From: Bdellovibrio sp. NC01
GTDB taxonomy: Bacteria > Bdellovibrionota > Bdellovibrionia > Bdellovibrionales > Bdellovibrionaceae
Direction: 5' to 3'
Assembly (NCBI RefSeq): GCF_006874625.1
Contig: NZ_CP030034.1
Location: 124,001-188,000, forward strand
Length of the DNA: 64,000 bases
The stretch's first letter is position 1, and each line of letters opens with the position of its first letter. The notes under the pieces are model-generated. The model did not search any database. It had not been told where the DNA came from and was given only the letters and a program-made list of their open reading frames with translations. Made by a program: the position numbers and the translations under genes. Positions 1-64,000 of this stretch are shown here, piece after piece.

Positions 1-2
1 AT

Positions 3-848
3 GAACATGTCGATGGCGTGTTGTTCACTGGTTCATACGAAGTTGGTTTGAAAATCAAGCAAGAGACTTTGACTCACTATTGGAAAATTCTTGCTCTTGA
101 AATGGGTGGTAAGAACGCCACAATCGTATGGGATGATGCTGACATGAACAAAGCGATCTATGAGTCGCTAGTCGGTGCCTACATGACTTCAGGTCAACGT
201 TGCTCTGGCACAAGCCGTATCATTCTTCATCCAAAGATTGCGGATGAGTTTACTGAAAAATTCTATCAAGCTGCGAAGAAGCTTTCGATCGGTCACTGGT
301 CTGAAAATCCATTTATGGGAACTTTGATCAATGAAGCTGCGGTTGAAAAATACATCCGCTTCCAAGAAATCGCGAATCGCGAAAACTGTGAAAGTTTGAT
401 GCGCGGTAAATCTTTGGACTTGAAACACAAAGGTCACTACGTAACACCGTCAATTCACTTGGTGAAAAAATTTGATCCAAACAGCGTTTATCAGAAAAGC
501 GAAATCTTTGGACCAAACGTGGCGATCTATCAAAGCGATAACTTCGACGAAGTGATGAACATCACGAATTCGACAGGTTATGGTTTGGCGATGGCGTTGT
601 TCACTAAGAAGAAAGAACTTTACGACGAAGCTTTGTTTAAAGCGCGCGTTGGTATCTTGAACTGGAATCGTACGACGAATGGTGCAAGCTCTCGTTTGCC
701 ATTTGGTGGTATGGGTAAATCTGGTAATGACCGTCCATCTGCACACTTTGCAATTCAATATTGCACGGTGCCTGTGGCAAGTCTTGAAGATCCAACAGCC
801 TTTGATGCGTCGAAGGTTCTTCCAGGCATGAATTTGGATATGAAATAA
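3..848 (+). CDS. astD: Succinylglutamic semialdehyde dehydrogenase-like aldehyde dehydrogenase, 5' truncated by window edge
   Basis: The reading frame is open to the left edge, so the N-terminal part (cofactor domain) lies outside the window. Visible are DGVLFTGS, the EMGGKN segment, the active-site cysteine in GQRCSGTSR, EIFGPN, and the C-terminal stretch LPFGGMGKSGNDRPSA followed by YCTVPVASLE. The GN-RPSA and YC-PVASLE pieces are typical of AstD, which oxidises N-succinylglutamate semialdehyde with NAD in arginine catabolism; other semialdehyde dehydrogenases usually lack them. Substrate is inferred from this similarity only, since no other ast gene is in view. The stop codon shares one base with the mltG start (TAATG), so the two are probably cotranscribed although functionally unrelated. 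Confidence 0.85.
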   Translation, partial: EHVDGVLFTGSYEVGLKIKQETLTHYWKILALEMGGKNATIVWDDADMNKAIYESLVGAYMTSGQRCSGTSRIILHPKIADEFTEKFYQAAKKLSIGHWSENPFMGTLINEAAVEKYIRFQEIANRENCESLMRGKSLDLKHKGHYVTPSIHLVKKFDPNSVYQKSEIFGPNVAIYQSDNFDEVMNITNSTGYGLAMALFTKKKELYDEALFKARVGILNWNRTTNGASSRLPFGGMGKSGNDRPSAHFAIQYCTVPVASLEDPTAFDASKVLPGMNLDMK

Positions 849-1936
849 TGAAGAAATCCGTTCTAGTTCTTCTTTCATCTGTTGTTGCGTTGGTGGTTGC
901 AGTTGGCGCAGTCGTAGGCTTCTTGGCTTACGACTTTGCTCACAAAAGACCAAGTGAAGTTGGTCAGGAAGTCGTTTACGAAGTGGCTCCTGGCACGGCA
1001 TTCAATACAATCGCAAAAGATCTTGAAAACAAAGGCTTAGTTCGCAACGCCACTTTCTTTTCTTTGTATGCGCGTTTTAAAAACGAACGCTCCAAAGTAA
1101 AAGTGGGGGAGTACCTATTCCGTACCAACATGCTTCCTGATGAAGTTTTGTCGGTACTGGTTTCAGGTAAAAGCATTGCGCGTAGCTTTACAGTCAGTGA
1201 AGGTCTTAGCATTTATGAAATCGCAGATCTTTATGAAAAAGAAAAATTCGGAACGGCTGCAGAGTTTCTGTCATGGGCTCGCGACGGAAAATTGATCAAC
1301 AGTCTTTTGGGTGAAAATCTTGAAAGTCTGGAAGGTTATTTGTTCCCTGAAACTTACATGCTTACGAAGTACACGGATACAAAGACTTTAATTTCAAACA
1401 TGGTGAAAAGATTCTTGTACGTATACAACGAAATTGCGCCACAGTCTGAAATTCAAGGTTTTACACGTAATCAGATCGTAACTCTTGCAAGTATCATTGA
1501 AAAAGAAACGGGTGCTCCTGAAGAACGTCCGTTGATTTCTTCGATCTTCCACAACCGTTTAAATCGCAAAATGAAACTGCAAACGGATCCAACGATCATT
1601 TACGGTAAAGCGGAAAAATCTGGAAAGATTGTGATCAACATCACGCGCGCGGATTTGACGACACCAACTCGTTACAACACGTATGTGATTGATGGTTTGC
1701 CACCAACACCGATTGCGAACCCAGGCCGCGAAGCCTTGCTAGCAGCGATGAAGCCGGCACACACGAACTTCATCTTCTTCGTCAGTAAAAACGATGGAAC
1801 ACATATTTTCAGTGAAGACTACAAGGCCCATCAAAAAGCCGTACAAAGTTTTCAAATGAACTCCAAAGCCCGCGAAGGACACTCTTGGAGAGAGCTCAAA
1901 GAGAAAAAGACTTCACAAGTCCCAGCAAAACACTAA
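848..1936 (+). CDS. mltG: Endolytic peptidoglycan transglycosylase MltG (YceG family)
   Basis: A 362-residue protein with one N-terminal membrane segment (about residues 5-27) and the YceG-like periplasmic domain. The family hallmarks are present: SIIEKETG with the catalytic Glu at residue 218, LQTDPTIIYG, YNTYVIDGLPPTPIANPG and the closing FSEDYKAHQKAV. MltG cleaves nascent glycan strands within the chain and so ends their polymerisation at the inner membrane. The start overlaps the preceding stop by one base. A strong terminator follows at once, so this is the last gene of its operon. Confidence 0.95.
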   Translation: MKKSVLVLLSSVVALVVAVGAVVGFLAYDFAHKRPSEVGQEVVYEVAPGTAFNTIAKDLENKGLVRNATFFSLYARFKNERSKVKVGEYLFRTNMLPDEVLSVLVSGKSIARSFTVSEGLSIYEIADLYEKEKFGTAAEFLSWARDGKLINSLLGENLESLEGYLFPETYMLTKYTDTKTLISNMVKRFLYVYNEIAPQSEIQGFTRNQIVTLASIIEKETGAPEERPLISSIFHNRLNRKMKLQTDPTIIYGKAEKSGKIVINITRADLTTPTRYNTYVIDGLPPTPIANPGREALLAAMKPAHTNFIFFVSKNDGTHIFSEDYKAHQKAVQSFQMNSKAREGHSWRELKEKKTSQVPAKH

Positions 1937-1940
1937 AAAT

Positions 1941-1971
1941 AAAAAAAGCGGGTAACAAACCCGCTTTTTTT
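1941..1971 (+). terminator. Rho-independent terminator after mltG
   Basis: Stem GCGGGT (1948-1953), loop AACAA, stem ACCCGC (1959-1964), flanked by a run of A and a run of seven T. It lies five bases after the mltG stop. The A-run makes it usable from both strands, although the next minus-strand gene ends at 2014. Confidence 0.9.
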
Positions 1972-2013
1972 ATTCCGCAAAAGGTACGGACTTACTTCCG
2001 GTTGAGATTTGCG

Positions 2014-2505
2014 TCATTGATGCTCAGTGGGCGCTGTGACTCTGTCGAATCCTTTTGTCGCGCGATTGTACTTAAAGATATTTAAGCGCGGAACCATTTG
2101 ATCGTCATAAGTTGGGGCCACAATTTCCATTTCACCGTCGCTATCCACATCGGTCAAAGCAAGATTCGTGGCGTTTCCTTGTAGCGCAAAATAACCATCA
2201 CGCGATTCATTCAATGGAATGCGCGCAATGATCGTCATGCCCTCGGGTCCATCCATATCATAAACTTCAAGTGTGATTTGATTGGCGCTCTTGATTTTTA
2301 GAACAGTAACTCTAGGGCCAGGGGCGCCGATTTTGCCGGAAACTTTCGCTAAAATCTCGCGATCTTCGACTGAAAGAGCCGATTTGACCTTTGAACGAAG
2401 GGACGGAACCACCGCAACAGTCGTTACCAACATTGCCATCACGGCAAGAGTGATCATCAGGGCGAGTTCTTTTTTACTGAAAGTGCTGTCGTTCGAAGAA
2501 GTCAT
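2014..2505 (-). CDS. Membrane-anchored exported protein with FG-GAP-like segment, unknown function
   Basis: A 163-residue protein. After a short polar N-terminus there is one hydrophobic segment (about residues 13-32), then a periplasmic domain. The part LALTDVDSDGEMEIVAPTYD resembles the Ca-binding loop of FG-GAP/VCBS repeats (DxDxDGxxE/D), usually found in multi-bladed propellers; here there is a single copy, so a full propeller is impossible. It is transcribed divergently from lysC, with about 76 bases between the starts. I do not recognise a named family. It reads as a real gene because of the clean membrane segment and steady codon use. Confidence 0.7.
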   Translation of the reverse strand: MTSSNDSTFSKKELALMITLAVMAMLVTTVAVVPSLRSKVKSALSVEDREILAKVSGKIGAPGPRVTVLKIKSANQITLEVYDMDGPEGMTIIARIPLNESRDGYFALQGNATNLALTDVDSDGEMEIVAPTYDDQMVPRLNIFKYNRATKGFDRVTAPTEHQ

Positions 2506-2581
2506 AACGAAAAGTCTGCCACAAAGTCATTGAAGTAAAAACAAGAAAAGATAAGATGCTGGGGTCGACGAAGGAGTCAAA

Positions 2582-3946
2582 GTGGCAAAGCTCATTGTTT
2601 CAAAGTTTGGTGGGACTTCCATGGGAGATGCCGAGTGCATGCTTCGCAGTTCCGAAGTGGCATTCCGCCAGGGTTCTAGCGTGGTTGTGGTTTCCGCAAC
2701 TTCTGGAACGACAAACGACCTGATCGCGTTAGGTAAGACAGCTGAAACACAAACTTGGGAAGAGGCTGAAAAGATTCTTGCAAAGATCAAGACTCGCCAC
2801 CAAAAGATCGCAGCCGATCTCAAACTTTCTGACGACTCTAATAAAAAATTAAATTCCCTCTTTGAAGAGATGGAGTCTTTAGCAAAAGGTGTTCACCTTT
2901 TGAAAGACTGCTCTGTCAAAGCGATGGACGCGTTGATGAGTTTGGGCGAAAGAATGTCGTCTGTTTTGTGCACGCAAGCAATGGCGACGGTGTTGCAAAA
3001 ACAGGGTTCGAACAAATCTGCAAAACTTTTTGATGTGCGCGATATCTTAAGAACCGATGATTCATTCGGAAAAGCGAAACCACAAACCAAAGAAATTGCA
3101 GAGCTTGCAAGTAAGCAGCTGGGTTTTTTGCGCGATTATAAAACTGTGATCGTGACTCAAGGTTATATCGGTAGAACTGAAGAGGGCATGACGACGACGT
3201 TGGGTCGTGGTGGTTCTGATTATTCCGCAGCGATCGTGGCTGAAGGTGTTGGCGCTGATGTTCTTGAGATCTGGACAGACGTTGCGGGTATCGCAACAAC
3301 AGATCCACGCATTTGCCCGAAAGCAAAACCCATCGACGAAATTTCATTTAAAGAAGCGTCCGAGCTTGCAACATTCGGTGCGAAAGTTTTGCATCCAGCG
3401 ACTTTGTTGCCGGCGATTCGTAAAAACATTCCGGTGTTCGTGGGTTCTAGTTTCGATGCGGAAGCAAAAGGAACGTGGATTCGCAAAGACGTTGATGATT
3501 ATCCATTGATCCGCGCAATGGCGATGAGAAAAAAACAAATTCTGGTCACGCTGTCGACTCCAGAAATGTTGCACGCGCACGGTTTCTTGTTTCAAATTTT
3601 CAAAATCTTTAACGATCACAAAGTCAGTATCGATGCGATCACGACGTCAGAAATTTCAGTCAGTGTGACATTGGATGATTCGACATTGTTGAATAAAAAA
3701 TTGATTCAAGATTTGTCAGAAATCGCAGACGTGCAAGTTGAAGACAATCTGACTTTGATTTCCTTAATCGGTAACAATATCAATCACACGCCAGGTTTGG
3801 GTAAGCAGATTTTCGAAACAATCGCTGATATCAACGTGCGTATGATTTGTTTGGGTGCAAGTAAGCACAACTTCTGTTTCCTTGTCAGCGAAGACAAAAG
3901 CACAGAAGCAATTCAACGTTTGCACCAAAAATTCGTAGAGGCCTAA
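2582..3946 (+). CDS. lysC: Aspartate kinase (monofunctional, LysC-type)
   Basis: A 454-residue enzyme that phosphorylates L-aspartate with ATP, the first step towards lysine, threonine, methionine and diaminopimelate. The kinase N-terminus LIVSKFGGTSMGDA, the TTLGRGGSDYSA segment and WTDVAGIATTDPR are intact, and two ACT-like regulatory segments fill the last 150 residues. Length matches the class of E. coli LysC (about 450). The start is GTG at 2582 behind AAGGAG seven bases upstream. No lysine riboswitch is visible in the short leader. The nitroreductase gene follows with no gap. Confidence 0.93.
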   Translation: MAKLIVSKFGGTSMGDAECMLRSSEVAFRQGSSVVVVSATSGTTNDLIALGKTAETQTWEEAEKILAKIKTRHQKIAADLKLSDDSNKKLNSLFEEMESLAKGVHLLKDCSVKAMDALMSLGERMSSVLCTQAMATVLQKQGSNKSAKLFDVRDILRTDDSFGKAKPQTKEIAELASKQLGFLRDYKTVIVTQGYIGRTEEGMTTTLGRGGSDYSAAIVAEGVGADVLEIWTDVAGIATTDPRICPKAKPIDEISFKEASELATFGAKVLHPATLLPAIRKNIPVFVGSSFDAEAKGTWIRKDVDDYPLIRAMAMRKKQILVTLSTPEMLHAHGFLFQIFKIFNDHKVSIDAITTSEISVSVTLDDSTLLNKKLIQDLSEIADVQVEDNLTLISLIGNNINHTPGLGKQIFETIADINVRMICLGASKHNFCFLVSEDKSTEAIQRLHQKFVEA

Positions 3947-4549
3947 GTGGAAAAAACAGAATTCTATCAATTGCTCGAAAGCAGAAAATCTATTCGTAAA
4001 TACAAAACGGATGAAGTTCCCAAAGAGGTGATTGAAAGAATTCTTGCGGCCGGAATGCAGGCGCCATCTGGAAAAAATCGTCAGAATTGGCGTTTCTTTG
4101 TTGTGACTGGAAAAAAGCGCGACGAGTATTTGGCGTATTCGCAAAAATCGTGGCTAGGTATCAAAGATATTTTGGCACAGCGACTGAAACCTTCACTGTA
4201 TCAATTCACTGAAAGATTTTTCTTCACGCTGGGCGACGCACCTGCAATTATTTTCGCGTACTCTCACAACGATCAAGAAGAGCGTTATCACACCAGCATT
4301 GGTTCCGTGTACATGGCGGTTGAAAACATGAATTTGGCGTGCTTAGTTGAAGGCTTAGGTTCGTGCACGATGGGTGCACCACTTGAGATTCAAAAAGAAG
4401 TCGATCAGTTTTTAGGTGTGGATAAACTTCCGGAATATCAAAAAGGCGAATTAGAATTACTCTGCGCGATGGTTTTGGGCTACCCAGATCACAATCCTCC
4501 GAAGGCTCCGCGCCAGCTCGAAGGCCGTGTGACCTGGCTTCACGAATAA
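3947..4549 (+). CDS. Nitroreductase family FMN protein
   Basis: A 200-residue protein with nitroreductase features: SRKSIRKYKTDEVP at the N-terminus (FMN phosphate contact), MQAPSGKNRQNWRF, and the VEGLGSCTMGAP segment near residue 140. Family members are FMN-dependent NAD(P)H oxidoreductases; the substrate cannot be told from sequence. The GTG start directly abuts the lysC stop, so it is translated from the same message. It ends one base before the convergent gene's stop, with no terminator hairpin between them. Confidence 0.85.
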   Translation: MEKTEFYQLLESRKSIRKYKTDEVPKEVIERILAAGMQAPSGKNRQNWRFFVVTGKKRDEYLAYSQKSWLGIKDILAQRLKPSLYQFTERFFFTLGDAPAIIFAYSHNDQEERYHTSIGSVYMAVENMNLACLVEGLGSCTMGAPLEIQKEVDQFLGVDKLPEYQKGELELLCAMVLGYPDHNPPKAPRQLEGRVTWLHE

Positions 4550-4550
4550 A

Positions 4551-5000
4551 TTATTCGCAAATAGCTGGAAGCTCTTTGTATGGAGTCACTCCGTTTTGTG
4601 ATAACCATTTATTGATTTCAGTAAGGCTTGTCACTTGAGCTTCTTCATTTCTAAGTTTCAAAACCACGCAGTTGTCGCCGGTTTTAGTAACTTTTGAATT
4701 ATACCAACCAAAGATTCCGCTCTTGATATCTTCATCGCTGAAGTCTGCGCGAAAATGTACAGAGCGAACTTTCGGTGCATAAACTGCAACATCAACTAAT
4801 GACTGAAAGCTCGCAAGCTTCATCCCAAGCTTGCTACAGAACTCTTGCGCAAAAAGGCGTTCTTTAAATTTCATCTTCGAGACCTTGTAAGTCACATCCG
4901 CGACTTTCACTTCGTCAGCCATTTTGGACCAATCAAAATCAGCTGCATGGGCGAAAGCAGAAGTCAGAACCAATGAAAGGGCCATCAAGATTGTCTTCAT
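4551..5000 (-). CDS. Small exported protein, unknown function
   Basis: A 149-residue protein with a clear signal peptide (about residues 1-19, cleavage near AHA-AD). The mature part has three cysteines (in the EFCSKLG segment, NCVVLKL and the terminal AICE), suggesting one disulfide. A strong ribosome site (GGAGGAG) stands about seven bases before the ATG. I recognise no family. The position of EFCSKLGMKLAS resembles the substitution-prone start of some lectin or sulfatase-modifying-like folds, but that is too weak to name. Confidence 0.75.
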   Translation of the reverse strand: MKTILMALSLVLTSAFAHAADFDWSKMADEVKVADVTYKVSKMKFKERLFAQEFCSKLGMKLASFQSLVDVAVYAPKVRSVHFRADFSDEDIKSGIFGWYNSKVTKTGDNCVVLKLRNEEAQVTSLTEINKWLSQNGVTPYKELPAICE

Positions 5001-5294
5001 AAAATCTCCTCCAAGCAGGGTTTTCTTATTAACATTGCTAAAGGCAGGCCCGGTGAAGTCGCCTATATTCGACCTGAGCGGGGTTGGCCTGTTTATGTTG
5101 AGTGAACAGAGACCAAAAATGCTCGCGATTCTTATTCTAAGACATTGATATCACTTAACATTTTTTAAACTCCTTGAGGCGGCGCGAGATTACTGCTGAA
5201 AGCTCGCTTTTGATTGTCTAAACCTATGAAATAACGTCATTTTTCGAAAACAACAGTACCTTTTTTATTACGATTTTGTTATACCCCGGTGCCT

Positions 5295-6308
5295 ATGACA
5301 CCAAATGAAGCCTTAAAGAAAAACCCGTTCGTGCTTGCGCCTATGGCCGGCATCACGGATCACGCTTTTCGCACATTCATGAAAAAACTTGATGCCAGTG
5401 TTGTTGTCACTGAGCTAGTGAGTGCTACAGGCATTGAATACAAATCGGAAAAAACTTTGAAGCTTATGAGTTTCGATGAAACTCAACGTCCGATCGGTAT
5501 TCAATTGTTTGGTGAAGATCCAGAGACAATCGCAAAAGCTGCGCAATTCGCGGAAGCGGAAGGTTGTGACTTTGTCGATTTGAATTTTGGTTGCCCAGTT
5601 CCGAAAGTAGTTAAGAAGGGTGCGGGCTCTGCGATGTTAAAAGATCCAGTGGCTTTGCAAAAAGTTTTGGCGGCCGTAAAAGGTGCGATCAAAATTCCTC
5701 TGACAATCAAAATTCGTACAGGTTGGGATGCGAACTCTCGCAATGCCATCGAAGTTTGCAATATCGCTTACAACGAAGGTATCGAATGGGTTGCGATCCA
5801 TGGGCGCACAAGAGCTCAAGGTTACAACGGTTTGGCTGACTGGGATTTCATCGCCGATGTGAAAGCCAACACCAAGATTCCAATTTTGGGAAATGGAGAC
5901 ATTCTCACAGCTCGTCAAGCCAACTTGAGACTGCAACAGTCGGGCGTTGACGGCGTAATGATCGGTCGTGGTTGCTTAAAAAATCCGTTCATTTTCATGG
6001 ATGCCCTCTCCTTATGGCGAGGCGAACAGCCTAAAGATGTGAATCGTGACTACCAAGCCCTGTTCAATAGTTTGAAAAGTGAGATTGTTGCGCATTGTGA
6101 TGAACACATCACTGGTATCCAGCTCAGAAAGTTTGCAGCTTGGTTCTCAACAGGGTATTCTGGTGCAGCACAATTCAGGAAGAGTCTTTTCCAATCCAAA
6201 TCCAACGAAGAGATTATGGATCTAGCAAACGCGTTCTTTGCTGGAATCGGCACTGTTGAGCAAGAAGATACATCGTCAGAAGAATTCTTAATGGGCGGCC
6301 ACGGTTAG
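5295..6308 (+). CDS. dusB: tRNA-dihydrouridine synthase (DusB type)
   Basis: A 337-residue FMN enzyme that reduces specific uridines in tRNA D-loops. Motifs in order: PFVLAPMAGITDHAFR, FGEDPE, the catalytic cysteine in DLNFGCPVPKVVKKGAGSAM, the IHGRTRAQGYNG phosphate-contact loop, and GNGDILTARQA with GVDGVMIGRGCLKNP. ATG at 5295 is chosen; a GTG at 5289 in the same frame would add two residues, and neither has a good ribosome site. The fis gene that often follows dusB is absent; typA follows instead. Confidence 0.93.
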   Translation: MTPNEALKKNPFVLAPMAGITDHAFRTFMKKLDASVVVTELVSATGIEYKSEKTLKLMSFDETQRPIGIQLFGEDPETIAKAAQFAEAEGCDFVDLNFGCPVPKVVKKGAGSAMLKDPVALQKVLAAVKGAIKIPLTIKIRTGWDANSRNAIEVCNIAYNEGIEWVAIHGRTRAQGYNGLADWDFIADVKANTKIPILGNGDILTARQANLRLQQSGVDGVMIGRGCLKNPFIFMDALSLWRGEQPKDVNRDYQALFNSLKSEIVAHCDEHITGIQLRKFAAWFSTGYSGAAQFRKSLFQSKSNEEIMDLANAFFAGIGTVEQEDTSSEEFLMGGHG

Positions 6309-6388
6309 TCGCCTCTGACACAAACTTGATATGTTTTTAAATTAGTTTTGTTTTAAGTTTTGAAGATTGAATTTTAAGAAGGGTAAAT

Positions 6389-8203
6389 ATGATTCAAGAT
6401 CCAAAGAAAATTAGAAATATCGCGATCATCGCGCACGTCGACCACGGTAAAACAACTCTGGTAGACCACTTGATTAAACAAGCAGGTACATTCCGTGACA
6501 ACGAACACGTTGATGATCGTTTGATGGACTCCATGGATCTAGAGAAAGAGCGTGGTATCACGATCGCTGCGAAGAACGCCTCTTTCGTTTACAAAGATAT
6601 CAAAGTAAACATCGTAGATACACCGGGACATAGTGACTTCGGTGGTGAAGTTGAACGTATCTTGAACATGGTTGATGGTTGTATCCTTCTTTGCGACGCT
6701 TCTGAAGGCCCACTTCCACAAACTCGTTTCGTGTTGAAAAAAGCTCTAGAGCAAAACTTGAAAGTTATCGTTTGTATCAACAAGATCGACCGTTCAGACG
6801 CTCGTATCCAAGAAGTACACAACGAACTTTTCGATTTGTTCATCGACCTTGAAGCTTCTGAAGAACAATGTGACTTCCACACTGTTTACGCTATTGCGCG
6901 TGAAGGTATGGCGACATTGGATCCAGCAGTTAACACAGGTTCATTGGAAGTTCTTTACGATGCTATCGTAAATCTAGTTCCTCCTCCAAAAATTGATGAG
7001 AACGCTCCATTGCAAGTTATGGTTTCAAATATCTCTTACAATGATTACGTAGGTCGTTTGGCGATCGGTCGTATGCGCGCGGGTCAAATCAAAGTTGGTG
7101 ACGACGTTATCTGCGTTCAAGCGAACGGTCAGAAAAAAGTTAAAGTATCAGCTTTGTACCAATACAAAGTGAACTCGCAAGTTCCAGCTCAAGAAGTTGG
7201 CGCGGGTGACATCGTAGTTATCGCTGGTATGGAAGATTTCACTATCGGTGACACTATCACTTCAGCGACTGATCCACGTCCATTGCCACGTATCCGTGTC
7301 GATGAACCGACAGTAGGTATGATCTTCTCGGTAAATAACGGTCCTTTCGCAGGTATGGAAGGTAAGAACGTTACTTCTCGTAAGATCCTTGAGCGTCTTG
7401 AAAGAGAATTGTTGTACAACGTTGCGATCCGCGTAGAAAAAACTGACAGCACTGATGCATTCAAAGTTGTTGGTCGTGGTGAGTTGCAATTGGGTGTATT
7501 GATCGAACAAATGCGTCGTGAAAACTTCGAACTTCTAGTTTCAAAACCGACTGTTGTCTTCAAGCAAGAAAACGGCGTTAAAATGGAACCAATGGAAATC
7601 GCAGTTATCGACATCGAAGACTCTTTCGTGGGTGCCGTGACTGAGAAGTTGGGTAAACGTAAAGGTGTGATGACGAACATGGTTCAAAAAGGTTCAGGTC
7701 GTACTCGTCTTGAATTCCGCATCCCTTCACGTGGTTTGATCGGTTACCGTTCAGAGTTCTTAACTGACACTCGTGGTACAGGTCTTTTGAATACACAGTT
7801 TGATGGTTGGGAAGCATACAAAGGCGAAATCGAACACCGTATGAATGGTGCGATGATTTCTGATCGTAAAGGTCAAGCAACAGCGTTTGCTATTTGGAAT
7901 CTTCAAGAGCGCGGTATCATGTACGTGACTCACGGCCAAGACGTATACGAAGGCATGATCGTTGGCGAACACGCTAAGGATAATGATCTAGAAGTAAACA
8001 TCTGCCGCGAGAAGAAATTGACGAACGTCCGTGCTTCAGGTTCTGATGAAGCTATCCGTCTAGTTCCAGTTCGTCCAATGACGTTGGAAAAAGCGATGGA
8101 ATGGATCAAAGACTCTGAGCTTATCGAGGTAACACCGAAGAACATCCGTCTTCGTTGCCGCGAAACTGATCCAAACAAACGCGCAAGAGCATCGAAGGAA
8201 TAA
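6389..8203 (+). CDS. typA: Ribosome-associated GTPase TypA/BipA
   Basis: A 604-residue translational GTPase of the usual BipA length. The G1 motif AHVDHGKTT, the DTPGHSDFGGEVERI switch II, and NKIDRSDAR are intact, followed by the beta-barrel, two EF-G-like alpha/beta domains and the BipA-specific C-terminus. It binds the 70S ribosome and supports 50S assembly and growth under stress or cold. The ribosome site AAGAAGG precedes ATG. The stop overlaps the start of the ABC ATPase by one base (TAATG), which suggests coupling. Confidence 0.96.
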   Translation: MIQDPKKIRNIAIIAHVDHGKTTLVDHLIKQAGTFRDNEHVDDRLMDSMDLEKERGITIAAKNASFVYKDIKVNIVDTPGHSDFGGEVERILNMVDGCILLCDASEGPLPQTRFVLKKALEQNLKVIVCINKIDRSDARIQEVHNELFDLFIDLEASEEQCDFHTVYAIAREGMATLDPAVNTGSLEVLYDAIVNLVPPPKIDENAPLQVMVSNISYNDYVGRLAIGRMRAGQIKVGDDVICVQANGQKKVKVSALYQYKVNSQVPAQEVGAGDIVVIAGMEDFTIGDTITSATDPRPLPRIRVDEPTVGMIFSVNNGPFAGMEGKNVTSRKILERLERELLYNVAIRVEKTDSTDAFKVVGRGELQLGVLIEQMRRENFELLVSKPTVVFKQENGVKMEPMEIAVIDIEDSFVGAVTEKLGKRKGVMTNMVQKGSGRTRLEFRIPSRGLIGYRSEFLTDTRGTGLLNTQFDGWEAYKGEIEHRMNGAMISDRKGQATAFAIWNLQERGIMYVTHGQDVYEGMIVGEHAKDNDLEVNICREKKLTNVRASGSDEAIRLVPVRPMTLEKAMEWIKDSELIEVTPKNIRLRCRETDPNKRARASKE

Positions 8204-9129
8204 TGAGTACAAACGTCGCCATTGAGATCAAAGATTTAACAAAGAAGTACGAAGACAAAATTGCTGTCGACGGAATAAATCTGGAAATCTACAAGGGCGA
8301 ATGTTTCGGACTTCTTGGTCCAAACGGGGCTGGCAAAACAACAACGATGAAGATGATGTATTGCTCAGCCCTCGTATCAAGCGGGGAGCTTTACGTTCTT
8401 GGTTTGAACGTTAAGAAAAACTACCGCGAAATCAAATCTCGAATCGGTGTCGTCCCGCAAGAGGACGGCCTCGATCCCGACTTCACAGTTCTCGAAAATC
8501 TTTTAGTCTACGCAAGTTATCACAATATCCCATTAGCTGAAGCCGATCTTCGTGCACAGGCTTTGTTGCGTTTGATGAAATTGGAAGAATATCAAGATCG
8601 TTCGGTTGAAACTTTAAGCGGCGGTATGAAACGTCGTTTGGCGATCGCGCGCGGTTTGATCAACTCTCCTGAAGTTATTTTCTTGGATGAACCGACGACT
8701 GGTTTAGATCCGCAAGCGCGTATCTGGATCTGGGACTTCTTCAAACATTTGAAATCTGAAAAAAGCACTCTTGTTCTGACAACTCACTATATGGAAGAGG
8801 CAGAGCAGATGTGTGATCGTGTTGCGATCATCGACAACGGAAAAATTCTGACGATCGGTGCGCCTCGCGATTTGATTCGTGACTTGATTGGTAAAGAGGT
8901 TGTTGAGTTCGACACCAATCCTGTCGATTTGAATTATTACTTGGGTCGTTTGCGTGCGGAAGGTTTCGCCTATCAAGTGATCAAAGATACTGTTTCTGTT
9001 TTGGTTAAAGAACATCAAGAAGGTCGTAAAGTTGTGGATTTGATCGCGAGCGACAAAATCTATATTCGTAAACCTACATTGAATGACGTGTTCTTGAAAC
9101 TTGCCGGTCACCAATTGAGGGATGAATAG
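8203..9129 (+). CDS. ABC-2 type transporter ATP-binding protein
   Basis: A 308-residue ATPase subunit. Walker A GPNGAGKTTT, the Q-loop VPQEDGLDPDF, signature LSGGMKRRL, Walker B VIFLDEPTTGLDP and the H-loop TTHYMEEAEQ are all present. The C-terminal 80 residues form the extension seen in DrrA/NodI-type exporters. It pairs with the permease that follows. Similarity to NodI/DrrA does not fix the substrate; lipids, oligosaccharides or hydrophobic drugs are the usual cargo. Confidence 0.93.
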   Translation: MSTNVAIEIKDLTKKYEDKIAVDGINLEIYKGECFGLLGPNGAGKTTTMKMMYCSALVSSGELYVLGLNVKKNYREIKSRIGVVPQEDGLDPDFTVLENLLVYASYHNIPLAEADLRAQALLRLMKLEEYQDRSVETLSGGMKRRLAIARGLINSPEVIFLDEPTTGLDPQARIWIWDFFKHLKSEKSTLVLTTHYMEEAEQMCDRVAIIDNGKILTIGAPRDLIRDLIGKEVVEFDTNPVDLNYYLGRLRAEGFAYQVIKDTVSVLVKEHQEGRKVVDLIASDKIYIRKPTLNDVFLKLAGHQLRDE

Positions 9130-9130
9130 C

Positions 9131-9919
9131 ATGAAGATCAAAGAACTATTTGCTATCCCTACAGTCAACGACGGTGCCTTGAAAGTTTGGCAGCGTAATT
9201 TTTTATATTTTAAAAAGACGTGGCTGGTATCGTTGTTCTGGATCGTGCTTGAACCAGTTATTTATTTAGGCGCTATTGGCTTCGGCCTGGGTGCTTTTGT
9301 TAATAACATGGGTGGCATGTCGTATATCGAATTCTTTTTCCCAGCGTTGCTTTCAACAACAGCGATGCTTGTCGCTTTCTTCGAAGGAACTTATGGGAAC
9401 TATACGAAGCTGACTCATCAAAGAACTTACGCGACAATCATGTTAACTCGCGTGGGACCCGAAGAAATTGTTGCCGGCGAATTGTTGTGGGCAGCTTCTA
9501 AAGGTTTCTTTGGTGTGATGGGTGTGACAGTGGTCGCGATCTTCTTTGGTCTGATTGATACGCCTAAGATTTTATTGGCGTTGCCAGTGCTGTTCTTATT
9601 GTCATGTTTGTTCTCGTGCATCGGTATGATCTTTACATCGATTGCGCGCAACTATGATTCATTTATTTATTCGACGTCGGGTCTGATTGTGCCAATGAGT
9701 TTGCTCAGTGGAACTTACTTCCCGTTAGAGCAATTGCCGACAGGCTTGCGCTATATCGCTTATTTATTTCCGCTGACACATGCGGTATCGGCCGTGCGCG
9801 GAATTTTACATAACGGCAGCCCGGTGATGATTTCAGTCAACGTTGTGGTGTTGTTGTTGGCGACTTGGATCTGCATGAACGTTTCGTTCGTGCGCATTCG
9901 TCATAAACTTCTAAAGTAG
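9131..9919 (+). CDS. ABC-2 type transporter permease
   Basis: A 262-residue inner-membrane protein with about six hydrophobic segments and the NodJ-like C-terminal half (LLSGTYFPLEQLP and AYLFPLTHAVSAVRG). An in-frame ATG at 9122 overlaps the ATPase stop, but GAGGG sits nine bases before the ATG at 9131 and directly against the one at 9122, so 9131 is preferred. With the preceding ATPase it forms a two-gene exporter. A hairpin terminator follows. Confidence 0.92.
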   Translation: MKIKELFAIPTVNDGALKVWQRNFLYFKKTWLVSLFWIVLEPVIYLGAIGFGLGAFVNNMGGMSYIEFFFPALLSTTAMLVAFFEGTYGNYTKLTHQRTYATIMLTRVGPEEIVAGELLWAASKGFFGVMGVTVVAIFFGLIDTPKILLALPVLFLLSCLFSCIGMIFTSIARNYDSFIYSTSGLIVPMSLLSGTYFPLEQLPTGLRYIAYLFPLTHAVSAVRGILHNGSPVMISVNVVVLLLATWICMNVSFVRIRHKLLK

Positions 9920-9926
9920 TTTTCTT

Positions 9927-9953
9927 AAACGCTTCGATCAGGTCGAAGCGTTT
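9927..9953. terminator. Bidirectional hairpin between convergent operons
   Basis: Perfect 11-bp stem AAACGCTTCGA / TCGAAGCGTTT with loop TCAGG, between the ABC permease and the mtgA stop. It overlaps the last bases of mtgA and can serve both strands, though the T-runs are short. Confidence 0.8.
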
Positions 9954-10776
9954 ACTGTTCCTCTTCCGTATCTTGCTGCAATTCCTGCTCGGCCTTTTCA
10001 AGATCTTGCAATGTCATTGTGTCTGTACTTTCGATCTCTTCCGGAGGCGGTGCTGGGCTTAAGAAGTTTTGAATCTTAAGAACGGCGGCTTCATATTCTG
10101 CTTCATTAATGCGGCTATATTTGTACATATCGCCGACGATGCGATCCAGACGCTTGCGGGCAAACGGTGTCAGCTCTTTCTTGAAATAAGATTTCGAATA
10201 CTTTTCTGGATTCGGTAGGATCATCGCTAAGAAAGCACTTTCCACGACATCAAGTTCTGCTGGCGATTTCTTGAAATAATAAGCCGCGGCCTTTTTTACG
10301 CCGTAAATATCTTTACCGAATTCCACGACGTTAAAATAGCGTTCAAGAATTTCTTTTTTAGTCAGCGTCTTTTCAATGCGGTCGGTGATGATCGCTTCAA
10401 GGCCTTTGCGCAAGAAAGTACGGTCTTTATTTAAGAACATATTCTTCGCAAGTTGTTGGGTTAGTGTCGAGCCACCACGTTTATAAACGCCTTTTTCCCA
10501 ACCTTCACGGAAGTTCTTTTCAATCGCGTCCCACTCAAAGCCGTGATGATTATAGAAGTTTGAATCCTCCGTTAAGATCACAGTCTTCACTAGATAAGGG
10601 GAGATTTTATTCAGTGGAACGTATTCGCTAGAACCCGGACATAAAGTCACATGATACATCGACGTGATCATGCAGCCTTTGATTTCAGATGGGGTTGGCA
10701 GCCAATTCCACAAAAACAAAGCGGCAGCTAACATCATCGCAGCGATAGCAAAAAAGAAAACGCCGATCCATTTCAT
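9952..10776 (-). CDS. mtgA: Monofunctional biosynthetic peptidoglycan transglycosylase
   Basis: A 274-residue glycosyltransferase family 51 protein with one N-terminal membrane segment (about residues 5-25). The catalytic glutamate region TEDSNFYNHHGFEW, the GGSTLTQQLAKNMFL motif, and KKEILERYFNVVEFG are intact, so it should polymerise lipid II. Length is slightly above typical MtgA because of an acidic Glu/Gln-rich tail of about 40 residues. It is the last gene of a minus-strand run with the epimerase and the PAP2 phosphatase, one base after the epimerase stop. Confidence 0.94.
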   Translation of the reverse strand: MKWIGVFFFAIAAMMLAAALFLWNWLPTPSEIKGCMITSMYHVTLCPGSSEYVPLNKISPYLVKTVILTEDSNFYNHHGFEWDAIEKNFREGWEKGVYKRGGSTLTQQLAKNMFLNKDRTFLRKGLEAIITDRIEKTLTKKEILERYFNVVEFGKDIYGVKKAAAYYFKKSPAELDVVESAFLAMILPNPEKYSKSYFKKELTPFARKRLDRIVGDMYKYSRINEAEYEAAVLKIQNFLSPAPPPEEIESTDTMTLQDLEKAEQELQQDTEEEQ

Positions 10777-10777
10777 A

Positions 10778-11764
10778 TTAAGAAAGTAAACCGTGGTCTT
10801 TCATCCACTGCACGCTATTGTGAATAGCTTCTTTAGCAGGACGGGGATTAAATCCCAGCTCGCGTTGCGCTTTGCTTGAATCAAACCAGTGGAACATTGT
10901 TGAAGTCCATGCGTTTTCACGACTTAAAGGACCTTTCATGCCGATTGTTTCAAGACAATCGCCAACAGCACCTACGACGTGAAGAACTTGATCCGGCAGA
11001 TGATGCGGCGGAGGTTTTACTCCCGCTTCTTGAGCGATCATCGTGAACAAGTCTTTAATCAAAATGTTTTCGCCAGCCAGGATATATCGTTCGCCTTTTT
11101 TGCCGTTCTTCCAGGCGCTAAGAATGCCTGCAACAACGTCTTCAACAGCGACAACGTTAACGCCACCCGAAGTGTAGAATTTAAATTTACCTTGTGCGAC
11201 TTTGACCTGCATTTTGCGGCTGCCTTTTTTTGCATCGCCAGGTCCATACACCGTTGAGGGATTTAAAATAACCGCGTCGATTTCGCCTTTATCACAGGCT
11301 TTCTTAACGATCATTTCGGCTTTGTGTTTGGTTTCAAAGTAACCAAGATCTAAATCATGAACATTGAATTCGGAAGATTCATTCAAGACCTGTTCGCTGC
11401 TGCGGCCGCCGCCGATAGCAACAACTGAAGAAAGATAAACCAGGCGACGGATTTTCAGCTCACGGCACACTTCAACAACGTTGGCTGTGCCTTGAACGTT
11501 TACTTTTTCCATTAAAGCGCGTTGTGATTTTTTATATGCGATCACGCCTGCTAAGTGGAAAACGCTGTCCATGCCTTTGAAGGCTTCAAGTAAAGAAAGA
11601 ATATCTGTGACATCGCCGTGAACGAATTTGCAATTAACACCGTCAAGTTCTGATACGTCACTGTTTGCGCGAACAAGTGCATAAACCTCATGGCCATCAT
11701 TGACCAGGGCCCGTGTCACCCAACTTCCTAAAAAGCCATTCGCTCCAGTAACTAGAACTTTCAT
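10778..11764 (-). CDS. NAD-dependent epimerase/dehydratase (dihydroflavonol reductase-like SDR)
   Basis: A 328-residue extended short-chain dehydrogenase. The N-terminus has the Rossmann motif VTGANGFLGSWV; the catalytic pair is in YFETKHKAE, and NPSTVYGPGD follows. Such proteins act on nucleotide sugars, sterol-like or hopanoid-side-chain substrates; the present one resembles the dihydroflavonol-4-reductase-like group, and no substrate can be assigned. It overlaps the PAP2 gene by four bases (ATGA), so they are translationally linked. Confidence 0.85.
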   Translation of the reverse strand: MKVLVTGANGFLGSWVTRALVNDGHEVYALVRANSDVSELDGVNCKFVHGDVTDILSLLEAFKGMDSVFHLAGVIAYKKSQRALMEKVNVQGTANVVEVCRELKIRRLVYLSSVVAIGGGRSSEQVLNESSEFNVHDLDLGYFETKHKAEMIVKKACDKGEIDAVILNPSTVYGPGDAKKGSRKMQVKVAQGKFKFYTSGGVNVVAVEDVVAGILSAWKNGKKGERYILAGENILIKDLFTMIAQEAGVKPPPHHLPDQVLHVVGAVGDCLETIGMKGPLSRENAWTSTMFHWFDSSKAQRELGFNPRPAKEAIHNSVQWMKDHGLLS

Positions 11765-12363
11765 GTTGTCTTAGCCTCTTCTTCGTCGATTCGATCCAAA
11801 CGTGCCATTACTCGCTTACAAAGCTTAGCGAACATTATTCCAACGATGATGCCTAACATGGCACCACAAATAACGTCTGTTGGAAAGTGTACTCCGCTAT
11901 ATATACGACTGTAACCAATTAAAAACGCCAATGCGTATAAAGGAATAGTTACAACTGGATAGATCATGGAAATAAATGTCGCGAGCGAGAACATATTCGT
12001 CGCGTGATTCGACACAAAACTATATCCACCAAAAGGTGCGCGAACTTGCACAACCAGATCTTGGGTTTCCGCAGGACGCGGACGTTGTACGGTTTTCTTA
12101 AATGCCCAATTGCCTACACCATCAGAAATCAAAACGCTAAGTAAACAGAAGATAAAAACCACGAACCCTTTTTTAAGACCCTTAGTCCACAAGAACATCC
12201 CAATAATGAAAGGAACCACCGTAAGCTTAAATACGAGTGTTTTATGAAGGTCCGTAATGCTTGGAAAAAAATGATCAGCCCAAGGGGAAGTCCACTGGGA
12301 ATTAATCAAGAAAAAGAGACGTTTATCGAGGTTCAATATGAATTCAAGCATGCGAAAAATCAT
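11761..12363 (-). CDS. PAP2-family membrane phosphatase
   Basis: A 200-residue protein with about five membrane segments. The PAP2 motifs read KTVQRPRPAE (motif 1, K-RPRP), FVSNHA (motif 2; SNH replaces the common PSGH) and SRIYSGVHFPTD (motif 3). Such enzymes hydrolyse undecaprenyl pyrophosphate or lipid phosphates on the outer face of the inner membrane. Being first in an operon with mtgA, a role in recycling the carrier lipid is plausible; lipid A 1-phosphatase is an alternative. Confidence 0.85.
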   Translation of the reverse strand: MIFRMLEFILNLDKRLFFLINSQWTSPWADHFFPSITDLHKTLVFKLTVVPFIIGMFLWTKGLKKGFVVFIFCLLSVLISDGVGNWAFKKTVQRPRPAETQDLVVQVRAPFGGYSFVSNHATNMFSLATFISMIYPVVTIPLYALAFLIGYSRIYSGVHFPTDVICGAMLGIIVGIMFAKLCKRVMARLDRIDEEEAKTT

Positions 12364-12448
12364 ACCTTAGAATTTCGCTCGCAGAAAGTCTAGGTCTTAG
12401 AGTGGTCTCGGTGTCACTGCTCTCTGCTTATGGCATCATTTTTTGTAT

Positions 12449-13201
12449 ATGAACAAAGCAACTTGGTTAGGGCTTCTGGTGGGTTTCGGCGGGATCATCC
12501 TGGGGAATTTGCTCGAGGGCGGACACATGAGCTCTTTGATGCAGCTCACAGCATTTATCATCGTGTTGGCAGGAACAATTGGCGCTGTCATGGTTTCAAG
12601 TTCTGAGAAAGATTTGAAAACAGGATTAGCACTTGCGAAGTCAGCATTTCGCGCTGAAGAAAGCGAAATCAAAGAGCGCATCACAGAAATCGTTGATTGC
12701 TCTCGTCTTGCGAAAAAAGAATCGATACTGGCACTTGAGCCTCGCTTGAATGCAATTAAAGATCCCTTATTAAAAGGTGTTCTTCGTTGTGTCATCGATG
12801 GTGTTGAAGTGAATACGATTCGCGATATCTACGAAACACAAATTCAAACAGAAGAAGATGAATTGCTTTCGGGCGCAAAGATTTGGGCTGATGCTGGTGG
12901 TTTTGCACCAACAATCGGTATCATTGGTGCGGTTCTAGGTTTGATTCACGTCATGGGCAATCTGACTGACACAAGTAAACTTGGTGCGGGTATCGCTGTC
13001 GCGTTCGTCGCAACGGTTTATGGTGTTAGCTCTGCCAACTTGTTGTTCCTTCCTTTGGGCAACAAATTGAAAAAGAACGTTCACAATACAACTCGCGAAA
13101 AAATGATGATACTTGAAGGCGGTCTTCTGGTCGCTAGCGGTATCAATCCTGTTTTGCTTGAACAAAAGCTTCACGCTTTCCTTTATTCAAACGAGAAATA
13201 A
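12449..13201 (+). CDS. motA: Flagellar motor stator protein MotA
   Basis: A 250-residue protein with four hydrophobic segments, two near the N-terminus and two after residue 150. The MotA/TolQ signature is GFAPTIGIIGAVLGLIHVM. ATG at 12449 is used; an in-frame TTG at 12443 would add only two residues. It forms the ion channel of the stator with MotB, whose gene follows after three bases. Bdellovibrio bacteriovorus is known to carry three motAB pairs, so this may be one of several here. Confidence 0.94.
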   Translation: MNKATWLGLLVGFGGIILGNLLEGGHMSSLMQLTAFIIVLAGTIGAVMVSSSEKDLKTGLALAKSAFRAEESEIKERITEIVDCSRLAKKESILALEPRLNAIKDPLLKGVLRCVIDGVEVNTIRDIYETQIQTEEDELLSGAKIWADAGGFAPTIGIIGAVLGLIHVMGNLTDTSKLGAGIAVAFVATVYGVSSANLLFLPLGNKLKKNVHNTTREKMMILEGGLLVASGINPVLLEQKLHAFLYSNEK

Positions 13202-13204
13202 TCT

Positions 13205-13960
13205 GTGTTGAAGACGCGTAAAAACCGCAAACATGACGAACACGAAAACCACGAAAGATGGTTGGTGTCCTATGCGGATTTTATTACGCTACTTTTTGCT
13301 TTCTTCGTCGTGATGTATGCGACTTCAAGTCAGAACGAAGGCAAAGAAAAAGAGTTTGAAGATTCGATTAAATTAAATTTCCACATGGTCGGGCGTGGCG
13401 GTACGGATTCTGATCCAAACGACATTCAAAATGCCTTAGCGGAATTGGTGATGCCACTAGGAAGCTTTCCTAAAAAAGGCGGTCCACGCGAAGCGCAGGA
13501 TTATGTGGAAAGGTCTCTGGATAAGTCGATGAGCTCTGCTGATAAAAAAGCGGCGGTTCAAGATATTTATCATGATGCTGTGGGAGTGCGCGTGGCCTTA
13601 ACGGCTTCAACGTTTTTTCAACCAGGATCTGCTAAGTTAAAAGTTGAAGCGCTGCCTTCACTTGATAAAGTCGCTGATATTCTTAAATCCAACGATAAAC
13701 GTGTGATTATCGAAGGCCACACCGATGATTCGCCGATTGAAGGTGCGTTGTATCCAAGTAACTGGGAATTAGCGGGCGGCCGTTCAACTGCCGTGGTTCG
13801 TTATCTGGTAAAAGTTCATAAGCTGAATCCGAAAAGATTTGTGTCGATTTCTTATGGCGACCAAAAGCCAATTGTTCCGAATGATACAGATGAACACAAG
13901 GCCATGAACCGTCGAATTGAGATTTTAATTGTGACGGATGATTCAAAGGCAGAAATATAA
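13205..13960 (+). CDS. motB: Flagellar motor stator protein MotB
   Basis: A 251-residue protein with GTG start. One membrane segment contains the proton-binding aspartate in WLVSYADFITLLFAFF. The C-terminal OmpA-like domain binds peptidoglycan (IIEGHTDDSPIEG, NWELAGGRSTAVVRYL, and NRRIEILIV). The linker between the two is long and polar, as in other MotB proteins. A terminator follows. Confidence 0.95.
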   Translation: MLKTRKNRKHDEHENHERWLVSYADFITLLFAFFVVMYATSSQNEGKEKEFEDSIKLNFHMVGRGGTDSDPNDIQNALAELVMPLGSFPKKGGPREAQDYVERSLDKSMSSADKKAAVQDIYHDAVGVRVALTASTFFQPGSAKLKVEALPSLDKVADILKSNDKRVIIEGHTDDSPIEGALYPSNWELAGGRSTAVVRYLVKVHKLNPKRFVSISYGDQKPIVPNDTDEHKAMNRRIEILIVTDDSKAEI

Positions 13961-13987
13961 AAAGCCGGTTGTTACACCGGCTTTTTT
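13961..13987. terminator. Bidirectional terminator after motB
   Basis: Stem AGCCGGT / ACCGGCT with loop TGTTAC and T6 on the plus strand. It starts at the motB stop and lies just downstream of the convergent minus-strand gene ending at 14016. Confidence 0.88.
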
Positions 13988-14015
13988 ATTCGTTATTGTC
14001 GAAGAAAGATTGGAA

Positions 14016-14720
14016 CTATACGCACTCTTTAAGTTTACGTACGATTTCCATCGCTTTAGCTTTATCAACTTTTTTCACGTCCATAATTGCTTGTACGAAT
14101 GCTTCTTCAGAAGTTGATTTCGCGCCAGTTTCAACTAGCTCGTCATGTTTTTCGATGATTTTCGTGTAAGAGTCGCGCTCTGCTTTAGAGAAGCGAGTCA
14201 AGATACCTTCAGGCAAAGACTCAAGCTTCGTCAATGCTGCTGTTGTATCGCCCAATTCTGCTGGGTTTAATTCTTTAGCTGTTTTGCGCGCGCCTGTTAA
14301 TGAAGCGTTTGCAAGAAGTTTTGCAGAAGCAGAAGCTGCTGCATCGATAGATTTACCTTCCGATACGTCTGTTTTAGAAATCTCGCCAGCCATTTTTTTA
14401 GCGGCGATGATTGTTGCCAAGTTATCTAGGCGTTGTGCTGATTTCGCTGAATCAGACGAGATCGACATAGATAGAGCATTGTTTTTACCTGCTGGTAGGT
14501 TCAACTCATTGATCATTTTGTCACGAGCGATTTGGGCTTGTTGTGCGCTCAAACCTTTTGCTGTTCCGCCTTTACCGAAAGCTGCTTCTTTGATTTGTTT
14601 TGTATAATCAACCAAAGACTCTTTTACAGATTTAGCGGCAACTGTACCTGCAGCGTGTGCTGCCGAAAAAGATACTGTCGTAGCAAGTGCAACCATACCA
14701 ATAACGAATGCTTTTTTCAT
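14016..14720 (-). CDS. Exported Ala/Lys-rich helical protein, unknown function
   Basis: A 234-residue protein with a signal peptide (residues 1-23, cleavage after AHA). The mature chain is rich in Ala, Lys, Ser and Glu, has almost no aromatic residues, and should be largely helical. A single cysteine is the next-to-last residue (ECV). I recognise no family. A good ribosome site (AAGGAGAG) precedes the ATG. Codon use is strongly biased to a few codons, as for an abundant protein. Confidence 0.75.
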   Translation of the reverse strand: MKKAFVIGMVALATTVSFSAAHAAGTVAAKSVKESLVDYTKQIKEAAFGKGGTAKGLSAQQAQIARDKMINELNLPAGKNNALSMSISSDSAKSAQRLDNLATIIAAKKMAGEISKTDVSEGKSIDAAASASAKLLANASLTGARKTAKELNPAELGDTTAALTKLESLPEGILTRFSKAERDSYTKIIEKHDELVETGAKSTSEEAFVQAIMDVKKVDKAKAMEIVRKLKECV

Positions 14721-14854
14721 GACTCTCTCTCCTTAGTCAAAAAAGTAAATTTGCTTCATAGGACTAAAGAGCAAAAGGGATGCTACGCGGGAACGCATTT
14801 AAATAGACCTAACAAATGGAAACTGTCTAGACCGTGAATGCAGCGACAGAAGTG

Positions 14855-14887
14855 GTCACCGCCCTCTCAAAATGAGACAGCGGTGAC
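14855..14887 (-). terminator. Two-tier hairpin downstream of the DUF1254 gene
   Basis: Outer stem GTCACCGC / GCGGTGAC and inner stem TCTCA / TGAGA around an AAA loop, separated by a 2x2 internal loop. It lies 22 bases beyond the minus-strand stop at 14910. No T-run follows, so it may stabilise the 3' end rather than terminate alone. Confidence 0.6.
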
Positions 14888-14909
14888 TTTGTGGAGTTAT
14901 ATCAAAGAC

Positions 14910-16379
14910 TTACTCAAATGTATCATTTTGAGACAATTGTTTAAGCGGAGTTTCCACACGTTGAATTGCAGGCAGTCGCCAATTGCGATTCAAGATCTCA
15001 TACTTCGGCCAATATAGACGGGCCATCAATTTGAAATTTCCTTGAGGAGTTGGCAGCCAATTTGGAATTCTGCTTTTTGCAGGCGGTTGATATTGGATAT
15101 AGATATCCAGTGAACCGTCGCGATTGAAAACGAGTTTATCGTGATTGCCCACAGAATACTTATTCAAAGGATTTCTGACGAAATAGTTTTTATCATTGTA
15201 AAGAGTGATCGACCAGAAGGCGTTGACCGGAGGAAGCTCACCTTTTGGAAAGTGCAGCACGTAACTGTATTTACCATTCAGTCGTCTGCCCATCGAATCT
15301 GTTGTTAAAACTGGGTAGACCGCATCTTGTGGCAGATTTGCACCTAAACCCACATGGGCAATGACGGCTCGATTTGCATAGTTGGTTCCGTAGCGGCCGG
15401 TGTTGAAATGATAAGTCCAACCGTTGGCCTTTTCGCCTTTAGGATTTTTGGCGGCGTTAATAATTTTATTCAGCGCTGTTTGCGCGCCGGCATTGATGGC
15501 ATTGCGCTGATCAAGGGACAGAACTGACGGATCAAAAGTTTTTCCAATTTCAATCCCCAGGCTTCTCATTTTTTCGATCATGATTTTATCTTGCGCCAAG
15601 GGAGGATTGCGCTTCATGGATTCAGAAAGTTTTGTGAAGAACTCAATTCCAGACATGCCCTCGACCTGATCAACTGGTGTTTGCGTTAAATTCACACCGG
15701 GTTTCACAGCCACATTTCTTGGCGGAGAATAGCTGCGTCCCCAAGAACTAAGAGGCGTCAGTCGGTAACCATCTTGAATTTCATTTACCGCCGCAAAATC
15801 GCTTTTGCCCGTCGCCTCAGTTCTGCCGATAATCATGACGTCATTTGTAGCCGATTTAATTTGGCGCAGTCCTTCAGGCACACTGCCACTCCAATTGGGA
15901 CCGGTAATAACGAAATTGCCTTTACCATTTCCCGTAGTTCGAGTTCCAGGATTTGCGAACACTTCAGTCCACGCATTCATCAACTGCATAATGTAATAAC
16001 GTTTACCAGTGTCAGGAACGCTTAATACGATAGGCTCTTTACTAAGATCTAACCATGCCGTGCTGTAAAGAGTATCCGCATTGGGACTGACGATGTCAGT
16101 GAAGCTTGCATCAGGAAATTCTCGTTTATGCGCGAACTGATTGATCGGCGCTTTGGAGTCCGTCGCGACAGGAGTAGCCGTCATCATATCTTTACTGACG
16201 TCCATGATCAGCAGGGGATAGCCGTAAGCATAGACTTGTTCAGCCACCATTTTTGTTTCGCTATTATTTAAAGATATTGTGGGTAAATAAGAATGCTGGG
16301 TTGGAGTTTCCGTGCTTTTGCAGGAAGCAAACAGGAGCATTCCACTGACAAGAAGAGAGTTCAGAACTAACTTTTTCAC
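14910..16379 (-). CDS. DUF1254/DUF1214 family lipoprotein
   Basis: A 489-residue protein with a lipoprotein signal (lipobox LFASC, Cys near residue 20). The N-terminal half matches DUF1254 (AYGYPLLIMDV, PNADTLYSTAWLDL with SKEPIVLSVPD, RYYIMQLMNAWTEVF) and the C-terminal half DUF1214 (GELPPVNAFWSITLYNDK, LVFNRDGSLDIYIQ). The biochemical function of this family is not established to my knowledge. The gene after it (16413) encodes a barrel-like protein and the two appear to be one operon, 33 bases apart, with the barrel gene first. Confidence 0.88.
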   Translation of the reverse strand: MKKLVLNSLLVSGMLLFASCKSTETPTQHSYLPTISLNNSETKMVAEQVYAYGYPLLIMDVSKDMMTATPVATDSKAPINQFAHKREFPDASFTDIVSPNADTLYSTAWLDLSKEPIVLSVPDTGKRYYIMQLMNAWTEVFANPGTRTTGNGKGNFVITGPNWSGSVPEGLRQIKSATNDVMIIGRTEATGKSDFAAVNEIQDGYRLTPLSSWGRSYSPPRNVAVKPGVNLTQTPVDQVEGMSGIEFFTKLSESMKRNPPLAQDKIMIEKMRSLGIEIGKTFDPSVLSLDQRNAINAGAQTALNKIINAAKNPKGEKANGWTYHFNTGRYGTNYANRAVIAHVGLGANLPQDAVYPVLTTDSMGRRLNGKYSYVLHFPKGELPPVNAFWSITLYNDKNYFVRNPLNKYSVGNHDKLVFNRDGSLDIYIQYQPPAKSRIPNWLPTPQGNFKLMARLYWPKYEILNRNWRLPAIQRVETPLKQLSQNDTFE

Positions 16380-16412
16380 GACAAAGCCTCCATCCTAGAG
16401 ATTCGTAAAAAA

Positions 16413-17210
16413 TTATTTATGTCCACCCAAAGGAAATTGAAAATTTAAGCCCACGAAGGTTTGATATTCAGGATATCCATCGCCTTTGTGGTAAAGCGTC
16501 CACTGTGGTTCTGCAAAAAGATTCATGGTGATACCACTTTCAAACTTCCAAACTTTTCCAAGGCCAAACCCGATCGGTACATAGTACTGGCCTGTTTCCA
16601 AATTGAAATTCATAATGCCTGTCGAGCGTAAATAAAATCCCGTCGGTAAGTTAAAGATTAAGAATGGCTGAAGGGTTGCAATATTTTGTGTGGGACGATC
16701 TTCATCGCCGGCATAATCATGTTGATAAGTTAGAAGTGCACCAACCATTCCCCAAGTATCAGGATGGATGACTGTCGCCGCTGCGCCAATTTGCCATTTG
16801 CCCGAACCCGTTTCATCTTTCGATGCAGTCGGAAAAACAAAATAAGGACCGATACCCACCTGAAAATCAGGTATGCCCATTAAAAATATATCAAATAAAT
16901 TAATATCGCCCATGCCATTCACATGACTGCCACCTGCGGGATCAGGAACTGTAGAGTAGGGAACAGTTAAGCGCGCAATTTGCGGAGTATTGAACAACTT
17001 GTGTGGTAAAGCGCCACGCAGGAAGAAAGAATTGGAATCTTCATCCGTGCCATAAATTTTTGAAGTAATATAGTCATGAAGATTCAGCGCCGCCATCGGA
17101 GTTAATGGATTGTTCGATTTATTCATGTCATCAGCACTGACGTCAGCGGCATTCACAGCCGACACGAATAAAGAAATTATCATCGCCGCGCTAATAACCA
17201 AACGCTTCAT
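16413..17210 (-). CDS. Outer-membrane beta-barrel-like protein (MetA-pathway/neuromedin-U-like transporter type)
   Basis: A 265-residue protein with signal peptide (residues 1-21, cleavage after VNA). The chain alternates short amphipathic strands, ends in an aromatic-containing stretch (FQFPLG), and has segments typical of the phenol-degradation MetA-like barrels: GMGDINLFDIFLM, VGIGPYFVFPTAS, GKWQIGAAATVIH. These are thought to be outer-membrane channels, cargo unknown. It is the first gene of the pair with the DUF1254 lipoprotein. Confidence 0.75.
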   Translation of the reverse strand: MKRLVISAAMIISLFVSAVNAADVSADDMNKSNNPLTPMAALNLHDYITSKIYGTDEDSNSFFLRGALPHKLFNTPQIARLTVPYSTVPDPAGGSHVNGMGDINLFDIFLMGIPDFQVGIGPYFVFPTASKDETGSGKWQIGAAATVIHPDTWGMVGALLTYQHDYAGDEDRPTQNIATLQPFLIFNLPTGFYLRSTGIMNFNLETGQYYVPIGFGLGKVWKFESGITMNLFAEPQWTLYHKGDGYPEYQTFVGLNFQFPLGGHK

Positions 17211-17278
17211 GCATCCTCCTTCATTTTGGGCCTAACCCCAGAATGAAAAAGAACATCAACAAAGAGAAGTTGATTACT

Positions 17279-17310
17279 CACTTCGTGCTAATAATCACCA
17301 GCACGAAGTG
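17279..17310 (-). terminator. Hairpin downstream of the 949-residue gene
   Basis: Perfect 11-bp stem CACTTCGTGCT / AGCACGAAGTG with a 10-base loop (AATAATCACC), 28 bases past the stop at 17338. There is no T-run, so factor-independent termination is uncertain. Confidence 0.6.
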
Positions 17311-17337
17311 TGACACAGGACTTTTGACGATTGAATT

Positions 17338-20187
17338 TTAGTGTTTACCAGGAAGAGTCATTCCGCGCATTGCCGAAAGCTTTTCCTGGATTTCATTGTT
17401 GAACTGTTGTTTTTGGATATTCGCTTGTTTTACGTTGCGGATTTTATCCCAGCTTACGGCGTTTGCCATACTTCCGTACATCATGATTTCTGATGCAAGT
17501 GATTGCAGGTTTTCAAGTGTAGCTACTGCTACTTCTTGTTGTGAAGCCGTCAACTTAACCACAGCTTGCGACTTATCATCGCCAACACCCAATTTGTTCG
17601 ACACGTTCGTCAACGCAGCTTGGATTTTTTGTAGTTGTTCTTCCAATTGGTAGTTCTCAAGCGTTGACTGAATTGCCTCGCGGCCATCGACGTTCACAAT
17701 CTTAATTTGTTTTAATTGGGCATTTAAAATCGCGAACTGATCTTCTACCGCTTTGATATCAGCAACTGTCGGAGTTTGCGTTAAGATTGTCGCAAGATCC
17801 ATTTTGTATTGGGCAGCAGGCACCAACATGTCAGACAATACTGACAAGTAAGCTCTTTCTTCTTGGAAAGCAGCATTGATCGCACCGTTAGAGATCGGGC
17901 CGCGGTTTAAAGTCGCTTTGTCTTTACGAACTTCACCCCAGAATTCTCTATCAAAGAAATTCTTAGTGCCATTGCCGATTTTATCCCAAATTTTTGCAAA
18001 CACGTTTGAATATGATTCGCGATCTTGGCGATAAATCGTGCGCATCATGTTCACTACGATTTCATCATAGCTTTTGCCATAGTCTTCAAATGCTTTTTGC
18101 ATTTGTGCTTCTGTTGTACGAACCCACCAGTTCGGGAATGAAGCTTCTTGTTCAGTTCCGACGACGCCATCTCTTGTGTTTTCGACAAGGTAACTTAAGA
18201 AGCCTTTGTACATTTTCTTGCTCGCAGTTTGAACTGGGAACGTATAAATGTTTTGAGCTTTCAATTTGGCCATGCCGAATGTCTGACATTGAGCTTCAAA
18301 GTTATCTCCGGCAACACGTAATTGTGGCGGCACGAACACAGAAGGGAAGCCGCGTGATTTCTTCACTGAAGACTCACCTTTTTCCACGTCAGGTCCACAG
18401 ATCATTTGCATCATCAAATAGTCTGTCATCTTTGGAGTGAAGAACACACCAACTTGACGGTAGTAAGAAGTGCCTTTGAAATTTTCAGCAGTACTTGGTG
18501 CAGAATCATAAGTCGCAAGGAAGCCACGACCTGGTTCAAGCATTGGATCTGGTTTACCCATCGACGTCTTCAACTGCACAAGATATTTTCTATAGTTCAT
18601 TGAAGCCGCGATATTTTGTACTGCGATTTCAATTGTTTGGTTCAACAACGCAAGGCCTTCACCTTGTTTCATGTGATCGTCGCTTGCCAGAAGATTGCGA
18701 ATCTCTTCCCACTTCTTCTTTTCTAGTGGCATGAAGTATTTGTAGTCTTCAGACTTGGTAACTGCATCCATCACACTAACAGCGTCCATGACAGTGTCGG
18801 ACTGCCAGTTTTCAACCATCTTAGGGCTTTGGAAATAAAGATCTTCTTTACCTGCTTCAAGGCCCTTTGCATTTACGCCATTCAATGGGTAAGCAATCGT
18901 TAATGGCTTTAGTGGCGACATATTGTATTTCACGTTGCGCACTTCATTCACGAAAGCGTTATAGAAGGCATAACTAGAGTTATACATGCTTGTTAATTGG
19001 AACAAGTTTTCGGACCACGCTTGGTGGGCTTCGTAAACTTCAGACAAGTTCATCATGCGCCAGTCCGTCATCTTAGAACGGAACTTTTTCAAGCTGTCTT
19101 TCATTGTAGCGCTTGATGCTGTCCACTGTGACTTCTTTAAGTCGTTCATGTTCTTCACAAGGTCTTCATTCATATCTTTAAAGTCAGCACCGTCGAAGAA
19201 ATTCTTCCACGCATATGTGACTTTGCGATTCAACCAAGCATCGATCGCAACGAAGACGCCGATTTGTAGGCCCTTCACGATAAGAAGACGAATACCTTTT
19301 AATTGGTAACTACCAGGAACTAACCACAAAGCGATATCAACACCAGTCAAACGCAGAACTGCGCGAGTCACAATCGATTGACCCAAACCTGCTAGGGCAG
19401 AAGAGGCCAACATTGAAACCATACCAGGAGCGAACTCCCAGATTTTTTTCTTCAATACCAAGTATTCATAAGCTTTCGAGCATGGATCTGCATCAACGCC
19501 GGCCGCTTGGTCTTTTTCGTTTACTTGACCGCCCAGCATGACTTTACCACAGGCCATAACATTTGGATCAGATGCTACTTGTGAAAGATAGCTTTGTACG
19601 AAGGCACCGACAGTCATTCCAAGATAGGGAATCATGTGATGGAACTTTGGATTTGTCATATACATCGCAAGAACGTTTGAAGTTAAACCTTGCGAAGCCA
19701 TGAAAGCAAAGAAACCGAAGACACCAATTGGTGATAATTGATGGTCGATATGTTGTTTCATTGCGACCGGATTTTGCGAATAGTTTGTAATCAATTGGCC
19801 AGCGACCACAGCACCCATTGCGACGAAGAAAATCAAACTTTCTGTCGGCAATGATTTCATAGAGTGCGAAAAGGCTGCTTTACCAGCTCCTTTTACGCGC
19901 ACCATTTCGTCTAAAAGCATTCTATTCAAAGATTTAGGAGAAAACTTACGTAGATTTTCTTCTTCGCCAAACGGGATTTCCATCGCCAATTTGTTTGAAG
20001 ACTTATCGTAAACCAGGGCCTTTTTAGATTCTTCATCGACCACCAAACGGTAACCCATGGGTTCAAGATATTCTTTATATTGCGACATCTTAGCTTTTTC
20101 AGCCTCTGTCATGGTTCCGGCAAAAGCAGGTCCGATCGCGATGTTCAACAGGGCGACTGAAACTAGGATTTTTTTGAACCAATTCAT
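17338..20187 (-). CDS. Large exported multi-span membrane protein, unknown function
   Basis: A 949-residue protein. A signal peptide spans residues 1-23 (AFA-GT). Hydrophobic segments appear near residues 117-134, 153-176, 184-203, 253-275 and 300-318; the remaining 630 residues are soluble, mostly helical, with Gln/Lys/Asn-rich coiled-coil-like stretches at the C-terminus. There are few cysteines (about residues 213, 236 and two in the later part). No catalytic motif stands out and I do not recognise a family; it may be specific to the Bdellovibrio group. The ribosome site TGAGGAG precedes ATG. It sits between the DUF4105 gene and the barrel/DUF1254 pair on the same strand. Confidence 0.8.
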   Translation of the reverse strand: MNWFKKILVSVALLNIAIGPAFAGTMTEAEKAKMSQYKEYLEPMGYRLVVDEESKKALVYDKSSNKLAMEIPFGEEENLRKFSPKSLNRMLLDEMVRVKGAGKAAFSHSMKSLPTESLIFFVAMGAVVAGQLITNYSQNPVAMKQHIDHQLSPIGVFGFFAFMASQGLTSNVLAMYMTNPKFHHMIPYLGMTVGAFVQSYLSQVASDPNVMACGKVMLGGQVNEKDQAAGVDADPCSKAYEYLVLKKKIWEFAPGMVSMLASSALAGLGQSIVTRAVLRLTGVDIALWLVPGSYQLKGIRLLIVKGLQIGVFVAIDAWLNRKVTYAWKNFFDGADFKDMNEDLVKNMNDLKKSQWTASSATMKDSLKKFRSKMTDWRMMNLSEVYEAHQAWSENLFQLTSMYNSSYAFYNAFVNEVRNVKYNMSPLKPLTIAYPLNGVNAKGLEAGKEDLYFQSPKMVENWQSDTVMDAVSVMDAVTKSEDYKYFMPLEKKKWEEIRNLLASDDHMKQGEGLALLNQTIEIAVQNIAASMNYRKYLVQLKTSMGKPDPMLEPGRGFLATYDSAPSTAENFKGTSYYRQVGVFFTPKMTDYLMMQMICGPDVEKGESSVKKSRGFPSVFVPPQLRVAGDNFEAQCQTFGMAKLKAQNIYTFPVQTASKKMYKGFLSYLVENTRDGVVGTEQEASFPNWWVRTTEAQMQKAFEDYGKSYDEIVVNMMRTIYRQDRESYSNVFAKIWDKIGNGTKNFFDREFWGEVRKDKATLNRGPISNGAINAAFQEERAYLSVLSDMLVPAAQYKMDLATILTQTPTVADIKAVEDQFAILNAQLKQIKIVNVDGREAIQSTLENYQLEEQLQKIQAALTNVSNKLGVGDDKSQAVVKLTASQQEVAVATLENLQSLASEIMMYGSMANAVSWDKIRNVKQANIQKQQFNNEIQEKLSAMRGMTLPGKH

Positions 20188-20312
20188 AAGTGCTCCTCAA
20201 GACATAGGATGTCTCACCATGAATAGAAGCAAGCTTAGTGCCCCTGAGGTCTTATGAATTGGATATGGCATGTATCAAATTGAGACTACGCCCGTTTACG
20301 TCACGGGGGTGG

Positions 20313-22130
20313 CTAAAAGATGATCGACAGCTTCCACTGATCGTGGTTGTCGCGGATCTCTCCTTCAAAGCGGATTTCGGTTTTAAATTCAGAGTATGAT
20401 AGTCCCGCAGAGTAATCGCCAAACGATCTGCCCTCTGACGTAGAGTACAAATACTTCGCATCAAGCATCGTTCTAAAATGTTCAGTCCACTTGTTCACAA
20501 GTAAACCTTCAACTCCGAAATGTGGATTTGCAACTTCCAGCAAATGGTCATTTTCAGTAATCACAAACATCGTTGCGCGCGCCGCTTTCGGTAAGGCCAC
20601 GTCAACACCCGCACCAATACCACCATTAAAATACGGTGCTAATTTTGGCTGCGTTCCGACATCGACTTTCCAACTTAAAGGACGCTCAAACTCGGTCCAA
20701 GGATAAGTCGTGATAATATTTAAAAATGTAAACTGATAAAGATCCCAGTTTTGACGAGTCGGCATATAGCGCACTTCTGCACTAAAGAAATCCAGTTGCG
20801 AAAACGGTGCAAGGCCACTGTCATCAGAAAGCAAGTCATGAAAGCCACGACGCCATTTGAACGAATAAAAATCCTGACCTAAATCTTTTCCGTAACCCCA
20901 ATACACGGCTGTCGTATCAGGACTTGTTAGCGGCGAAGGTGGAGGAGGAATCACAATCGGCTCGGTCACTTTACCCAGCTTCGAGCGAGCTAGTGCCAAT
21001 TGATATTTCTCGTCCTTCTTTTCTTTTTGTTCGCGATATTCGGTTAACGCCAAATAGCTTAACGATGCTTCAATCGATTCAGCTTTTTGTTTTGGATTCA
21101 AAGACAGGTAATGCGGCTCTGCTACGGACTTGTCTTTAATAATTTCAACAACGGCTTTACGTTGATCGAAATTTAAATTCGCATAACGAGTGTGCCATTC
21201 TGCTTGTAGTGAAGGACGAACTTTTTCACTATCAAGCATCCACTTACTTTCAAGGGCTTTCACTGTATCCAGTGGAATGACGAAATCGTGAAACTGCGAA
21301 GTAAGATCGATATCTGGTTTTGCGACTTCGATCAGTTCCAAGATTTGTGCAGAACAATTGTCGTCAGAAAAATAATAAGGGGCCCAGCTGCCCTCAAGTT
21401 CTAAAAGATGATCGATGATAAACGTAACTTCATCCGGCGTTAGATGCAGGCGATATTCCCACAAGTCGCGACCTTCAAGATTTGTATATTCTCGAATCTT
21501 CTGGTGATAAGGCTGCATCGAAAATGTTCCGGGATAGCTGCCGAACAATCCTTTGATTGCGTACAAGGCACCACTTTCTTCACCTGTGACTGCTGCGTAA
21601 TTCACACCGTAATCAAGAAGTTCCAGTTTGCCTGTGTTTTTAGGATTATGAAGACGTAGAAACGTATGACCAAAGCTGGAAGCCGCACTGCTCAGGTCGC
21701 TGGCTGCAAAGATCAAATAGATTTCTTTGGCGCCAAGAAGTTCTTTCCACGAGTCGCGCTCGGGACAGGATTGCAAATCTTCTGGATAAATTGAAAGTTC
21801 TTTTTTTAACCACGATGTGCGAGCCAGGTAACGGCACTGCGCTTTCTTGGCCGTAAATAACAACTGCAAAGTCGCATCAAGTTCTGCTTCGGGATCTTTG
21901 TTGCCGTGGGGAGCGATAAAAAAATTCCCTTGAATCGGGGAATGATAGCCACCGAACGTCGAAGAACGATAGTGACCCAGGCGCAACCACTGTGATGAAT
22001 GCGCTAATTTTTTGTCTTTTGCCTGTTGCTTATAAAGTTCGATACGCGATTGTGTATCCGCAAAAGAAAAGCCCCACGTAATTTGTGGGGCGACAAGCAT
22101 GAATGCAAGAACTAGGAAATTAAGAACCAT
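20313..22130 (-). CDS. DUF4105 (Lnb N-terminal domain-like) periplasmic protein
   Basis: A 605-residue protein with N-terminal signal (residues 1-20). The DUF4105 core is clear: FAASDLSSAASSFGHTFLRL, LDYGVNYAAVTGEESGALY, IKGLFGSYPGTFSMQPYH, and YFSDDNCSAQILELIE, giving candidate catalytic His (SFGHTF) and Cys (DDNCS). The last 200 residues look like a beta-rich, barrel-like domain. I recall DUF4105 in Lnb, a lipoprotein N-acyltransferase described in Bacteroides; acyl transfer here is inference. It begins inside the end of the DUF3015 gene (11-base overlap), so the two are translationally coupled. Confidence 0.85.
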   Translation of the reverse strand: MVLNFLVLAFMLVAPQITWGFSFADTQSRIELYKQQAKDKKLAHSSQWLRLGHYRSSTFGGYHSPIQGNFFIAPHGNKDPEAELDATLQLLFTAKKAQCRYLARTSWLKKELSIYPEDLQSCPERDSWKELLGAKEIYLIFAASDLSSAASSFGHTFLRLHNPKNTGKLELLDYGVNYAAVTGEESGALYAIKGLFGSYPGTFSMQPYHQKIREYTNLEGRDLWEYRLHLTPDEVTFIIDHLLELEGSWAPYYFSDDNCSAQILELIEVAKPDIDLTSQFHDFVIPLDTVKALESKWMLDSEKVRPSLQAEWHTRYANLNFDQRKAVVEIIKDKSVAEPHYLSLNPKQKAESIEASLSYLALTEYREQKEKKDEKYQLALARSKLGKVTEPIVIPPPPSPLTSPDTTAVYWGYGKDLGQDFYSFKWRRGFHDLLSDDSGLAPFSQLDFFSAEVRYMPTRQNWDLYQFTFLNIITTYPWTEFERPLSWKVDVGTQPKLAPYFNGGIGAGVDVALPKAARATMFVITENDHLLEVANPHFGVEGLLVNKWTEHFRTMLDAKYLYSTSEGRSFGDYSAGLSYSEFKTEIRFEGEIRDNHDQWKLSIIF

Positions 22131-22596
22131 GGCACAATTGTGCTAGCTCTTTCTGTTGAGACATTTCAGAGTTCAAGTTTTTCACAACGTCAGAAGCTGA
22201 AGTTGTTGATGAAGGCATGATTCTAGAGAATGAATCTTGTGTGAATGAACCGAACGCTTTTTGAGAAGCATCGTTCGCACAGCCTTTCATTTGCGCCAAA
22301 GTGAAAAGTTTTTCACCATGACCTTGAGCCATTTCACGTGAAAGTTCTTCTTGGTTTACTTCTACGAAGTACTGAACTTCTTTATCGTTCATAACGATAC
22401 CGCTTGCTGAACAGTTTGAAGTACCTGAAGTGATACCGAAAACTTGAGTCAACAAAGTCGCGTTCGTAGTCATCGCAAACAACTGCATCAATTTGCTGTT
22501 TTTAGTGATAACCATGCTACCCAAACCGCAACCTGCGTCGTTAGCGAATGCTTTAACGGAGAACACCATCAGAAGAGCACAAAGTACCTTTTTCAC
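22120..22596 (-). CDS. DUF3015 family exported protein
   Basis: A 158-residue protein with signal peptide (residues 1-18, cleavage after AFA). Family features are visible: GCGLGSMV at the mature N-terminus, QLFAMTTNATLLTQVFGIT, SGTSNCSASG, and a final LAQLCHGS; four to five cysteines probably pair. Function is unknown. It is the first gene of a pair whose second member is the DUF4105 protein, overlapping by 11 bases. Ribosome site AAGGAGG precedes ATG. Confidence 0.87.
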   Translation of the reverse strand: MKKVLCALLMVFSVKAFANDAGCGLGSMVITKNSKLMQLFAMTTNATLLTQVFGITSGTSNCSASGIVMNDKEVQYFVEVNQEELSREMAQGHGEKLFTLAQMKGCANDASQKAFGSFTQDSFSRIMPSSTTSASDVVKNLNSEMSQQKELAQLCHGS

Positions 22597-22659
22597 GAGA
22601 AACCTCCTTGTATTTAGTAAATGCTCACTTAAGATTGAAACATGATCAAGGAGAGGTTG

Positions 22660-23010
22660 ATGCAGGTCCTGGATGTAACAAAAGATTCATTGAAAGAAAT
22701 CGTAGAGAACAATCAAATCGTGATTATCGATTTCTGGGCTGTATGGTGCGGACCGTGCAAACGTTTTGCCCCCATTTTTGAAGGCGTCGCTGCCAAACAT
22801 CCCGACGTAAAATTTGTTAAGGTAAATACGGATGAGAATCCTGATCTAGCAAATATGTTTGAAGTGCGCTCTATTCCCACTCTGGCAGTGATTAAAGAGC
22901 AAGAGATCGTCTTCGTTCAGCCTGGTGCTTTACCGGAAGAAGTTCTTGAAGAGGTGGTTAAACGTGCTCGCGAACTTGATATGGATGAAGTTCGTAAGAA
23001 CAATAAATAA
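22660..23010 (+). CDS. trxA: Thioredoxin
   Basis: A 116-residue thioredoxin fold. The active site is WCGPCK, followed by VKFVKVNTDENPDLA and the cis-proline in VRSIPTLAV. The ATG at 22660 is chosen over an upstream in-frame ATG at 22642 because AAGGAGAGG lies just before 22660 and within the longer version's coding sequence. The C-terminus carries a Lys/Glu-rich tail of about 15 residues beyond the usual end. It reduces protein disulfides in the cytoplasm; no signal peptide. Confidence 0.93.
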   Translation: MQVLDVTKDSLKEIVENNQIVIIDFWAVWCGPCKRFAPIFEGVAAKHPDVKFVKVNTDENPDLANMFEVRSIPTLAVIKEQEIVFVQPGALPEEVLEEVVKRARELDMDEVRKNNK

Positions 23011-23069
23011 AGTTTTTAAAATCCGCAAATTTGGTTGAGCTCTTCATACTGTTTAAGTACAAGAGCTCC

Positions 23070-23522
23070 ATGAAAAAGATCTTAATTGTTTCCCTTATCG
23101 CTGTGCCGTTAACGACTCACGCTTTGACGTGGAAAATCTTTGGTCCTTGCTCAGACAAGCCTATTTATGAAGGCACTTATCAAGCCGATCTGAATAAATC
23201 GATTGGTGAAACGTCGATTGAAATTTTCGAGAAAAATAAAATCGCTTACGTTGGTGTTCCAGCAGGTTTCAATTCGATCAATAACAGTCCAACAGGTCTT
23301 GATGCATTGGAAGTTGTGTCTGATACGGAAATGCGCGCTTACGGTTGGTGCTATCTTGTGAATAACAAAATGCCTGTCGAGATGCCTGATCAAGTGAAGC
23401 CAAAATCACAAGATGACAAGTTGGTTTGGTTTTATGGTTATGGAACCAACAAAGACAATGTTTGGACGGAGTACTGCTCGCCTGGATACTGGATTAAAGC
23501 GAAACAGTTCTGCGAGAAATAA
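23070..23522 (+). CDS. Small secreted cysteine-containing protein, unknown function
   Basis: A 150-residue protein. ATG at 23070 gives a proper signal peptide (residues 1-18, cleavage after THA); the frame is open upstream to a TTG at 23031, which would add 13 residues that spoil the signal. Mature cysteines lie in FGPCSDKP, YGWCYLV, EYCSPG and QFCEK, so two disulfides are likely. The central block LDALEVVSDTEMRAYGWCY faintly resembles the DUF4430 (transcobalamin C-terminal-like) fold; I would not rely on this. Confidence 0.75.
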   Translation: MKKILIVSLIAVPLTTHALTWKIFGPCSDKPIYEGTYQADLNKSIGETSIEIFEKNKIAYVGVPAGFNSINNSPTGLDALEVVSDTEMRAYGWCYLVNNKMPVEMPDQVKPKSQDDKLVWFYGYGTNKDNVWTEYCSPGYWIKAKQFCEK

Positions 23523-23540
23523 CGATCCTCAGAAGACATA

Positions 23541-23575
23541 AAAAAAACCCGCTTATAAGGCGGGTTTTCTTTTTT
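23541..23575. terminator. Bidirectional Rho-independent terminator
   Basis: Stem AACCCGC / GCGGGTT with loop TTATAAG, flanked by A7 on one side and TTTTCTTTTTT on the other. It stands between the convergent genes ending at 23522 and 23622. Confidence 0.9.
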
Positions 23576-23594
23576 ACTCCGGTGTTGCCGGAGT
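23576..23594. repeat. ACTCC...GGAGT hairpin element, copy 1
   Basis: Perfect 7-bp inverted repeat ACTCCGG / CCGGAGT around TGTTG, immediately after the terminator. Two more elements of the same design occur at 34902 and 60671, and the suf terminator at 37991 shares the ACTCCGG arm. Confidence 0.6.
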
Positions 23595-23621
23595 AAGCTT
23601 TCAAACTGTAGCGACTAAAAA

Positions 23622-24332
23622 CTACTCGCGAACGATTTTGATGTGATTGATTACGATTGGTTCAGCAGGGCGATCCATTGGACCTGTTTTAGAGTTCTCG
23701 ATAGCGTGAACTACATCCATGCCTTCAACAACTTCACCGAATACTGTGTGACGACCATCCAACCAAGGAGTTGCAACAGTTGTTACAAAGAATTGTGAAC
23801 CGTTTGTGTTAGGACCGGCATTCGCCATTGAAAGGATGCCAGGTTTAGAGTGCTTCGGAGCGCCAGCTGGGAATTCATCTTCGAAACGGTAACCAGGACC
23901 GCCAGTGCCAGTTCCAAGTGGGCAACCACCTTGAATCATGAAATCTTTGATCACGCGGTGGAAAGTCAAACCGTCATAGAATGGCTTTTTAACTTTTGCG
24001 CCAGATTTAGGATCAGTCCACTCTTTAGTGCCTTCAGCAAGACCTACGAAGTTTTCAACTGTCTTTGGTGCTTTATCGTTGAAGAATTTTACTTTGAAAT
24101 TGCCTTTTGTAGTTTCGAAAATTGCAAACATCGGTTGCCCTTTCTTCGTTTCAGTAGCTTTTGCAGATTTAGAAGCCTTCGATGCTTTGTCGGCTTTTTT
24201 TACTTCGGTTGCAGTCTTTGTTTCAGTCTCTGTTTTTGTTTCGGCGGCATCTGCTCTAAAACTAAACGCTGCTAACAAGAACGCAAAAAGATAGATCCAA
24301 ATGACCTTCTTAATATCGATATTCTTCGACAC
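23622..24332 (-). CDS. Exported cyclophilin-type peptidyl-prolyl cis-trans isomerase
   Basis: A 236-residue protein. Residues 1-29 form a signal or anchor segment, followed by a low-complexity Lys/Thr/Ala/Glu linker (about residues 30-63) and then a cyclophilin domain. Motifs: [48 protein letters not shown] and [19 protein letters not shown]. It should isomerise proline bonds in the periplasm. It is last in the tol run, 32 bases after glnE. Confidence 0.92.
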
Positions 24333-24364
24333 TTTGAACTCCTAATGTATGAACACATTCACTA

Positions 24365-26668
24365 TTAGTGAGCCTGCCTGCGAGGGTCAAGTGCCTTCAA
24401 AATGGAGAGGTTTGTCGAGAGAAGCTCATGAACCTCTTCAAGAAGCTTCGTTGACGAAGTATGAAGCGCTAAGGCAAGCGCATGAAAGGACTCGTGATTC
24501 TGGACCAGTTCTACAGAGGAGTCTGACGCCACCAGTTGAAGCATTTGCTCCATCTGACGCAGTCGATCATAGTTAGCCTGTAAAGGCATCGCTTCAGAGG
24601 GAAGTTCAGCAAAAAAAGCCGTCATTCCCGAATGAGCGGGAGTAATGTTTTTCGCTAATAAATAGCTCTGAACCGCAAGCTCGATATCGACCAAACCGCC
24701 TTCGCTGTATTTCAAATTCAAGTTCGGTGATTTAGAAATCAGTTCGCCACGAATACGATTGAGCTCAATCAACTCTTCGTTCGTTAAGCCTTTGTTCATG
24801 TATTCCGCGACAAGTTTCGGTCCTAGCGAACCCACCCAACGAGCTTTCAAGTAGGCTTGGCGTTCCCAAGCAGCAGCTTCATTGCGCAAATACTCCTGCA
24901 GATCTTTAAGTGGCATCACAATCGGACCGGCTTTGCCAGAAGGACGCAAGCGCATGTCGATCGAAAAGATACTGCCACCACGATGTGGTTCAGTCAGACG
25001 AGTGATAAAACGTTTTGCTACTTTAAAATCGTTATCGACGGGATCGTTGGGAATCACGAAAATAAAATCAAGATCCGAACGGAAACCCAGTTCTTCGCCG
25101 CCCCATTTACCAAGAGCCAGAATCTGCAATGACGACGGGTATTCTTTCTTAATCGCTTCTAAAAGATTTCCCGCAATCAGATCCGCTGTTGAAGAAAGAT
25201 TCTGTAACAACGAAGGCAGATCTTTATTTTCTAAATATTGACTGCCGTTGATCAGTTCCGAAAGAAGTCTTTTTTCCGCAAGCTCTTCCAGCAACACACC
25301 CATATCGTCAGACAACTTATCTTGCGAGCGATAAACGAAACTATCTAGCAATTCAGGACGATTGCACAAAATACGCGAAAGATATGGAGAATGTCCAAAC
25401 AACCACGCAAGCTTTTGCATCAAAGATTTTTCACGCAATAGCATCGCAAAGAAAGTGGCTTTAGCGCGAGTGCCGTGAACGAAGTCCTTTAGTAACAACA
25501 AAGCACGGTGAATATCGCCGCCTTGTTCTTGCAACGTGCGCAAAAATTCCTGCAGGAAAGCTTTGCGTGAAAGCTCATCACGGCCACGATTTCGCGATAG
25601 AACTTGTTGATCTAAAATCTCATTCCACAAGCTTTGTAGTTCTTCTTCGCCAAGGCCCACTTTGCTAAGCTCTTCTTCAACAGAAGTCGCTTTCGGAGCT
25701 TCACCCAGAAGAGTTTTGACGATTTGATCACAACGTTTCATTTCGTCATTTAAAGTTTTTAGAGCTTGTTTAACAAATTCCGGATGTTCCTCGCCGGGAT
25801 CAAGCAAATGAGTTTGCTGGTCTTCCAAGGCCTGCACGTAGTTTTCTAACTTACGAAGTTTACGATAGTGCTCTTGTAAGAACTTCGATTCATCTGCCGG
25901 TAATAAACCACGATCTGAAATTAATTTTAAAGCCTGAACTGTGCCTTGTACTTGCAGGGAAGGATCTTTACCGCCGTGAACGACTTGCAAAGCGTGTGTG
26001 AATAATTCCACGTCACGAATACCGCCCACGCCTAATTTTAAATCGATAATCTGATTCTGGCTGCGTTCCCAATAATGATTTTGAATCTGCGAGCGCAACG
26101 TTTTTAAATCTTCAAGCAAAGTGAAATCAAGATGACGACGGAAAGAAAACTTTTTTGCGAAAGTTAAAGTTTGTCCGATGATTTCACCGTCACCTGCGAC
26201 GGCTTTTAAACGCACGAGTGCTAAGCGTTCCCAGGTTTCACCATAGTTGCCATAATAATCACGGAATTGATCAAGTGTGGGAATCAGGGGACCTTGTTTG
26301 CCGCCGGGACGTAAATCAAAGTCGACTCGGAACACAAATCCCAAGGCGGTGCGATCATTTAGAATTCTTTGAAATTTTCTTAAACCGGAAAGTAGTTCGG
26401 AAGATAATTCTTCGCAGACTAAAAGCAAATCGACGTCAGAGCTTAGATTTAATTCGGAAGAGCCTAATTTTCCCAGAGCAAACAATGCGATTTTTTGATC
26501 GGGAAAGCAGTGGGCAAAGGCGAGTTGCAAAAGATGATCGGCCGCTTTGCTCCACTTATAACAGATATTCAGTGGATCTTCTGAGTCAGTTTTCGCAGCA
26601 AGAGCGAAGCGAGACCAAATCTCGTTACGCTCTTTGCGAAGCTGATCCTCAAAAGCTAAGTTACTCAA
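24365..26668 (-). CDS. glnE: Glutamine synthetase adenylyltransferase/adenylyl-removing enzyme, short form
   Basis: A 767-residue protein with two nucleotidyltransferase domains: the first at residues 66-84 ([19 protein letters not shown]) with [11 protein letters not shown] after it, the second near 515-530 ([17 protein letters not shown]) with [14 protein letters not shown]. This arrangement is that of GlnE, which adds and removes AMP on glutamine synthetase. E. coli GlnE is about 946 residues; here about 100 residues are missing before the first domain and the middle is shorter. The TTG start lies inside the last codons of tolB (8-base overlap), so translation depends on tolB. Both catalytic Asp pairs are kept, so activity is expected. 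Confidence 0.88.
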
Positions 26669-28043
26669 TGTTTTTAGACCACTTAGGTTTGAAGTAATTG
26701 TAGTTGTCGTTTGTTACACGACGCTCTTCGGAACCATCTGCTGTCGAGATATAAACTTGGTTCTTGCCAGTGCGGTTGCTTGTGTACATCACGAAGCGAC
26801 CGTCAGGAGAAAAGCTTGGATCTTCATTGCTTGCGCCGCGACCGTTTGATTTTTTCGCTGACGTCAAACGAACCATTTCAGTGCCGTCTGCGTTCATCAC
26901 GAAAATATCGAAATGATCTTCACTTTGGCCGGCAAAAGCGATTTTCTTACAATCAGGTGACCATGACGGTGAAGAGTTAAACACGCCCGCAAAAGTCAGA
27001 CGTTTAATATTTCCACCATCTGCATTCATCGTATAGATCATCGGTTTACCCGCACGATCTGAAGAGAAGGCCACTTTTGAACTGTCACCTGGGCAGACTG
27101 CTGGCTCCACATTCATCGCACCCGATGGACCATTTGTGATTTTACCAAGCAAAGTACCATCGTAAGACATTTTATAAATATCTGGATTGTTACCTTGAGA
27201 AATCGTTAAGAAAATACTTTTGCCATCTGGAGAAAACGCCGCACCTGAGTTGATACCTTGGCGGTAAGAAATCAAAGTGCGTTTTCCAGAAGAAAGATCC
27301 AATAACAACATGTCAGCATTTCTGAATTTTGCGCCGACACGTTTTACGTACGACGTGTAAGCAATCTTTTTACCGTCTGGCGACCAGGCTGGAGAAATCG
27401 AAATACTACGATGACTTGTCACTTGATTCGCATTCGCAGAATCCCAGTCCATCACGTAAATTTCTTTTGACTGACCACCGCCACGATCCGTAGAAACCGT
27501 TACGCGCGATAGGAATGGACCTTCTTTGCCAGTCAAAGCTTCAAGAACATCATTCGAGAAAGTGTGTGCAATACGGCGAGCTGTGCTTAAAGGGCCTTTA
27601 TATTTTTTGCCCAAGATCAATTTCGCGCGGGATACGTGATAAGTGTAAGTTTCCAAAGTCACTTCATCGCCTGCGATTGAAAAGCCCGCTTTAATCAAGA
27701 AATCCGCACCCACCGCTGACCAGCTTTGAAATTTAAAGCCATTTGCTTGGCCAGGAGCTGGTTGCAAGCCAGTCTTGCTTGTGTCTTCAAGAAACGCTGT
27801 TTGATTGATGAATTGAAAATACGAAGACACGGAAAGGTCATTCGTAATCGTGTTAAACATCTCTGCACCAACAGATTGATATTTTGAAGAAGACGTTGGT
27901 GAACCGAAATATTGAAGCGGAGGAAAAGCCATCAAACTTTTCTTTGTACGTGCTTCACCTAGTTTGATGTAGATACCGCTATCTTGCGCCAATGATGCTT
28001 GCGAAAAAGTGCACAAGGCCAAAAGGATGCATAATAACTTCAT
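26661..28043 (-). CDS. tolB: Tol-Pal system beta-propeller protein TolB
   Basis: A 460-residue periplasmic protein. ATG at 28043 has AAGGAG at ideal distance and begins a signal peptide (cleavage after SLA); the frame is open further upstream but that part is not plausible. An N-terminal domain (to about residue 165) is followed by propeller repeats with the pattern [43 protein letters not shown]. TolB links the inner-membrane TolQRA complex to Pal at the outer membrane; no pal gene is in the window. Confidence 0.95.
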
Positions 28044-28056
28044 GTTGAATCTCCTT

Positions 28057-28929
28057 TTACTCTGGGAAACCAATTGTGATGCCATCTACTTCCACAATAG
28101 AAACAAACTTTTCTGGTGGAGCAGGGAATGGTGCAGACTGATCAATAGTATCTAATACCGCATCATCATAACTTGGATTGCCACTTGATTTAATTATCTT
28201 ACGTCCAATGATATTACCGCGAGCATCGATATAAACTTTTGCTTGCGCTTTATAATCGCGTTTCGCCAACCACTCAGGCACGGCCCAGTGTTGTTTTATA
28301 TGATGATCAAGATCTGCAGCATAACTGTCATGTTGCAATTTCGAAAGACCCGACAGCGCTGTACCCGGTGAAAGCACATTGCCTTTCACCTTTGCGGCGC
28401 CGGCTGCGTCTTTACCAGTTGCAGGAACAGGTTTCGCTTTATTTTGTGAAGCGACGTCTTCTTTAATTTTTTCCAAAGCGGCCATTGCTTTTAATTTTTC
28501 AATCGCGCTTTGTTGTTGATGCTTCGTCTTTTCTAAGTTGATGCCTTCAGGTTTAGTTTCCTTTGGCACTTTTACTTCAGATTTCGCAGCAACCTTCGGA
28601 GCCGGAGTTGGCTTCACTGGTTCAGGCTTTGCTGGTTCTGGTTTTTTCTCTACCGTTTTTTCCACAGGCTTTTCTGCTGGTGGATTTTTATCCGGCAAAG
28701 CAGGTTTTGCTTCTTCTTTTGAAGCAGCCGGTGGGGTTTTATCTAATTTATCTGGAAGGCCGACCATATCAACACGCACAGCCTGCGAAAAGTCGATTTG
28801 TTCCGGAGTAAAGAAAGCGGCCTTTAAAGCAAAGATCGACAGAATAACAGCATGCAGGGCAAAGGAGATCCCAATGCCGCGGGAAAGTTTTTCGTCATTC
28901 TGTTGTTCAATTTCTTCTAATTCGTTCAC
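28057..28929 (-). CDS. tolA: TolA/TonB-like energy-transducing protein
   Basis: A 290-residue protein with a membrane anchor at about residues 20-40, a long Pro/Lys/Ala/Glu-rich periplasmic linker (about 60-170) and a TonB-type C-terminal domain ([43 protein letters not shown]). Position between tolR and tolB makes TolA the best name; the C-terminal domain alone would also fit TonB. It overlaps tolR by four bases, and 13 bases separate it from tolB. Confidence 0.9.
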
Positions 28930-29345
28930 TTGTCTTTAGGTACCGTGATCAGGCCGATGTTGAAAACTCCAGCTGCGCGAATTTCAGCCATGGCTTCCGC
29001 GACGAAACCATAATCCACTTTGCGATCAGCTTGGATGTAGACTTGTTTATTCTTTTTATTTTCGAAGATGGCTTTAATCTTGGGGCGAAGTTCATGCATG
29101 GCGATCTTTGTTTTTGCGATCGTCATCTTTTGATCCGCACCGATAACCAACACGAAAGGTTCTTCATTCATGTCAACGCCAGATGCAGAAGTCTTTGGAA
29201 GGTCGACTTCGATCCCTTGTTGCATCAAAGGTGTCGTCACCATGAACATGATAAGCAATACCAACATGACGTCCACAAGGGGAGTCACATTGATCTCGCT
29301 TAATGTCGCGCGGGATTTTCCACCGCCGCCTGCGCTCATTCCCAT
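28926..29345 (-). CDS. tolR: TolR/ExbD biopolymer transport protein
   Basis: A 139-residue protein with one membrane segment holding the conserved aspartate in NVTPLVDVMLVLLIMFMV, then the family DLPKTSAS segment and a periplasmic domain (VYIQADRKVDYGFVAEAM). It couples proton flow through TolQ to movement of TolA. It lies two bases after the tolQ stop. Confidence 0.95.
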   Translation of the reverse strand: MGMSAGGGGKSRATLSEINVTPLVDVMLVLLIMFMVTTPLMQQGIEVDLPKTSASGVDMNEEPFVLVIGADQKMTIAKTKIAMHELRPKIKAIFENKKNKQVYIQADRKVDYGFVAEAMAEIRAAGVFNIGLITVPKDK

Positions 29346-29347
29346 GA

Positions 29348-30088
29348 TTAGTTTCCTTGGAAGAAGTTTCTTTTCACGATGTTCAAGAAGTCTGCGTTGA
29401 AGTTGTTCAACGTGATTTCTTGCTTACGGATTCTTGAAATAAAGTTGTTATAAAGAACAACGGCTGGGATCGCGGCCGCAAGACCGATAGCTGTAGAAAT
29501 CAAAGCTTCCGAAATACCAGGGGCAACAACCGCAAGACTTGCAGAGCCTGTCATACCGATTTTATGGAAAGATCCCATGATCCCCCAAACTGTACCGAAC
29601 AAACCGATGAACGGTCCCGTACTGCCTGTCGTCGCAAGAACAGTTAAACGTGATTCCAATTTAGCGATTTCATTTTCATTCGCTTTATTCAAGATACGCT
29701 CAAGATTGTCGATGCCAGTCAAAACCGGTTTGTCGCCTTCTGTTTTAGACATCAATGGAGATTCAGAAATCTTTTTCATTTCCAAGTAAGCCGCTTTAAA
29801 TACGCGCGCTACTGATGAATCTTTATATTGATCGATATCTTCAAACAACGTGTCCAAAGAATTTACTTTCCAAAACTTGTTTAAGAAAAGCTCGTCAGAT
29901 TGACGCATTTTTTTGAACGTTTGATATTTGCTGTATCCAATCGCCCAACAGAAAACAGACATCACAACTAGAATCACCAGTGTCAGTTGTACAACCGGAC
30001 TAGCCTGTGCAATTGCATCGACAGAACTTGTGTTAACCGAAACGGAAGGAGCCGCCACAGCAGAATTAATTAATAGAGAAAACAACAT
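29348..30088 (-). CDS. tolQ: TolQ/ExbB proton-channel protein
   Basis: A 246-residue membrane protein with three hydrophobic segments and the family signature ATTGSTGPFIGLFGTVWGIM, then GISEALISTAIGLAAAIPAV. ATG at 30088 is behind GGAGG; the frame stays open upstream to 30319 but those residues do not resemble the family and run into the divergent gene's leader. It is the first gene of tolQ-tolR-tolA-tolB-glnE-cyclophilin. Confidence 0.95.
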   Translation of the reverse strand: MLFSLLINSAVAAPSVSVNTSSVDAIAQASPVVQLTLVILVVMSVFCWAIGYSKYQTFKKMRQSDELFLNKFWKVNSLDTLFEDIDQYKDSSVARVFKAAYLEMKKISESPLMSKTEGDKPVLTGIDNLERILNKANENEIAKLESRLTVLATTGSTGPFIGLFGTVWGIMGSFHKIGMTGSASLAVVAPGISEALISTAIGLAAAIPAVVLYNNFISRIRKQEITLNNFNADFLNIVKRNFFQGN

Positions 30089-30197
30089 CGGAAATCCTCC
30101 ATGGTTCACCTTATGCCTAAATGCACCTGTGATCAACCGTTGGGGCATAGCCTTAGGTCCAGATTGCATTATGCATGGCGCAGGAGGAAAATTGAAA

Positions 30198-31172
30198 ATG
30201 TGTGGAGGTTTTATGACGGAAAAATCTCTTCTGACTATTCTCATTTTTTTTGTCGCAGCTGCGAGCTTCTGGTTTTTTAGTTTAAAAAAAGACGTCATTG
30301 AGACAAAAGAAATGCTCACAGATCAGCCAACGCGCACACGAGTGGTTGAGCGCACTGTTGCGAGCACGCCCAAGACTTCTCAATCATCTTCGGTAGCGTC
30401 GATTCCACTCACAAATGATGAAAAAAAAGCAGCCATGCAAAACGAGTTGCAAGCGATGCAGCAAAGATTAGCTGACGAACAACAAAAGCTCGCGCAACAA
30501 AACGAGAGCTTCAACAATTTAAAAGCGCTACAAACCCAACAACAGGAACAACCCGCGGCGTATGCTTCGCAAATTCAGCAACGCAATACTGAAATTCAAG
30601 AACTGGTTTCAAGTCTTCAAGATTATAGAGCGGCCGAAGCAGATTTAAGTCGTCGCGCTGCTGCCGCACTTCGTGAACAAAGCAGTGCCGCCGCTGTCAT
30701 GAAAGATCAAATGGATGAAAACATTCGCCAGCAAGAGCTGTTGATTCGTCAAACACAAGAAGATCTGGCGTATTGGCAGTTGAACTATAACTACGCTCCC
30801 GAACGCGAGGCGAATTTGGAACGCTTGAATGCAACGTTATCGGATCAGCAACAACGGCTTGCTGATATGCGCGCGCAACGTTTAGAAATTTCGCAATCTG
30901 CTTTGGTGGGAACGCAAAACGTGAATGATCAAGTGGCGATGTCATCATCATCAGGCTCTGATGATCGTGCGCAAATTAATGAAGAGATTATGTCTTTACG
31001 CGAAGAAATTCGTCGTCTGCAAAACCAACAAAATCAAACCAAGCAGAGTGTAACTTCGATGAACACACAAGTGTCACAGGCTCAGACGGCTTTAAGACAA
31101 CAAGCCGAGACAGTCCGAGCCCTTCAGGAAAATATTCGTCAAAGACAGCAAGAGCTGTCTTCGCTTCAGTAA
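30198..31172 (+). CDS. Membrane-anchored Gln/Glu-rich coiled-coil protein
   Basis: A 324-residue protein. Two starts compete: ATG 30198 with AGGAGG ten bases upstream, and ATG 30213 with GGAGG only four bases upstream; I choose the first. One membrane segment (about residues 10-28) is followed by a Ser/Thr-rich stretch and nearly 250 residues of heptad-rich helix with very high Gln content (NELQAMQQRLADEQQKL, QQQERLADMRAQ-like repeats). No enzymatic motif is visible. It is divergent from tolQ with 109 bases between the starts, so a shared control region and an envelope role are possible, but unproven. Confidence 0.78.
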   Translation: MCGGFMTEKSLLTILIFFVAAASFWFFSLKKDVIETKEMLTDQPTRTRVVERTVASTPKTSQSSSVASIPLTNDEKKAAMQNELQAMQQRLADEQQKLAQQNESFNNLKALQTQQQEQPAAYASQIQQRNTEIQELVSSLQDYRAAEADLSRRAAAALREQSSAAAVMKDQMDENIRQQELLIRQTQEDLAYWQLNYNYAPEREANLERLNATLSDQQQRLADMRAQRLEISQSALVGTQNVNDQVAMSSSSGSDDRAQINEEIMSLREEIRRLQNQQNQTKQSVTSMNTQVSQAQTALRQQAETVRALQENIRQRQQELSSLQ

Positions 31173-31176
31173 CTAA

Positions 31177-32037
31177 TTAGGGTTTTGCCTCAAGCATTTT
31201 CAATAATGCTGGAAGATCTTCAGTGATTAAACCGTCAGCTTTAAAATCTTGCGCCATTTTTAATTGGGCTGAATCTGCAATCGGACCCAAGAAAACGGGT
31301 TTGTGACGGCGACGCATTTCTTCGATGATGTCAGCGTTGAAGGCGTTGCGTTTCATAATTTTGAATGGCGCAACGAAGACGTCACCTTTGAATTGTGTCG
31401 CAGGTAAAATCCACAGCGAATCAAAGCTCATGAAGCGCATGATGTCGGGAGTGCTCGTGCCGTAGACCCACGCTGGCTTCAACTCTTTAATTGAAGAAAG
31501 AATCACTAAGGCTTCGCTTTGTACAAGTGTGCGATTGTCGGGTTTTAAATCTTCGATTGCGCTCACGACCGCGGTTTGAACATCAGAAACGTTGTCGACA
31601 ACATTCAAAACGAAACGAGTGTTTGGATATTTCTCGTACAACTCACGTAATGCCGGAGTGTCTTTGAAGTGTTCGTTGATTTGTTCCCACGGATACTCAG
31701 AAAGTTTTCCGCCGATGAAAATCTTCGCCGTTGGATTTGCTTTTTGTTGTTCCTCTTTTTGTTTCAAGAACTCATTGTCGTGAGTGGGCGAAAGAATGAA
31801 CGCGGTTTTTTCGCGCGACATGCGCACATCAACCCAGATCACAGCATCGGGTTTCAGTTTCAAAACCTCATCAATCTTCGGCAGAGTTTCAGCTTTGACG
31901 ATGATCATGGGGCTTGTGCCCTCGTAAAATGGGCTCTTATATTCAGGGAAAGTTTGACCTAAACCCCAAATACGGGTCGTAAGAATAAGAAAACCTGTCA
32001 CAATTAGGGCGGCGATTGTTGTTAGAAGTACACGCAT
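31177..32037 (-). CDS. Membrane-anchored GDPD-like protein with altered catalytic residues
   Basis: A 286-residue protein with one N-terminal membrane segment (about residues 4-22). The rest fits a glycerophosphodiester phosphodiesterase TIM barrel: DAVIWVDVRMSREKTAF corresponds to the GxDxIExDV strand, SPTHDNEF to the HD pair, and ADGLITEDLPALL to the closing strand. The usual HRG near the N-terminus reads KAE here, so the first catalytic histidine and arginine are missing. It is probably not a standard phosphodiesterase. It ends four bases from the convergent coiled-coil gene and its start faces the suf regulator. Confidence 0.65.
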   Translation of the reverse strand: MRVLLTTIAALIVTGFLILTTRIWGLGQTFPEYKSPFYEGTSPMIIVKAETLPKIDEVLKLKPDAVIWVDVRMSREKTAFILSPTHDNEFLKQKEEQQKANPTAKIFIGGKLSEYPWEQINEHFKDTPALRELYEKYPNTRFVLNVVDNVSDVQTAVVSAIEDLKPDNRTLVQSEALVILSSIKELKPAWVYGTSTPDIMRFMSFDSLWILPATQFKGDVFVAPFKIMKRNAFNADIIEEMRRRHKPVFLGPIADSAQLKMAQDFKADGLITEDLPALLKMLEAKP

Positions 32038-32096
32038 GGTCCTTCGTATAGCACCCTAAGATGTTGAAATCAGCACTTTTTTTCAAAACGCGGACA

Positions 32097-32116
32097 AAGA
32101 TTCCTGTCAGAATCTT
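32097..32116. promoter_or_regulatory. Inverted repeat between the GDPD-like gene and the suf regulator
   Basis: Perfect 7-bp repeat AAGATTC / GAATCTT separated by CTGTCA. It lies two bases before a second palindrome (32119-32139). It may be an operator or a hairpin in the leader of the minus-strand gene. Confidence 0.4.
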
Positions 32117-32118
32117 AA

Positions 32119-32139
32119 ATACGCTAAAATTAGGCGTAT
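32119..32139. promoter_or_regulatory. Operator-like palindrome, candidate Rrf2/IscR-type site
   Basis: The 21-base sequence has arms ATACGC and GCGTAT around an AT-rich centre (TAAAATTAG), ending in ATA and TAT as IscR type-1 sites do. It stands six bases upstream of the putative suf -35 element. Autoregulation by the Rrf2 protein encoded next is inferred. Confidence 0.5.
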
Positions 32140-32145
32140 ATCTTC

Positions 32146-32174
32146 TTGTTTTTCATTTAGCTTTCTATTAGATA
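32146..32174 (+). promoter_or_regulatory. Putative sigma-70 promoter of the suf operon
   Basis: TTGTTT (32146-32151), 17-base spacer, TAGATA (32169-32174), 48 bases before the regulator start. A small hairpin (GTTCC / GGAAC) lies in the leader just before the ribosome site. Confidence 0.55.
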
Positions 32175-32222
32175 ACAGGGCTGTAATGCCATGTTCCTCA
32201 GGTGGGGAACGACAAGGAAATC

Positions 32223-32687
32223 ATGAACAAAATCAATCGCAAGCTTGAATATGCGTTAATGGCTTTGAAATACATGAGCCAGAAAATTCCTGGAGAGTTA
32301 ACTTCTGCCAAAGAAGTCTCTGACGCTTTTCATACGCCTTTTGATGCAACAGCTCGGGTCATGCAACAGATGGCACAAAAAGGCGGGATTCTTCGCGCCG
32401 AGTATGGAGCCAACGGCGGATATCAGATCACAAAAGACTTAGCTAAAGTCTCTATTCACGATTTGATCGAAGTGATCGAAGGCCCAACCGCTTTAGTGAA
32501 ATGCCTGAATAAAGAGGCACCTTGTGAAATTCACTCTACGTGCAACATTGTTTCTCCAATCACGAATTTGAATAGCAAACTGACGGAGTTCTACAAGAGC
32601 GTAAGCCTTAAAGATCTTCTCGTAGAAAGAAGCGCCATGACTGGTAAGAAGCCAGATCAAAAAACAGAGGCGGTAGTTAATGGATAA
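32223..32687 (+). CDS. Rrf2-family Fe-S-responsive regulator of the suf operon
   Basis: A 154-residue protein. ATG at 32223 is behind AAGGAAAT; the frame is open to a GTG at 32202. The winged-helix N-terminus is typical ([46 protein letters not shown]). Three cysteines are placed as cluster ligands, spaced C-x6-C-x5-C in [16 protein letters not shown]; IscR has C-x5-C-x5-C. It therefore probably senses Fe-S status and controls this operon. The sufB start lies within its last codons (8-base overlap). Confidence 0.92.
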
Positions 32688-34131
32688 TAAAAATAACAAC
32701 CCGCTTGAAGATAGTTACGAATACAAATACGGCTTCACGACAGATATTGAAACCGATCAAGTTCAATTGGGTTTGAACGAAGACATCATTCGTTTGATCT
32801 CTTCAAAAAAGAACGAACCTGAGTGGATGCTAGAGTATCGCCTGAAAGCTTACCGTCATTGGTTAACAATGACAGAGCCAACATGGGCTGCAGTTAATTA
32901 TCCAAAAATCGATTTCCAAGCGATTCGTTATTATTCAGCGCCTAAGAAAAAATCGGACGCTGATAAACCGAAATCAATCGAAGATCTTGATCCTGAATTG
33001 GTTAAGACATTCGAAAAACTGGGTATTCCGTTGTCAGAGCAAAAACGTATCTCTGGCATCGCGGTAGACGTGGTGTTTGACTCTGTTTCTGTCGGCACAA
33101 CTCACACGGAAGTTTTGGATAAAGCAGGCGTTATTTTCTGCTCTATTTCTGAAGCGATTCACAAACATCCCGAGTTAGTAAAAAAATATTTGGGTTCAGT
33201 TGTTCCGTACACGGACAACTACTATGCCGCTTTGAATGCTGCTGTCTTCACTGACGGTTCTTTCTGCTACATCCCGAAAGGTGTGCGTTGCCCCATCGAT
33301 CTTTCAACTTACTTCCGTATCAATGCGAAAGATACGGGACAGTTTGAACGTACTTTGCTTGTGTGTGATGACGGCGGTTACGTGAACTATCTTGAGGGCT
33401 GTACAGCTCCACAACGTGACGAGAACCAATTGCATGCCGCAGTTGTTGAGCTTGTGGCTTTGGATAATTCTGAAATTAAATATTCGACAGTTCAAAACTG
33501 GTACACAGGCGATAAAGAAGGTCGCGGCGGTATTTACAACTTCGTTACGAAACGTGGTAAAGCCGCTGGTAAGAACTCTAAGATTTCATGGACTCAAGTG
33601 GAATCAGGTTCTGCGATCACTTGGAAATATCCGTCTTGTATCTTGCAAGGTGATGGCTCTGAAGGTGCATTCTATTCGGTGGCTTTGACTCACGATTTAA
33701 TGCAAGCAGATACCGGTACAAAGATGATTCACATCGGTAAAAACACAAAGAGCACGATCATTTCGAAAGGTATTTCGACTGATAAATCTTCGAACTGCTA
33801 CCGTGGCCAAGTGAAGATCATGCCTTCAGCAGAAAACGCACGTAACTATTCTCAGTGTGATTCGATGCTGGTGGGCGATAAGTGCTCTGCAAGTACTTAT
33901 CCGTATATTGAAGTGAAAAACAAAACTGCGACACTAGAACACGAAGCGACAACTTCACGTATCAGTGAAGATCAAATCTTCTATTTGCAATCGCGCGGTC
34001 TTGATATGGAAAAAACAATCTCAATGCTTGTGAATGGTTTCTGTAAAGAAGTTTTCAAAGAACTTCCTTTGGAATTCGCAGTTGAAGCAGTGAAGTTAAT
34101 CGAAATGAAATTAGAGAATTCAGTAGGGTAA
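32680..34131 (+). CDS. sufB: Fe-S cluster assembly scaffold SufB
   Basis: A 483-residue protein of the usual SufB length. Recognisable blocks: [73 protein letters not shown] and the C-terminal [20 protein letters not shown] with QSRGLD. Together with SufC and SufD it forms the SufBC2D complex on which clusters are built. Confidence 0.97.
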
Positions 34132-34135
34132 TGAC

Positions 34136-34888
34136 ATGTTAGAAATTAAAAACCTCCACGCACGTGTTGAAGAAAAAGAAATTCTTAAAGGTTTGAACCT
34201 TAAGATTAACGCTGGTGAAGTTCATGCGATCATGGGCCCCAACGGTTCTGGTAAATCGACTCTTTCTAAAGTTTTGGCTGGTCACCCAGCTTATGAAGTG
34301 ACTGCTGGCGAAGTGAACTACGAAGTAAACTTCCACATGCAAAATCTTTTGGAACTTGAACCAGATCAAAGAGCTAAAGAAGGTATCTTCTTGGCATTCC
34401 AATATCCGATCGAAGTTCCAGGTGTTTCTAACTTCACATTCTTGCACACAGCTTTTAACTCTGTATTGCAACATCAAGGTTCTGAACCAATGCCTGAAGG
34501 GGAGTTCCGTGAATTCCTAGTTCAAAAGTTGAAACTTGTGAACATGAAGCCTGAATACTTGGATCGCCCAGTGAACACGGGTTTTTCTGGCGGTGAGAAA
34601 AAGAAAAACGAAATTTTGCAAATGGCAGTATTGTCGCCGCGTTTGGCTTTGCTTGACGAAACGGATTCAGGCTTGGATATCGACGCTCTTCGCGTTGTAT
34701 CTGATGGCGTGAACAAGCTTCGTCGTAAAGACAATGCCATTGTTTTGGTGACTCACTATCAAAGACTTTTGGATTACATCAAGCCAGATTTCGTTCACGT
34801 GTTGTTGAACGGTAAGATCATCGAGACTGGCGACAGCTCGTTGGCGTTGAAGCTTGAAGAAAAAGGTTACGACTGGTTGATCAACTAG
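34136..34888 (+). CDS. sufC: Fe-S assembly ATPase SufC
   Basis: A 250-residue ABC-type ATPase. Walker A is GPNGSGKST, the SufC-specific signature is FSGGEKKKNEILQM, and Walker B is LALLDETDSGLDIDALR. Q-loop FLAFQYPIEVPGV is also specific to SufC. Four bases separate it from sufB. It drives conformational change in SufBCD. Confidence 0.97.
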   Translation: MLEIKNLHARVEEKEILKGLNLKINAGEVHAIMGPNGSGKSTLSKVLAGHPAYEVTAGEVNYEVNFHMQNLLELEPDQRAKEGIFLAFQYPIEVPGVSNFTFLHTAFNSVLQHQGSEPMPEGEFREFLVQKLKLVNMKPEYLDRPVNTGFSGGEKKKNEILQMAVLSPRLALLDETDSGLDIDALRVVSDGVNKLRRKDNAIVLVTHYQRLLDYIKPDFVHVLLNGKIIETGDSSLALKLEEKGYDWLIN

Positions 34889-34901
34889 CGCACTGGCTTA
34901 C

Positions 34902-34920
34902 ACTCCAACGTTGTTGGAGT
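34902..34920. repeat. ACTCC...GGAGT hairpin element, copy 2, in the sufC-sufD gap
   Basis: Stem ACTCCAAC / GTTGGAGT with a GTT loop. Its right arm runs straight into AGGA ahead of the sufD ATG (34932), so the hairpin may affect sufD translation or mRNA stability. Confidence 0.6.
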
Positions 34921-34931
34921 AGGAACGATAT

Positions 34932-36179
34932 ATGAATTTACTTTCTGGTTACGATAAATTTAATCAAGCAAATCCGGCGAATGCTGCTTTGGCGGCGTTC
35001 CGTCAGGCCGCGTTTGATTATGCTTCGAAAAAAGGTCTACCGACTCGTAAAGATGAAGATTGGCACTACACGAGTGTAAAATCTTTGACTGAAAAAGACT
35101 ATGCTTTGTCAGCGAAGACAGAGCCGTCTGCTGATTCTTTGGTAGAACTTAAAAAACTATTGAATCCTGCATTTACAAACGTTGTTTTCGTAAATGGTGT
35201 TTTGAATAAGTCTTTATCTAGCGATTTGCCTGCGGGTTTCACAATGCGTGAGCCTTCTGATTATTCAGAAGTTTTCATGGATACTTTTGAAGCTTTAAAT
35301 GCAGCTTACACAGCGAAACCAATGGTTTTGAATTTGGCGAAAGAAACGTCTGTGGAAAAACCTGTGAATTTCGTGTTCTACACAGACGCGGATACAGCAG
35401 TGATGACTCATCCACGTATTCGTTTGGATGTTTCGGCGCGCTCTTCAGTCAAAGTTTTGGAAAGCTATTACGGTAAAGGTGCGAACTACTTTGTGAACTC
35501 GTTGTTTGATTTGCATATCGGCGACAACGCGAACGTGACTTACGTGCGTGTGCAATCTGAAGCTGAAACAGCAATCAACATTGGTCGCACGCGCATTACT
35601 GTCGGTAAAGATGCAAACTTGCAAAGTTTGGCTTTAGCCACGGGTGCCGGCCTGTCTCGTCACAGCCTTGAAGTGCTGTTGAAAGAAAAAGGTTCGAATT
35701 CAGATATCCTTGGTATTTATGCCGTGAAAGGCACACAACACGTAGACAATACGACTGTGATCGATCACCAGGTTGGGGAGTGTAATACGAACCAATTGTA
35801 CAAAGGTATTTTGGATGACTCTTCTCGTGCGGCATTCTCTGGAAAAGTTTTGATTCAGAAAGATGCACAGAAGGCGAACTCGGCTCAGTTGAATAATAAT
35901 CTGTTGTTGTCTTCTAAAGCGGAAGCGGACAGCAGGCCCAGTCTAGAGATTTTCGCAGACGACGTTAAAGCAGCTCATGGTTCGACAACAGGTCAGTTGA
36001 ATCGTGAAGAGTTGTTCTATTTGTTGTCGCGTGCAATTCCTAAAGACAAAGCGATTCAGATGTTAAGCTATGGCTTCTTGTCTGAAGTTGTTTACAAAAT
36101 TTCCGACGATTCAATCCAACACTGGTTGACTCGCCACTTGGATGAAGCGTTCACACGCCTTCATTTGGAGACTAAATAA
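34932..36179 (+). CDS. sufD: Fe-S cluster assembly protein SufD
   Basis: A 415-residue protein. The N-terminal helical part contains GLPTRKDEDWHYTS, characteristic of SufD, and the beta-helix core shares the SufB pattern near the end (HGSTTGQLNREELFYLLSR, AIPKDKAIQML, YGFLSEV). It partners SufB. The stop shares one base with the sufS start (TAATG). Confidence 0.96.
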   Translation: MNLLSGYDKFNQANPANAALAAFRQAAFDYASKKGLPTRKDEDWHYTSVKSLTEKDYALSAKTEPSADSLVELKKLLNPAFTNVVFVNGVLNKSLSSDLPAGFTMREPSDYSEVFMDTFEALNAAYTAKPMVLNLAKETSVEKPVNFVFYTDADTAVMTHPRIRLDVSARSSVKVLESYYGKGANYFVNSLFDLHIGDNANVTYVRVQSEAETAINIGRTRITVGKDANLQSLALATGAGLSRHSLEVLLKEKGSNSDILGIYAVKGTQHVDNTTVIDHQVGECNTNQLYKGILDDSSRAAFSGKVLIQKDAQKANSAQLNNNLLLSSKAEADSRPSLEIFADDVKAAHGSTTGQLNREELFYLLSRAIPKDKAIQMLSYGFLSEVVYKISDDSIQHWLTRHLDEAFTRLHLETK

Positions 36180-37408
36180 TGGATAACTTGAACGCTCTTT
36201 TTGCAAAAGTACGTGAAGAATTCCCGGCGCTTACGCAAAAGGTGCATGGCAAACCATTGTCATATCTAGATAGCGGTGCAACGACGTTGAAGCCTAAGGC
36301 TGTCATCGATCGTATCACGCAATTCTATTCTTTCGAAACTTCCAACGTCCATCGTGGAGCCCATTACCTGGGTGACGTTGCGACACAAGGTTTCGAAGGG
36401 GCTCGTCACACAGTTGCGCATTTTTTGAATGCGAAAACGTCTGACGAAATTATTTTTGTTCGCGGCACCACTGAAGGCATGAATCTTATTGCACAAACTT
36501 TGGGTCTAACGACTTTGAAGGCGGGCGATGAAATTCTTATTACTGAAATGGAACATCACGCGAACATCGTGCCTTGGCAAATGATCGCTGAAGTAAAAGG
36601 TGCCACAGTCGTTGCGGCTGGAACTCTAGACAATGGCGAACTTGATGTTGAGGATTTCAAAAAGAAATTGAACTCTAAAACTAAAATCGTATCGTTCACT
36701 GCTTGCTCAAATGTTTTGGGCACAAATAACGATATGAAACTTTTGACGAAGCTTGCTCACGAAGTGGGTGCAAAAGTTGTGATTGATGGCGCGCAAATCG
36801 TGTCGCAAGCACCGGTTGATGTTCAAGCTATTGACTGTGATTTCTTTGTATTCTCTGCTCATAAAATTTTCGGACCATTCGGTTTCGGTGTCGTTTACGG
36901 AAAGAAAGAAATTCTTGAGCAATTGCCTCCTTATCAAGGTGGCGGCAGCATGATTTCTAAAGTAACGATTGCGAAAACGACTTACAACGACGTGCCCTTC
37001 CGTTTTGAAGCGGGAACTCCGCACGTTGAAGGCGCTGTCGGTTTGCATGCGGCGATTGATTTCACGAAACGCATCGGTCTTGATAAAATTCATCAATACG
37101 AAATGCAGCTTTTGAAATCAGCGACAGAAAAATTGTCGGCTATTCCAGACATTAAAATTATCGGAACGGCCGCGAATAAAGGTCCGATTTTGTCTTTCAA
37201 TCTGAAGGGTGCTCACCATTCGGACGTAGGACAGATTTTAGATCGTGAAGGTGTTGCAGTTCGCGCCGGTCACCATTGCTGTCAGCCGTTGATGGCTAGA
37301 TTTGGTGTTCCGGGCACAGTGCGCGCCTCTTTTTCAGTATATAATAACGAAGATGATATCAACGCCCTAGTAAAGGCCGTCGCGAAAGCACGGGAGATGC
37401 TACTATGA
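36179..37408 (+). CDS. sufS: Cysteine desulfurase SufS
   Basis: A 409-residue PLP enzyme. The PLP lysine is K229 in FSAHKIFGPFGFG; the catalytic cysteine is C367 in RAGHHCCQPLM (a second Cys follows). YLDSGATTLKP and VHRGAHYLG mark the N-terminus. It supplies sulfur from cysteine. No sufE or sufU is present in the operon; the activator must be encoded elsewhere or be the next gene's product. It overlaps the next gene by four bases. Confidence 0.97.
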   Translation: MDNLNALFAKVREEFPALTQKVHGKPLSYLDSGATTLKPKAVIDRITQFYSFETSNVHRGAHYLGDVATQGFEGARHTVAHFLNAKTSDEIIFVRGTTEGMNLIAQTLGLTTLKAGDEILITEMEHHANIVPWQMIAEVKGATVVAAGTLDNGELDVEDFKKKLNSKTKIVSFTACSNVLGTNNDMKLLTKLAHEVGAKVVIDGAQIVSQAPVDVQAIDCDFFVFSAHKIFGPFGFGVVYGKKEILEQLPPYQGGGSMISKVTIAKTTYNDVPFRFEAGTPHVEGAVGLHAAIDFTKRIGLDKIHQYEMQLLKSATEKLSAIPDIKIIGTAANKGPILSFNLKGAHHSDVGQILDREGVAVRAGHHCCQPLMARFGVPGTVRASFSVYNNEDDINALVKAVAKAREMLL

Positions 37409-37965
37409 GTACTCAAGATGTATTAATTCGCATTCAAGCGACACCGAACCCTAACGCATGGAAATTTGTGTTGGATCGTCCGGTGTTGAATGATGGTAAG
37501 GCAACTTATGCTGAACCCAAGGAAGCTGAACAAAGTGTTCTTGCTTCAAGTCTGTTCCAAGTTGAAGGTGTTCGTCAGGTTCACTTTTTTCAGAATGTCA
37601 TCACGATCACTCACAACTTTGATAGTGATCCTGAAGAGATTCAGAAAAATGTGTGCGCAGTTATTCAAACAAGAATGCCAGCGCATAATCCAAATCAAAC
37701 TCAAGCCGACGAAAAGAAATTGCGTCGTGCAAGTTTGCCACCTGAAGTTCAACGCATTGAAGAGATCTTGGACGACACTGTTCGCCCAGGTTTACAAGGC
37801 GACGGTGGTGACTTGGACGTGGTGAAGTACGAAGACAATAAGCTGTACGTATTTTATCAGGGTGCGTGTGGAACTTGTCCAAGTGCTACATCAGGCACGT
37901 TGATGGCGATTGAAGGTATCCTTCGCGATCAATTCAATCCTTCCATCGAAGTGATTCCTCTTTAA
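37405..37965 (+). CDS. nfu: Nfu-type Fe-S carrier protein (Nfu N-domain plus NifU C-domain)
   Basis: A 186-residue protein. The first half matches the Nfu N-terminal domain (IQATPNPNAWKFVLDRPV, SLFQVEGVRQVHFF), the second the NifU C-terminal domain with the cluster-binding CxxC in GACGTCPSATSGT and RPGLQGDGGDLDVV. It probably carries clusters from SufBCD to targets. It is the last gene of the operon; a terminator follows. Confidence 0.95.
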   Translation: MSTQDVLIRIQATPNPNAWKFVLDRPVLNDGKATYAEPKEAEQSVLASSLFQVEGVRQVHFFQNVITITHNFDSDPEEIQKNVCAVIQTRMPAHNPNQTQADEKKLRRASLPPEVQRIEEILDDTVRPGLQGDGGDLDVVKYEDNKLYVFYQGACGTCPSATSGTLMAIEGILRDQFNPSIEVIPL

Positions 37966-37990
37966 TCATTCAGTGAATTTTAAAAATAAA

Positions 37991-38018
37991 AACTCCGGTC
38001 AAAAGCCGGAGTTTTTTT
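37991..38018. terminator. Terminator of the suf operon
   Basis: Stem AACTCCGG / CCGGAGTT with loop TCAAAAG and T7. It lies between convergent operons and may act on both. Its arm is the same as the ACTCCGG arm of the hairpin at 23576. Confidence 0.9.
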
Positions 38019-38040
38019 GTTTTCAGCAATGAAGATTATT

Positions 38041-38607
38041 TTATTGGGATTGATAACTTCTGCGCCCGCGGAAAGTTTCAGTGCCCAGTTGTTCTTCGGC
38101 GGCGGCTTGCATCGCTGGTGCGACGGCTTCCCATGTCTCTTCTGGTTTGCTAACGACGACTGCGGATGCGCCGACTTGGATGTCTGATGCGATCGTTGAG
38201 CCTTGAAGTGAAACTAATTTCTGATCTTCTTTATTGAATCCAGTCACTACAATTTTAGTAACGGCAGTTTGTCCTACTTTCACGTCAGGGAAGCTATCGC
38301 TTAAAACTCCTTCGACAACGTGTACGCCTTCAGGCAAGTTCCATTGATAACGAACTTCACCTTGTGCGGATTGTTGCAAAGTGATTTTGCCAGTCAACGT
38401 CACCTCTTGGTCGCCGGATTTGGGAACTTCAGAAGCTTCGATTTTGACTTTCAAAGTCGCAAGATGCTTCGAAGCTTCTTGGGGAATCCATTTTGATTTG
38501 GTCGTGCCCGCCGGATTACGCTCTGGCTTCGTGTGCTTCATAAATGCAGCACCACTGACACCCACTAAAAATCCTGTGGCGATAATGACTAGCGTTCTTT
38601 TGCGCAT
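38041..38607 (-). CDS. Small exported/anchored protein, unknown function
   Basis: A 188-residue protein with one N-terminal hydrophobic segment (about residues 5-22) and a beta-rich region from residue 48 with alternating strands (VTLTGKITLQQSAQGEVRYQ, WNLPEGVHVVEG) resembling an immunoglobulin-like fold. The tail is Ala/Glu/Gln-rich. I recognise no family. Its start lies 19 bases inside the metalloprotease gene, so the two are cotranscribed and probably work together. Confidence 0.72.
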   Translation of the reverse strand: MRKRTLVIIATGFLVGVSGAAFMKHTKPERNPAGTTKSKWIPQEASKHLATLKVKIEASEVPKSGDQEVTLTGKITLQQSAQGEVRYQWNLPEGVHVVEGVLSDSFPDVKVGQTAVTKIVVTGFNKEDQKLVSLQGSTIASDIQVGASAVVVSKPEETWEAVAPAMQAAAEEQLGTETFRGRRSYQSQ

Positions 38608-40580
38608 AGGGTGATCCCATCTTTTTTAAGCGTGTAAGTCGCGGTGCCGTTCAAATTTGCAGAAGTTTTATTGTAAGCATTTACTTTGACGTTGATTACG
38701 TACCAGCCACTTGCAAGGCCGGCCATCGATACCGATTCAGTTGAGCTATCAAGCGAAGCGATTCTGCGACTTTCTTTGGCGATATAATCCGTCGTCGAAA
38801 TTTTTCCGCGATAATAATCTTCAAAGTACAAATAATCTTGGGGATAGACGATCAGATCCAAATCTAAATCGACGGCTCCAGCGCGCGCATAATCTAAGAC
38901 AAGATTTTCGCTTGTCGAAGCATTGTGGTAGTACAAGAAGAAGTCGTTATTATTCTGCTGATTGGATCTTGGAATGCTGGCAAACGATTGCTCTGTCGCA
39001 GCGTGAGTGAAGCCCCAAGAGCAAACCCCAGTCGCCACTGTGTCGATGTAAGCAGCGTACTCTGTTGTTACTTTTTTCTGACGTTCTTCAGTCAAAATAC
39101 TTGTCCATTTTGCATCTGGAGAGCCGACGTTAATGTTCAAAAGATAATTGAACAAGCCCATGTTTGCGATGGGATAGGTCGAAGATTTACGCAGACTTGA
39201 TGATGCAGGCATTGAACGGGTCGTGCCGCCAACTTTGTCTTCACCCGAGAACGTCTTCCAAATATTTTTAAACGAAATGCCGCCACCATATTTTGAAGTG
39301 CCATAGGCTTCCGTTGTTGCACGTGTTGATTTATACAATGTGCGCGAAATAGAAAGCTCGCGGAAAATACCTGTGTCTTCGGCATCAGCAGATGGATTGT
39401 CGACTGTGCTGCTATCACTTGGTAGCGCCGTTAAATTAAAAGCAATACTGATTGAACCAGTTGTATCGGAAGAGTTCGTATTGTAACCAACTGTATCTAA
39501 GTAAAAACGATCACGTGCATCTGCTGGCAAATGATCTTCAGATCCGACGTTCGCAGCACCTGTTAAGACCGCCGCTTGGAAGTAGTTCGCCCAGCCCTCG
39601 CTCCATGCTAAACGTGGATCGATGATGAAATTCCCGTTATGTGAACCACCTGGAGATCCGGTATTGCCATAACGATCTTCAAGGAAGTGCGCGTATTCAT
39701 GCAGAATGACGGAGTCATCGAAGTGATCGGTATCTGAAGCTTTCACGTCGCCATTCAGGCCGCCCAAAATATATAATTTGCCCGTGCCGACGCCATAGAA
39801 CGATAGAGCCGCGCCATCGTTTGAAAAATATGTGCGCGGATTAAATCCTTTTTTCCAATAGACCGTGACTTTATCCGCCACCCACCATTCGCTTTCAAGT
39901 GGGGAAGGCGAACCGCTGACTAAAGTGTCTTTGCCAATTTCGCGACGGATGTATTCATTGGCAAGTAAAACGTCGAACATGATGTTGAAAGCACCACCTT
40001 CAATTTTTGCAGAAATGTTTTCGTCAGCTTCGGCATAAACTGGCGTGGATCTTAAATCTAAAGTTCCAGTAGTGATGTCGCTCGCCGAAACGGTGAAGTC
40101 TTTTGAAATGGAGTAAGGTGCATTCGCATAGGTGTCTTCCAAAACGCTCACGCGAACATAGGAATTCAAAGCGCGTGAATAAACTTTCAAAGTATAGGTG
40201 CCCGCAGTTTTTGGCAGATTGAAATTGGCGTAGCCATTGGTGTCGGTTTCACCTTGTTGCACTTGCGCGCCACTGGAATTGAAAACGCGAAATTCAGCAA
40301 ATGGAATAGCAATGGCGCTATTCGCGGGGACAACTCCGCGCAGACCGCTACCGAGTGCATAAGGTGATGCTGAATTAAAAATCAAAGGGCGGTATAAAAA
40401 CTTTGCTGCCATTTGCACGGCAAGAGGATCACTTACTGGCGTCGCTGCTACTTTGTATTCTTCTTCGGAAGAGGCGGGACCACTTGACGCAAAATCCGCT
40501 GGCACCAGATTGTTACCACAACCGGAAAGTATGAATGTGAAGGCGGCGAATAAAGCCGCGAAATAACAGCGAATGAGCAT
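38589..40580 (-). CDS. Lipoprotein with zinc-metalloprotease motif
   Basis: A 663-residue protein with lipoprotein signal (lipobox LSGC, Cys at residue 21). After a carboxypeptidase-regulatory-like beta domain (AEFRVFNSSGAQVQQ, DTNGYANFNLPKTAGTYTL) comes HEYAHFLEDRYG at residues 294-298, the zinc site of the gluzincin kind, with WSEGWANYF about 35 residues later giving a third ligand. The C-terminal part resembles a prepeptidase-type beta domain (WYVINVKVNAYN). It should act at the outer membrane; its substrate is unknown. It is translationally linked to the 188-residue protein. Confidence 0.82.
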   Translation of the reverse strand: MLIRCYFAALFAAFTFILSGCGNNLVPADFASSGPASSEEEYKVAATPVSDPLAVQMAAKFLYRPLIFNSASPYALGSGLRGVVPANSAIAIPFAEFRVFNSSGAQVQQGETDTNGYANFNLPKTAGTYTLKVYSRALNSYVRVSVLEDTYANAPYSISKDFTVSASDITTGTLDLRSTPVYAEADENISAKIEGGAFNIMFDVLLANEYIRREIGKDTLVSGSPSPLESEWWVADKVTVYWKKGFNPRTYFSNDGAALSFYGVGTGKLYILGGLNGDVKASDTDHFDDSVILHEYAHFLEDRYGNTGSPGGSHNGNFIIDPRLAWSEGWANYFQAAVLTGAANVGSEDHLPADARDRFYLDTVGYNTNSSDTTGSISIAFNLTALPSDSSTVDNPSADAEDTGIFRELSISRTLYKSTRATTEAYGTSKYGGGISFKNIWKTFSGEDKVGGTTRSMPASSSLRKSSTYPIANMGLFNYLLNINVGSPDAKWTSILTEERQKKVTTEYAAYIDTVATGVCSWGFTHAATEQSFASIPRSNQQNNNDFFLYYHNASTSENLVLDYARAGAVDLDLDLIVYPQDYLYFEDYYRGKISTTDYIAKESRRIASLDSSTESVSMAGLASGWYVINVKVNAYNKTSANLNGTATYTLKKDGITLCAKER

Positions 40581-40751
40581 GAAAACTTATCGGCCCTGCG
40601 CTAAGGCTGCTCAATGCAATGCGGGTCCAATTGTAAAGGAATGTTTACTGCAAAGTGATCAAGTTATTTTCAGGACTGTCTCGTTATGAGAATCGATGAA
40701 ATTGAGATTGGAATTCAAAATTGGGAGACGAAAAACACAGAGGAGAAAATA

Positions 40752-40929
40752 AAAAAAAGGTCCGAAGGCCACTCTGAAACATAAACCTGTTTTAGCTAAG
40801 GTGGGTGACCATGATAGCGACTTTAGGCTTCTCAGTACGAGCTGAGCTTGCACACCATTGCCAGGGACAGTCCCCAAAAATATGCTTGTAAGGTTTAATT
40901 TCGATGAGCTTTACGCCGCCGAACCCTCT
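40752..40929 (-). ncRNA. ssrS: 6S RNA
   Basis: No reading frame explains this stretch. On the minus strand the segment GGTGTGCAAGCTCAG...CTGAGAAGCC followed by TAAAGTCGC and CACCTTAGC closely parallels the apical part of E. coli 6S RNA (GGTGAGCATGCTCGG...CGAGAAGCC, then TTAAAACTGCGAC and CACCTTGAACC). Ends pair: 40919-40929 with 40755-40765 form an 11-bp closing stem including G-U pairs, and 40891-40897 with 40782-40788 form a perfect 7-bp stem (TAAACCT/AGGTTTA). A run of eight T ends the gene. The size, about 178 nt, matches E. coli (184). 6S RNA binds the housekeeping RNA polymerase by imitating an open promoter. Confidence 0.88.
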
Positions 40930-40936
40930 AGACTTG

Positions 40937-40964
40937 ATTCTAGCAGAAACGATGAATCCGTCAA
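40937..40964 (-). promoter_or_regulatory. Sigma-70 promoter of the 6S RNA gene
   Basis: On the minus strand TTGACG (40959-40964), a 16-base spacer and TAGAAT (40937-40942). The 6S 5' end predicted from the closing stem, 40929, lies eight bases downstream, a proper distance for initiation. Confidence 0.78.
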
Positions 40965-41009
40965 TCGAACCGGACTCTTACTTTTCAGCAAAGTGCCGAT
41001 TAATTGATT

Positions 41010-41228
41010 ATGACGCCTCAAAAATTAGATTTTATTTTTCCTTTCGTCGTTTTTTTCTATGGACTGGTCATGGTGTTTGTGCTGGAAAACCCTTATCTGG
41101 CGCGTATCGGACAGGAACGCATGGGTGCGGCGTACGCTAATCTGTCTCGTCATAAAAACTTAGGATGGATGTGCTTCTTTGTCGGCGGTCTGTGGGCCGC
41201 GCAAAATATCTGGTACTCATCGCTCTGA
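41010..41228 (+). CDS. Small membrane protein, unknown function
   Basis: A 72-residue protein with two hydrophobic segments (about residues 8-27 and 54-70) separated by a basic loop with RIGQERMGAAYANL. ATG at 41010 is used; TTG at 41004 would add two residues. No good ribosome site is seen. It is divergent from the 6S RNA and 41 bases before xseA. I do not recognise a family. Confidence 0.6.
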   Translation: MTPQKLDFIFPFVVFFYGLVMVFVLENPYLARIGQERMGAAYANLSRHKNLGWMCFFVGGLWAAQNIWYSSL

Positions 41229-41243
41229 GCATTGACTCTTTAG

Positions 41244-41269
41244 CAGGTGCCCATTAGCTTTGGGCCCTG
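41244..41269 (+). promoter_or_regulatory. Hairpin directly before the xseA start
   Basis: Stem CAGG-T-GCCCA / TGGGC-CCTG with one bulged base, ending one base before the xseA ATG. There is no ribosome site for xseA, so translation may depend on this structure or on another factor. Confidence 0.4.
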
Positions 41270-42676
41270 ATGTCTGATACACCAAATCAACCTCTTCGCA
41301 AATCTGACTTTAGCGCTCAAATGACTTTGGGTGAAAATGCGTTGGCTGAAAAAGCGAACGAGCCGTCAGTACTTTCCGTCGAGCAGCTAAATGTTTATAT
41401 TAAGCAACTTCTTGAAGGACAAGTCGGTCAGGTTTGGGTGCGTGGTGAGCTTTCGAATTTTAAAGCGCACACGTCAGGTCATTTCTATTTTTCTTTAAAA
41501 GATTCTAAATCACAAATCACAGCAGTGATGTTCCGTGGCAATAATTCGCGTTTGAAGTTCAAACCGACAGACGGCATGGAAGTGATCGTTCGTGGTCGTA
41601 TCACAGTATACGAGCCGCGCGGTAACTATCAGTTGATGTGTGAGATGATGGAGCCAGTCGGTGCGGGAGCTTTGCAAAAAGCTTTCGAACAACTGAAGAC
41701 AAAATTGAAATCTGAAGGACTGTTTGAAGCATCTCGCAAACGTCCTTTGCCGACGTTCCCTCGTCATATCGCTATCGTGACGTCACCAACGGGCGCGGCA
41801 ATTCGCGATATTATGAACGTGCTTTCTCGCCGTGCGAAAACTATTCAGGTCACTGTCGTACCAACTATTGTACAAGGTGAAGCGGCGGCGCCACAGATTC
41901 GTGAAGCTCTTCGTAAAGCGATTGGTTTGCCCGAGGTTGATGTCATCATCGTTGGCCGTGGTGGCGGTTCGATTGAAGATATGTGGTGTTTCAACGACGA
42001 AGCGTTGGCCCGTCAAATTGCGGCAAGTCCGATTCCGATTGTATCGGCTGTGGGTCACGAAATTGATTTTACTATTGCTGACTTCGTTGCGGATCTTCGT
42101 GCACCGACACCATCGGCTGCGGCGGAATTGGTTGCGAAAAGCACTTCAGAACTTGCTAACAAAGTGAAATCTGCAGAGCGTATGCTTTATCTTTCTTTTG
42201 AAAAGAAGATGAAGTACTTGCGTGAAAAAATGTTGGGATTGTCGAAACGCTTGGTCGATCCACAACGTCGCTTACAAGATTTGGAATTGCGTAATGATGA
42301 TTTGCTGACTCGTTTAGAGTTGGCGATGTCACGTTTGATTTCTGTGCGTTCACACAAAGTGGAATTGCTTAGTGAAAAACTAGGTAGTCCGCAAGATTTG
42401 ATTGAGCGTCGCAAAAAAGAATTGGAATACTTTTCGTCGCGTTCAGAAAAAGCATTGTTGTTCGCGATTGAAAAGAAAAAAGCTCGTATGGGTCGCTTGA
42501 TGGGTATCCTTGATAGCTTAAGCCCCTTGAAAGTCGTAGAGCGCGGCTATTCTATCGTAACTAAAGACTCAGAAGTTATTAAATCAGCACGTCAGGTGAA
42601 GAAGGGCGATAAGCTTGATATTCGTTTGGCGCAGGGATCACTGACCGCTGTTGTTGACAGCGTGAAGGAGGATTAA
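41270..42676 (+). CDS. xseA: Exodeoxyribonuclease VII large subunit
   Basis: A 468-residue protein. After an unusual 30-residue N-terminal extension, the OB domain begins (SVEQLNVYIKQLLEGQ, VWVRGELSNFKAHTSGHFYF), followed by the catalytic domain (PRHIAIVTSPTGAAIRDI, DVIIVGRGGGSIEDMWCFND, PIVSAVGHEIDFTIADFVAD, RAPTPSAAAEL) and a long helical tail ending LKVVERGYSIVT. It degrades single-stranded DNA with XseB, whose start overlaps its stop by one base. Confidence 0.96.
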   Translation: MSDTPNQPLRKSDFSAQMTLGENALAEKANEPSVLSVEQLNVYIKQLLEGQVGQVWVRGELSNFKAHTSGHFYFSLKDSKSQITAVMFRGNNSRLKFKPTDGMEVIVRGRITVYEPRGNYQLMCEMMEPVGAGALQKAFEQLKTKLKSEGLFEASRKRPLPTFPRHIAIVTSPTGAAIRDIMNVLSRRAKTIQVTVVPTIVQGEAAAPQIREALRKAIGLPEVDVIIVGRGGGSIEDMWCFNDEALARQIAASPIPIVSAVGHEIDFTIADFVADLRAPTPSAAAELVAKSTSELANKVKSAERMLYLSFEKKMKYLREKMLGLSKRLVDPQRRLQDLELRNDDLLTRLELAMSRLISVRSHKVELLSEKLGSPQDLIERRKKELEYFSSRSEKALLFAIEKKKARMGRLMGILDSLSPLKVVERGYSIVTKDSEVIKSARQVKKGDKLDIRLAQGSLTAVVDSVKED

Positions 42677-42900
42677 TGGATTTTGAAAAAAAATTGGGCC
42701 GTCTTGAAGAGATCGTTCAAAAAATGGAAAAGGGCGATTTGGCTCTTGAAGACTCATTGAAGCTTTTTGAAGAAGGCGTAAAACTTTCTCGTGAATGTCA
42801 TGCAAGATTGAACGAAGCGGAAGCGAAAGTGAAAATCTTGATGAGTGTCGATGCTAACGGCAATCCTGTGACGAAAGACTTCACGCCAGAGGAAAACTAG
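42676..42900 (+). CDS. xseB: Exodeoxyribonuclease VII small subunit
   Basis: A 74-residue protein of normal XseB length with the family pattern DFEKKLGRLEEIVQKMEKGD, LALEDSLKLFEEGVKLS and a final acidic tail. It binds the XseA C-terminal helices. Confidence 0.95.
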   Translation: MDFEKKLGRLEEIVQKMEKGDLALEDSLKLFEEGVKLSRECHARLNEAEAKVKILMSVDANGNPVTKDFTPEEN

Positions 42901-42902
42901 TT

Positions 42903-43772
42903 TTGGATTTTGCAATTCAGCTTGAACAAGAGATGGCTTTGAAAGTGCAAACTGTGAATCAGTTTGTGGAAAAATATCTTTCAGAGATGGAATTGCCAAA
43001 AGGTTCTGCGATTGCAGAGCTTCGCAAGTCGATGCTGTATTCAGCAACGAATGGTGGAAAACGTTTCCGTCCGGTGCTGTCTTTGTTGGTCGCTGAACTG
43101 TTCGGTTGTGCGCAAGAGCGCATCTTGCCTTTCGCTGCGGCTGTCGAATTCATTCATACTTATTCTTTAATTCATGACGATTTGCCATGCATGGATAACG
43201 ATGACATGCGCAGAGGTAAACCCACGAACCATAAAGTTTTCGGCGAAGACTTTGCCTTGCTTGCGGGTGATGCGTTGTTGACGGAAGCATTCATGGTGAT
43301 TGCTCGTAACTACAGCGATAACGGTTTTCTTATCGGTCGTTTAACAGAGTTATTGTCGGAAGCGGCAGGCATTCGTGGCATGGTCGGTGGCCAAGCTATT
43401 GATTTACGTGCGGGCGAAAAGCAAATGAGCGTCGAAGAGCTGACGCATTTACACGTTTTAAAAACAGGTGCTTTGATTCGTGTTGCGGTTGAAGGTGCGG
43501 CTGTGATTGCCGGTGCCAAACCATCTGACATTGAATCGCTTAAAAAATTCGGTGAAGGTTTAGGACTTGCATTCCAAGTCGCTGACGATGTTTTGGATCA
43601 CGGTGAAAAGGATCAAGATATTCGTAGCTTCACAGGTGTTTTGGGTCTTGATGGCACAAAAGATTATCTTAAAAAAATCAGTGATTCGACAACGGCTGAA
43701 CTTCACAAAGTTTCTGGTGATGCGCCGATGTTAGAATATCTCATCAGTTTCAATCTGAACCGTCAGGTGTAG
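42903..43772 (+). CDS. ispA: Polyprenyl (farnesyl) diphosphate synthase IspA
   Basis: A 289-residue prenyltransferase. First Asp-rich motif DDLPCMDNDDMRRGKPTNHK, then GDALLTEAF, GMVGGQAIDLRAG, KTGALIR, and the second Asp-rich motif FQVADDVLD. It condenses isopentenyl diphosphate to farnesyl diphosphate, the precursor of the undecaprenyl carrier. TTG start at 42903, three bases after xseB. The xseA-xseB-ispA order is widely conserved. Confidence 0.94.
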   Translation: MDFAIQLEQEMALKVQTVNQFVEKYLSEMELPKGSAIAELRKSMLYSATNGGKRFRPVLSLLVAELFGCAQERILPFAAAVEFIHTYSLIHDDLPCMDNDDMRRGKPTNHKVFGEDFALLAGDALLTEAFMVIARNYSDNGFLIGRLTELLSEAAGIRGMVGGQAIDLRAGEKQMSVEELTHLHVLKTGALIRVAVEGAAVIAGAKPSDIESLKKFGEGLGLAFQVADDVLDHGEKDQDIRSFTGVLGLDGTKDYLKKISDSTTAELHKVSGDAPMLEYLISFNLNRQV

Positions 43773-43775
43773 AAG

Positions 43776-44549
43776 ATGGGAAAGACTCGCTTAGATGTCT
43801 ATCTTGTGGAAAAAGGTTTTGCGCAATCGCGAACTCACGCCCAAGAGTTGATCGAAGCGGGTCAGGTTTTTCTTAACGAAGGTTCTAATAAAAAAGTTTT
43901 AAAAAAATCGAGTTTCTCTGTGGATGCGAACTTTGACGGAAAAATCACTGTCGAGTTGGGCCCCGCAAATCGTTACGTTTCGCGCGGCGGTTTGAAGCTT
44001 GAAGGTGCTTTGAAGCACGTCGGTCTTTCTGTTCAAGGACTGAAAGCGTTGGATGTTGGTATTTCCACAGGTGGCTTTACCGATTGTTTATTGCAAAGCG
44101 GTGCTGAATTCGTTTTGGGCGTTGATGTCGGTCACGGACAAGTCAGCCTGATGTTAAAAGATCATCCGCGCCTTAAAGTGCTTGAAGGGATCAACGCGCG
44201 TGCTCTTTCTTCAGAGGAAAAGGTCCTTGCTTTGACGCCACCAGAAAAGTTCGACTTGATCGTCATGGACGTGTCGTTTATTTCGATTGAACTCATCATT
44301 CCTGAGCTTGCGTCATTCTTGAAACCCACTGGCCATTTGTTGAGTCTTGTGAAGCCGCAATTTGAAGTCGGCGTTGACGGACTTTCTAAGGGTGGTATCG
44401 TCAAGGATGTTTCTTTATATCCAAAAGTCGAAGAGAAAATAAAATCCTGCTGCCAACAGCACCATTTTGAAGTGAAGGATTATTTTGCATCGTCCATCGA
44501 AGGAAAGGATGGCAACCATGAGTTTTTTGTTTTCGCGAAAAAGTCTTAG
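43776..44549 (+). CDS. tlyA: TlyA-type rRNA 2'-O-methyltransferase
   Basis: A 257-residue protein: S4 RNA-binding domain (TRLDVYLVEKGFAQSRTHA, QELIEAGQVFLN), then the FtsJ-like methyltransferase with YVSRGGLKLEGAL, the SAM loop LDVGISTGGFTDCLLQ, DLIVMDVSFISIEL and LVKPQFEVG. TlyA modifies 16S and 23S rRNA cytidines and was once called hemolysin. The usual dxs between ispA and tlyA is absent. Its end overlaps the patatin-like gene by about 30 bases. Confidence 0.92.
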   Translation: MGKTRLDVYLVEKGFAQSRTHAQELIEAGQVFLNEGSNKKVLKKSSFSVDANFDGKITVELGPANRYVSRGGLKLEGALKHVGLSVQGLKALDVGISTGGFTDCLLQSGAEFVLGVDVGHGQVSLMLKDHPRLKVLEGINARALSSEEKVLALTPPEKFDLIVMDVSFISIELIIPELASFLKPTGHLLSLVKPQFEVGVDGLSKGGIVKDVSLYPKVEEKIKSCCQQHHFEVKDYFASSIEGKDGNHEFFVFAKKS

Positions 44550-45534
44550 TTTATTTTTAGGTCTTGCAGTTCTAGCGGGCTGTCAGTCGATGAAGACTCG
44601 AGAAGATGTTCGTAAAGCAACTCGTCCAAGCACGCCAACAACTCCATCAACAACATCGACTGCGCCTTCAACTCGCGAGCAGCAAGAACAAGCTCCTCCA
44701 ACGCAAACAGAGACTTCATTTCCACCAACAACGGAAGCACCACCACCACCGCCGCCCCCAGTTATTCCTGCTATGCCGAAGATTGGTATTATTTTGGGCG
44801 CAGGTGGCGCAAAGACTTATGCACACATCGGTTTCTTACATGAGCTAGCAAAAAATAAAGTTCCAGTTTACGCAATTGGCGGTATTGAACTTGCGACGCC
44901 GATGGCAGCTTTGTACGCGAATCGCGAACTTGCCAACGACGTTGAATGGCAGATGTTTAAATTGAAAGACGATCAAGTTGTTAGAAAATCCATCTTGGGT
45001 TCGGTTCATAAAAACAATGAAGTATCGATCTTGAAAGATTTCGCGAATACGGCATTCAATAAAAGCAAAGTCGAAGATTTCAAACTTCCGTTTGCATGTC
45101 CTTCTTTCAATTTCAAAAAGAACCAAGTGTTCTTGATGAACAGAGGCAGCCTTGAACAGATTCTTTATTTCTGTATGGCGTATCCTCCCTTTTTCCAACC
45201 GTATCAAGGAAACGTCAGTGCGATTCGTGACGTGACAGCGCTTGCGAACTATCTTCGCACAAAAGGAGCTAACTACATTGTTCTTGTGAACGTGTTGCAA
45301 GCTCCAGGCGGTTCAAGACCGTACACTTTGGATGCCTCAGCAACCGACAACGTTCTATGGAGTGAGATCGCTGGTGTATATAATAAGCCTTTGCCAGGAG
45401 TCGACAGTGTGATTACCTTGGACACGTCTGATTATGGTATTATGGATTTCGATAAACGTCGTGAGATCATGAATAAGGGCGGCGACTCTGCTGCTCGCCA
45501 ATTGAAATCACTGACTCGTAAATGGGGCCTATAG
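44518..45534 (+). CDS. Patatin-like lipoprotein lacking the catalytic serine (pseudo-patatin)
   Basis: A 338-residue protein with lipoprotein signal (lipobox LAGC) and a Pro/Thr/Ser/Gln-rich linker of about 55 residues ending in a poly-proline run. The patatin core begins IGIILGAGGAKTYAHIGFLH, matching the oxyanion loop of RssA-like lipases, but where the nucleophile motif GTSAGA should stand the sequence reads GGIELA, and the DGG catalytic Asp motif reads RDVT. So both members of the catalytic dyad are gone. Start: ATG 44518 gives the best signal; ATG 44509 is an alternative and both follow AAGGAAAGG. It lies between tlyA and pepP. Confidence 0.78.
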   Translation: MSFLFSRKSLSLFLGLAVLAGCQSMKTREDVRKATRPSTPTTPSTTSTAPSTREQQEQAPPTQTETSFPPTTEAPPPPPPPVIPAMPKIGIILGAGGAKTYAHIGFLHELAKNKVPVYAIGGIELATPMAALYANRELANDVEWQMFKLKDDQVVRKSILGSVHKNNEVSILKDFANTAFNKSKVEDFKLPFACPSFNFKKNQVFLMNRGSLEQILYFCMAYPPFFQPYQGNVSAIRDVTALANYLRTKGANYIVLVNVLQAPGGSRPYTLDASATDNVLWSEIAGVYNKPLPGVDSVITLDTSDYGIMDFDKRREIMNKGGDSAARQLKSLTRKWGL

Positions 45535-45542
45535 GAGTAAGT

Positions 45543-46862
45543 ATGAGAAAACCAATTTATGACATGAATATTTTTGCTGAGAGAAGAAAGAAAATTGGAC
45601 AAGAGATCCAAGGCGGCGCCTTGATCGTTGCTTCTCATCCTGAATTGATCAGAAATCACGATGTGCATTTCCCATATCGCCAAGATTCAAATATGTTCTA
45701 TCTGACTGGTTGGGAAGAGCCAGATTCTATCTTGATCTACCGCCCAGGTTTGAAACCTGAAACTGTGATGTTCGTTCGCAGAAAAGATCCAGAGCGCGAA
45801 ACTTGGGATGGTTTCCGTTATGGTATGGAAGGTTGCGAACAAGAATTCAAAGTTGATAAAGCATACCCAATCGACGAATTTGAAAAACAAGCTCCGCAAC
45901 TTTTGAAAGAAGTGGATCGCGTTTATTACCGTCAGTACAAAAACAAAGAAGTTGATGAGCGCATGGAAACTGTGTTGAACACAGTAAAACTTCTTCAAGG
46001 TCGTTCGGGTCTTGGTTTATTGAGCATCCATGATGCTGACACTTTGATTGGTGAACACCGTTTGGTGAAATCAGAATATGAACTAAGCCAATTGCGTGAA
46101 GCGTGCGAAATTTCCGCACAAGCTCACTTGGCGGCGATGCGTTTCACTCGTCCGGGCGTGACAGAACGCCAAGTTCAAGGTGTTCTAACTCATCAATTCT
46201 ATATGCGTGGATCTGCTCGTGAAGGTTACGGCTTCATCGTAGCTTCTGGTAATGCAGCCACGACATTGCACTACAACTTCAACGATCAAGTTTGTAAAGA
46301 TGGCGACTTGCTGTTGATCGACGCTGGTGCGGAATACAATTACTACACAGGTGACATCACGCGTACGTACCCAGTAAATGGTAAATTCACTGACGAGCAA
46401 GCACGTGTTTACGAAGCTGTGTTGAAAGTTCAAAAAGACATCATCGACTTCATCAAGCCAGGTATCGTGTTTAAAGAATTGCACGACATGGGCACTTCGA
46501 TGTTGACGGATGCGATGCTTGAACTTGGTTTGTTGTCAGGTCGAAAAGACGATTTGATTCAAGCGTTGGCTCAGAAAAAATATTATCCGCACGGCATTGG
46601 TCACTGGTTGGGTATGGATGTGCATGACGCTGGTTTGTACTTCAAAAAAGGCGAACCACGTCCTATCGAAGCAAACATGTGTTTCACAATTGAACCAGGT
46701 TTGTATATCCCTGCAGAAGACACTTCAGCGCCACAAAAATATCGTGGTATCGGTATCCGCATTGAAGACAACATTCGCGTGACTTCACACGGTTCTGAAA
46801 ACATGACGACTTCGGTTCCGAAAGAAATTTCTGATATCGAAAAAGTTGTAGGTAAAGCGTAA
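45543..46862 (+). CDS. pepP: Xaa-Pro aminopeptidase (PepP/M24B)
   Basis: A 439-residue metallopeptidase. ATG at 45543 follows AGGAG by five bases. The N-terminal domain has RQDSNMFYLTGWEEPDS; the catalytic domain shows the M24 metal ligands in LLIDAGAEYNYYTGDITRTY, PHGIGHWLGMDVHD, TIEPGLYIP and GIGIRIEDN. It removes N-terminal residues before proline. Cytoplasmic; no signal. Confidence 0.95.
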   Translation: MRKPIYDMNIFAERRKKIGQEIQGGALIVASHPELIRNHDVHFPYRQDSNMFYLTGWEEPDSILIYRPGLKPETVMFVRRKDPERETWDGFRYGMEGCEQEFKVDKAYPIDEFEKQAPQLLKEVDRVYYRQYKNKEVDERMETVLNTVKLLQGRSGLGLLSIHDADTLIGEHRLVKSEYELSQLREACEISAQAHLAAMRFTRPGVTERQVQGVLTHQFYMRGSAREGYGFIVASGNAATTLHYNFNDQVCKDGDLLLIDAGAEYNYYTGDITRTYPVNGKFTDEQARVYEAVLKVQKDIIDFIKPGIVFKELHDMGTSMLTDAMLELGLLSGRKDDLIQALAQKKYYPHGIGHWLGMDVHDAGLYFKKGEPRPIEANMCFTIEPGLYIPAEDTSAPQKYRGIGIRIEDNIRVTSHGSENMTTSVPKEISDIEKVVGKA

Positions 46863-46886
46863 GGCGCATTAGCTAGAGCACAAAAG

Positions 46887-46913
46887 AAAAAGGAGCCGCA
46901 AGGCTCCTTTTTT
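46887..46913. terminator. Terminator after pepP
   Basis: Stem AGGAGCC / GGCTCCT with loop GCAA, flanked by A and T runs. It separates pepP from the convergent HAD gene and may act on both strands. Confidence 0.9.
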
Positions 46914-46939
46914 ATGTCTGGAAATAACAAAAAATATTT

Positions 46940-47683
46940 CTAAATAAAACGGTGAGACAACCAACCGAAATTCTGCGCGTTCTGCGCCAACTCCGATTCA
47001 GTCTTAAATAATTTGTCATCGCGGGAAGCTGCACTGACAGCTAAGCTTAGTTCCGTCGCCGATTGCAGAAGCTGATAATCGCCCATGGTGTTGCCGCTGG
47101 CGAAGAACGGGCGCTTGCCACCTGTGTGCGCAAGCAACGCATCGACCTTGCCTTGTTTGTAAGTGATGATGCCTTTTTGTGAGTCCGAAATAACACCGTT
47201 GGTTTGAATTGTTTCAACCCCAAGCACGTCATCGTATTGCAGGCCCAGCATTGCAGCGCCCGGTTCCACAGCCCATTTGACAGAAGCCGTGATAACGTAG
47301 ACTTTCACGCCCTTTGACAAAAATAAGTCGATCAATTTTTTCTGCTCAGAAAAAATCGGCAGTGGAGCAGAAGCTTTAATCGCATTCTTGGCCCACTCAT
47401 GCACCGTCTTCAGCTCCACATTTTGGCAGATTTGAGCTAGCCAAAGGTAAGCTTTTGTCGGTTCCACGGCTTTCATGGATTCATAATGTTCCCACGCGTT
47501 GGCTGGAAGTGGGACAAGTTTGTTATCTATTTGGTAGTGAAAGAACGTTTCTCCCAGATCGGTATCCCACAAAGTTCCGTCGGCATCAAAGGCAGCGACA
47601 GGTTGTGAATCCTCTTTCAAAACTTTATCAAGTGTCGTATGAATGCGCTTCCAGATGTCTGGGGAATAGTCTTTGTATTTCAT
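46940..47683 (-). CDS. HAD-superfamily hydrolase (phosphoserine phosphatase-like)
   Basis: A 247-residue protein. Motif I AAFDADGTLWDTD holds the two aspartates, motif II VYVITASVKW the Ser/Thr, then a lysine in the GIITYKQGKVDAL segment and motif IV GNTMGDYQLL. The large cap between residues 50 and 120 resembles phosphoserine phosphatase-type HAD proteins. Substrate unknown; no signal peptide. The start overlaps a palindrome shared with the divergent gene. Confidence 0.82.
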   Translation of the reverse strand: MKYKDYSPDIWKRIHTTLDKVLKEDSQPVAAFDADGTLWDTDLGETFFHYQIDNKLVPLPANAWEHYESMKAVEPTKAYLWLAQICQNVELKTVHEWAKNAIKASAPLPIFSEQKKLIDLFLSKGVKVYVITASVKWAVEPGAAMLGLQYDDVLGVETIQTNGVISDSQKGIITYKQGKVDALLAHTGGKRPFFASGNTMGDYQLLQSATELSLAVSAASRDDKLFKTESELAQNAQNFGWLSHRFI

Positions 47684-47702
47684 GCTTATCTAGTATGAAA
47701 TA
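47678..47702. promoter_or_regulatory. Palindrome over the HAD start codon
   Basis: ATTTCAT and ATGAAAT separated by 11 bases, covering the ATG of the minus-strand HAD gene and lying 35 bases before the plus-strand gene. Could be an operator of the divergent pair. Confidence 0.35.
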
Positions 47703-47736
47703 GGAACAGTGAATTGACAAGGAGCCGGGGACGACA

Positions 47737-48192
47737 ATGAGCCTCTATTGCAAAGTAATTTTGGCAGAAGACCTTCAAGAAATCCTAGATCTTGAAAATA
47801 GAAAATTACAAGAAGCGTATCCAGACGAGATGGAGCGCATGATGGCCGGCTGGAGTTCAAAGTTTCGCATTGAAGCTTTGAATCACTACATCCCACTTGG
47901 ATGGAGCTTCCTGGCGCGTGATACAGAAACCAACCAGCTTATGGGTTATTTCATTGCACAACCTTTGTTGTTCCTGGATGGCCAAACACAATCTTTGTGG
48001 GTTGAGCATATCCAACATTGCTCTTTGCAAGCGCGCGATGAACTTTGCGAACTGGCTTATAAACTAGGTCGCGAAAAACATTTGCAACGTGTTTACTTCC
48101 CACCTGAAAATGGAGTTCCGAACTCTATTAAAAGTTTCAAACCAGAAACTTGGCAACCAGGCACGATTGCAGTGAAGACGACAAAAGGGTGA
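47737..48192 (+). CDS. GNAT-like acetyltransferase-fold protein, weak
   Basis: A 151-residue protein. The order of strands and the segment SFLARDTETNQLMGYFIAQP, followed by ELAYKLGREKHLQRVYF, resemble a GCN5-type N-acetyltransferase, but the acetyl-CoA loop (Q/RxxGxG/A) is not clear, so it may be non-catalytic. Ribosome site AAGGAG about 12 bases upstream. It lies four bases before glpD and is probably cotranscribed with it. Confidence 0.6.
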   Translation: MSLYCKVILAEDLQEILDLENRKLQEAYPDEMERMMAGWSSKFRIEALNHYIPLGWSFLARDTETNQLMGYFIAQPLLFLDGQTQSLWVEHIQHCSLQARDELCELAYKLGREKHLQRVYFPPENGVPNSIKSFKPETWQPGTIAVKTTKG

Positions 48193-48196
48193 TCTG

Positions 48197-49840
48197 ATGA
48201 AAAATTTCTCTTTCGCAAACCGAATTCAAAATATCGGAAAAATGAAAACACAAGAATTCGATCTTGTGGTCATCGGGGGAGGAATTAACGGAGCAGGCGT
48301 TGCAAGAGATGCCTCTGCACGTGGAATGAAAGTCGCGTTGATTGAAGCACGCGACTTCGCATCAGGGACTTCGTCTAAATCCAGCAAACTGATTCATGGC
48401 GGTATTCGCTATTTAGAAAATCTTGAATTCAAACTTGTTTTTGAAGCTTTGAACGAACGTACAAAATTATTTGAGATGGCTCCGCATTTGGTGCATCCTT
48501 TGCGTTTCATGATCCCCCTATATCAAGAAAGCCGTGTTGGTATCGCGAAGATGGGTATGGGTATGTGGTTGTACGATGCCTTGGCATTGTTCCAAGCACC
48601 TGAAATGCATGAACGCTGTAGTGCTAAAGAATCAATGGCGCGCATGCCGGCTCTTCGCGAAAAAAATCTTTTAGGCTCGTACATTTATTCAGACGCTTAC
48701 ATGGATGACGATCGCCTGGTGATCGAAACATTGCGTGCAGCAAATGAAAATGGCGCCGTGTGCGCGAACTATGTAAATGCAACGGGCGCTGAATTTGGTA
48801 CGGATGGAAAAATCACGGGCGTCGTTTGCCAAGATACTATCAGCAAAGAGAAATTCACAATCAAAGGTCGTCACGTCATTAGCTCTGTCGGTCCATGGAC
48901 TGACGAAGTAGGGCATACACTTTTCAAAGATTGGAAAAAAATCTTACGTCCAACGAAAGGCGTGCATTTAACTTTGCCGAAACATCGCTTGCCACTTTCA
49001 AGTGCAGTGGTGATGGGTGCAGAGCAAAGCGATCGCATCGTCTTTGGTATTCCTCGCCATGAGATGATCATTATCGGTACAACGGATACGGACTATAAAG
49101 AGTCGCCTGAAAATGTAACGACGACTCCGGAAGACGTGAAGTATCTTTTAGAAATCACGGATCATTACTTCCCGGGTGCGAAAGTGACTTCTCACGATAT
49201 CATTGCAAGCTACGCTGGTGTAAGGCCGCTTGTTAATGACGGTTCAAGCACTGAAGGTAAAACAAGTCGCGAACACACTATTATTGACGACCCACGTGGC
49301 GTGACATTTGTCGCTGGTGGAAAATACACGACCTATCGTTTGATGTGTCAGCAAACGGTTGAACACGCATTGAAATCTTTCACTATGGAAGATCGCGCGA
49401 AGTTTGCCCGTCCTGATACAACGAAGCCACTGAATGAATACACATCTGTGGATGCCTTCCAACAAGCGCTAGCCTTAACATATAGTTGGTCGCGCGAATT
49501 AGGTCGTCCTGCTGATGACATCACGCAATTGGCTGAACGTTATGGTAAAGAAGCGGAAGTGATCGTCAGTCGTTATTCTGAAGACTATACGTACTGGCAA
49601 TTAGAAGCGGCACAAGCGATTGATTCAACGATGTGTCTGCATTTGCGCGACTTCTTCGCGCGTCGTACGCATTTATTCTTAGCGGATCGCAATCACGGCG
49701 TGAAACACATCGATGAAATCGCTCAAGTATTCCAAGAAAAGATGGGTTGGAGTGATTCGCGTCTGCACGATGAAAAACATATGCTGACAGAGTATATGGC
49801 TCACGAAATCGATTGGAAAAAGCACTTCCCTAATAATTAG
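48197..49840 (+). CDS. glpD: Aerobic glycerol-3-phosphate dehydrogenase
   Basis: A 547-residue FAD enzyme. The Rossmann motif DLVVIGGGINGAGVARDASA is followed by GTSSKSSKLIHGGIRYLE (GlpD signature), GTTDTDYKESPENVTTTPED and VTFVAGGKYTTYRLM. It oxidises glycerol-3-phosphate and passes electrons to quinone at the inner membrane. An ATG at 48242 would drop a 15-residue N-terminal extension; 48197 has the better upstream context (AAGGGTGAT). No glpF, glpK or glpR is visible. Confidence 0.93.
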   Translation: MKNFSFANRIQNIGKMKTQEFDLVVIGGGINGAGVARDASARGMKVALIEARDFASGTSSKSSKLIHGGIRYLENLEFKLVFEALNERTKLFEMAPHLVHPLRFMIPLYQESRVGIAKMGMGMWLYDALALFQAPEMHERCSAKESMARMPALREKNLLGSYIYSDAYMDDDRLVIETLRAANENGAVCANYVNATGAEFGTDGKITGVVCQDTISKEKFTIKGRHVISSVGPWTDEVGHTLFKDWKKILRPTKGVHLTLPKHRLPLSSAVVMGAEQSDRIVFGIPRHEMIIIGTTDTDYKESPENVTTTPEDVKYLLEITDHYFPGAKVTSHDIIASYAGVRPLVNDGSSTEGKTSREHTIIDDPRGVTFVAGGKYTTYRLMCQQTVEHALKSFTMEDRAKFARPDTTKPLNEYTSVDAFQQALALTYSWSRELGRPADDITQLAERYGKEAEVIVSRYSEDYTYWQLEAAQAIDSTMCLHLRDFFARRTHLFLADRNHGVKHIDEIAQVFQEKMGWSDSRLHDEKHMLTEYMAHEIDWKKHFPNN

Positions 49841-49857
49841 AATTCAAAACTGAGTCC

Positions 49858-49876
49858 GGTGCCCTTCCGCGGCACC
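49858..49876 (+). terminator. Hairpin after glpD
   Basis: Stem GGTGCC / GGCACC with loop CTTCCGC, 17 bases after the stop. No strong T-run, so its role as terminator is uncertain. Confidence 0.5.
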
Positions 49877-50000
49877 CGTCAAATTCTTCTACATACATAA
49901 GTTCTCCTAGGAACATATAGGTGATTTAAGGGATGGAATATTTCTCGCAAAAATCGCCTTTCGTTAGTGATTCAAAACAAAACGAAAAAAGGACGTACTT

Positions 50001-50516
50001 ATGAAATCTGTGAAATTAGCGATCGCAGTTGTGACTGCATTGATGTCCGTTAAAGCGATGGCGGCTGATCAAGTTCAAACTCTGCAAGGCCGTGGTATCG
50101 ACGGTAAAGCTTGCGCGGTGACGATTGTTCGTGACGGCAACAACTTGAAAAGCGTGAAACTGCAAGGTGCTTCGAAAGTCTTCGAAATCTTGTCTGAAAA
50201 CGGTGGTTCTTATGGACCGAAAACTTCAATCAACTCTCGTGGTGGCGAAGAAGTTTTGCAATTGGCTGAAGAAAACCAAGCTCTTTATAAGTACTTCACG
50301 CACTCTGAAAATATCTTTTCTAATGGTGAAGTATTTAAATTGGATACAAATGACATCCCAAGAAATGGTGAAGAGTCATTAAAAGGTATCAAGATGGTTA
50401 TTCAATTGGGTCTTGATTATGACGGTGAAGAGCTTGTTGGCGTAAAAGCACAAAGCAAAGCGAAAGCATTGCTAGTAGCGACTTTGGCGTCTTCTCAGTT
50501 TACTTGCCAAAAATAA
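50001..50516 (+). CDS. Exported protein, unknown function
   Basis: A 171-residue protein with signal peptide (residues 1-21, cleavage after AMA). Two cysteines (DGKACAV and the terminal FTCQK) could form a disulfide. No family recognised. Good ribosome site AAAAAGGACG before ATG. It is followed by a hairpin and then a lipoprotein gene on the same strand. Confidence 0.75.
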   Translation: MKSVKLAIAVVTALMSVKAMAADQVQTLQGRGIDGKACAVTIVRDGNNLKSVKLQGASKVFEILSENGGSYGPKTSINSRGGEEVLQLAEENQALYKYFTHSENIFSNGEVFKLDTNDIPRNGEESLKGIKMVIQLGLDYDGEELVGVKAQSKAKALLVATLASSQFTCQK

Positions 50517-50534
50517 TTCGGCTTGTTCCGAATT
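50515..50534 (+). repeat. Hairpin between the exported protein and the lipoprotein
   Basis: Perfect 7-bp stem AATTCGG / CCGAATT with loop CTTGTT. It begins at the upstream stop and ends 12 bases before the next ATG (50547). It may limit read-through or protect the mRNA. Confidence 0.5.
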
Positions 50535-50546
50535 GACGGAGTGATT

Positions 50547-51575
50547 ATGAAAAAGGTGATCGGTGTTTCATTAACATTGTTAACTTTGACTTTGGCTGCT
50601 TGTGGAAACAAAAGCGGCGGAAACGGCGCGCCTGCTCCAGGCGCCGTAGTCACTCCGAATTCTAATTTGCCGGGAGTTCCAATGACCAACGGTCGTTACT
50701 CTTATGAATTCTCGGTGAATGGTTGTTCGACTGGTAAAAAGGAATTCACTTCCGTTCAAGCTTACTGCCAAGGTTTGTTGGACGATGCACTTAATAACAA
50801 TTGCGCACGTGATCTTCGTGCTTCTGCTTACAACCGTTTGTGTGTTGGTGGCGGCAATGTTGTGACTGCAAATCCTGGAATGAATTCAATGAACACTGCT
50901 CGCTGTGTTGTGAATGGCAGTGATAATAAAGATCGTACTCTTCTGCAAAATTTAAATCCGTTCAATCCGCGCCGTCGTCAAGTGATCCGCGATATCTTCT
51001 GGGATGGTCGCAATGACCGTTCGTATGATGTTTTGGGAACTTTGATTGCAGGTTATGGCAAAGCGAAATTCACGATGCAGGCGGCAACTCGTGAATTGCC
51101 AGCGGCGGGCGTTATCGGCTTGGTGCAAGGCGATGGCGACGATTCATTCTTGGTGAGTAGCCGTTTAGGTTCGCAAATCTCTTTGACCGTTCAAAATGAC
51201 AGCGAACGTAAAGAAACGCAGGTCGTCTGCATGAGCGATAGCACATTCAAACGTCCAAAACGCGATCTTCGTCAGCTTCGCTGCGTCTATAAAGAACACG
51301 GCATGCGAAACTCGCGCGAAGAGACGATTGCGTGGGATTTGCGCTCTGCAAGTGAACAACAAATCTTCGAAAAAACCGCTTCAGAAACCATCGTTCTTCG
51401 TCTGAAACCCGCTACTGCAGGGCAAGACGAGCGAATCGAACTTGATCTTCGTGATCTCGATTACGACAAGTCGATGACGGCGGAAAGTACAGTGAACGAG
51501 GGTCTAGAAGTTCGCTTCAACTCGCGCTCGAGTGGAACGAATACCGTCCTTAGTTGTGCCCCTGCGTCAAAATAG
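50547..51575 (+). CDS. Lipoprotein, unknown function
   Basis: A 342-residue protein starting at ATG 50547 (GACGGAG upstream; frame open from 50523). Lipobox LAAC, then a Gly/Asn/Pro-rich linker. The mature part has six to seven cysteines (GCSTGKKE, QAYCQGLLDD, NNCARDL, NRLCVGGG, VVCMSD, LRCVYKE, LSCAP), so several disulfides are likely. No family recognised; probably surface or periplasmic, group-specific. Confidence 0.75.
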   Translation: MKKVIGVSLTLLTLTLAACGNKSGGNGAPAPGAVVTPNSNLPGVPMTNGRYSYEFSVNGCSTGKKEFTSVQAYCQGLLDDALNNNCARDLRASAYNRLCVGGGNVVTANPGMNSMNTARCVVNGSDNKDRTLLQNLNPFNPRRRQVIRDIFWDGRNDRSYDVLGTLIAGYGKAKFTMQAATRELPAAGVIGLVQGDGDDSFLVSSRLGSQISLTVQNDSERKETQVVCMSDSTFKRPKRDLRQLRCVYKEHGMRNSREETIAWDLRSASEQQIFEKTASETIVLRLKPATAGQDERIELDLRDLDYDKSMTAESTVNEGLEVRFNSRSSGTNTVLSCAPASK

Positions 51576-51611
51576 CTAACTCTACTGATCTGGGAAGTCT
51601 AAATATCCGCA

Positions 51612-51640
51612 TTGACTCTGGTTTTCATTATACCTAGACT
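51612..51640 (+). promoter_or_regulatory. Putative sigma-70 promoter of mreB
   Basis: TTGACT (51612-51617), 17-base spacer, TAGACT (51635-51640), 55 bases before the mreB ATG. The -10 TAGACT is the same as in the lpoB promoter candidate at 62568. Confidence 0.65.
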
Positions 51641-51682
51641 TGAGCTGTTAACGAATATTAAGACCATTGAAAATTTCCCTGA

Positions 51683-52738
<1,056 letters not shown>

Positions 52739-52749
52739 TATCTTAACAT

Positions 52750-53220
52750 ATGAACGAAGCTGACATTCAATCGATCGCACTCTTTTTTTACTTTGCACTT
52801 CTTGATGATAAAAAGGCGATCGAAGCTTCGACTCAGGCTCTAGCCGTTTGTCTAGATAAGAAAAAACGAAATCCCGAATTAAAAAACTCAGTCGCTTTGG
52901 TTTCTGCAACTAAGGCGGTATGGGACAAGTTCAAAGTGCGTGTAGCACGTGGACGTCCTAACACTTCCGTCGAATCTGGCTGGCTTGTTCCCGAAGGTGT
53001 CGATCTAGGCCCTTGGCGTGAATTTCAGAAGACTGCTTCTGAAGACGAGCTTTTAACAGTCATTTGGTCTAAAATTTTAAAAATTGATGATCAGGATATT
53101 TCAGAGGGGCTCGGGATCACATCAGGGACGATTCGCTATCGTCTTGGTAGGTCTTTGCGCAAACTCGGAACAATGACCCAAGGTGTGAGTAAACAGAAGC
53201 ATGGCGCAGCAGGAAAATAA
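52750..53220 (+). CDS. Sigma-70 region 4-containing, ECF-like protein
   Basis: A 156-residue protein. The C-terminal 45 residues, from EDELLTVIWSKILKI through the helix-turn-helix in DISEGLGITSGTIRYRLGRS, match sigma region 4 of ECF factors. The N-terminal 40 residues (QSIALFFYFALLDDKKAIEA) may be a remnant of region 2; the -10 recognition helices are not evident. So it may be a divergent ECF sigma factor or a regulator derived from one. Its stop lies inside the start of the next gene, an anti-sigma-like protein (20-base overlap), supporting the pairing. Confidence 0.68.
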   Translation: MNEADIQSIALFFYFALLDDKKAIEASTQALAVCLDKKKRNPELKNSVALVSATKAVWDKFKVRVARGRPNTSVESGWLVPEGVDLGPWREFQKTASEDELLTVIWSKILKIDDQDISEGLGITSGTIRYRLGRSLRKLGTMTQGVSKQKHGAAGK

Positions 53221-54190
53221 AATTCCCCTCTCAAAAAAGAACAAAAGGGAGATTTCTCCTTTTATTGGTCATGAGCTTTTGTACGACTACCTTTCAGGTA
53301 TGCTCGATGAAGAGCGTAAATCTGCAGTCGAAGATCACGTTAAATTCTCACGTGATGCTCAATTAGATCTTAATAAAATTCAAAACGGTGAAGCTTACGC
53401 GAATCAATTGTCTAGCACCGTTGTTTCACAACCTATCATTGAACAAATCAACACGACGTCTACTTACCTAACGACATTGATGCAAAAATCGAATTTCGAT
53501 AAGTGGCCTCAAGGTTTGAAATGGGGTCTGGAAGCATTGGTTGTTGTCGCAGTGATCGTTGTGCTTCTGACAGTGGCACCATGGCAAAAAGTTTTGAACA
53601 TGGGCATTTCTTCTGGTCAGAAGGAAGTTGTTTTAGCTGAAGTTTCAAAACCTGAAACAGCAACGAATCCTATCGAAGAAAAACCGCAGTTCGTGGATGA
53701 AGATGCGAAGACAGCGAAACCTTTAGTGACGCCAACACCAGCGCCTTCAAAAGCGGATACTGCAAAAGTGGCGGCAGCTGCTGCGGTACCTGCGGCGAAA
53801 GTGGCGACTCCGACTCCGTCACCAACTCCAGCAGTTGTTGCGAAAAAGGATAAAGAGAAAGAAAAAGACGAAACACAAGCTGCAACGGGTGGCGGTGGTT
53901 TCCTTTATCGTGGCGAAATCGATGTGACGAACTTGGCAGTGGTTGGTCCAAAAATCACAGACAAGATCGTAGAGCTTGGTGGTCGTAAAGCCGGTGGCGT
54001 GGAACTTGGTTGGCAGAAAACGACGAACTCTATGTATTATCACTTCACTATTCCAGAGGCGAAATACCAAGACCTGCAAACATTCCTTGCGACTTACGGT
54101 AAAGCGCATATCTCTAAAGAAAAACATCCGCGTGTTATGCCTGACGGAATCATTCGTTTGATTCTGACTGTGGATGAAGCGAAAAAGTGA
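53201..54190 (+). CDS. Anti-sigma-like single-pass membrane protein
   Basis: A 329-residue protein. The cytoplasmic N-terminus has the layout of a zf-HC2 anti-sigma domain (ELLYDYLSGMLDEERKSAVE then DHVKFS and an Asn/Gln-rich helix), but the zinc cysteines are absent. A membrane segment follows (about residues 110-126), then a Pro/Ala/Lys-rich linker (about 150-225) and a C-terminal periplasmic domain of about 95 residues that looks like DUF4349 (TIPEAKYQDLQTFLATYGKA). It overlaps the sigma-like gene (20 bases) and the kinase gene (4 bases). Confidence 0.7.
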   Translation: MAQQENKIPLSKKNKREISPFIGHELLYDYLSGMLDEERKSAVEDHVKFSRDAQLDLNKIQNGEAYANQLSSTVVSQPIIEQINTTSTYLTTLMQKSNFDKWPQGLKWGLEALVVVAVIVVLLTVAPWQKVLNMGISSGQKEVVLAEVSKPETATNPIEEKPQFVDEDAKTAKPLVTPTPAPSKADTAKVAAAAAVPAAKVATPTPSPTPAVVAKKDKEKEKDETQAATGGGGFLYRGEIDVTNLAVVGPKITDKIVELGGRKAGGVELGWQKTTNSMYYHFTIPEAKYQDLQTFLATYGKAHISKEKHPRVMPDGIIRLILTVDEAKK

Positions 54191-56154
54191 AAACTCTAAG
54201 GCGTAAACCTAAAAGATCATTACGCACGATCCTTATCGTATGGTTCGTGCTCTTTTCGGTTGTGCCGTTGGCTTTCGTCACTATCTATTCGATGGTGAAG
54301 TACGAAAAAGCCATCGACCATGAGCTTTCGCAACGTCTTAGCGGTAACGCCCGCGAAATCGGAATTATTCTTAACGACTACAAATCTTCGCTTCAACAAA
54401 AGCGCGATCGCTATGTGCGCGATCCAAGTCTGACTTATCACTTAACGATGGGTGACGGGACGACATTAAGAAGTATTTCTTCGACATGGTTAAAGGCTGA
54501 CAATATTTCAAGTCTGACGTTCTTTGATCGTGAAGGTCGAATGCTGACGTCTGTATTTAAAGATGACAAAGACAATGTTCGCAGTTTCTTGCCAGTACAA
54601 GATGCTGTGTTCCTGTCAGCGAAATATATTTCCGACTTAAAAGATGAAAAAGAAATCAGTCTTGCCGAATTCACTGAAAGCCAGAAGCTTAACTTGATTC
54701 TGATTTCTAAAGTGACGGGACCCGGTGGCAGAACTGTTGGTTACATCGAGCAGATCGTTGATCTTAATAAAGAGTTTCTTTCTAAGCTTAAAAGTCGTTT
54801 GAAGTTGGAACTGATTCTTTTCAAAGACAACGGCCAAGTGGTTGTCGCCAGTCACCCAGATTTCTATTTGTATAAAAAAGATTTTTTCAAAGGCTATTTC
54901 CGCCCGGGTGCTGAGCCATTTTTTGACTTAAACGTGCGCGGTAATCCTTACGGCTTCCTGATTTATCCATTGGATTGGGGTATCACAAAATTTTACGTAG
55001 CACTGGGCGCTTCAAAAAGTGAAGCGATCGCAGTTCTTAAAAACGTAAACTATGCATTTATCACTGTCGTGGGCGCAGTCGTTGTTCTGTTGATCATGAC
55101 AATTCTTGTGACATCAAGCTGGGTATTGAAGCCATTGTATGACTTGGTCGACGCTCTTCAATCGTTTGAATCACAAGAACAAGCCGTTACGATTCCAGTA
55201 AAAAATGACACTGAAATTGGTCTTCTAACGGAATCGTTTAATGAAATGAGTAAAAAGATTTGGACAGCAAGATCGGATCTGCGCAAAAAGATCACGGAAC
55301 TTGAATCTGCCAATAAGGAACTCAAAGACACGCAAACGAAACTTGTTCACTCTGCTAAAATGGTCAGTCTTGGTCAGTTGGTTGCTGGTGTTGCGCATGA
55401 ATTGAATAATCCAATTGGTTTCATTTATAGCAATATGACTCATCTTAAAGAGTATTCGGAAAAACTGATCGCGATTGCTGAAGTGGCTGAAAAAAATCCA
55501 GAGAAATTGCACGAGATCAAAGAAGAATACGAATTCGATTACATCGTTAAAGATTTGCCAAAACTTGTGACATCTTGCCAAGATGGTGCGCGTAGAACTC
55601 GCGATATTGTTTTGGGCTTGCGTAACTTCTCGCGCTTGGAAGAAGCAAAGCTGCAAGAGATCGATGTTCATCAAAGCTTGGATACCACATTGAATCTTCT
55701 GCAAGGAGAGATCAAAAATCGTATCGAGTTGCACAGACAGTATGAGCCGACTCCGTTGGTGCACTGTTATGCTTCGCAGATCAATCAGGTGTTCATGAAT
55801 ATCTTATCGAATGCGGTGCAAGCGATCGAAGGTAACGGACACGTATGGATTTCAACGATGGCGTTGAAGGATTATAAAGGTTCGAAAGATAAAACGGGTT
55901 GGGTGCAAGTCTCAATTCAAGACAGTGGTAAGGGCATGAGCCAAGAAACTTTGGATAAAATCTTCGATCCATTCTTCACGACTAAAGGCGTGGGGCAGGG
56001 CACAGGTCTAGGTCTTTCTATCTCTTATGGTATTGTTCAGAACCACGGTGGTGAAATTCAAGTGCGTTCACAAGTGGGCGTAGGCACTGAGTTTATTGTA
56101 ATTATCCCGGTTTATCCTCCGGTCCAGGACAAGGCTACCCAACTAATGTCCTAA
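54187..56154 (+). CDS. Sensor histidine kinase with extracytoplasmic sensor domain
   Basis: A 655-residue protein with GTG start. Membrane segment at about residues 14-36, a large periplasmic sensor (Cache-like) to about residue 290, a second membrane segment, a HAMP domain, a coiled coil, and the kinase core: H-box with H404 in [17 protein letters not shown]-box [17 protein letters not shown]1 [13 protein letters not shown]-box [11 protein letters not shown] and G2 [13 protein letters not shown] follows residue 310. No response regulator is adjacent. It overlaps the anti-sigma-like gene by four bases, so the three genes share a message. Confidence 0.92.
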
Positions 56155-56185
56155 AGCTTTAGTCTAGTCTTCCGATAGGAAGATT

Positions 56186-56410
56186 ATGAAAGCTGTTATC
56201 GTTATCCTCACGTTTCTTGCTTCGAACTTCTGTTCTGCCAATGACTCGAAACCTTTATATCTTGCCGGGGTCGTTCCTTACCGCGGTGATGTGAAAGTGT
56301 CGGTCGATTCAAAAGGTAAATTTCACGCGCAACAGATGGCTCCTGATAAACTGCAAATTCAAGTTCAAAAACGCGGACCCGCTTCAGTAATTACTGCCTC
56401 GGCTCCGTAA
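56186..56410 (+). CDS. Small exported protein, unknown function
   Basis: A 74-residue protein with a signal peptide (residues 1-18, cleavage after CSA). The 56-residue mature chain is polar with no cysteines. It starts 31 bases after the kinase stop behind AGGAAG and ends before a strong terminator, so it may be the last gene of the mreB-sigma run. Confidence 0.6.
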   Translation: MKAVIVILTFLASNFCSANDSKPLYLAGVVPYRGDVKVSVDSKGKFHAQQMAPDKLQIQVQKRGPASVITASAP

Positions 56411-56440
56411 AATAAAAATGGTCTCCCAAAAAGTTAGATA

Positions 56441-56472
56441 AAAAAACCCTGTTGCTTAGCACAGGGTTTTTT
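56441..56472. terminator. Terminator after the kinase operon
   Basis: Perfect 12-bp stem AAAAAACCCTGT / ACAGGGTTTTTT with loop TGCTTAGC. Usable in both directions. Confidence 0.92.
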
Positions 56473-56567
56473 GTTTTCTGCGCTAATGAATAAGACCTTT
56501 GGGCTAGTTTGTCTTAACCTTTTCTTTACAGATATCAGAGCGTCCTTCGGTGAATTAACATATAAAC

Positions 56568-57302
56568 ATGTATTCATTCGTGAAAAACACCTCAATTTCA
56601 TTCGCAGTTCTTCTTCTTCCGCTGTTTTCATATGCGTTCAAAATTTCTCCGATGGTGATTTACTTTTCACCTGCTGGAAATAAAGCAACGCAGGTATTAA
56701 CTCTGGAAAATCCGGGCAACGAAAAAACTCCTGTGCAAATCGAAATGTTCACGCGTGCGATTGATGCTAAAGGTGAGGAAGTTCGCGAAAAAACGACGGA
56801 CTTCAACGTTTATCCTGAACAAGTCGTGTTGTTGCCGAATGAAAAAAGAAATGTGCGTGTGACTTTCGCCGGCACAGTGAAAGACGATACCGAGAAATCA
56901 TATCGTTTGATCGCTTCGCAAATTCCTGTCGAATTCAAAGAAAGTAACGCTGGTACAAAAAAGCCTGGTGTGAATTTGAATTTCCTTTTGCAGTATGTGG
57001 CTTCTGTTTATGTCACTCCGGATAAAGCTGTCGCTAAAGTAAAAGTGAAAGACGCCAAGGTGCTTCCTGGAAAAAAGTTAGAAATTACTTTTGCTAACGA
57101 AGGCACGGCTCATAAAGTTCTACATCCAAAACTTATTAAAATTAAATCGGGTACGACGACAGTTCTTGAAATCAAAGAACCTAAAGAGTTAGACGGAACA
57201 AATCTTCTGGCGAAAACTGAAAAGAAAGTTGTTTTGCCAGTGTCTAAAGATCTGCCGAAGAATGTGAAAGTCGAAATGGAACTAGCGGAGATCGCTGATT
57301 GA
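56568..57302 (+). CDS. Periplasmic pilus chaperone (PapD-like, archaic type)
   Basis: A 244-residue protein with signal peptide (cleavage after SYA). The N-terminal Ig-like domain has the pattern FKISPMVIYFSPAGNKATQV and VLTLENPGNEKTPVQIEM; FNVYPEQVVLLPNEKRNVRV is the chaperone G1/F region that donates a strand to pilin subunits. It is followed directly by the usher gene with four-base overlap. Confidence 0.88.
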   Translation: MYSFVKNTSISFAVLLLPLFSYAFKISPMVIYFSPAGNKATQVLTLENPGNEKTPVQIEMFTRAIDAKGEEVREKTTDFNVYPEQVVLLPNEKRNVRVTFAGTVKDDTEKSYRLIASQIPVEFKESNAGTKKPGVNLNFLLQYVASVYVTPDKAVAKVKVKDAKVLPGKKLEITFANEGTAHKVLHPKLIKIKSGTTTVLEIKEPKELDGTNLLAKTEKKVVLPVSKDLPKNVKVEMELAEIAD

Positions 57303-59710
57303 GGAATTTCTTACTTACTATCTTCGCAGTACTTTTCTGTGTAAATAGCTTTGCGGCGGGAACTCGTCCACCGCTGGCCAAACCTTTTGTGGTTGTTCCG
57401 ATCGTTCTTGACGGTGCGACATCAGAGGAAGCTTGGGTTTTCCCTCGCGATACGGCTCGTGCCTTTTCTATTGAAGCGGCCCCGCTGATTCAAGTTCTGC
57501 AACTGCAAATGAAAGAAGAGATACTGAATAATCTTAAAACGCACATTACGCCTGAAGGTGTTTTGTCGTTAAAAGATTTGCAAGCGTCGGGTGTCGGTGT
57601 TGAGTTTGATGAAGCTGCCCTGGAACTTCGTTTGAAGTTGCCTTTGAAATATCGTCGCAGTAACGAAGTCGAACTTTATACTAACAGCGATGGCACGCAG
57701 AAATATATTCGTCCTACCCAACAAAGCGGTTACTTGAATTTGCGTTTCAACCAGTCATATCAATACGGTGACGACGTTGAAAACAAAATGTTGCCGCTAA
57801 CTGGTCACGTCGATTTCGTCGAAAATATTCACGGCCTGGTGTTTGAATCAATGGCCGATTATCTAGAACATGAAGAGCATCCGTGGAAACGCGGGGATAC
57901 GCGTTTCCGTTATGACGATGAAGAAAAGATGATTCGTTATACAGCGGGTGATCTGACTTTGATGTCACGGGGATTTCAACTTGTGCCTGCAATGGCCGGG
58001 CTGTCAGTTGTTCGTGAATTCGGTATTCAACCGTATCGTACTCTTCGCCCATTAAGTAACACGGAAATCGTGATCAAGCGTCCTTCGCAAGTTGAAGTGT
58101 ATGTGAATGGTTTCATGTACAGTCAAATGCGTTTGGCACCGGGTATTTTCAATATTCGTGAATTTCCGTTGGCATTGGGTCAGAATAACGTGAAGGTCAA
58201 GGTTCGCGACGATCTGGGACAAGAAGAGGTTTTCGACTTTTCGGTTCTATTCGAAAATACAATTCTGACAAAAGGGGAGCAGGAGTTTTCATACAGCGGT
58301 GGCGCCCCGTGGACTGAGTCAGGCGGCGATCGCGCCTATGAGGCACACAACGTTCTGACGAATATGTTTCATCGTGTCGGTGTGACTGACGAGCTGACTG
58401 TCGGCGTGAATTTTCAAAACTATCAATCGCAGGCATTAACTGGCGTCGAAGCTTCCGGCATTACAAGTTATGGATACCTTTCCGCAGATGTGGGTTACTC
58501 TTCACACTCGAGTGATGTTCGTGGTTATGCAGAAAAGTATCGTTATCGTACCTTGGATCGTATGGGTGGTAAGGACATGCCAGCGACTTTGACCCTCGAG
58601 GCAGAAAATCACGATCCTGACTTTGCTCCGGTCTCTGCGAATATTTTTGTGCCGACAAATTATCTTCGTCGTTACGATGCGCAGTTAAACTTTCGCCCCT
58701 GGGCTTATTGGACATTGGGTGTTGGCGGTGGCTATTTAGAACAGGTCAATCAACCCGATCAACGCATGTACCGCGCAAACATTGTGATTCCATTTGCGGT
58801 GAACTGTCGTCTAGAGCTCAGTTACAATAAAGTCGTCGACGCGAATAACGAAGATCGTGGTTACGTGTCCTTCTTCTGGAATGAATTACAAGGGCACTAC
58901 AGCGCAAGTTCATTTTATGATTCTGGCAACAAAAGTACGAACGTTACGTTCAATAAAAACAATCTTTATAAATACGATGATTTCAGAGCGTCCGTTTCCG
59001 TACAAAATGCCAAAGATTCAACCCAAGAAAGTTTGAGTGCTGAATACTACACTCAACCGGCAAGTTATCGTTTGGATCATTACTCGACTCAAACAGGTGG
59101 TTTATCAAGCAACATCACGAGTGTTGGTATCAATACCGGTTTTGCTTGGGTGGGAACGCACGGTGCTTTCACGCAGCCAATTTCGGATAGCTTCGTCTTA
59201 GTTGCCGCAAATAATTTCCCTGATGGCCAAGAGATGATGATCAATCCAAATGGTGAAAAAGGTGAAGCGCAATTGGGTCCGCGTTCATCAGCTGTGTTGA
59301 AAGACGAAACGGCATATTACAAATATCTGGTTAACATGGATTCAACGTCGTTGCCGCCAGGGTATTTGTTGGAAAAAGAATACTATGCCGTTCAACCTAC
59401 TTACCGCAGCGGTATCCTAATCCCATTGAACTTCAAACATAAAGTCATGGTGAAAGGCCGCCTAATCAATGAAAAAGGCGAAGCTTTGCAATACGCTGCG
59501 GGTGATGTCGTCGATTCACAAGGTCGCCTCGTGGATAATAGCTTCTTCACAAATAAAGAAGGTGGCTTCTTGATCGAAGGATTGGAACCGGGCGAATATA
59601 AAATCGCAACGGATCGTCCTGAATTGTCTTCTGTCATCATTCAAGTTCCAGCTGGAAAAGAAAGCCTTATTAACCTAGGCACAATCAAGGTTAAAAAAGG
59701 AGGTGAGTAA
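57299..59710 (+). CDS. Outer-membrane fimbrial usher
   Basis: An 803-residue protein with TTG start and signal peptide (cleavage after SFA). Layout: N-terminal chaperone-binding domain, a beta-barrel with a plug-like segment (RPLSNTEIVIKRPSQVEVYV, NGFMYSQMRLAPGIFNIREF), and a C-terminal domain with a carboxypeptidase-regulatory-like fold (KGRLINEKGEALQYAAGDVV, EGLEPGEYKIAT). It exports and polymerises pilus subunits. It overlaps the chaperone by four bases and the tip gene by one. Confidence 0.9.
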   Translation: MRNFLLTIFAVLFCVNSFAAGTRPPLAKPFVVVPIVLDGATSEEAWVFPRDTARAFSIEAAPLIQVLQLQMKEEILNNLKTHITPEGVLSLKDLQASGVGVEFDEAALELRLKLPLKYRRSNEVELYTNSDGTQKYIRPTQQSGYLNLRFNQSYQYGDDVENKMLPLTGHVDFVENIHGLVFESMADYLEHEEHPWKRGDTRFRYDDEEKMIRYTAGDLTLMSRGFQLVPAMAGLSVVREFGIQPYRTLRPLSNTEIVIKRPSQVEVYVNGFMYSQMRLAPGIFNIREFPLALGQNNVKVKVRDDLGQEEVFDFSVLFENTILTKGEQEFSYSGGAPWTESGGDRAYEAHNVLTNMFHRVGVTDELTVGVNFQNYQSQALTGVEASGITSYGYLSADVGYSSHSSDVRGYAEKYRYRTLDRMGGKDMPATLTLEAENHDPDFAPVSANIFVPTNYLRRYDAQLNFRPWAYWTLGVGGGYLEQVNQPDQRMYRANIVIPFAVNCRLELSYNKVVDANNEDRGYVSFFWNELQGHYSASSFYDSGNKSTNVTFNKNNLYKYDDFRASVSVQNAKDSTQESLSAEYYTQPASYRLDHYSTQTGGLSSNITSVGINTGFAWVGTHGAFTQPISDSFVLVAANNFPDGQEMMINPNGEKGEAQLGPRSSAVLKDETAYYKYLVNMDSTSLPPGYLLEKEYYAVQPTYRSGILIPLNFKHKVMVKGRLINEKGEALQYAAGDVVDSQGRLVDNSFFTNKEGGFLIEGLEPGEYKIATDRPELSSVIIQVPAGKESLINLGTIKVKKGGE

Positions 59711-60633
59711 TGAAACTACTTATTGGTTCATTACTGACATTGACCGTCCTGTTGATTTCTCACTTATCGCAAGCAGCAGATTGCACAAACATGCAGTTGC
59801 AGACGGGACAAACGAATATTGATTTCACGAGCAATCAAAACTTCCAAGGATCGTTCACTGTAAAAGCGAACACGATGCCTGGCGGTTGTGATTTCTTTAT
59901 GACTTTCGATTACGGTCTTGCGACCTCATACGCAAATCGCACACTCAAGATGGGTGTATATTCTTGGCCTTATCAAATCTCGAAAGATTCTGCGGGTATT
60001 AACATTCTAAAGAATCTTTTTGATGCTTCAACCAACAACGATGTGATTTCCGGAACATTGGCAGAGGGTAATAACGATCGCCAAGTGAACGTGAATTACT
60101 GGGCGATTTTAAATATGTCGAACCCGTGGTTGCGCTTTGGTAACTACAACGACTATATGACCGTCACTTTATATCGTGGCAATCTGAGTAGTTATACTTA
60201 CGCCGATTCGCGTTTGATCTCTTTGAGCTTCAATGCGCCTAAGCGTGTTGACGTTTCGATGCAGTCAACAGGCGGTACATTTGTGCTGGGCGATTTAGAT
60301 GAAGTTATGGATTTCGGAAATCTAACGGCCGGTGCGACGAAAAGTGCAGAAGCTATTCTGAAATACAATGCCGGTTACACGTTGTCAGTTTCTTCGACGA
60401 ATGGTGGTCGCTTAAAACATTCAACAGATGCCGTTTATATTCCATACTCGATCCGCTTTAATGGATCATTGGTGAATTTAACGACGTCACCACAGCAGAT
60501 TTATCGAGTCTTCGGCGTGTCACCTACGACGGGCACGACGATTCCAATCTCGGTCACGATTGGAAACTTCGGGACTGTGAAGTCGGGAAGTTATAGCGAT
60601 CAAGTTCAGCTTACAATCGAAACGACAGAATAA
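59710..60633 (+). CDS. Spore coat U-type (SCPU) two-domain pilus tip subunit
   Basis: A 307-residue protein with signal peptide (cleavage after SQA). The first 160 residues contain two cysteines and differ from the pilin; the last 130 are a SCPU/pilin-like domain (GYTLSVSSTNGGRLKHST and SGSYSDQVQLTI). This two-domain layout is that of CsuE-type tip adhesins in archaic chaperone-usher pili. It is the last gene of the operon and a terminator follows. Confidence 0.82.
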   Translation: MKLLIGSLLTLTVLLISHLSQAADCTNMQLQTGQTNIDFTSNQNFQGSFTVKANTMPGGCDFFMTFDYGLATSYANRTLKMGVYSWPYQISKDSAGINILKNLFDASTNNDVISGTLAEGNNDRQVNVNYWAILNMSNPWLRFGNYNDYMTVTLYRGNLSSYTYADSRLISLSFNAPKRVDVSMQSTGGTFVLGDLDEVMDFGNLTAGATKSAEAILKYNAGYTLSVSSTNGGRLKHSTDAVYIPYSIRFNGSLVNLTTSPQQIYRVFGVSPTTGTTIPISVTIGNFGTVKSGSYSDQVQLTIETTE

Positions 60634-60661
60634 AAAAAGCCGTCGAATGACGGCTTTTTTT
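60633..60661. terminator. Terminator between the pilus operon and the convergent pilin gene
   Basis: Stem AAAAAGCCGTC / GACGGCTTTTT with loop GAAT and flanking T-run, usable in both directions. Confidence 0.92.
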
Positions 60662-60670
60662 GCTATCTGC

Positions 60671-60690
60671 ACTCCGTCTTGTGACGGAGT
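60671..60690. repeat. ACTCC...GGAGT hairpin element, copy 3
   Basis: Stem ACTCCGTC / GACGGAGT with loop TTGT, just after the terminator and 30 bases before the pilin stop (minus strand). See copies at 23576 and 34902. Confidence 0.6.
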
Positions 60691-60719
60691 AGAGCTTTGA
60701 GTTTGCTAGTTAGGTCAAA

Positions 60720-61208
60720 TTAGTTAGCAACGATAGATACTGTGATTGTGTCAGAGTATGTACCAGCTGCTGCTGTTGCTAGTGCAGTTACATCAACATT
60801 CACGTTTGAAGAAACTGTTGTTAAACCAGTCAATGCATTCACAGTTTTCATGTCTGTGTCGCCAGTTGAAAGAGTCACTTTCGTAGCGCCATTGTAACCA
60901 AGTTTGTAAGCAGTTTTTACGCTTGAGTTTGCTGTGTTTACCAATTGTCCGCCGTTTGCAGACTTCATTTTGATTTTATAACCGTTCAAATTGTTTGAAT
61001 GCTCGCTGACTGTTGCAACCAATTTATCAGTTTCACCACCAGTGATGTTCAATGCCGTCGCATTGGCTGTCGCTGTGACTTCTAGCTCATTTACTACTGC
61101 AACAACGCCTGAAATAGTAAGAGTGCCGGTTGGACCATAAGCTGCGAATGCAGAAGTGCCAACGGCCAAAGTCGAGAAAAGTGCTGCTGCGATTTTGATA
61201 GATTTCAT
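60720..61208 (-). CDS. Putative major pilin subunit, convergent to the pilus operon
   Basis: A 162-residue protein with signal peptide (cleavage after AFA). Its core LNGYKIKMKSANGGQLVNTA and end AAGTYSDTITVSIVAN align with the C-terminal domain of the tip gene (GYTLSVSSTNGGRLKHST, SGSYSDQVQLTIETTE), so it is very likely the main subunit of the same pilus. It is encoded on the opposite strand from chaperone, usher and tip, so it has its own promoter and can be made in greater amounts. Ribosome site AAGGAA. Confidence 0.8.
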   Translation of the reverse strand: MKSIKIAAALFSTLAVGTSAFAAYGPTGTLTISGVVAVVNELEVTATANATALNITGGETDKLVATVSEHSNNLNGYKIKMKSANGGQLVNTANSSVKTAYKLGYNGATKVTLSTGDTDMKTVNALTGLTTVSSNVNVDVTALATAAAGTYSDTITVSIVAN

Positions 61209-61453
61209 ACGGGAGGGTTCCTTTCGGGAATTTATTGTTAACCGTCAATAGACACTGTTCCGTATTTCACGAGATGTGCCAGGGGCCTTAACCGTTTCTT
61301 AATCACTGTATTTGTTATGGAACAGTATATGGGATCTGAGGGCGTCAAAACTCTATACACTCGACCTTAAAAGGCTGACGCTTAACAAGGATTTAACATC
61401 CAGACTTTCCCTGTCCTTAAGCTAGACGTGGGGAGCGCCGATAAGGGGTTAGT

Positions 61454-62056
61454 ATGGCAGTTGAGAATTCACAGAGTGAAAGTAAGGATAACTCGAAACT
61501 TCTCGCACTCCTTTTATTAATTGGAGCGGGGGTATTGGGATTGCTTTATCTAAGCTCTGAGGACGGCAAAAAAACTGTCTCTGAAATCTCTGCGAAAGTT
61601 CGCTCTGAAAAATACGAAAAAGCAGTGAACAGTCATCTGATGGTGACGAATGAAAATCTAAACATGCAACGCCAACGCATGGAGATTGAAAACGCCAAGC
61701 TGACGCAAGATTTTAATTCAACGAAAGCCCAAGCAGCTTATCAACCACAACAAGGTGGCGTTGATTTGAGTTCTGATTCAAAAGCCGAAGACATCGCGAA
61801 AGAACTCGGTCGCGGTCCTCGTCAGGAAACTTTCGAAAATCCAAACGACGTTATTCAAAAAGAACTTTTCAATAAGCAACAAGAAGAAGAATACACTCGC
61901 GCCTATAAAGAAGAATACGCTCGACAATTCGTAGAGAACGCACGTCGCGGCGGTTACGATGTGCGCTTGGATGATAACTTCAAAGTGATTTCCGTAAGAC
62001 CATTGCGCGGTCAAGGCCAGCCGATCGGCGATGGCATGAGCGACGCCCTTCAATAA
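61454..62056 (+). CDS. Membrane-anchored coiled-coil protein, unknown function
   Basis: A 200-residue protein with a polar N-terminus, one hydrophobic segment (about residues 15-33) and a Gln/Glu/Arg-rich, helical C-terminal region (EKAVNSHLMVTNENLNMQRQ, KEEYARQFVENARRGGYDVR). No family recognised. Its last bases overlap the stop of the convergent RadC-like gene. Confidence 0.7.
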   Translation: MAVENSQSESKDNSKLLALLLLIGAGVLGLLYLSSEDGKKTVSEISAKVRSEKYEKAVNSHLMVTNENLNMQRQRMEIENAKLTQDFNSTKAQAAYQPQQGGVDLSSDSKAEDIAKELGRGPRQETFENPNDVIQKELFNKQQEEEYTRAYKEEYARQFVENARRGGYDVRLDDNFKVISVRPLRGQGQPIGDGMSDALQ

Positions 62057-62466
62057 TAACTATTCGCCCGCAATTTCTTTTTCCAGGTTTTGAAGTGGCC
62101 ATGATCGGCCATGCTAAAATATTTTTCATTCGAAAAGATCACGTGATCTTGCATTGGGATCTGCAACAATACGCCGGCACTATAAATTTTGCGAGTCAGG
62201 ATAAGATCTTGATCGGAAGGTAGAATTTCCGAGCTGGGGTGATTGTGCGCTAAAATGAATGAGCTCGCGTTACGTGAAATCAGATAGCGAAAGATGTCGC
62301 GCGGATGAATCAAACACTGATCGACCGTGCCTCTAAATATCATCTCAAGACCAATGACTTGTAAGTGCGAATTCAGGGCAATGACCCACACCTCTTCAGA
62401 AAATGAATTGAAGTGTGGTTGAAGAAGAGCGAAGGCCTGTGCGCTGGAATTAACTTCGTTAGTCAT
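62050..62466 (-). CDS. RadC-type JAB-domain protein, short form
   Basis: A 138-residue protein with the JAMM metal site AHNHPSSEILPSDQD (HxH-P-S...SxxD) and the RadC surroundings IFRGTVDQCLIHPRDIFRYL. The N-terminal helix-hairpin-helix part of full-length RadC (about 90 residues) is missing, so this is a JAB-only form. RadC function is not established. It overlaps the preceding gene's end by seven bases. Confidence 0.85.
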   Translation of the reverse strand: MTNEVNSSAQAFALLQPHFNSFSEEVWVIALNSHLQVIGLEMIFRGTVDQCLIHPRDIFRYLISRNASSFILAHNHPSSEILPSDQDLILTRKIYSAGVLLQIPMQDHVIFSNEKYFSMADHGHFKTWKKKLRANSYY

Positions 62467-62567
62467 AAGTTATGGCCTGGTGCAAAGCGATTACCAGCTC
62501 AAATATAAAATGTGGACTGCTTTATATTCGAGATTAGGACGCCCGTCTTGAAACGGAGGACCATAGC

Positions 62568-62596
62568 TTGCACCTCTTTAAACCTAGGCATAGACT
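62568..62596 (+). promoter_or_regulatory. Putative sigma-70 promoter of the lpoB operon
   Basis: TTGCAC (62568-62573), 17-base spacer, TAGACT (62591-62596), 34 bases before the ATG, with AAGGAAGG between. Confidence 0.6.
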
Positions 62597-62629
62597 TTTC
62601 TTTGTCGAAATAAAGGAAGGTAATTTTTT

Positions 62630-63229
62630 ATGAATACAAAGTGGATGCTAACTGCACTTGTTGCTTCAATGATGGCGCTTTCAGCGTGCGGACCGCAAGC
62701 TTTCGTTAAAGGACAATACGACGACGTAGATCGCGAAAATAACTTGAACGATCAGTGGTCAGAAACTGACATGCAAAAAGCTGTACACGATCTAGTAGGC
62801 AGTGCTTTGAATTCAGCTTCAATTTCTCAAGCTAAAAAAATGCCAGTTGTGATGGTGACGAACCTTCAAAATAAAACAAGCGAACACATCGACACTCAAA
62901 GCATCATGGACATGGTTCGTGTTGAGTTGATGAAGTCAGGTCGCGTAGGTTTCATCGACAAAGAAGCTCGTGAAGATATCTCTAACGAATACGACTACCA
63001 AAACTCTGGTAAAGTTTCGCAAGAAACTAAAAAAGGCCCAGGTGGCCAAATTGGTGCTGACTACATCATCAACGGTCGTTTGGATTCAATCGTTCAAGAA
63101 GTTGGTAAAGACAAATCTGTGTACTACAAACTGACTATGAACATGACGAACCTTAAAACGAGCATGATCGTTTGGTCTGATCAAAAACAAATCCGCAAAA
63201 CATACAAAAAGAAAACTATCGGTCTGTAG
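62630..63229 (+). CDS. lpoB: LpoB-like penicillin-binding protein activator lipoprotein
   Basis: A 199-residue lipoprotein (lipobox LSAC). The LpoB domain is visible: MPVVMVTNLQNKTSEHIDTQ, IMDMVRVELMKSGRVGFIDK, GADYIINGRLDSIV and VWSDQKQIRKTYKK at the end. LpoB stimulates PBP1B at the outer membrane. It is followed without gap by a COG3014-like lipoprotein. Confidence 0.88.
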   Translation: MNTKWMLTALVASMMALSACGPQAFVKGQYDDVDRENNLNDQWSETDMQKAVHDLVGSALNSASISQAKKMPVVMVTNLQNKTSEHIDTQSIMDMVRVELMKSGRVGFIDKEAREDISNEYDYQNSGKVSQETKKGPGGQIGADYIINGRLDSIVQEVGKDKSVYYKLTMNMTNLKTSMIVWSDQKQIRKTYKKKTIGL

Positions 63230-64000
63230 ATGTCTGCTGATTTTTCGAAAAGACTCACGCTTGTCGTGGGTCTTTTTTTTAGTTTAAATCTCACTGCCTG
63301 CGCGACTTATCAGAATAAGGTGCAGGATGCTCGCCAAGCATTGGTCCGAGGAGATTACGACAAAGCCGTCAAAGATTTAGAACCTTTGGCGCAAAAGCAA
63401 GACGGGGATCAACTCGTTTATCTATTAGACTATGCGACTGCTTTAGAAATTTCTGGAAACTTCAAAGACAGCAATAGTGTTTTCTTAAAAGCCGATCGCT
63501 TGTCCGAACTGGTCGACTATCAATCCATCACTCGTCAAACCGGATCGTTGCTATTGAATGAAGAGATGGTTCAATACAAAGGCGACACTTTCGAAAAAAT
63601 CTTCATCAACGCTTATCTTGCGATGAACTATCTTCAATTAGGAATGCTTGATGATGCCTTGGTGGAAGCCCGTCGTATCAATGAAAAATATTTGAAATTC
63701 CGTCAGGAAGAAAAAAAGTTTTTCGAGATGAACTCATTCAGTAAGTATTTGTCTGCGGTGGTTTGGGAAGCCAGCCGCAACTATGACGATGCTTACATCG
63801 CTTACAACGAAGCTTATAAAATCGATCCAACAATTGGACCGATCCGCGAAGATTTAATTCGTTCCGCAAAACTTGCACGACGAACGGATACTTACAACTC
63901 GTGGAAGAAACAGTTCCCCGAAGTGAAAGAAGATCCATCGTGGTATGATAAATCCAAAGGGGAATTGGTGGTGATTTTCCAACAAGGTTGGGGTCCCCGC
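63230..64000 (+). CDS. COG3014-like TPR lipoprotein, 3' truncated by window edge
   Basis: 257 codons are visible; the frame is open at the edge. ATG at 63230 directly follows the lpoB stop. Lipobox LTAC, then helical repeats with A/L-rich TPR-like pattern (KVQDARQALVRGDYDKAVKD, NAYLAMNYLQLGMLDDALVE, DAYIAYNEAYKIDP). A gene of this kind beside lpoB is a familiar pairing in some proteobacteria, which I recall but could not check. The function is unknown; a role in helping LpoB or in wall control is inferred. Confidence 0.8.
   Translation, partial: MSADFSKRLTLVVGLFFSLNLTACATYQNKVQDARQALVRGDYDKAVKDLEPLAQKQDGDQLVYLLDYATALEISGNFKDSNSVFLKADRLSELVDYQSITRQTGSLLLNEEMVQYKGDTFEKIFINAYLAMNYLQLGMLDDALVEARRINEKYLKFRQEEKKFFEMNSFSKYLSAVVWEASRNYDDAYIAYNEAYKIDPTIGPIREDLIRSAKLARRTDTYNSWKKQFPEVKEDPSWYDKSKGELVVIFQQGWGPR

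Follow-up and report, generated by a model that had tools for sequence, protein, structure and literature searches.

A candidate ECF-derived sigma/anti-sigma pair encoded between mreB and a sensor histidine kinase in Bdellovibrio sp. NC01

Organization of the mreB locus

The window analysed here is a 64,000-nucleotide stretch of the Bdellovibrio sp. NC01 genome, in which an mreB gene with a sigma70-type promoter is followed, after a gap of 11 bases, by genes for a sigma-like protein, a membrane anti-sigma-like protein and a sensor histidine kinase (Table 1). The positions of these four open reading frames were confirmed on the sequence, as were the overlaps of 20 bases between the sigma-like and anti-sigma-like genes and of 4 bases between the anti-sigma-like and kinase genes. 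A second mreB copy, 49% identical to the first, is located at 1.675 Mb of the same genome, and both Bdellovibrio mreB genes have been reported to be essential (PMC6985089). The earlier note described mreC and mreD as missing, which is correct for the mreB locus but not for the genome, where a single mreC-mreD-pbp2-rodA cluster at 2.54 Mb rules out a genome-wide loss.

Behind the kinase gene lies an open reading frame for a small protein of 74 residues, with matches in the genus loci L099, L100 and L103 only when the loci were read, and it is possibly the last gene of the operon in the genus. The hairpin downstream of it likely marks the end of the operon, as judged from its stem and T-run, and the regional count of such terminator-like sites is no higher than in shuffled sequences.

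Table 1. Features of the mreB operon and domains of the sigma-like and anti-sigma-like proteins
Feature	Position	Strand	Basis
Operon promoter, sigma70-type, TTGACT - 17 bases - TAGACT	51612..51640	+	Consensus scan
mreB, 347 aa, first of two mreB genes in the genome	51695..52738	+	Pfam MreB_Mbl 6.4e-153
ECF-derived sigma-like protein, 156 aa	52750..53220	+	AF2, VIA, hhalign, Pfam Sigma70_r4_2 in relatives
Sigma-like protein: degenerate region 2	Residues ~3-64
Sigma-like protein: linker	Residues 65-86
Sigma-like protein: region 4	Residues 87-150
Sigma-like protein: recognition helix GTIRYR, intact	Residues 126-131
Membrane anti-sigma-like protein, 329 aa	53201..54190	+	zf-HC2 below cut-off, AF2, VIA
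Anti-sigma-like protein: anti-sigma-type domain without zinc ligands	Residues 19-75
Anti-sigma-like protein: transmembrane helix	Residues 104-125
Anti-sigma-like protein: disordered Pro/Ala-rich linker	Residues ~140-230
Anti-sigma-like protein: alpha/beta periplasmic domain	Residues 232-327
Sensor histidine kinase, 655 aa, GTG start	54187..56154	+	Pfam HATPase_c, HAMP, HisKA
Small exported-looking protein, 74 aa	56186..56410	+	ORF 31 bases 3' of the kinase gene
Intrinsic-terminator-like hairpin, 12-pair stem and T-run	56441..56472	+

The 156-residue protein is predicted to adopt an ECF sigma fold

For the 156-residue protein a sigma fold was predicted by AF2 with high confidence (pLDDT 90.2, pTM 0.84), and comparison of the model using VIA indicated a whole two-domain ECF sigma fold (sigma2-sigma4) in the shape of an anti-sigma-bound factor. 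The best neighbours of residues 1-147 were anti-sigma-bound ECF sigmas, including 5uxx (RpoE/NepR; Z 14.6, 139 residues, 2.8 Å) and 5wur (SigW/RsiW; Z 14.4, 129 residues, 2.1 Å), with unrelated rows at Z ~7. Alignment to the ECF sigmas of the phylum using hhalign gave 97.1% (E 7e-11, columns 9-145). A phmmer search of the PDB sequences with the protein found no match, and its profile reached ECF sigmas there at E 0.12-0.4 only, level with noise.

That only sigma region 4 is clearly kept, as first described, is correct at the level of Pfam signatures; region 2, however, is not missing, as the modelled domain superposes on ECF sigmas. Sigma70_r4_2 matched 28/40 relatives (best 4.8e-7), with the NC01 protein itself below the Pfam cut-off, and Sigma70_r2 matched 0/40 at E 0.1. 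The protein is not among the seven region-2 matches of the genome, and the columns in which region 2.2 should lie show no conserved DxxQ-like core-binding motif. Given the failure of the Sigma70_r2 signature in all 40 members, the protein is labelled ‘ECF-derived, sigma-like’ rather than an ECF sigma factor.

The sigma-like gene is under purifying selection (pN/pS 0.14-0.36), and the best-kept part of the separate-chain relatives is the recognition helix, in which a GT-R-R signature is nearly invariant (R131 in 80/80, G126 in 79/80 and T127 in 75/80). This conservation bears on an alternative explanation, that the protein is a sigma mimic with no role in transcription, either occupying the membrane protein as a decoy or adaptor, in the way PhyR binds NepR, or serving as a membrane scaffold near MreB. 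Such a mimic would be compatible with the vanished region 2 signature, with the presence of PhyR structures among the VIA neighbours (Z 8-12) and with a clade of fused chains, described below, that keeps the protein despite a degraded -35 recognition helix. However, a pure decoy would not need the recognition helix that is kept in the separate chains, and the NC01 protein stops after region 4 with no receiver domain of the kind found in PhyR. On balance a mimic appears rather unlikely.

A zinc-free anti-sigma-like membrane protein

The 329-residue protein encoded directly behind the sigma-like gene is of the membrane-bound type, with a single hydrophobic helix. The zf-HC2-like part described in the earlier note indeed has no zinc cysteines, and zf-HC2 matched 8/38 members below the cut-off (best 0.0008). 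In VIA, the two best neighbours of the putative anti-sigma-type domain were the anti-sigma domains of MucA (8z6g, Z 6.3) and RslA (3hug, Z 6.0), Z-scores of only ~6. The suggested likeness of the periplasmic end to DUF4349 persists as a weak one, in 2/38 members (best E 0.0019), but never exceeded the Pfam cut-off; across 97 genomes of the phylum no DUF4349 (PF14257) match was over the cut-off, and no paper linking DUF4349 with anti-sigma factors was found. The periplasmic domain had weak alpha/beta VIA neighbours only (periplasmic domain of XcpY, Z 5.6). Foldseek returned nothing significant for the whole 329-residue model, and the profile of the protein gave a single chance match. Weak matches to PCMT and GltJ were discarded, the matched stretch being the membrane helix and the low-complexity linker.

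Gene order, promoter and the link to MreB

The survey of mreB synteny proposed earlier was performed, and the order mreB, sigma-like, anti-sigma-like and histidine kinase was complete in 34/40 Bdellovibrionales loci, while the 17 outgroup loci carried no such pair next to mreB. In 55/60 and 56/60 related genomes the sigma-like and anti-sigma-like genes are neighbours, directly behind mreB. The genes are genuine and the operon is of ancient origin, with a gene order that goes far beyond what chance would produce. Linkage to mreB has survived across at least 10 families in which the flanking genes changed. Both genes were lost in the three genomes of family f6 and in G133, where mreB and the kinase remain, showing that MreB function does not depend on the pair.

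The sigma70-type promoter is conserved in the order, with a match in 52/73 distinct regions upstream of mreB, compared with 0.18 expected from shuffled sequences. Because its extended pattern has one genomic site at up to two mismatches, namely its own, the definition of a regulon by this pattern was dropped. Autoregulation is usual for ECF sigma factors. No sign of it was seen in this operon, since the conserved promoter is sigma70-like and family f6, without the pair, retains a TTGACTC...TAATCT version of it; ECF autoregulation of the operon is thus unsupported. The link between the pair and MreB consists of the very stable gene order and the common promoter.

This link could reflect expression level only, with a strong, growth-linked promoter that is unrelated to cell shape. 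The conserved sigma70-like promoter and the absence of the pair beside mreB in the outgroup speak for such an explanation, and no domain points to MreB. However, the linkage lasted through the turnover of its flanks, and a distant single-chain form (L183) adjoins a peptidoglycan glycosyltransferase gene, recognised by reading its open reading frame, likewise a cell-wall context. We regard a purely expression-level link as unlikely.

The kinase and the periplasmic domain

The kinase is a full sensor kinase, as described previously, with HATPase_c (8.2e-25) and HAMP (4.7e-7) over the Pfam cut-off, HisKA (4.2e-5) slightly under it, and a periplasmic sensor. The H-box and the N- and G-boxes were read in the sequence and the catalytic motifs are intact. 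The sensor is dCache-like, with dCache_3 at 3e-5 in the relative L087, below the cut-off. No response regulator gene is located next to the kinase gene.

Covariation of divergence rates was calculated over 48 loci with shared history partialled out. The sigma-like protein covaried with the anti-sigma domain (r 0.47, p 0.0005), and the periplasmic domain of the anti-sigma-like protein with the kinase sensor (r 0.31, p 0.0005). Cross-compartment pairs did not covary, and no significant covariation was found for sigma/periplasmic domain (0.07), anti-sigma domain/kinase sensor (0.06) or periplasmic domain/kinase catalytic part (-0.09). As the covarying pairs adjoin on the chromosome, recombination or local effects may contribute. 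An interaction between the sigma-like and anti-sigma-like proteins, postulated in the earlier note, is indicated by indirect signs only, namely this specific covariation and gene fusions.

The operon may instead hold two independent units, a sigma/anti-sigma pair and a kinase of the ordinary type whose response regulator is encoded far away, with no contact between the periplasmic domain and the kinase sensor. The kinase stays with mreB where the pair is lost (f6 and G133), the genome G037 has the pair and periplasmic domain with no detectable kinase, and the catalytic motifs of the NC01 kinase are intact. However, the periplasmic domain covaries beyond shared history with the kinase sensor and not with the catalytic part. 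In addition, the three reduced f4 genomes with an anti-sigma-like protein lacking the periplasmic domain have a kinase that is undetected (G039 and G211) or strongly diverged (G149), and the L084 kinase retains its sensor and HAMP despite having lost its catalytic motifs. Independence of the two units is a serious possibility, albeit one we consider less likely than not.

Comparison with known systems

The closest described systems include the ECF sigma factors with a class I membrane anti-sigma factor, AlgU/MucA, SigW/RsiW and RpoE/RseA, which share the two-domain sigma fold and region-4 recognition helix. They likewise co-encode a partner that crosses the membrane once and ends in the periplasm; its helical anti-sigma domain at the N-terminus has a putative counterpart in the NC01 protein. 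Zinc ligands are absent from about 44% of class I anti-sigma domains (PMC7406223). In contrast to these pairs, the NC01 pair has a region 2 without a recognisable signature, another type of periplasmic domain and a promoter that is not ECF-like, and it is fixed between mreB and a histidine kinase. The PhyR/NepR/EcfG system also involves a sigma-like fold of changed function and histidine kinases; here, however, there is no receiver domain and a membrane anti-sigma-like partner replaces the small soluble NepR.

Within the genus, B. bacteriovorus HD100 has two group IV sigma factors, Bd0743 and Bd0881, described in the consulted part of one study as homologous to E. coli RpoE and without a co-encoded anti-sigma factor (PMC3464611). 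These are ECF-type sigmas with, unlike the NC01 protein, recognisable RpoE homology. That part of the study mentions neither a third ECF sigma nor the present pair. The locus is not mentioned in the consulted main text of a Tn-seq paper, and no paper was found using the HD100 locus tags guessed for the operon genes. The locus adds a candidate sigma/anti-sigma pair that has been overlooked although it occurs throughout the order, immediately 3' of one of the two mreB copies.

A candidate envelope-responsive switch

We consider it probable, though far from assured, that the 156- and 329-residue proteins form an ECF-derived sigma/anti-sigma switch, one that probably shares periplasmic sensing with the kinase. 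In this model the sigma-like protein, with its whole ECF sigma fold, eroded region 2 and well-kept region 4, would be tethered at the inner membrane by the zinc-free anti-sigma domain of the 329-residue protein. The C-terminal domain of the latter would read the periplasm, probably jointly with the dCache-like kinase sensor encoded in the same operon. Upon a signal, the sigma-like protein would be freed to act at -35-type DNA, either as a weak or specialised sigma factor or as a region-4-type regulator. Being expressed from the mreB promoter, the set would follow the elongation machinery in dosage. The observations behind the model are the conserved gene order, the predicted folds, the fusions, the selection on the recognition helix and the covariation; binding, release, action on DNA, joint sensing and a role in the control of the envelope or cell shape are steps that we infer. 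If correct, the locus would offer an entry point to how an intracellularly growing predator couples wall elongation to envelope sensing.

Fused sigma/anti-sigma chains

Fused sigma/anti-sigma proteins are known from Actinobacteria (ECF48, ECF52 (SCO4117) and ECF53) and from Pseudomonas putida (IutY, ECF243) (PMC8999054, PMC5826349). Some relatives of the NC01 proteins resemble these, with sigma-like part, anti-sigma domain, membrane helix, linker and periplasmic domain in one chain, whereas the two NC01 genes are separate and the sensor domain differs. Within the order, single chains occur in a clade of family f1 that includes B. qaytius. The fused clade also differs from the known fused proteins in its degraded -35 recognition helix, R131 being present in 0/12 fused forms even though the protein is still kept.

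A bolder and rather improbable extension of the switch is a four-part envelope sensor on the mreB transcript, in which the kinase and anti-sigma-like protein would share one periplasmic sensing unit, so that one signal would feed both a phosphorelay and an elongation-tuned sigma-like regulator; the sigma part of the fused chains would then have become a tethered element devoid of the -35 recognition helix. The passage from separate to fused chains among the relatives offers a natural series for tracing what becomes of the DNA-recognition helix. Single-chain forms were also found outside the order, among them L183, which carries HxxxCxxC zinc ligands.

Layout and promoter of the operon

The mreB gene is followed, after a gap of 11 bases, by genes for a 156-residue sigma-like protein, a 329-residue anti-sigma-like membrane protein and a sensor histidine kinase, and the overlaps of 20 and 4 bases claimed in an earlier note were borne out by the ORF coordinates. 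Given the promoter ahead of mreB and the hairpin beyond the kinase, mreB, the three genes behind it and a 74-aa gene probably share a single transcript. The NC01 genome, a single 3.98 Mb contig, carries a second mreB at 1.675 Mb. The earlier note had regarded mreC and mreD as missing; both are absent beside mreB but present at 2.54 Mb, clustered with pbp2 and rodA (mreC identified by Pfam, the others by reading ORFs). The elongation machinery is therefore complete, with its genes merely split. Chaperone-like, usher-like and secreted-protein genes downstream of the operon (56568-60633) form a cluster of the chaperone-usher pilus type, which stays adjacent in parts of the genus.

Positions of operon features in the window, and of related genes in other loci (locus:positions)
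Feature	Position	Remark
Sigma70-type promoter, TTGACT-N17-TAGACT	51612-51640	
mreB	51695-52738	same strand as next three genes
Sigma-like gene, 156 aa	52750-53220	same strand as mreB
Anti-sigma-like gene, 329 aa	53201-54190	same strand as mreB
Kinase gene, 655 aa	54187-56154	same strand as mreB; GTG start
Hairpin with T-run	56441-56472	
Single-chain protein outside the order	L183:1395-2888	
Single-chain protein outside the order	L190:4322-5623	
Single-chain protein outside the order	L191:3736-5058	
Single-chain protein outside the order	L201:3867-5213	
Gene in kinase position, genome G045	L084:3868-5733	

The pattern TTGAC(T/C/A)-15 to 18 bases-TANA(C/A)T occurred in 52 of 73 distinct mreB upstream regions, compared with 0.18 in shuffles, and the extended pattern has its sole occurrence in the NC01 genome at the mreB promoter. 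Given that this sigma70-type pattern is common to mreB upstream regions, and that a version (TTGACTC...TAATCT) persists upstream of mreB in a family without the pair of sigma-like and anti-sigma-like genes (f6), transcription of the operon most likely depends on the housekeeping sigma rather than on the sigma-like protein encoded within it. The promoter is kept across the whole order, unusually deep for a promoter. In the window and in the mreB upstream regions of about 70 loci, its spacer begins T-rich and TAAATATCTGCA often stands immediately before the promoter.

Conservation of the mreB linkage

Of 60 related genomes, 55 have the sigma-like gene and 56 the anti-sigma-like one, as single copies immediately behind the closest mreB. 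The order mreB, sigma-like, anti-sigma-like, kinase was found in 34 of 40 loci read within Bdellovibrionales, upholding the proposed MreB-linked operon, with the middle pair fused in two more. A scan of named genomes returned 52 loci with the same order, nearly all titled Bdellovibrionales or kin, and none of 17 mreB loci outside the order carried any of the three genes near mreB. Because the arrangement is kept within the order and absent from these outside loci, the linkage is an old trait of Bdellovibrionales. The operon is real and ancient, and probably functional.

The sigma-like protein

Sigma70_r4_2 matched 28 of 40 relatives of the sigma-like protein (best 4.8e-7), Sigma70_r2 matched none of the 40, and the seven region-2 proteins found in the NC01 genome do not include the protein. 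Profile-profile comparison aligned the family, over columns 9-145, with the phylum's ECF sigmas (97.1% probability). The AlphaFold2 model was confident (pLDDT 90.2, pTM 0.84), with anti-sigma-bound ECF sigmas as its nearest solved structures: B. quintana RpoE with NepR (Z 14.6, 139 residues, 2.8 Å) and SigW/RsiW (Z 14.4, 129 residues, 2.1 Å), against Z 8-12 for PhyR and about 7 for unrelated helical proteins. Foldseek was concordant (TM 0.68-0.70, probability 1.0, E 0.0035). From profile alignment, model and structure matches together, region 2 is predicted to exist as a three-helix domain that has lost its sequence marks; the earlier view that only region 4 is clearly kept thus holds by sequence but not for the predicted fold.

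Conservation is highest in the region 4 recognition helix (G126 and R131 in 40/40 alignment members, T127 in 39/40, R129 in 36/40), and the gene shows a pN/pS of 0.14-0.36 with synonymous change near saturation. The pair would act like an ECF sigma and anti-sigma; because region 2 was not recognised by sequence, the protein is termed ECF-derived. Such a weak region 2 points to a specialised or auxiliary function, unlike that of normal ECF sigmas.

The anti-sigma-like protein

Residues 19-75 of the anti-sigma-like protein are helical and confidently modelled. The best VIA match to the whole model was MucA with AlgU (Z 6.3, 53 residues, 2.2 Å), followed by RslA with SigL (Z 6.0), with RskA lower (Z 4.5); these Z values are weak alone, and it is their agreement with gene context and a sub-threshold zf-HC2 match that counts. 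Zinc cysteines are absent, as had been noted; about 44% of class I anti-sigma domains are without the zinc motif (PMC7406223). A membrane helix (104-125) and a disordered linker lead to an alpha/beta periplasmic domain (232-327), which is confidently modelled and better conserved than the rest of the protein. The previously proposed likeness of this domain to DUF4349 is no more than faint.

Covariation and proposed mechanism

Domain distances from 48 loci were compared by Mantel permutation after removal of the share common to all other operon domains. The strongest covarying pairs, with the caveat that they are also adjacent on the DNA, were the sigma-like protein with the anti-sigma domain (r 0.47, p 0.0005) and the periplasmic domain with the kinase sensor (r 0.31, p 0.0005). 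Across these loci no significant covariation linked sigma-like protein and periplasmic domain (0.07), anti-sigma domain and kinase sensor (0.06), or periplasmic domain and kinase catalytic part (-0.09), and the two parts of the anti-sigma protein reached only 0.19 with each other. MreB covaried modestly with the sigma-like protein (0.25), periplasmic domain (0.27) and kinase catalytic part (0.24). The pattern tracks compartments, as expected of cytoplasmic sigma/anti-sigma and periplasmic anti-sigma/kinase-sensor contacts.

Beyond the observed anatomy, conservation and covariation, we infer holding, release and all later steps as follows. The membrane protein would keep its sigma-like partner in the closed conformation of the model, while its C-terminal domain would read a periplasmic event, probably with the dCache-like sensor of the kinase. 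The sigma-like protein would then be released to bind -35-type DNA and perhaps RNA polymerase, and the kinase may partner a distant response regulator. It is gene linkage that points to a possible role in sensing cell shape or the prey wall. The part of the HD100 account considered here describes two group IV sigmas, with no co-encoded anti-sigma, and does not mention the pair (PMC3464611). Both MreB proteins are reported essential in B. bacteriovorus (PMC6985089), so the locus is important and deletions there must spare mreB.

Fused chains

In an f1 clade including Bdellovibrio qaytius and Pseudobdellovibrio-titled contigs, the pair is joined in a single ORF, 438-475 codons long and flanked by mreB and the kinase gene, and locus L073 holds a separate fusion of 527 codons. 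Fused sigma/anti-sigma chains are already known in ECF48, ECF52, ECF53 and IutY (PMC8999054). Single-chain relatives outside the order lie without mreB. One of these, L183, adjoins a peptidoglycan glycosyltransferase-like gene; its region 4 is recognisable, it matches zf-HC2 and it carries zinc ligands of the form HxxxCxxC. Together the single chains inside and outside the order point to a functional bond between the two proteins and favour an origin from an anti-sigma that bore zinc.

Within the order, fused forms have a degraded recognition helix. R131 is present in 80 of 80 separate chains and in no fused chain (nine L, L073 I, L183 K, one not aligned), a comparison amounting to few independent events, since close relatives are counted among the separate chains and most fused ones belong to one clade. 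The most economical interpretation is that DNA recognition persists only in sigma-like proteins that are free to separate from the membrane protein. The four outside chains combine a helical N-terminus (sigma- or HTH-like) with a membrane helix and a related periplasmic domain; their gene contexts include a glycosyltransferase gene, thiolase genes and aspS.

Departures from the common arrangement

The pair is lost with mreB and kinase kept in f6 (three genomes) and in G133. Three f4 genomes keep the sigma-like gene with the anti-sigma reduced to its cytoplasmic domain and membrane helix; two of these have no detected kinase, and in the other it is strongly diverged. In G037 the pair is present and the kinase not detectable. 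G045 has the pair and, in the kinase position, a protein with sensor and HAMP and without HisKA and ATPase motifs, a pseudokinase that fits a sensing role apart from phosphorylation.

The strongly reduced 1.2 Mb genome G203 keeps mreB with neither pair nor kinase beside it (L218). Bdellovibrionales operon genes were also seen in two metagenome-bin contigs titled Natrialbaceae archaeon (L251, whole, 3499 bases, without mreB) and Streptomyces griseus (L239, 1-4449, with mreB). Both are most likely mis-binned; the domain scores of L251 are identical to those of L253, from a related sample series.
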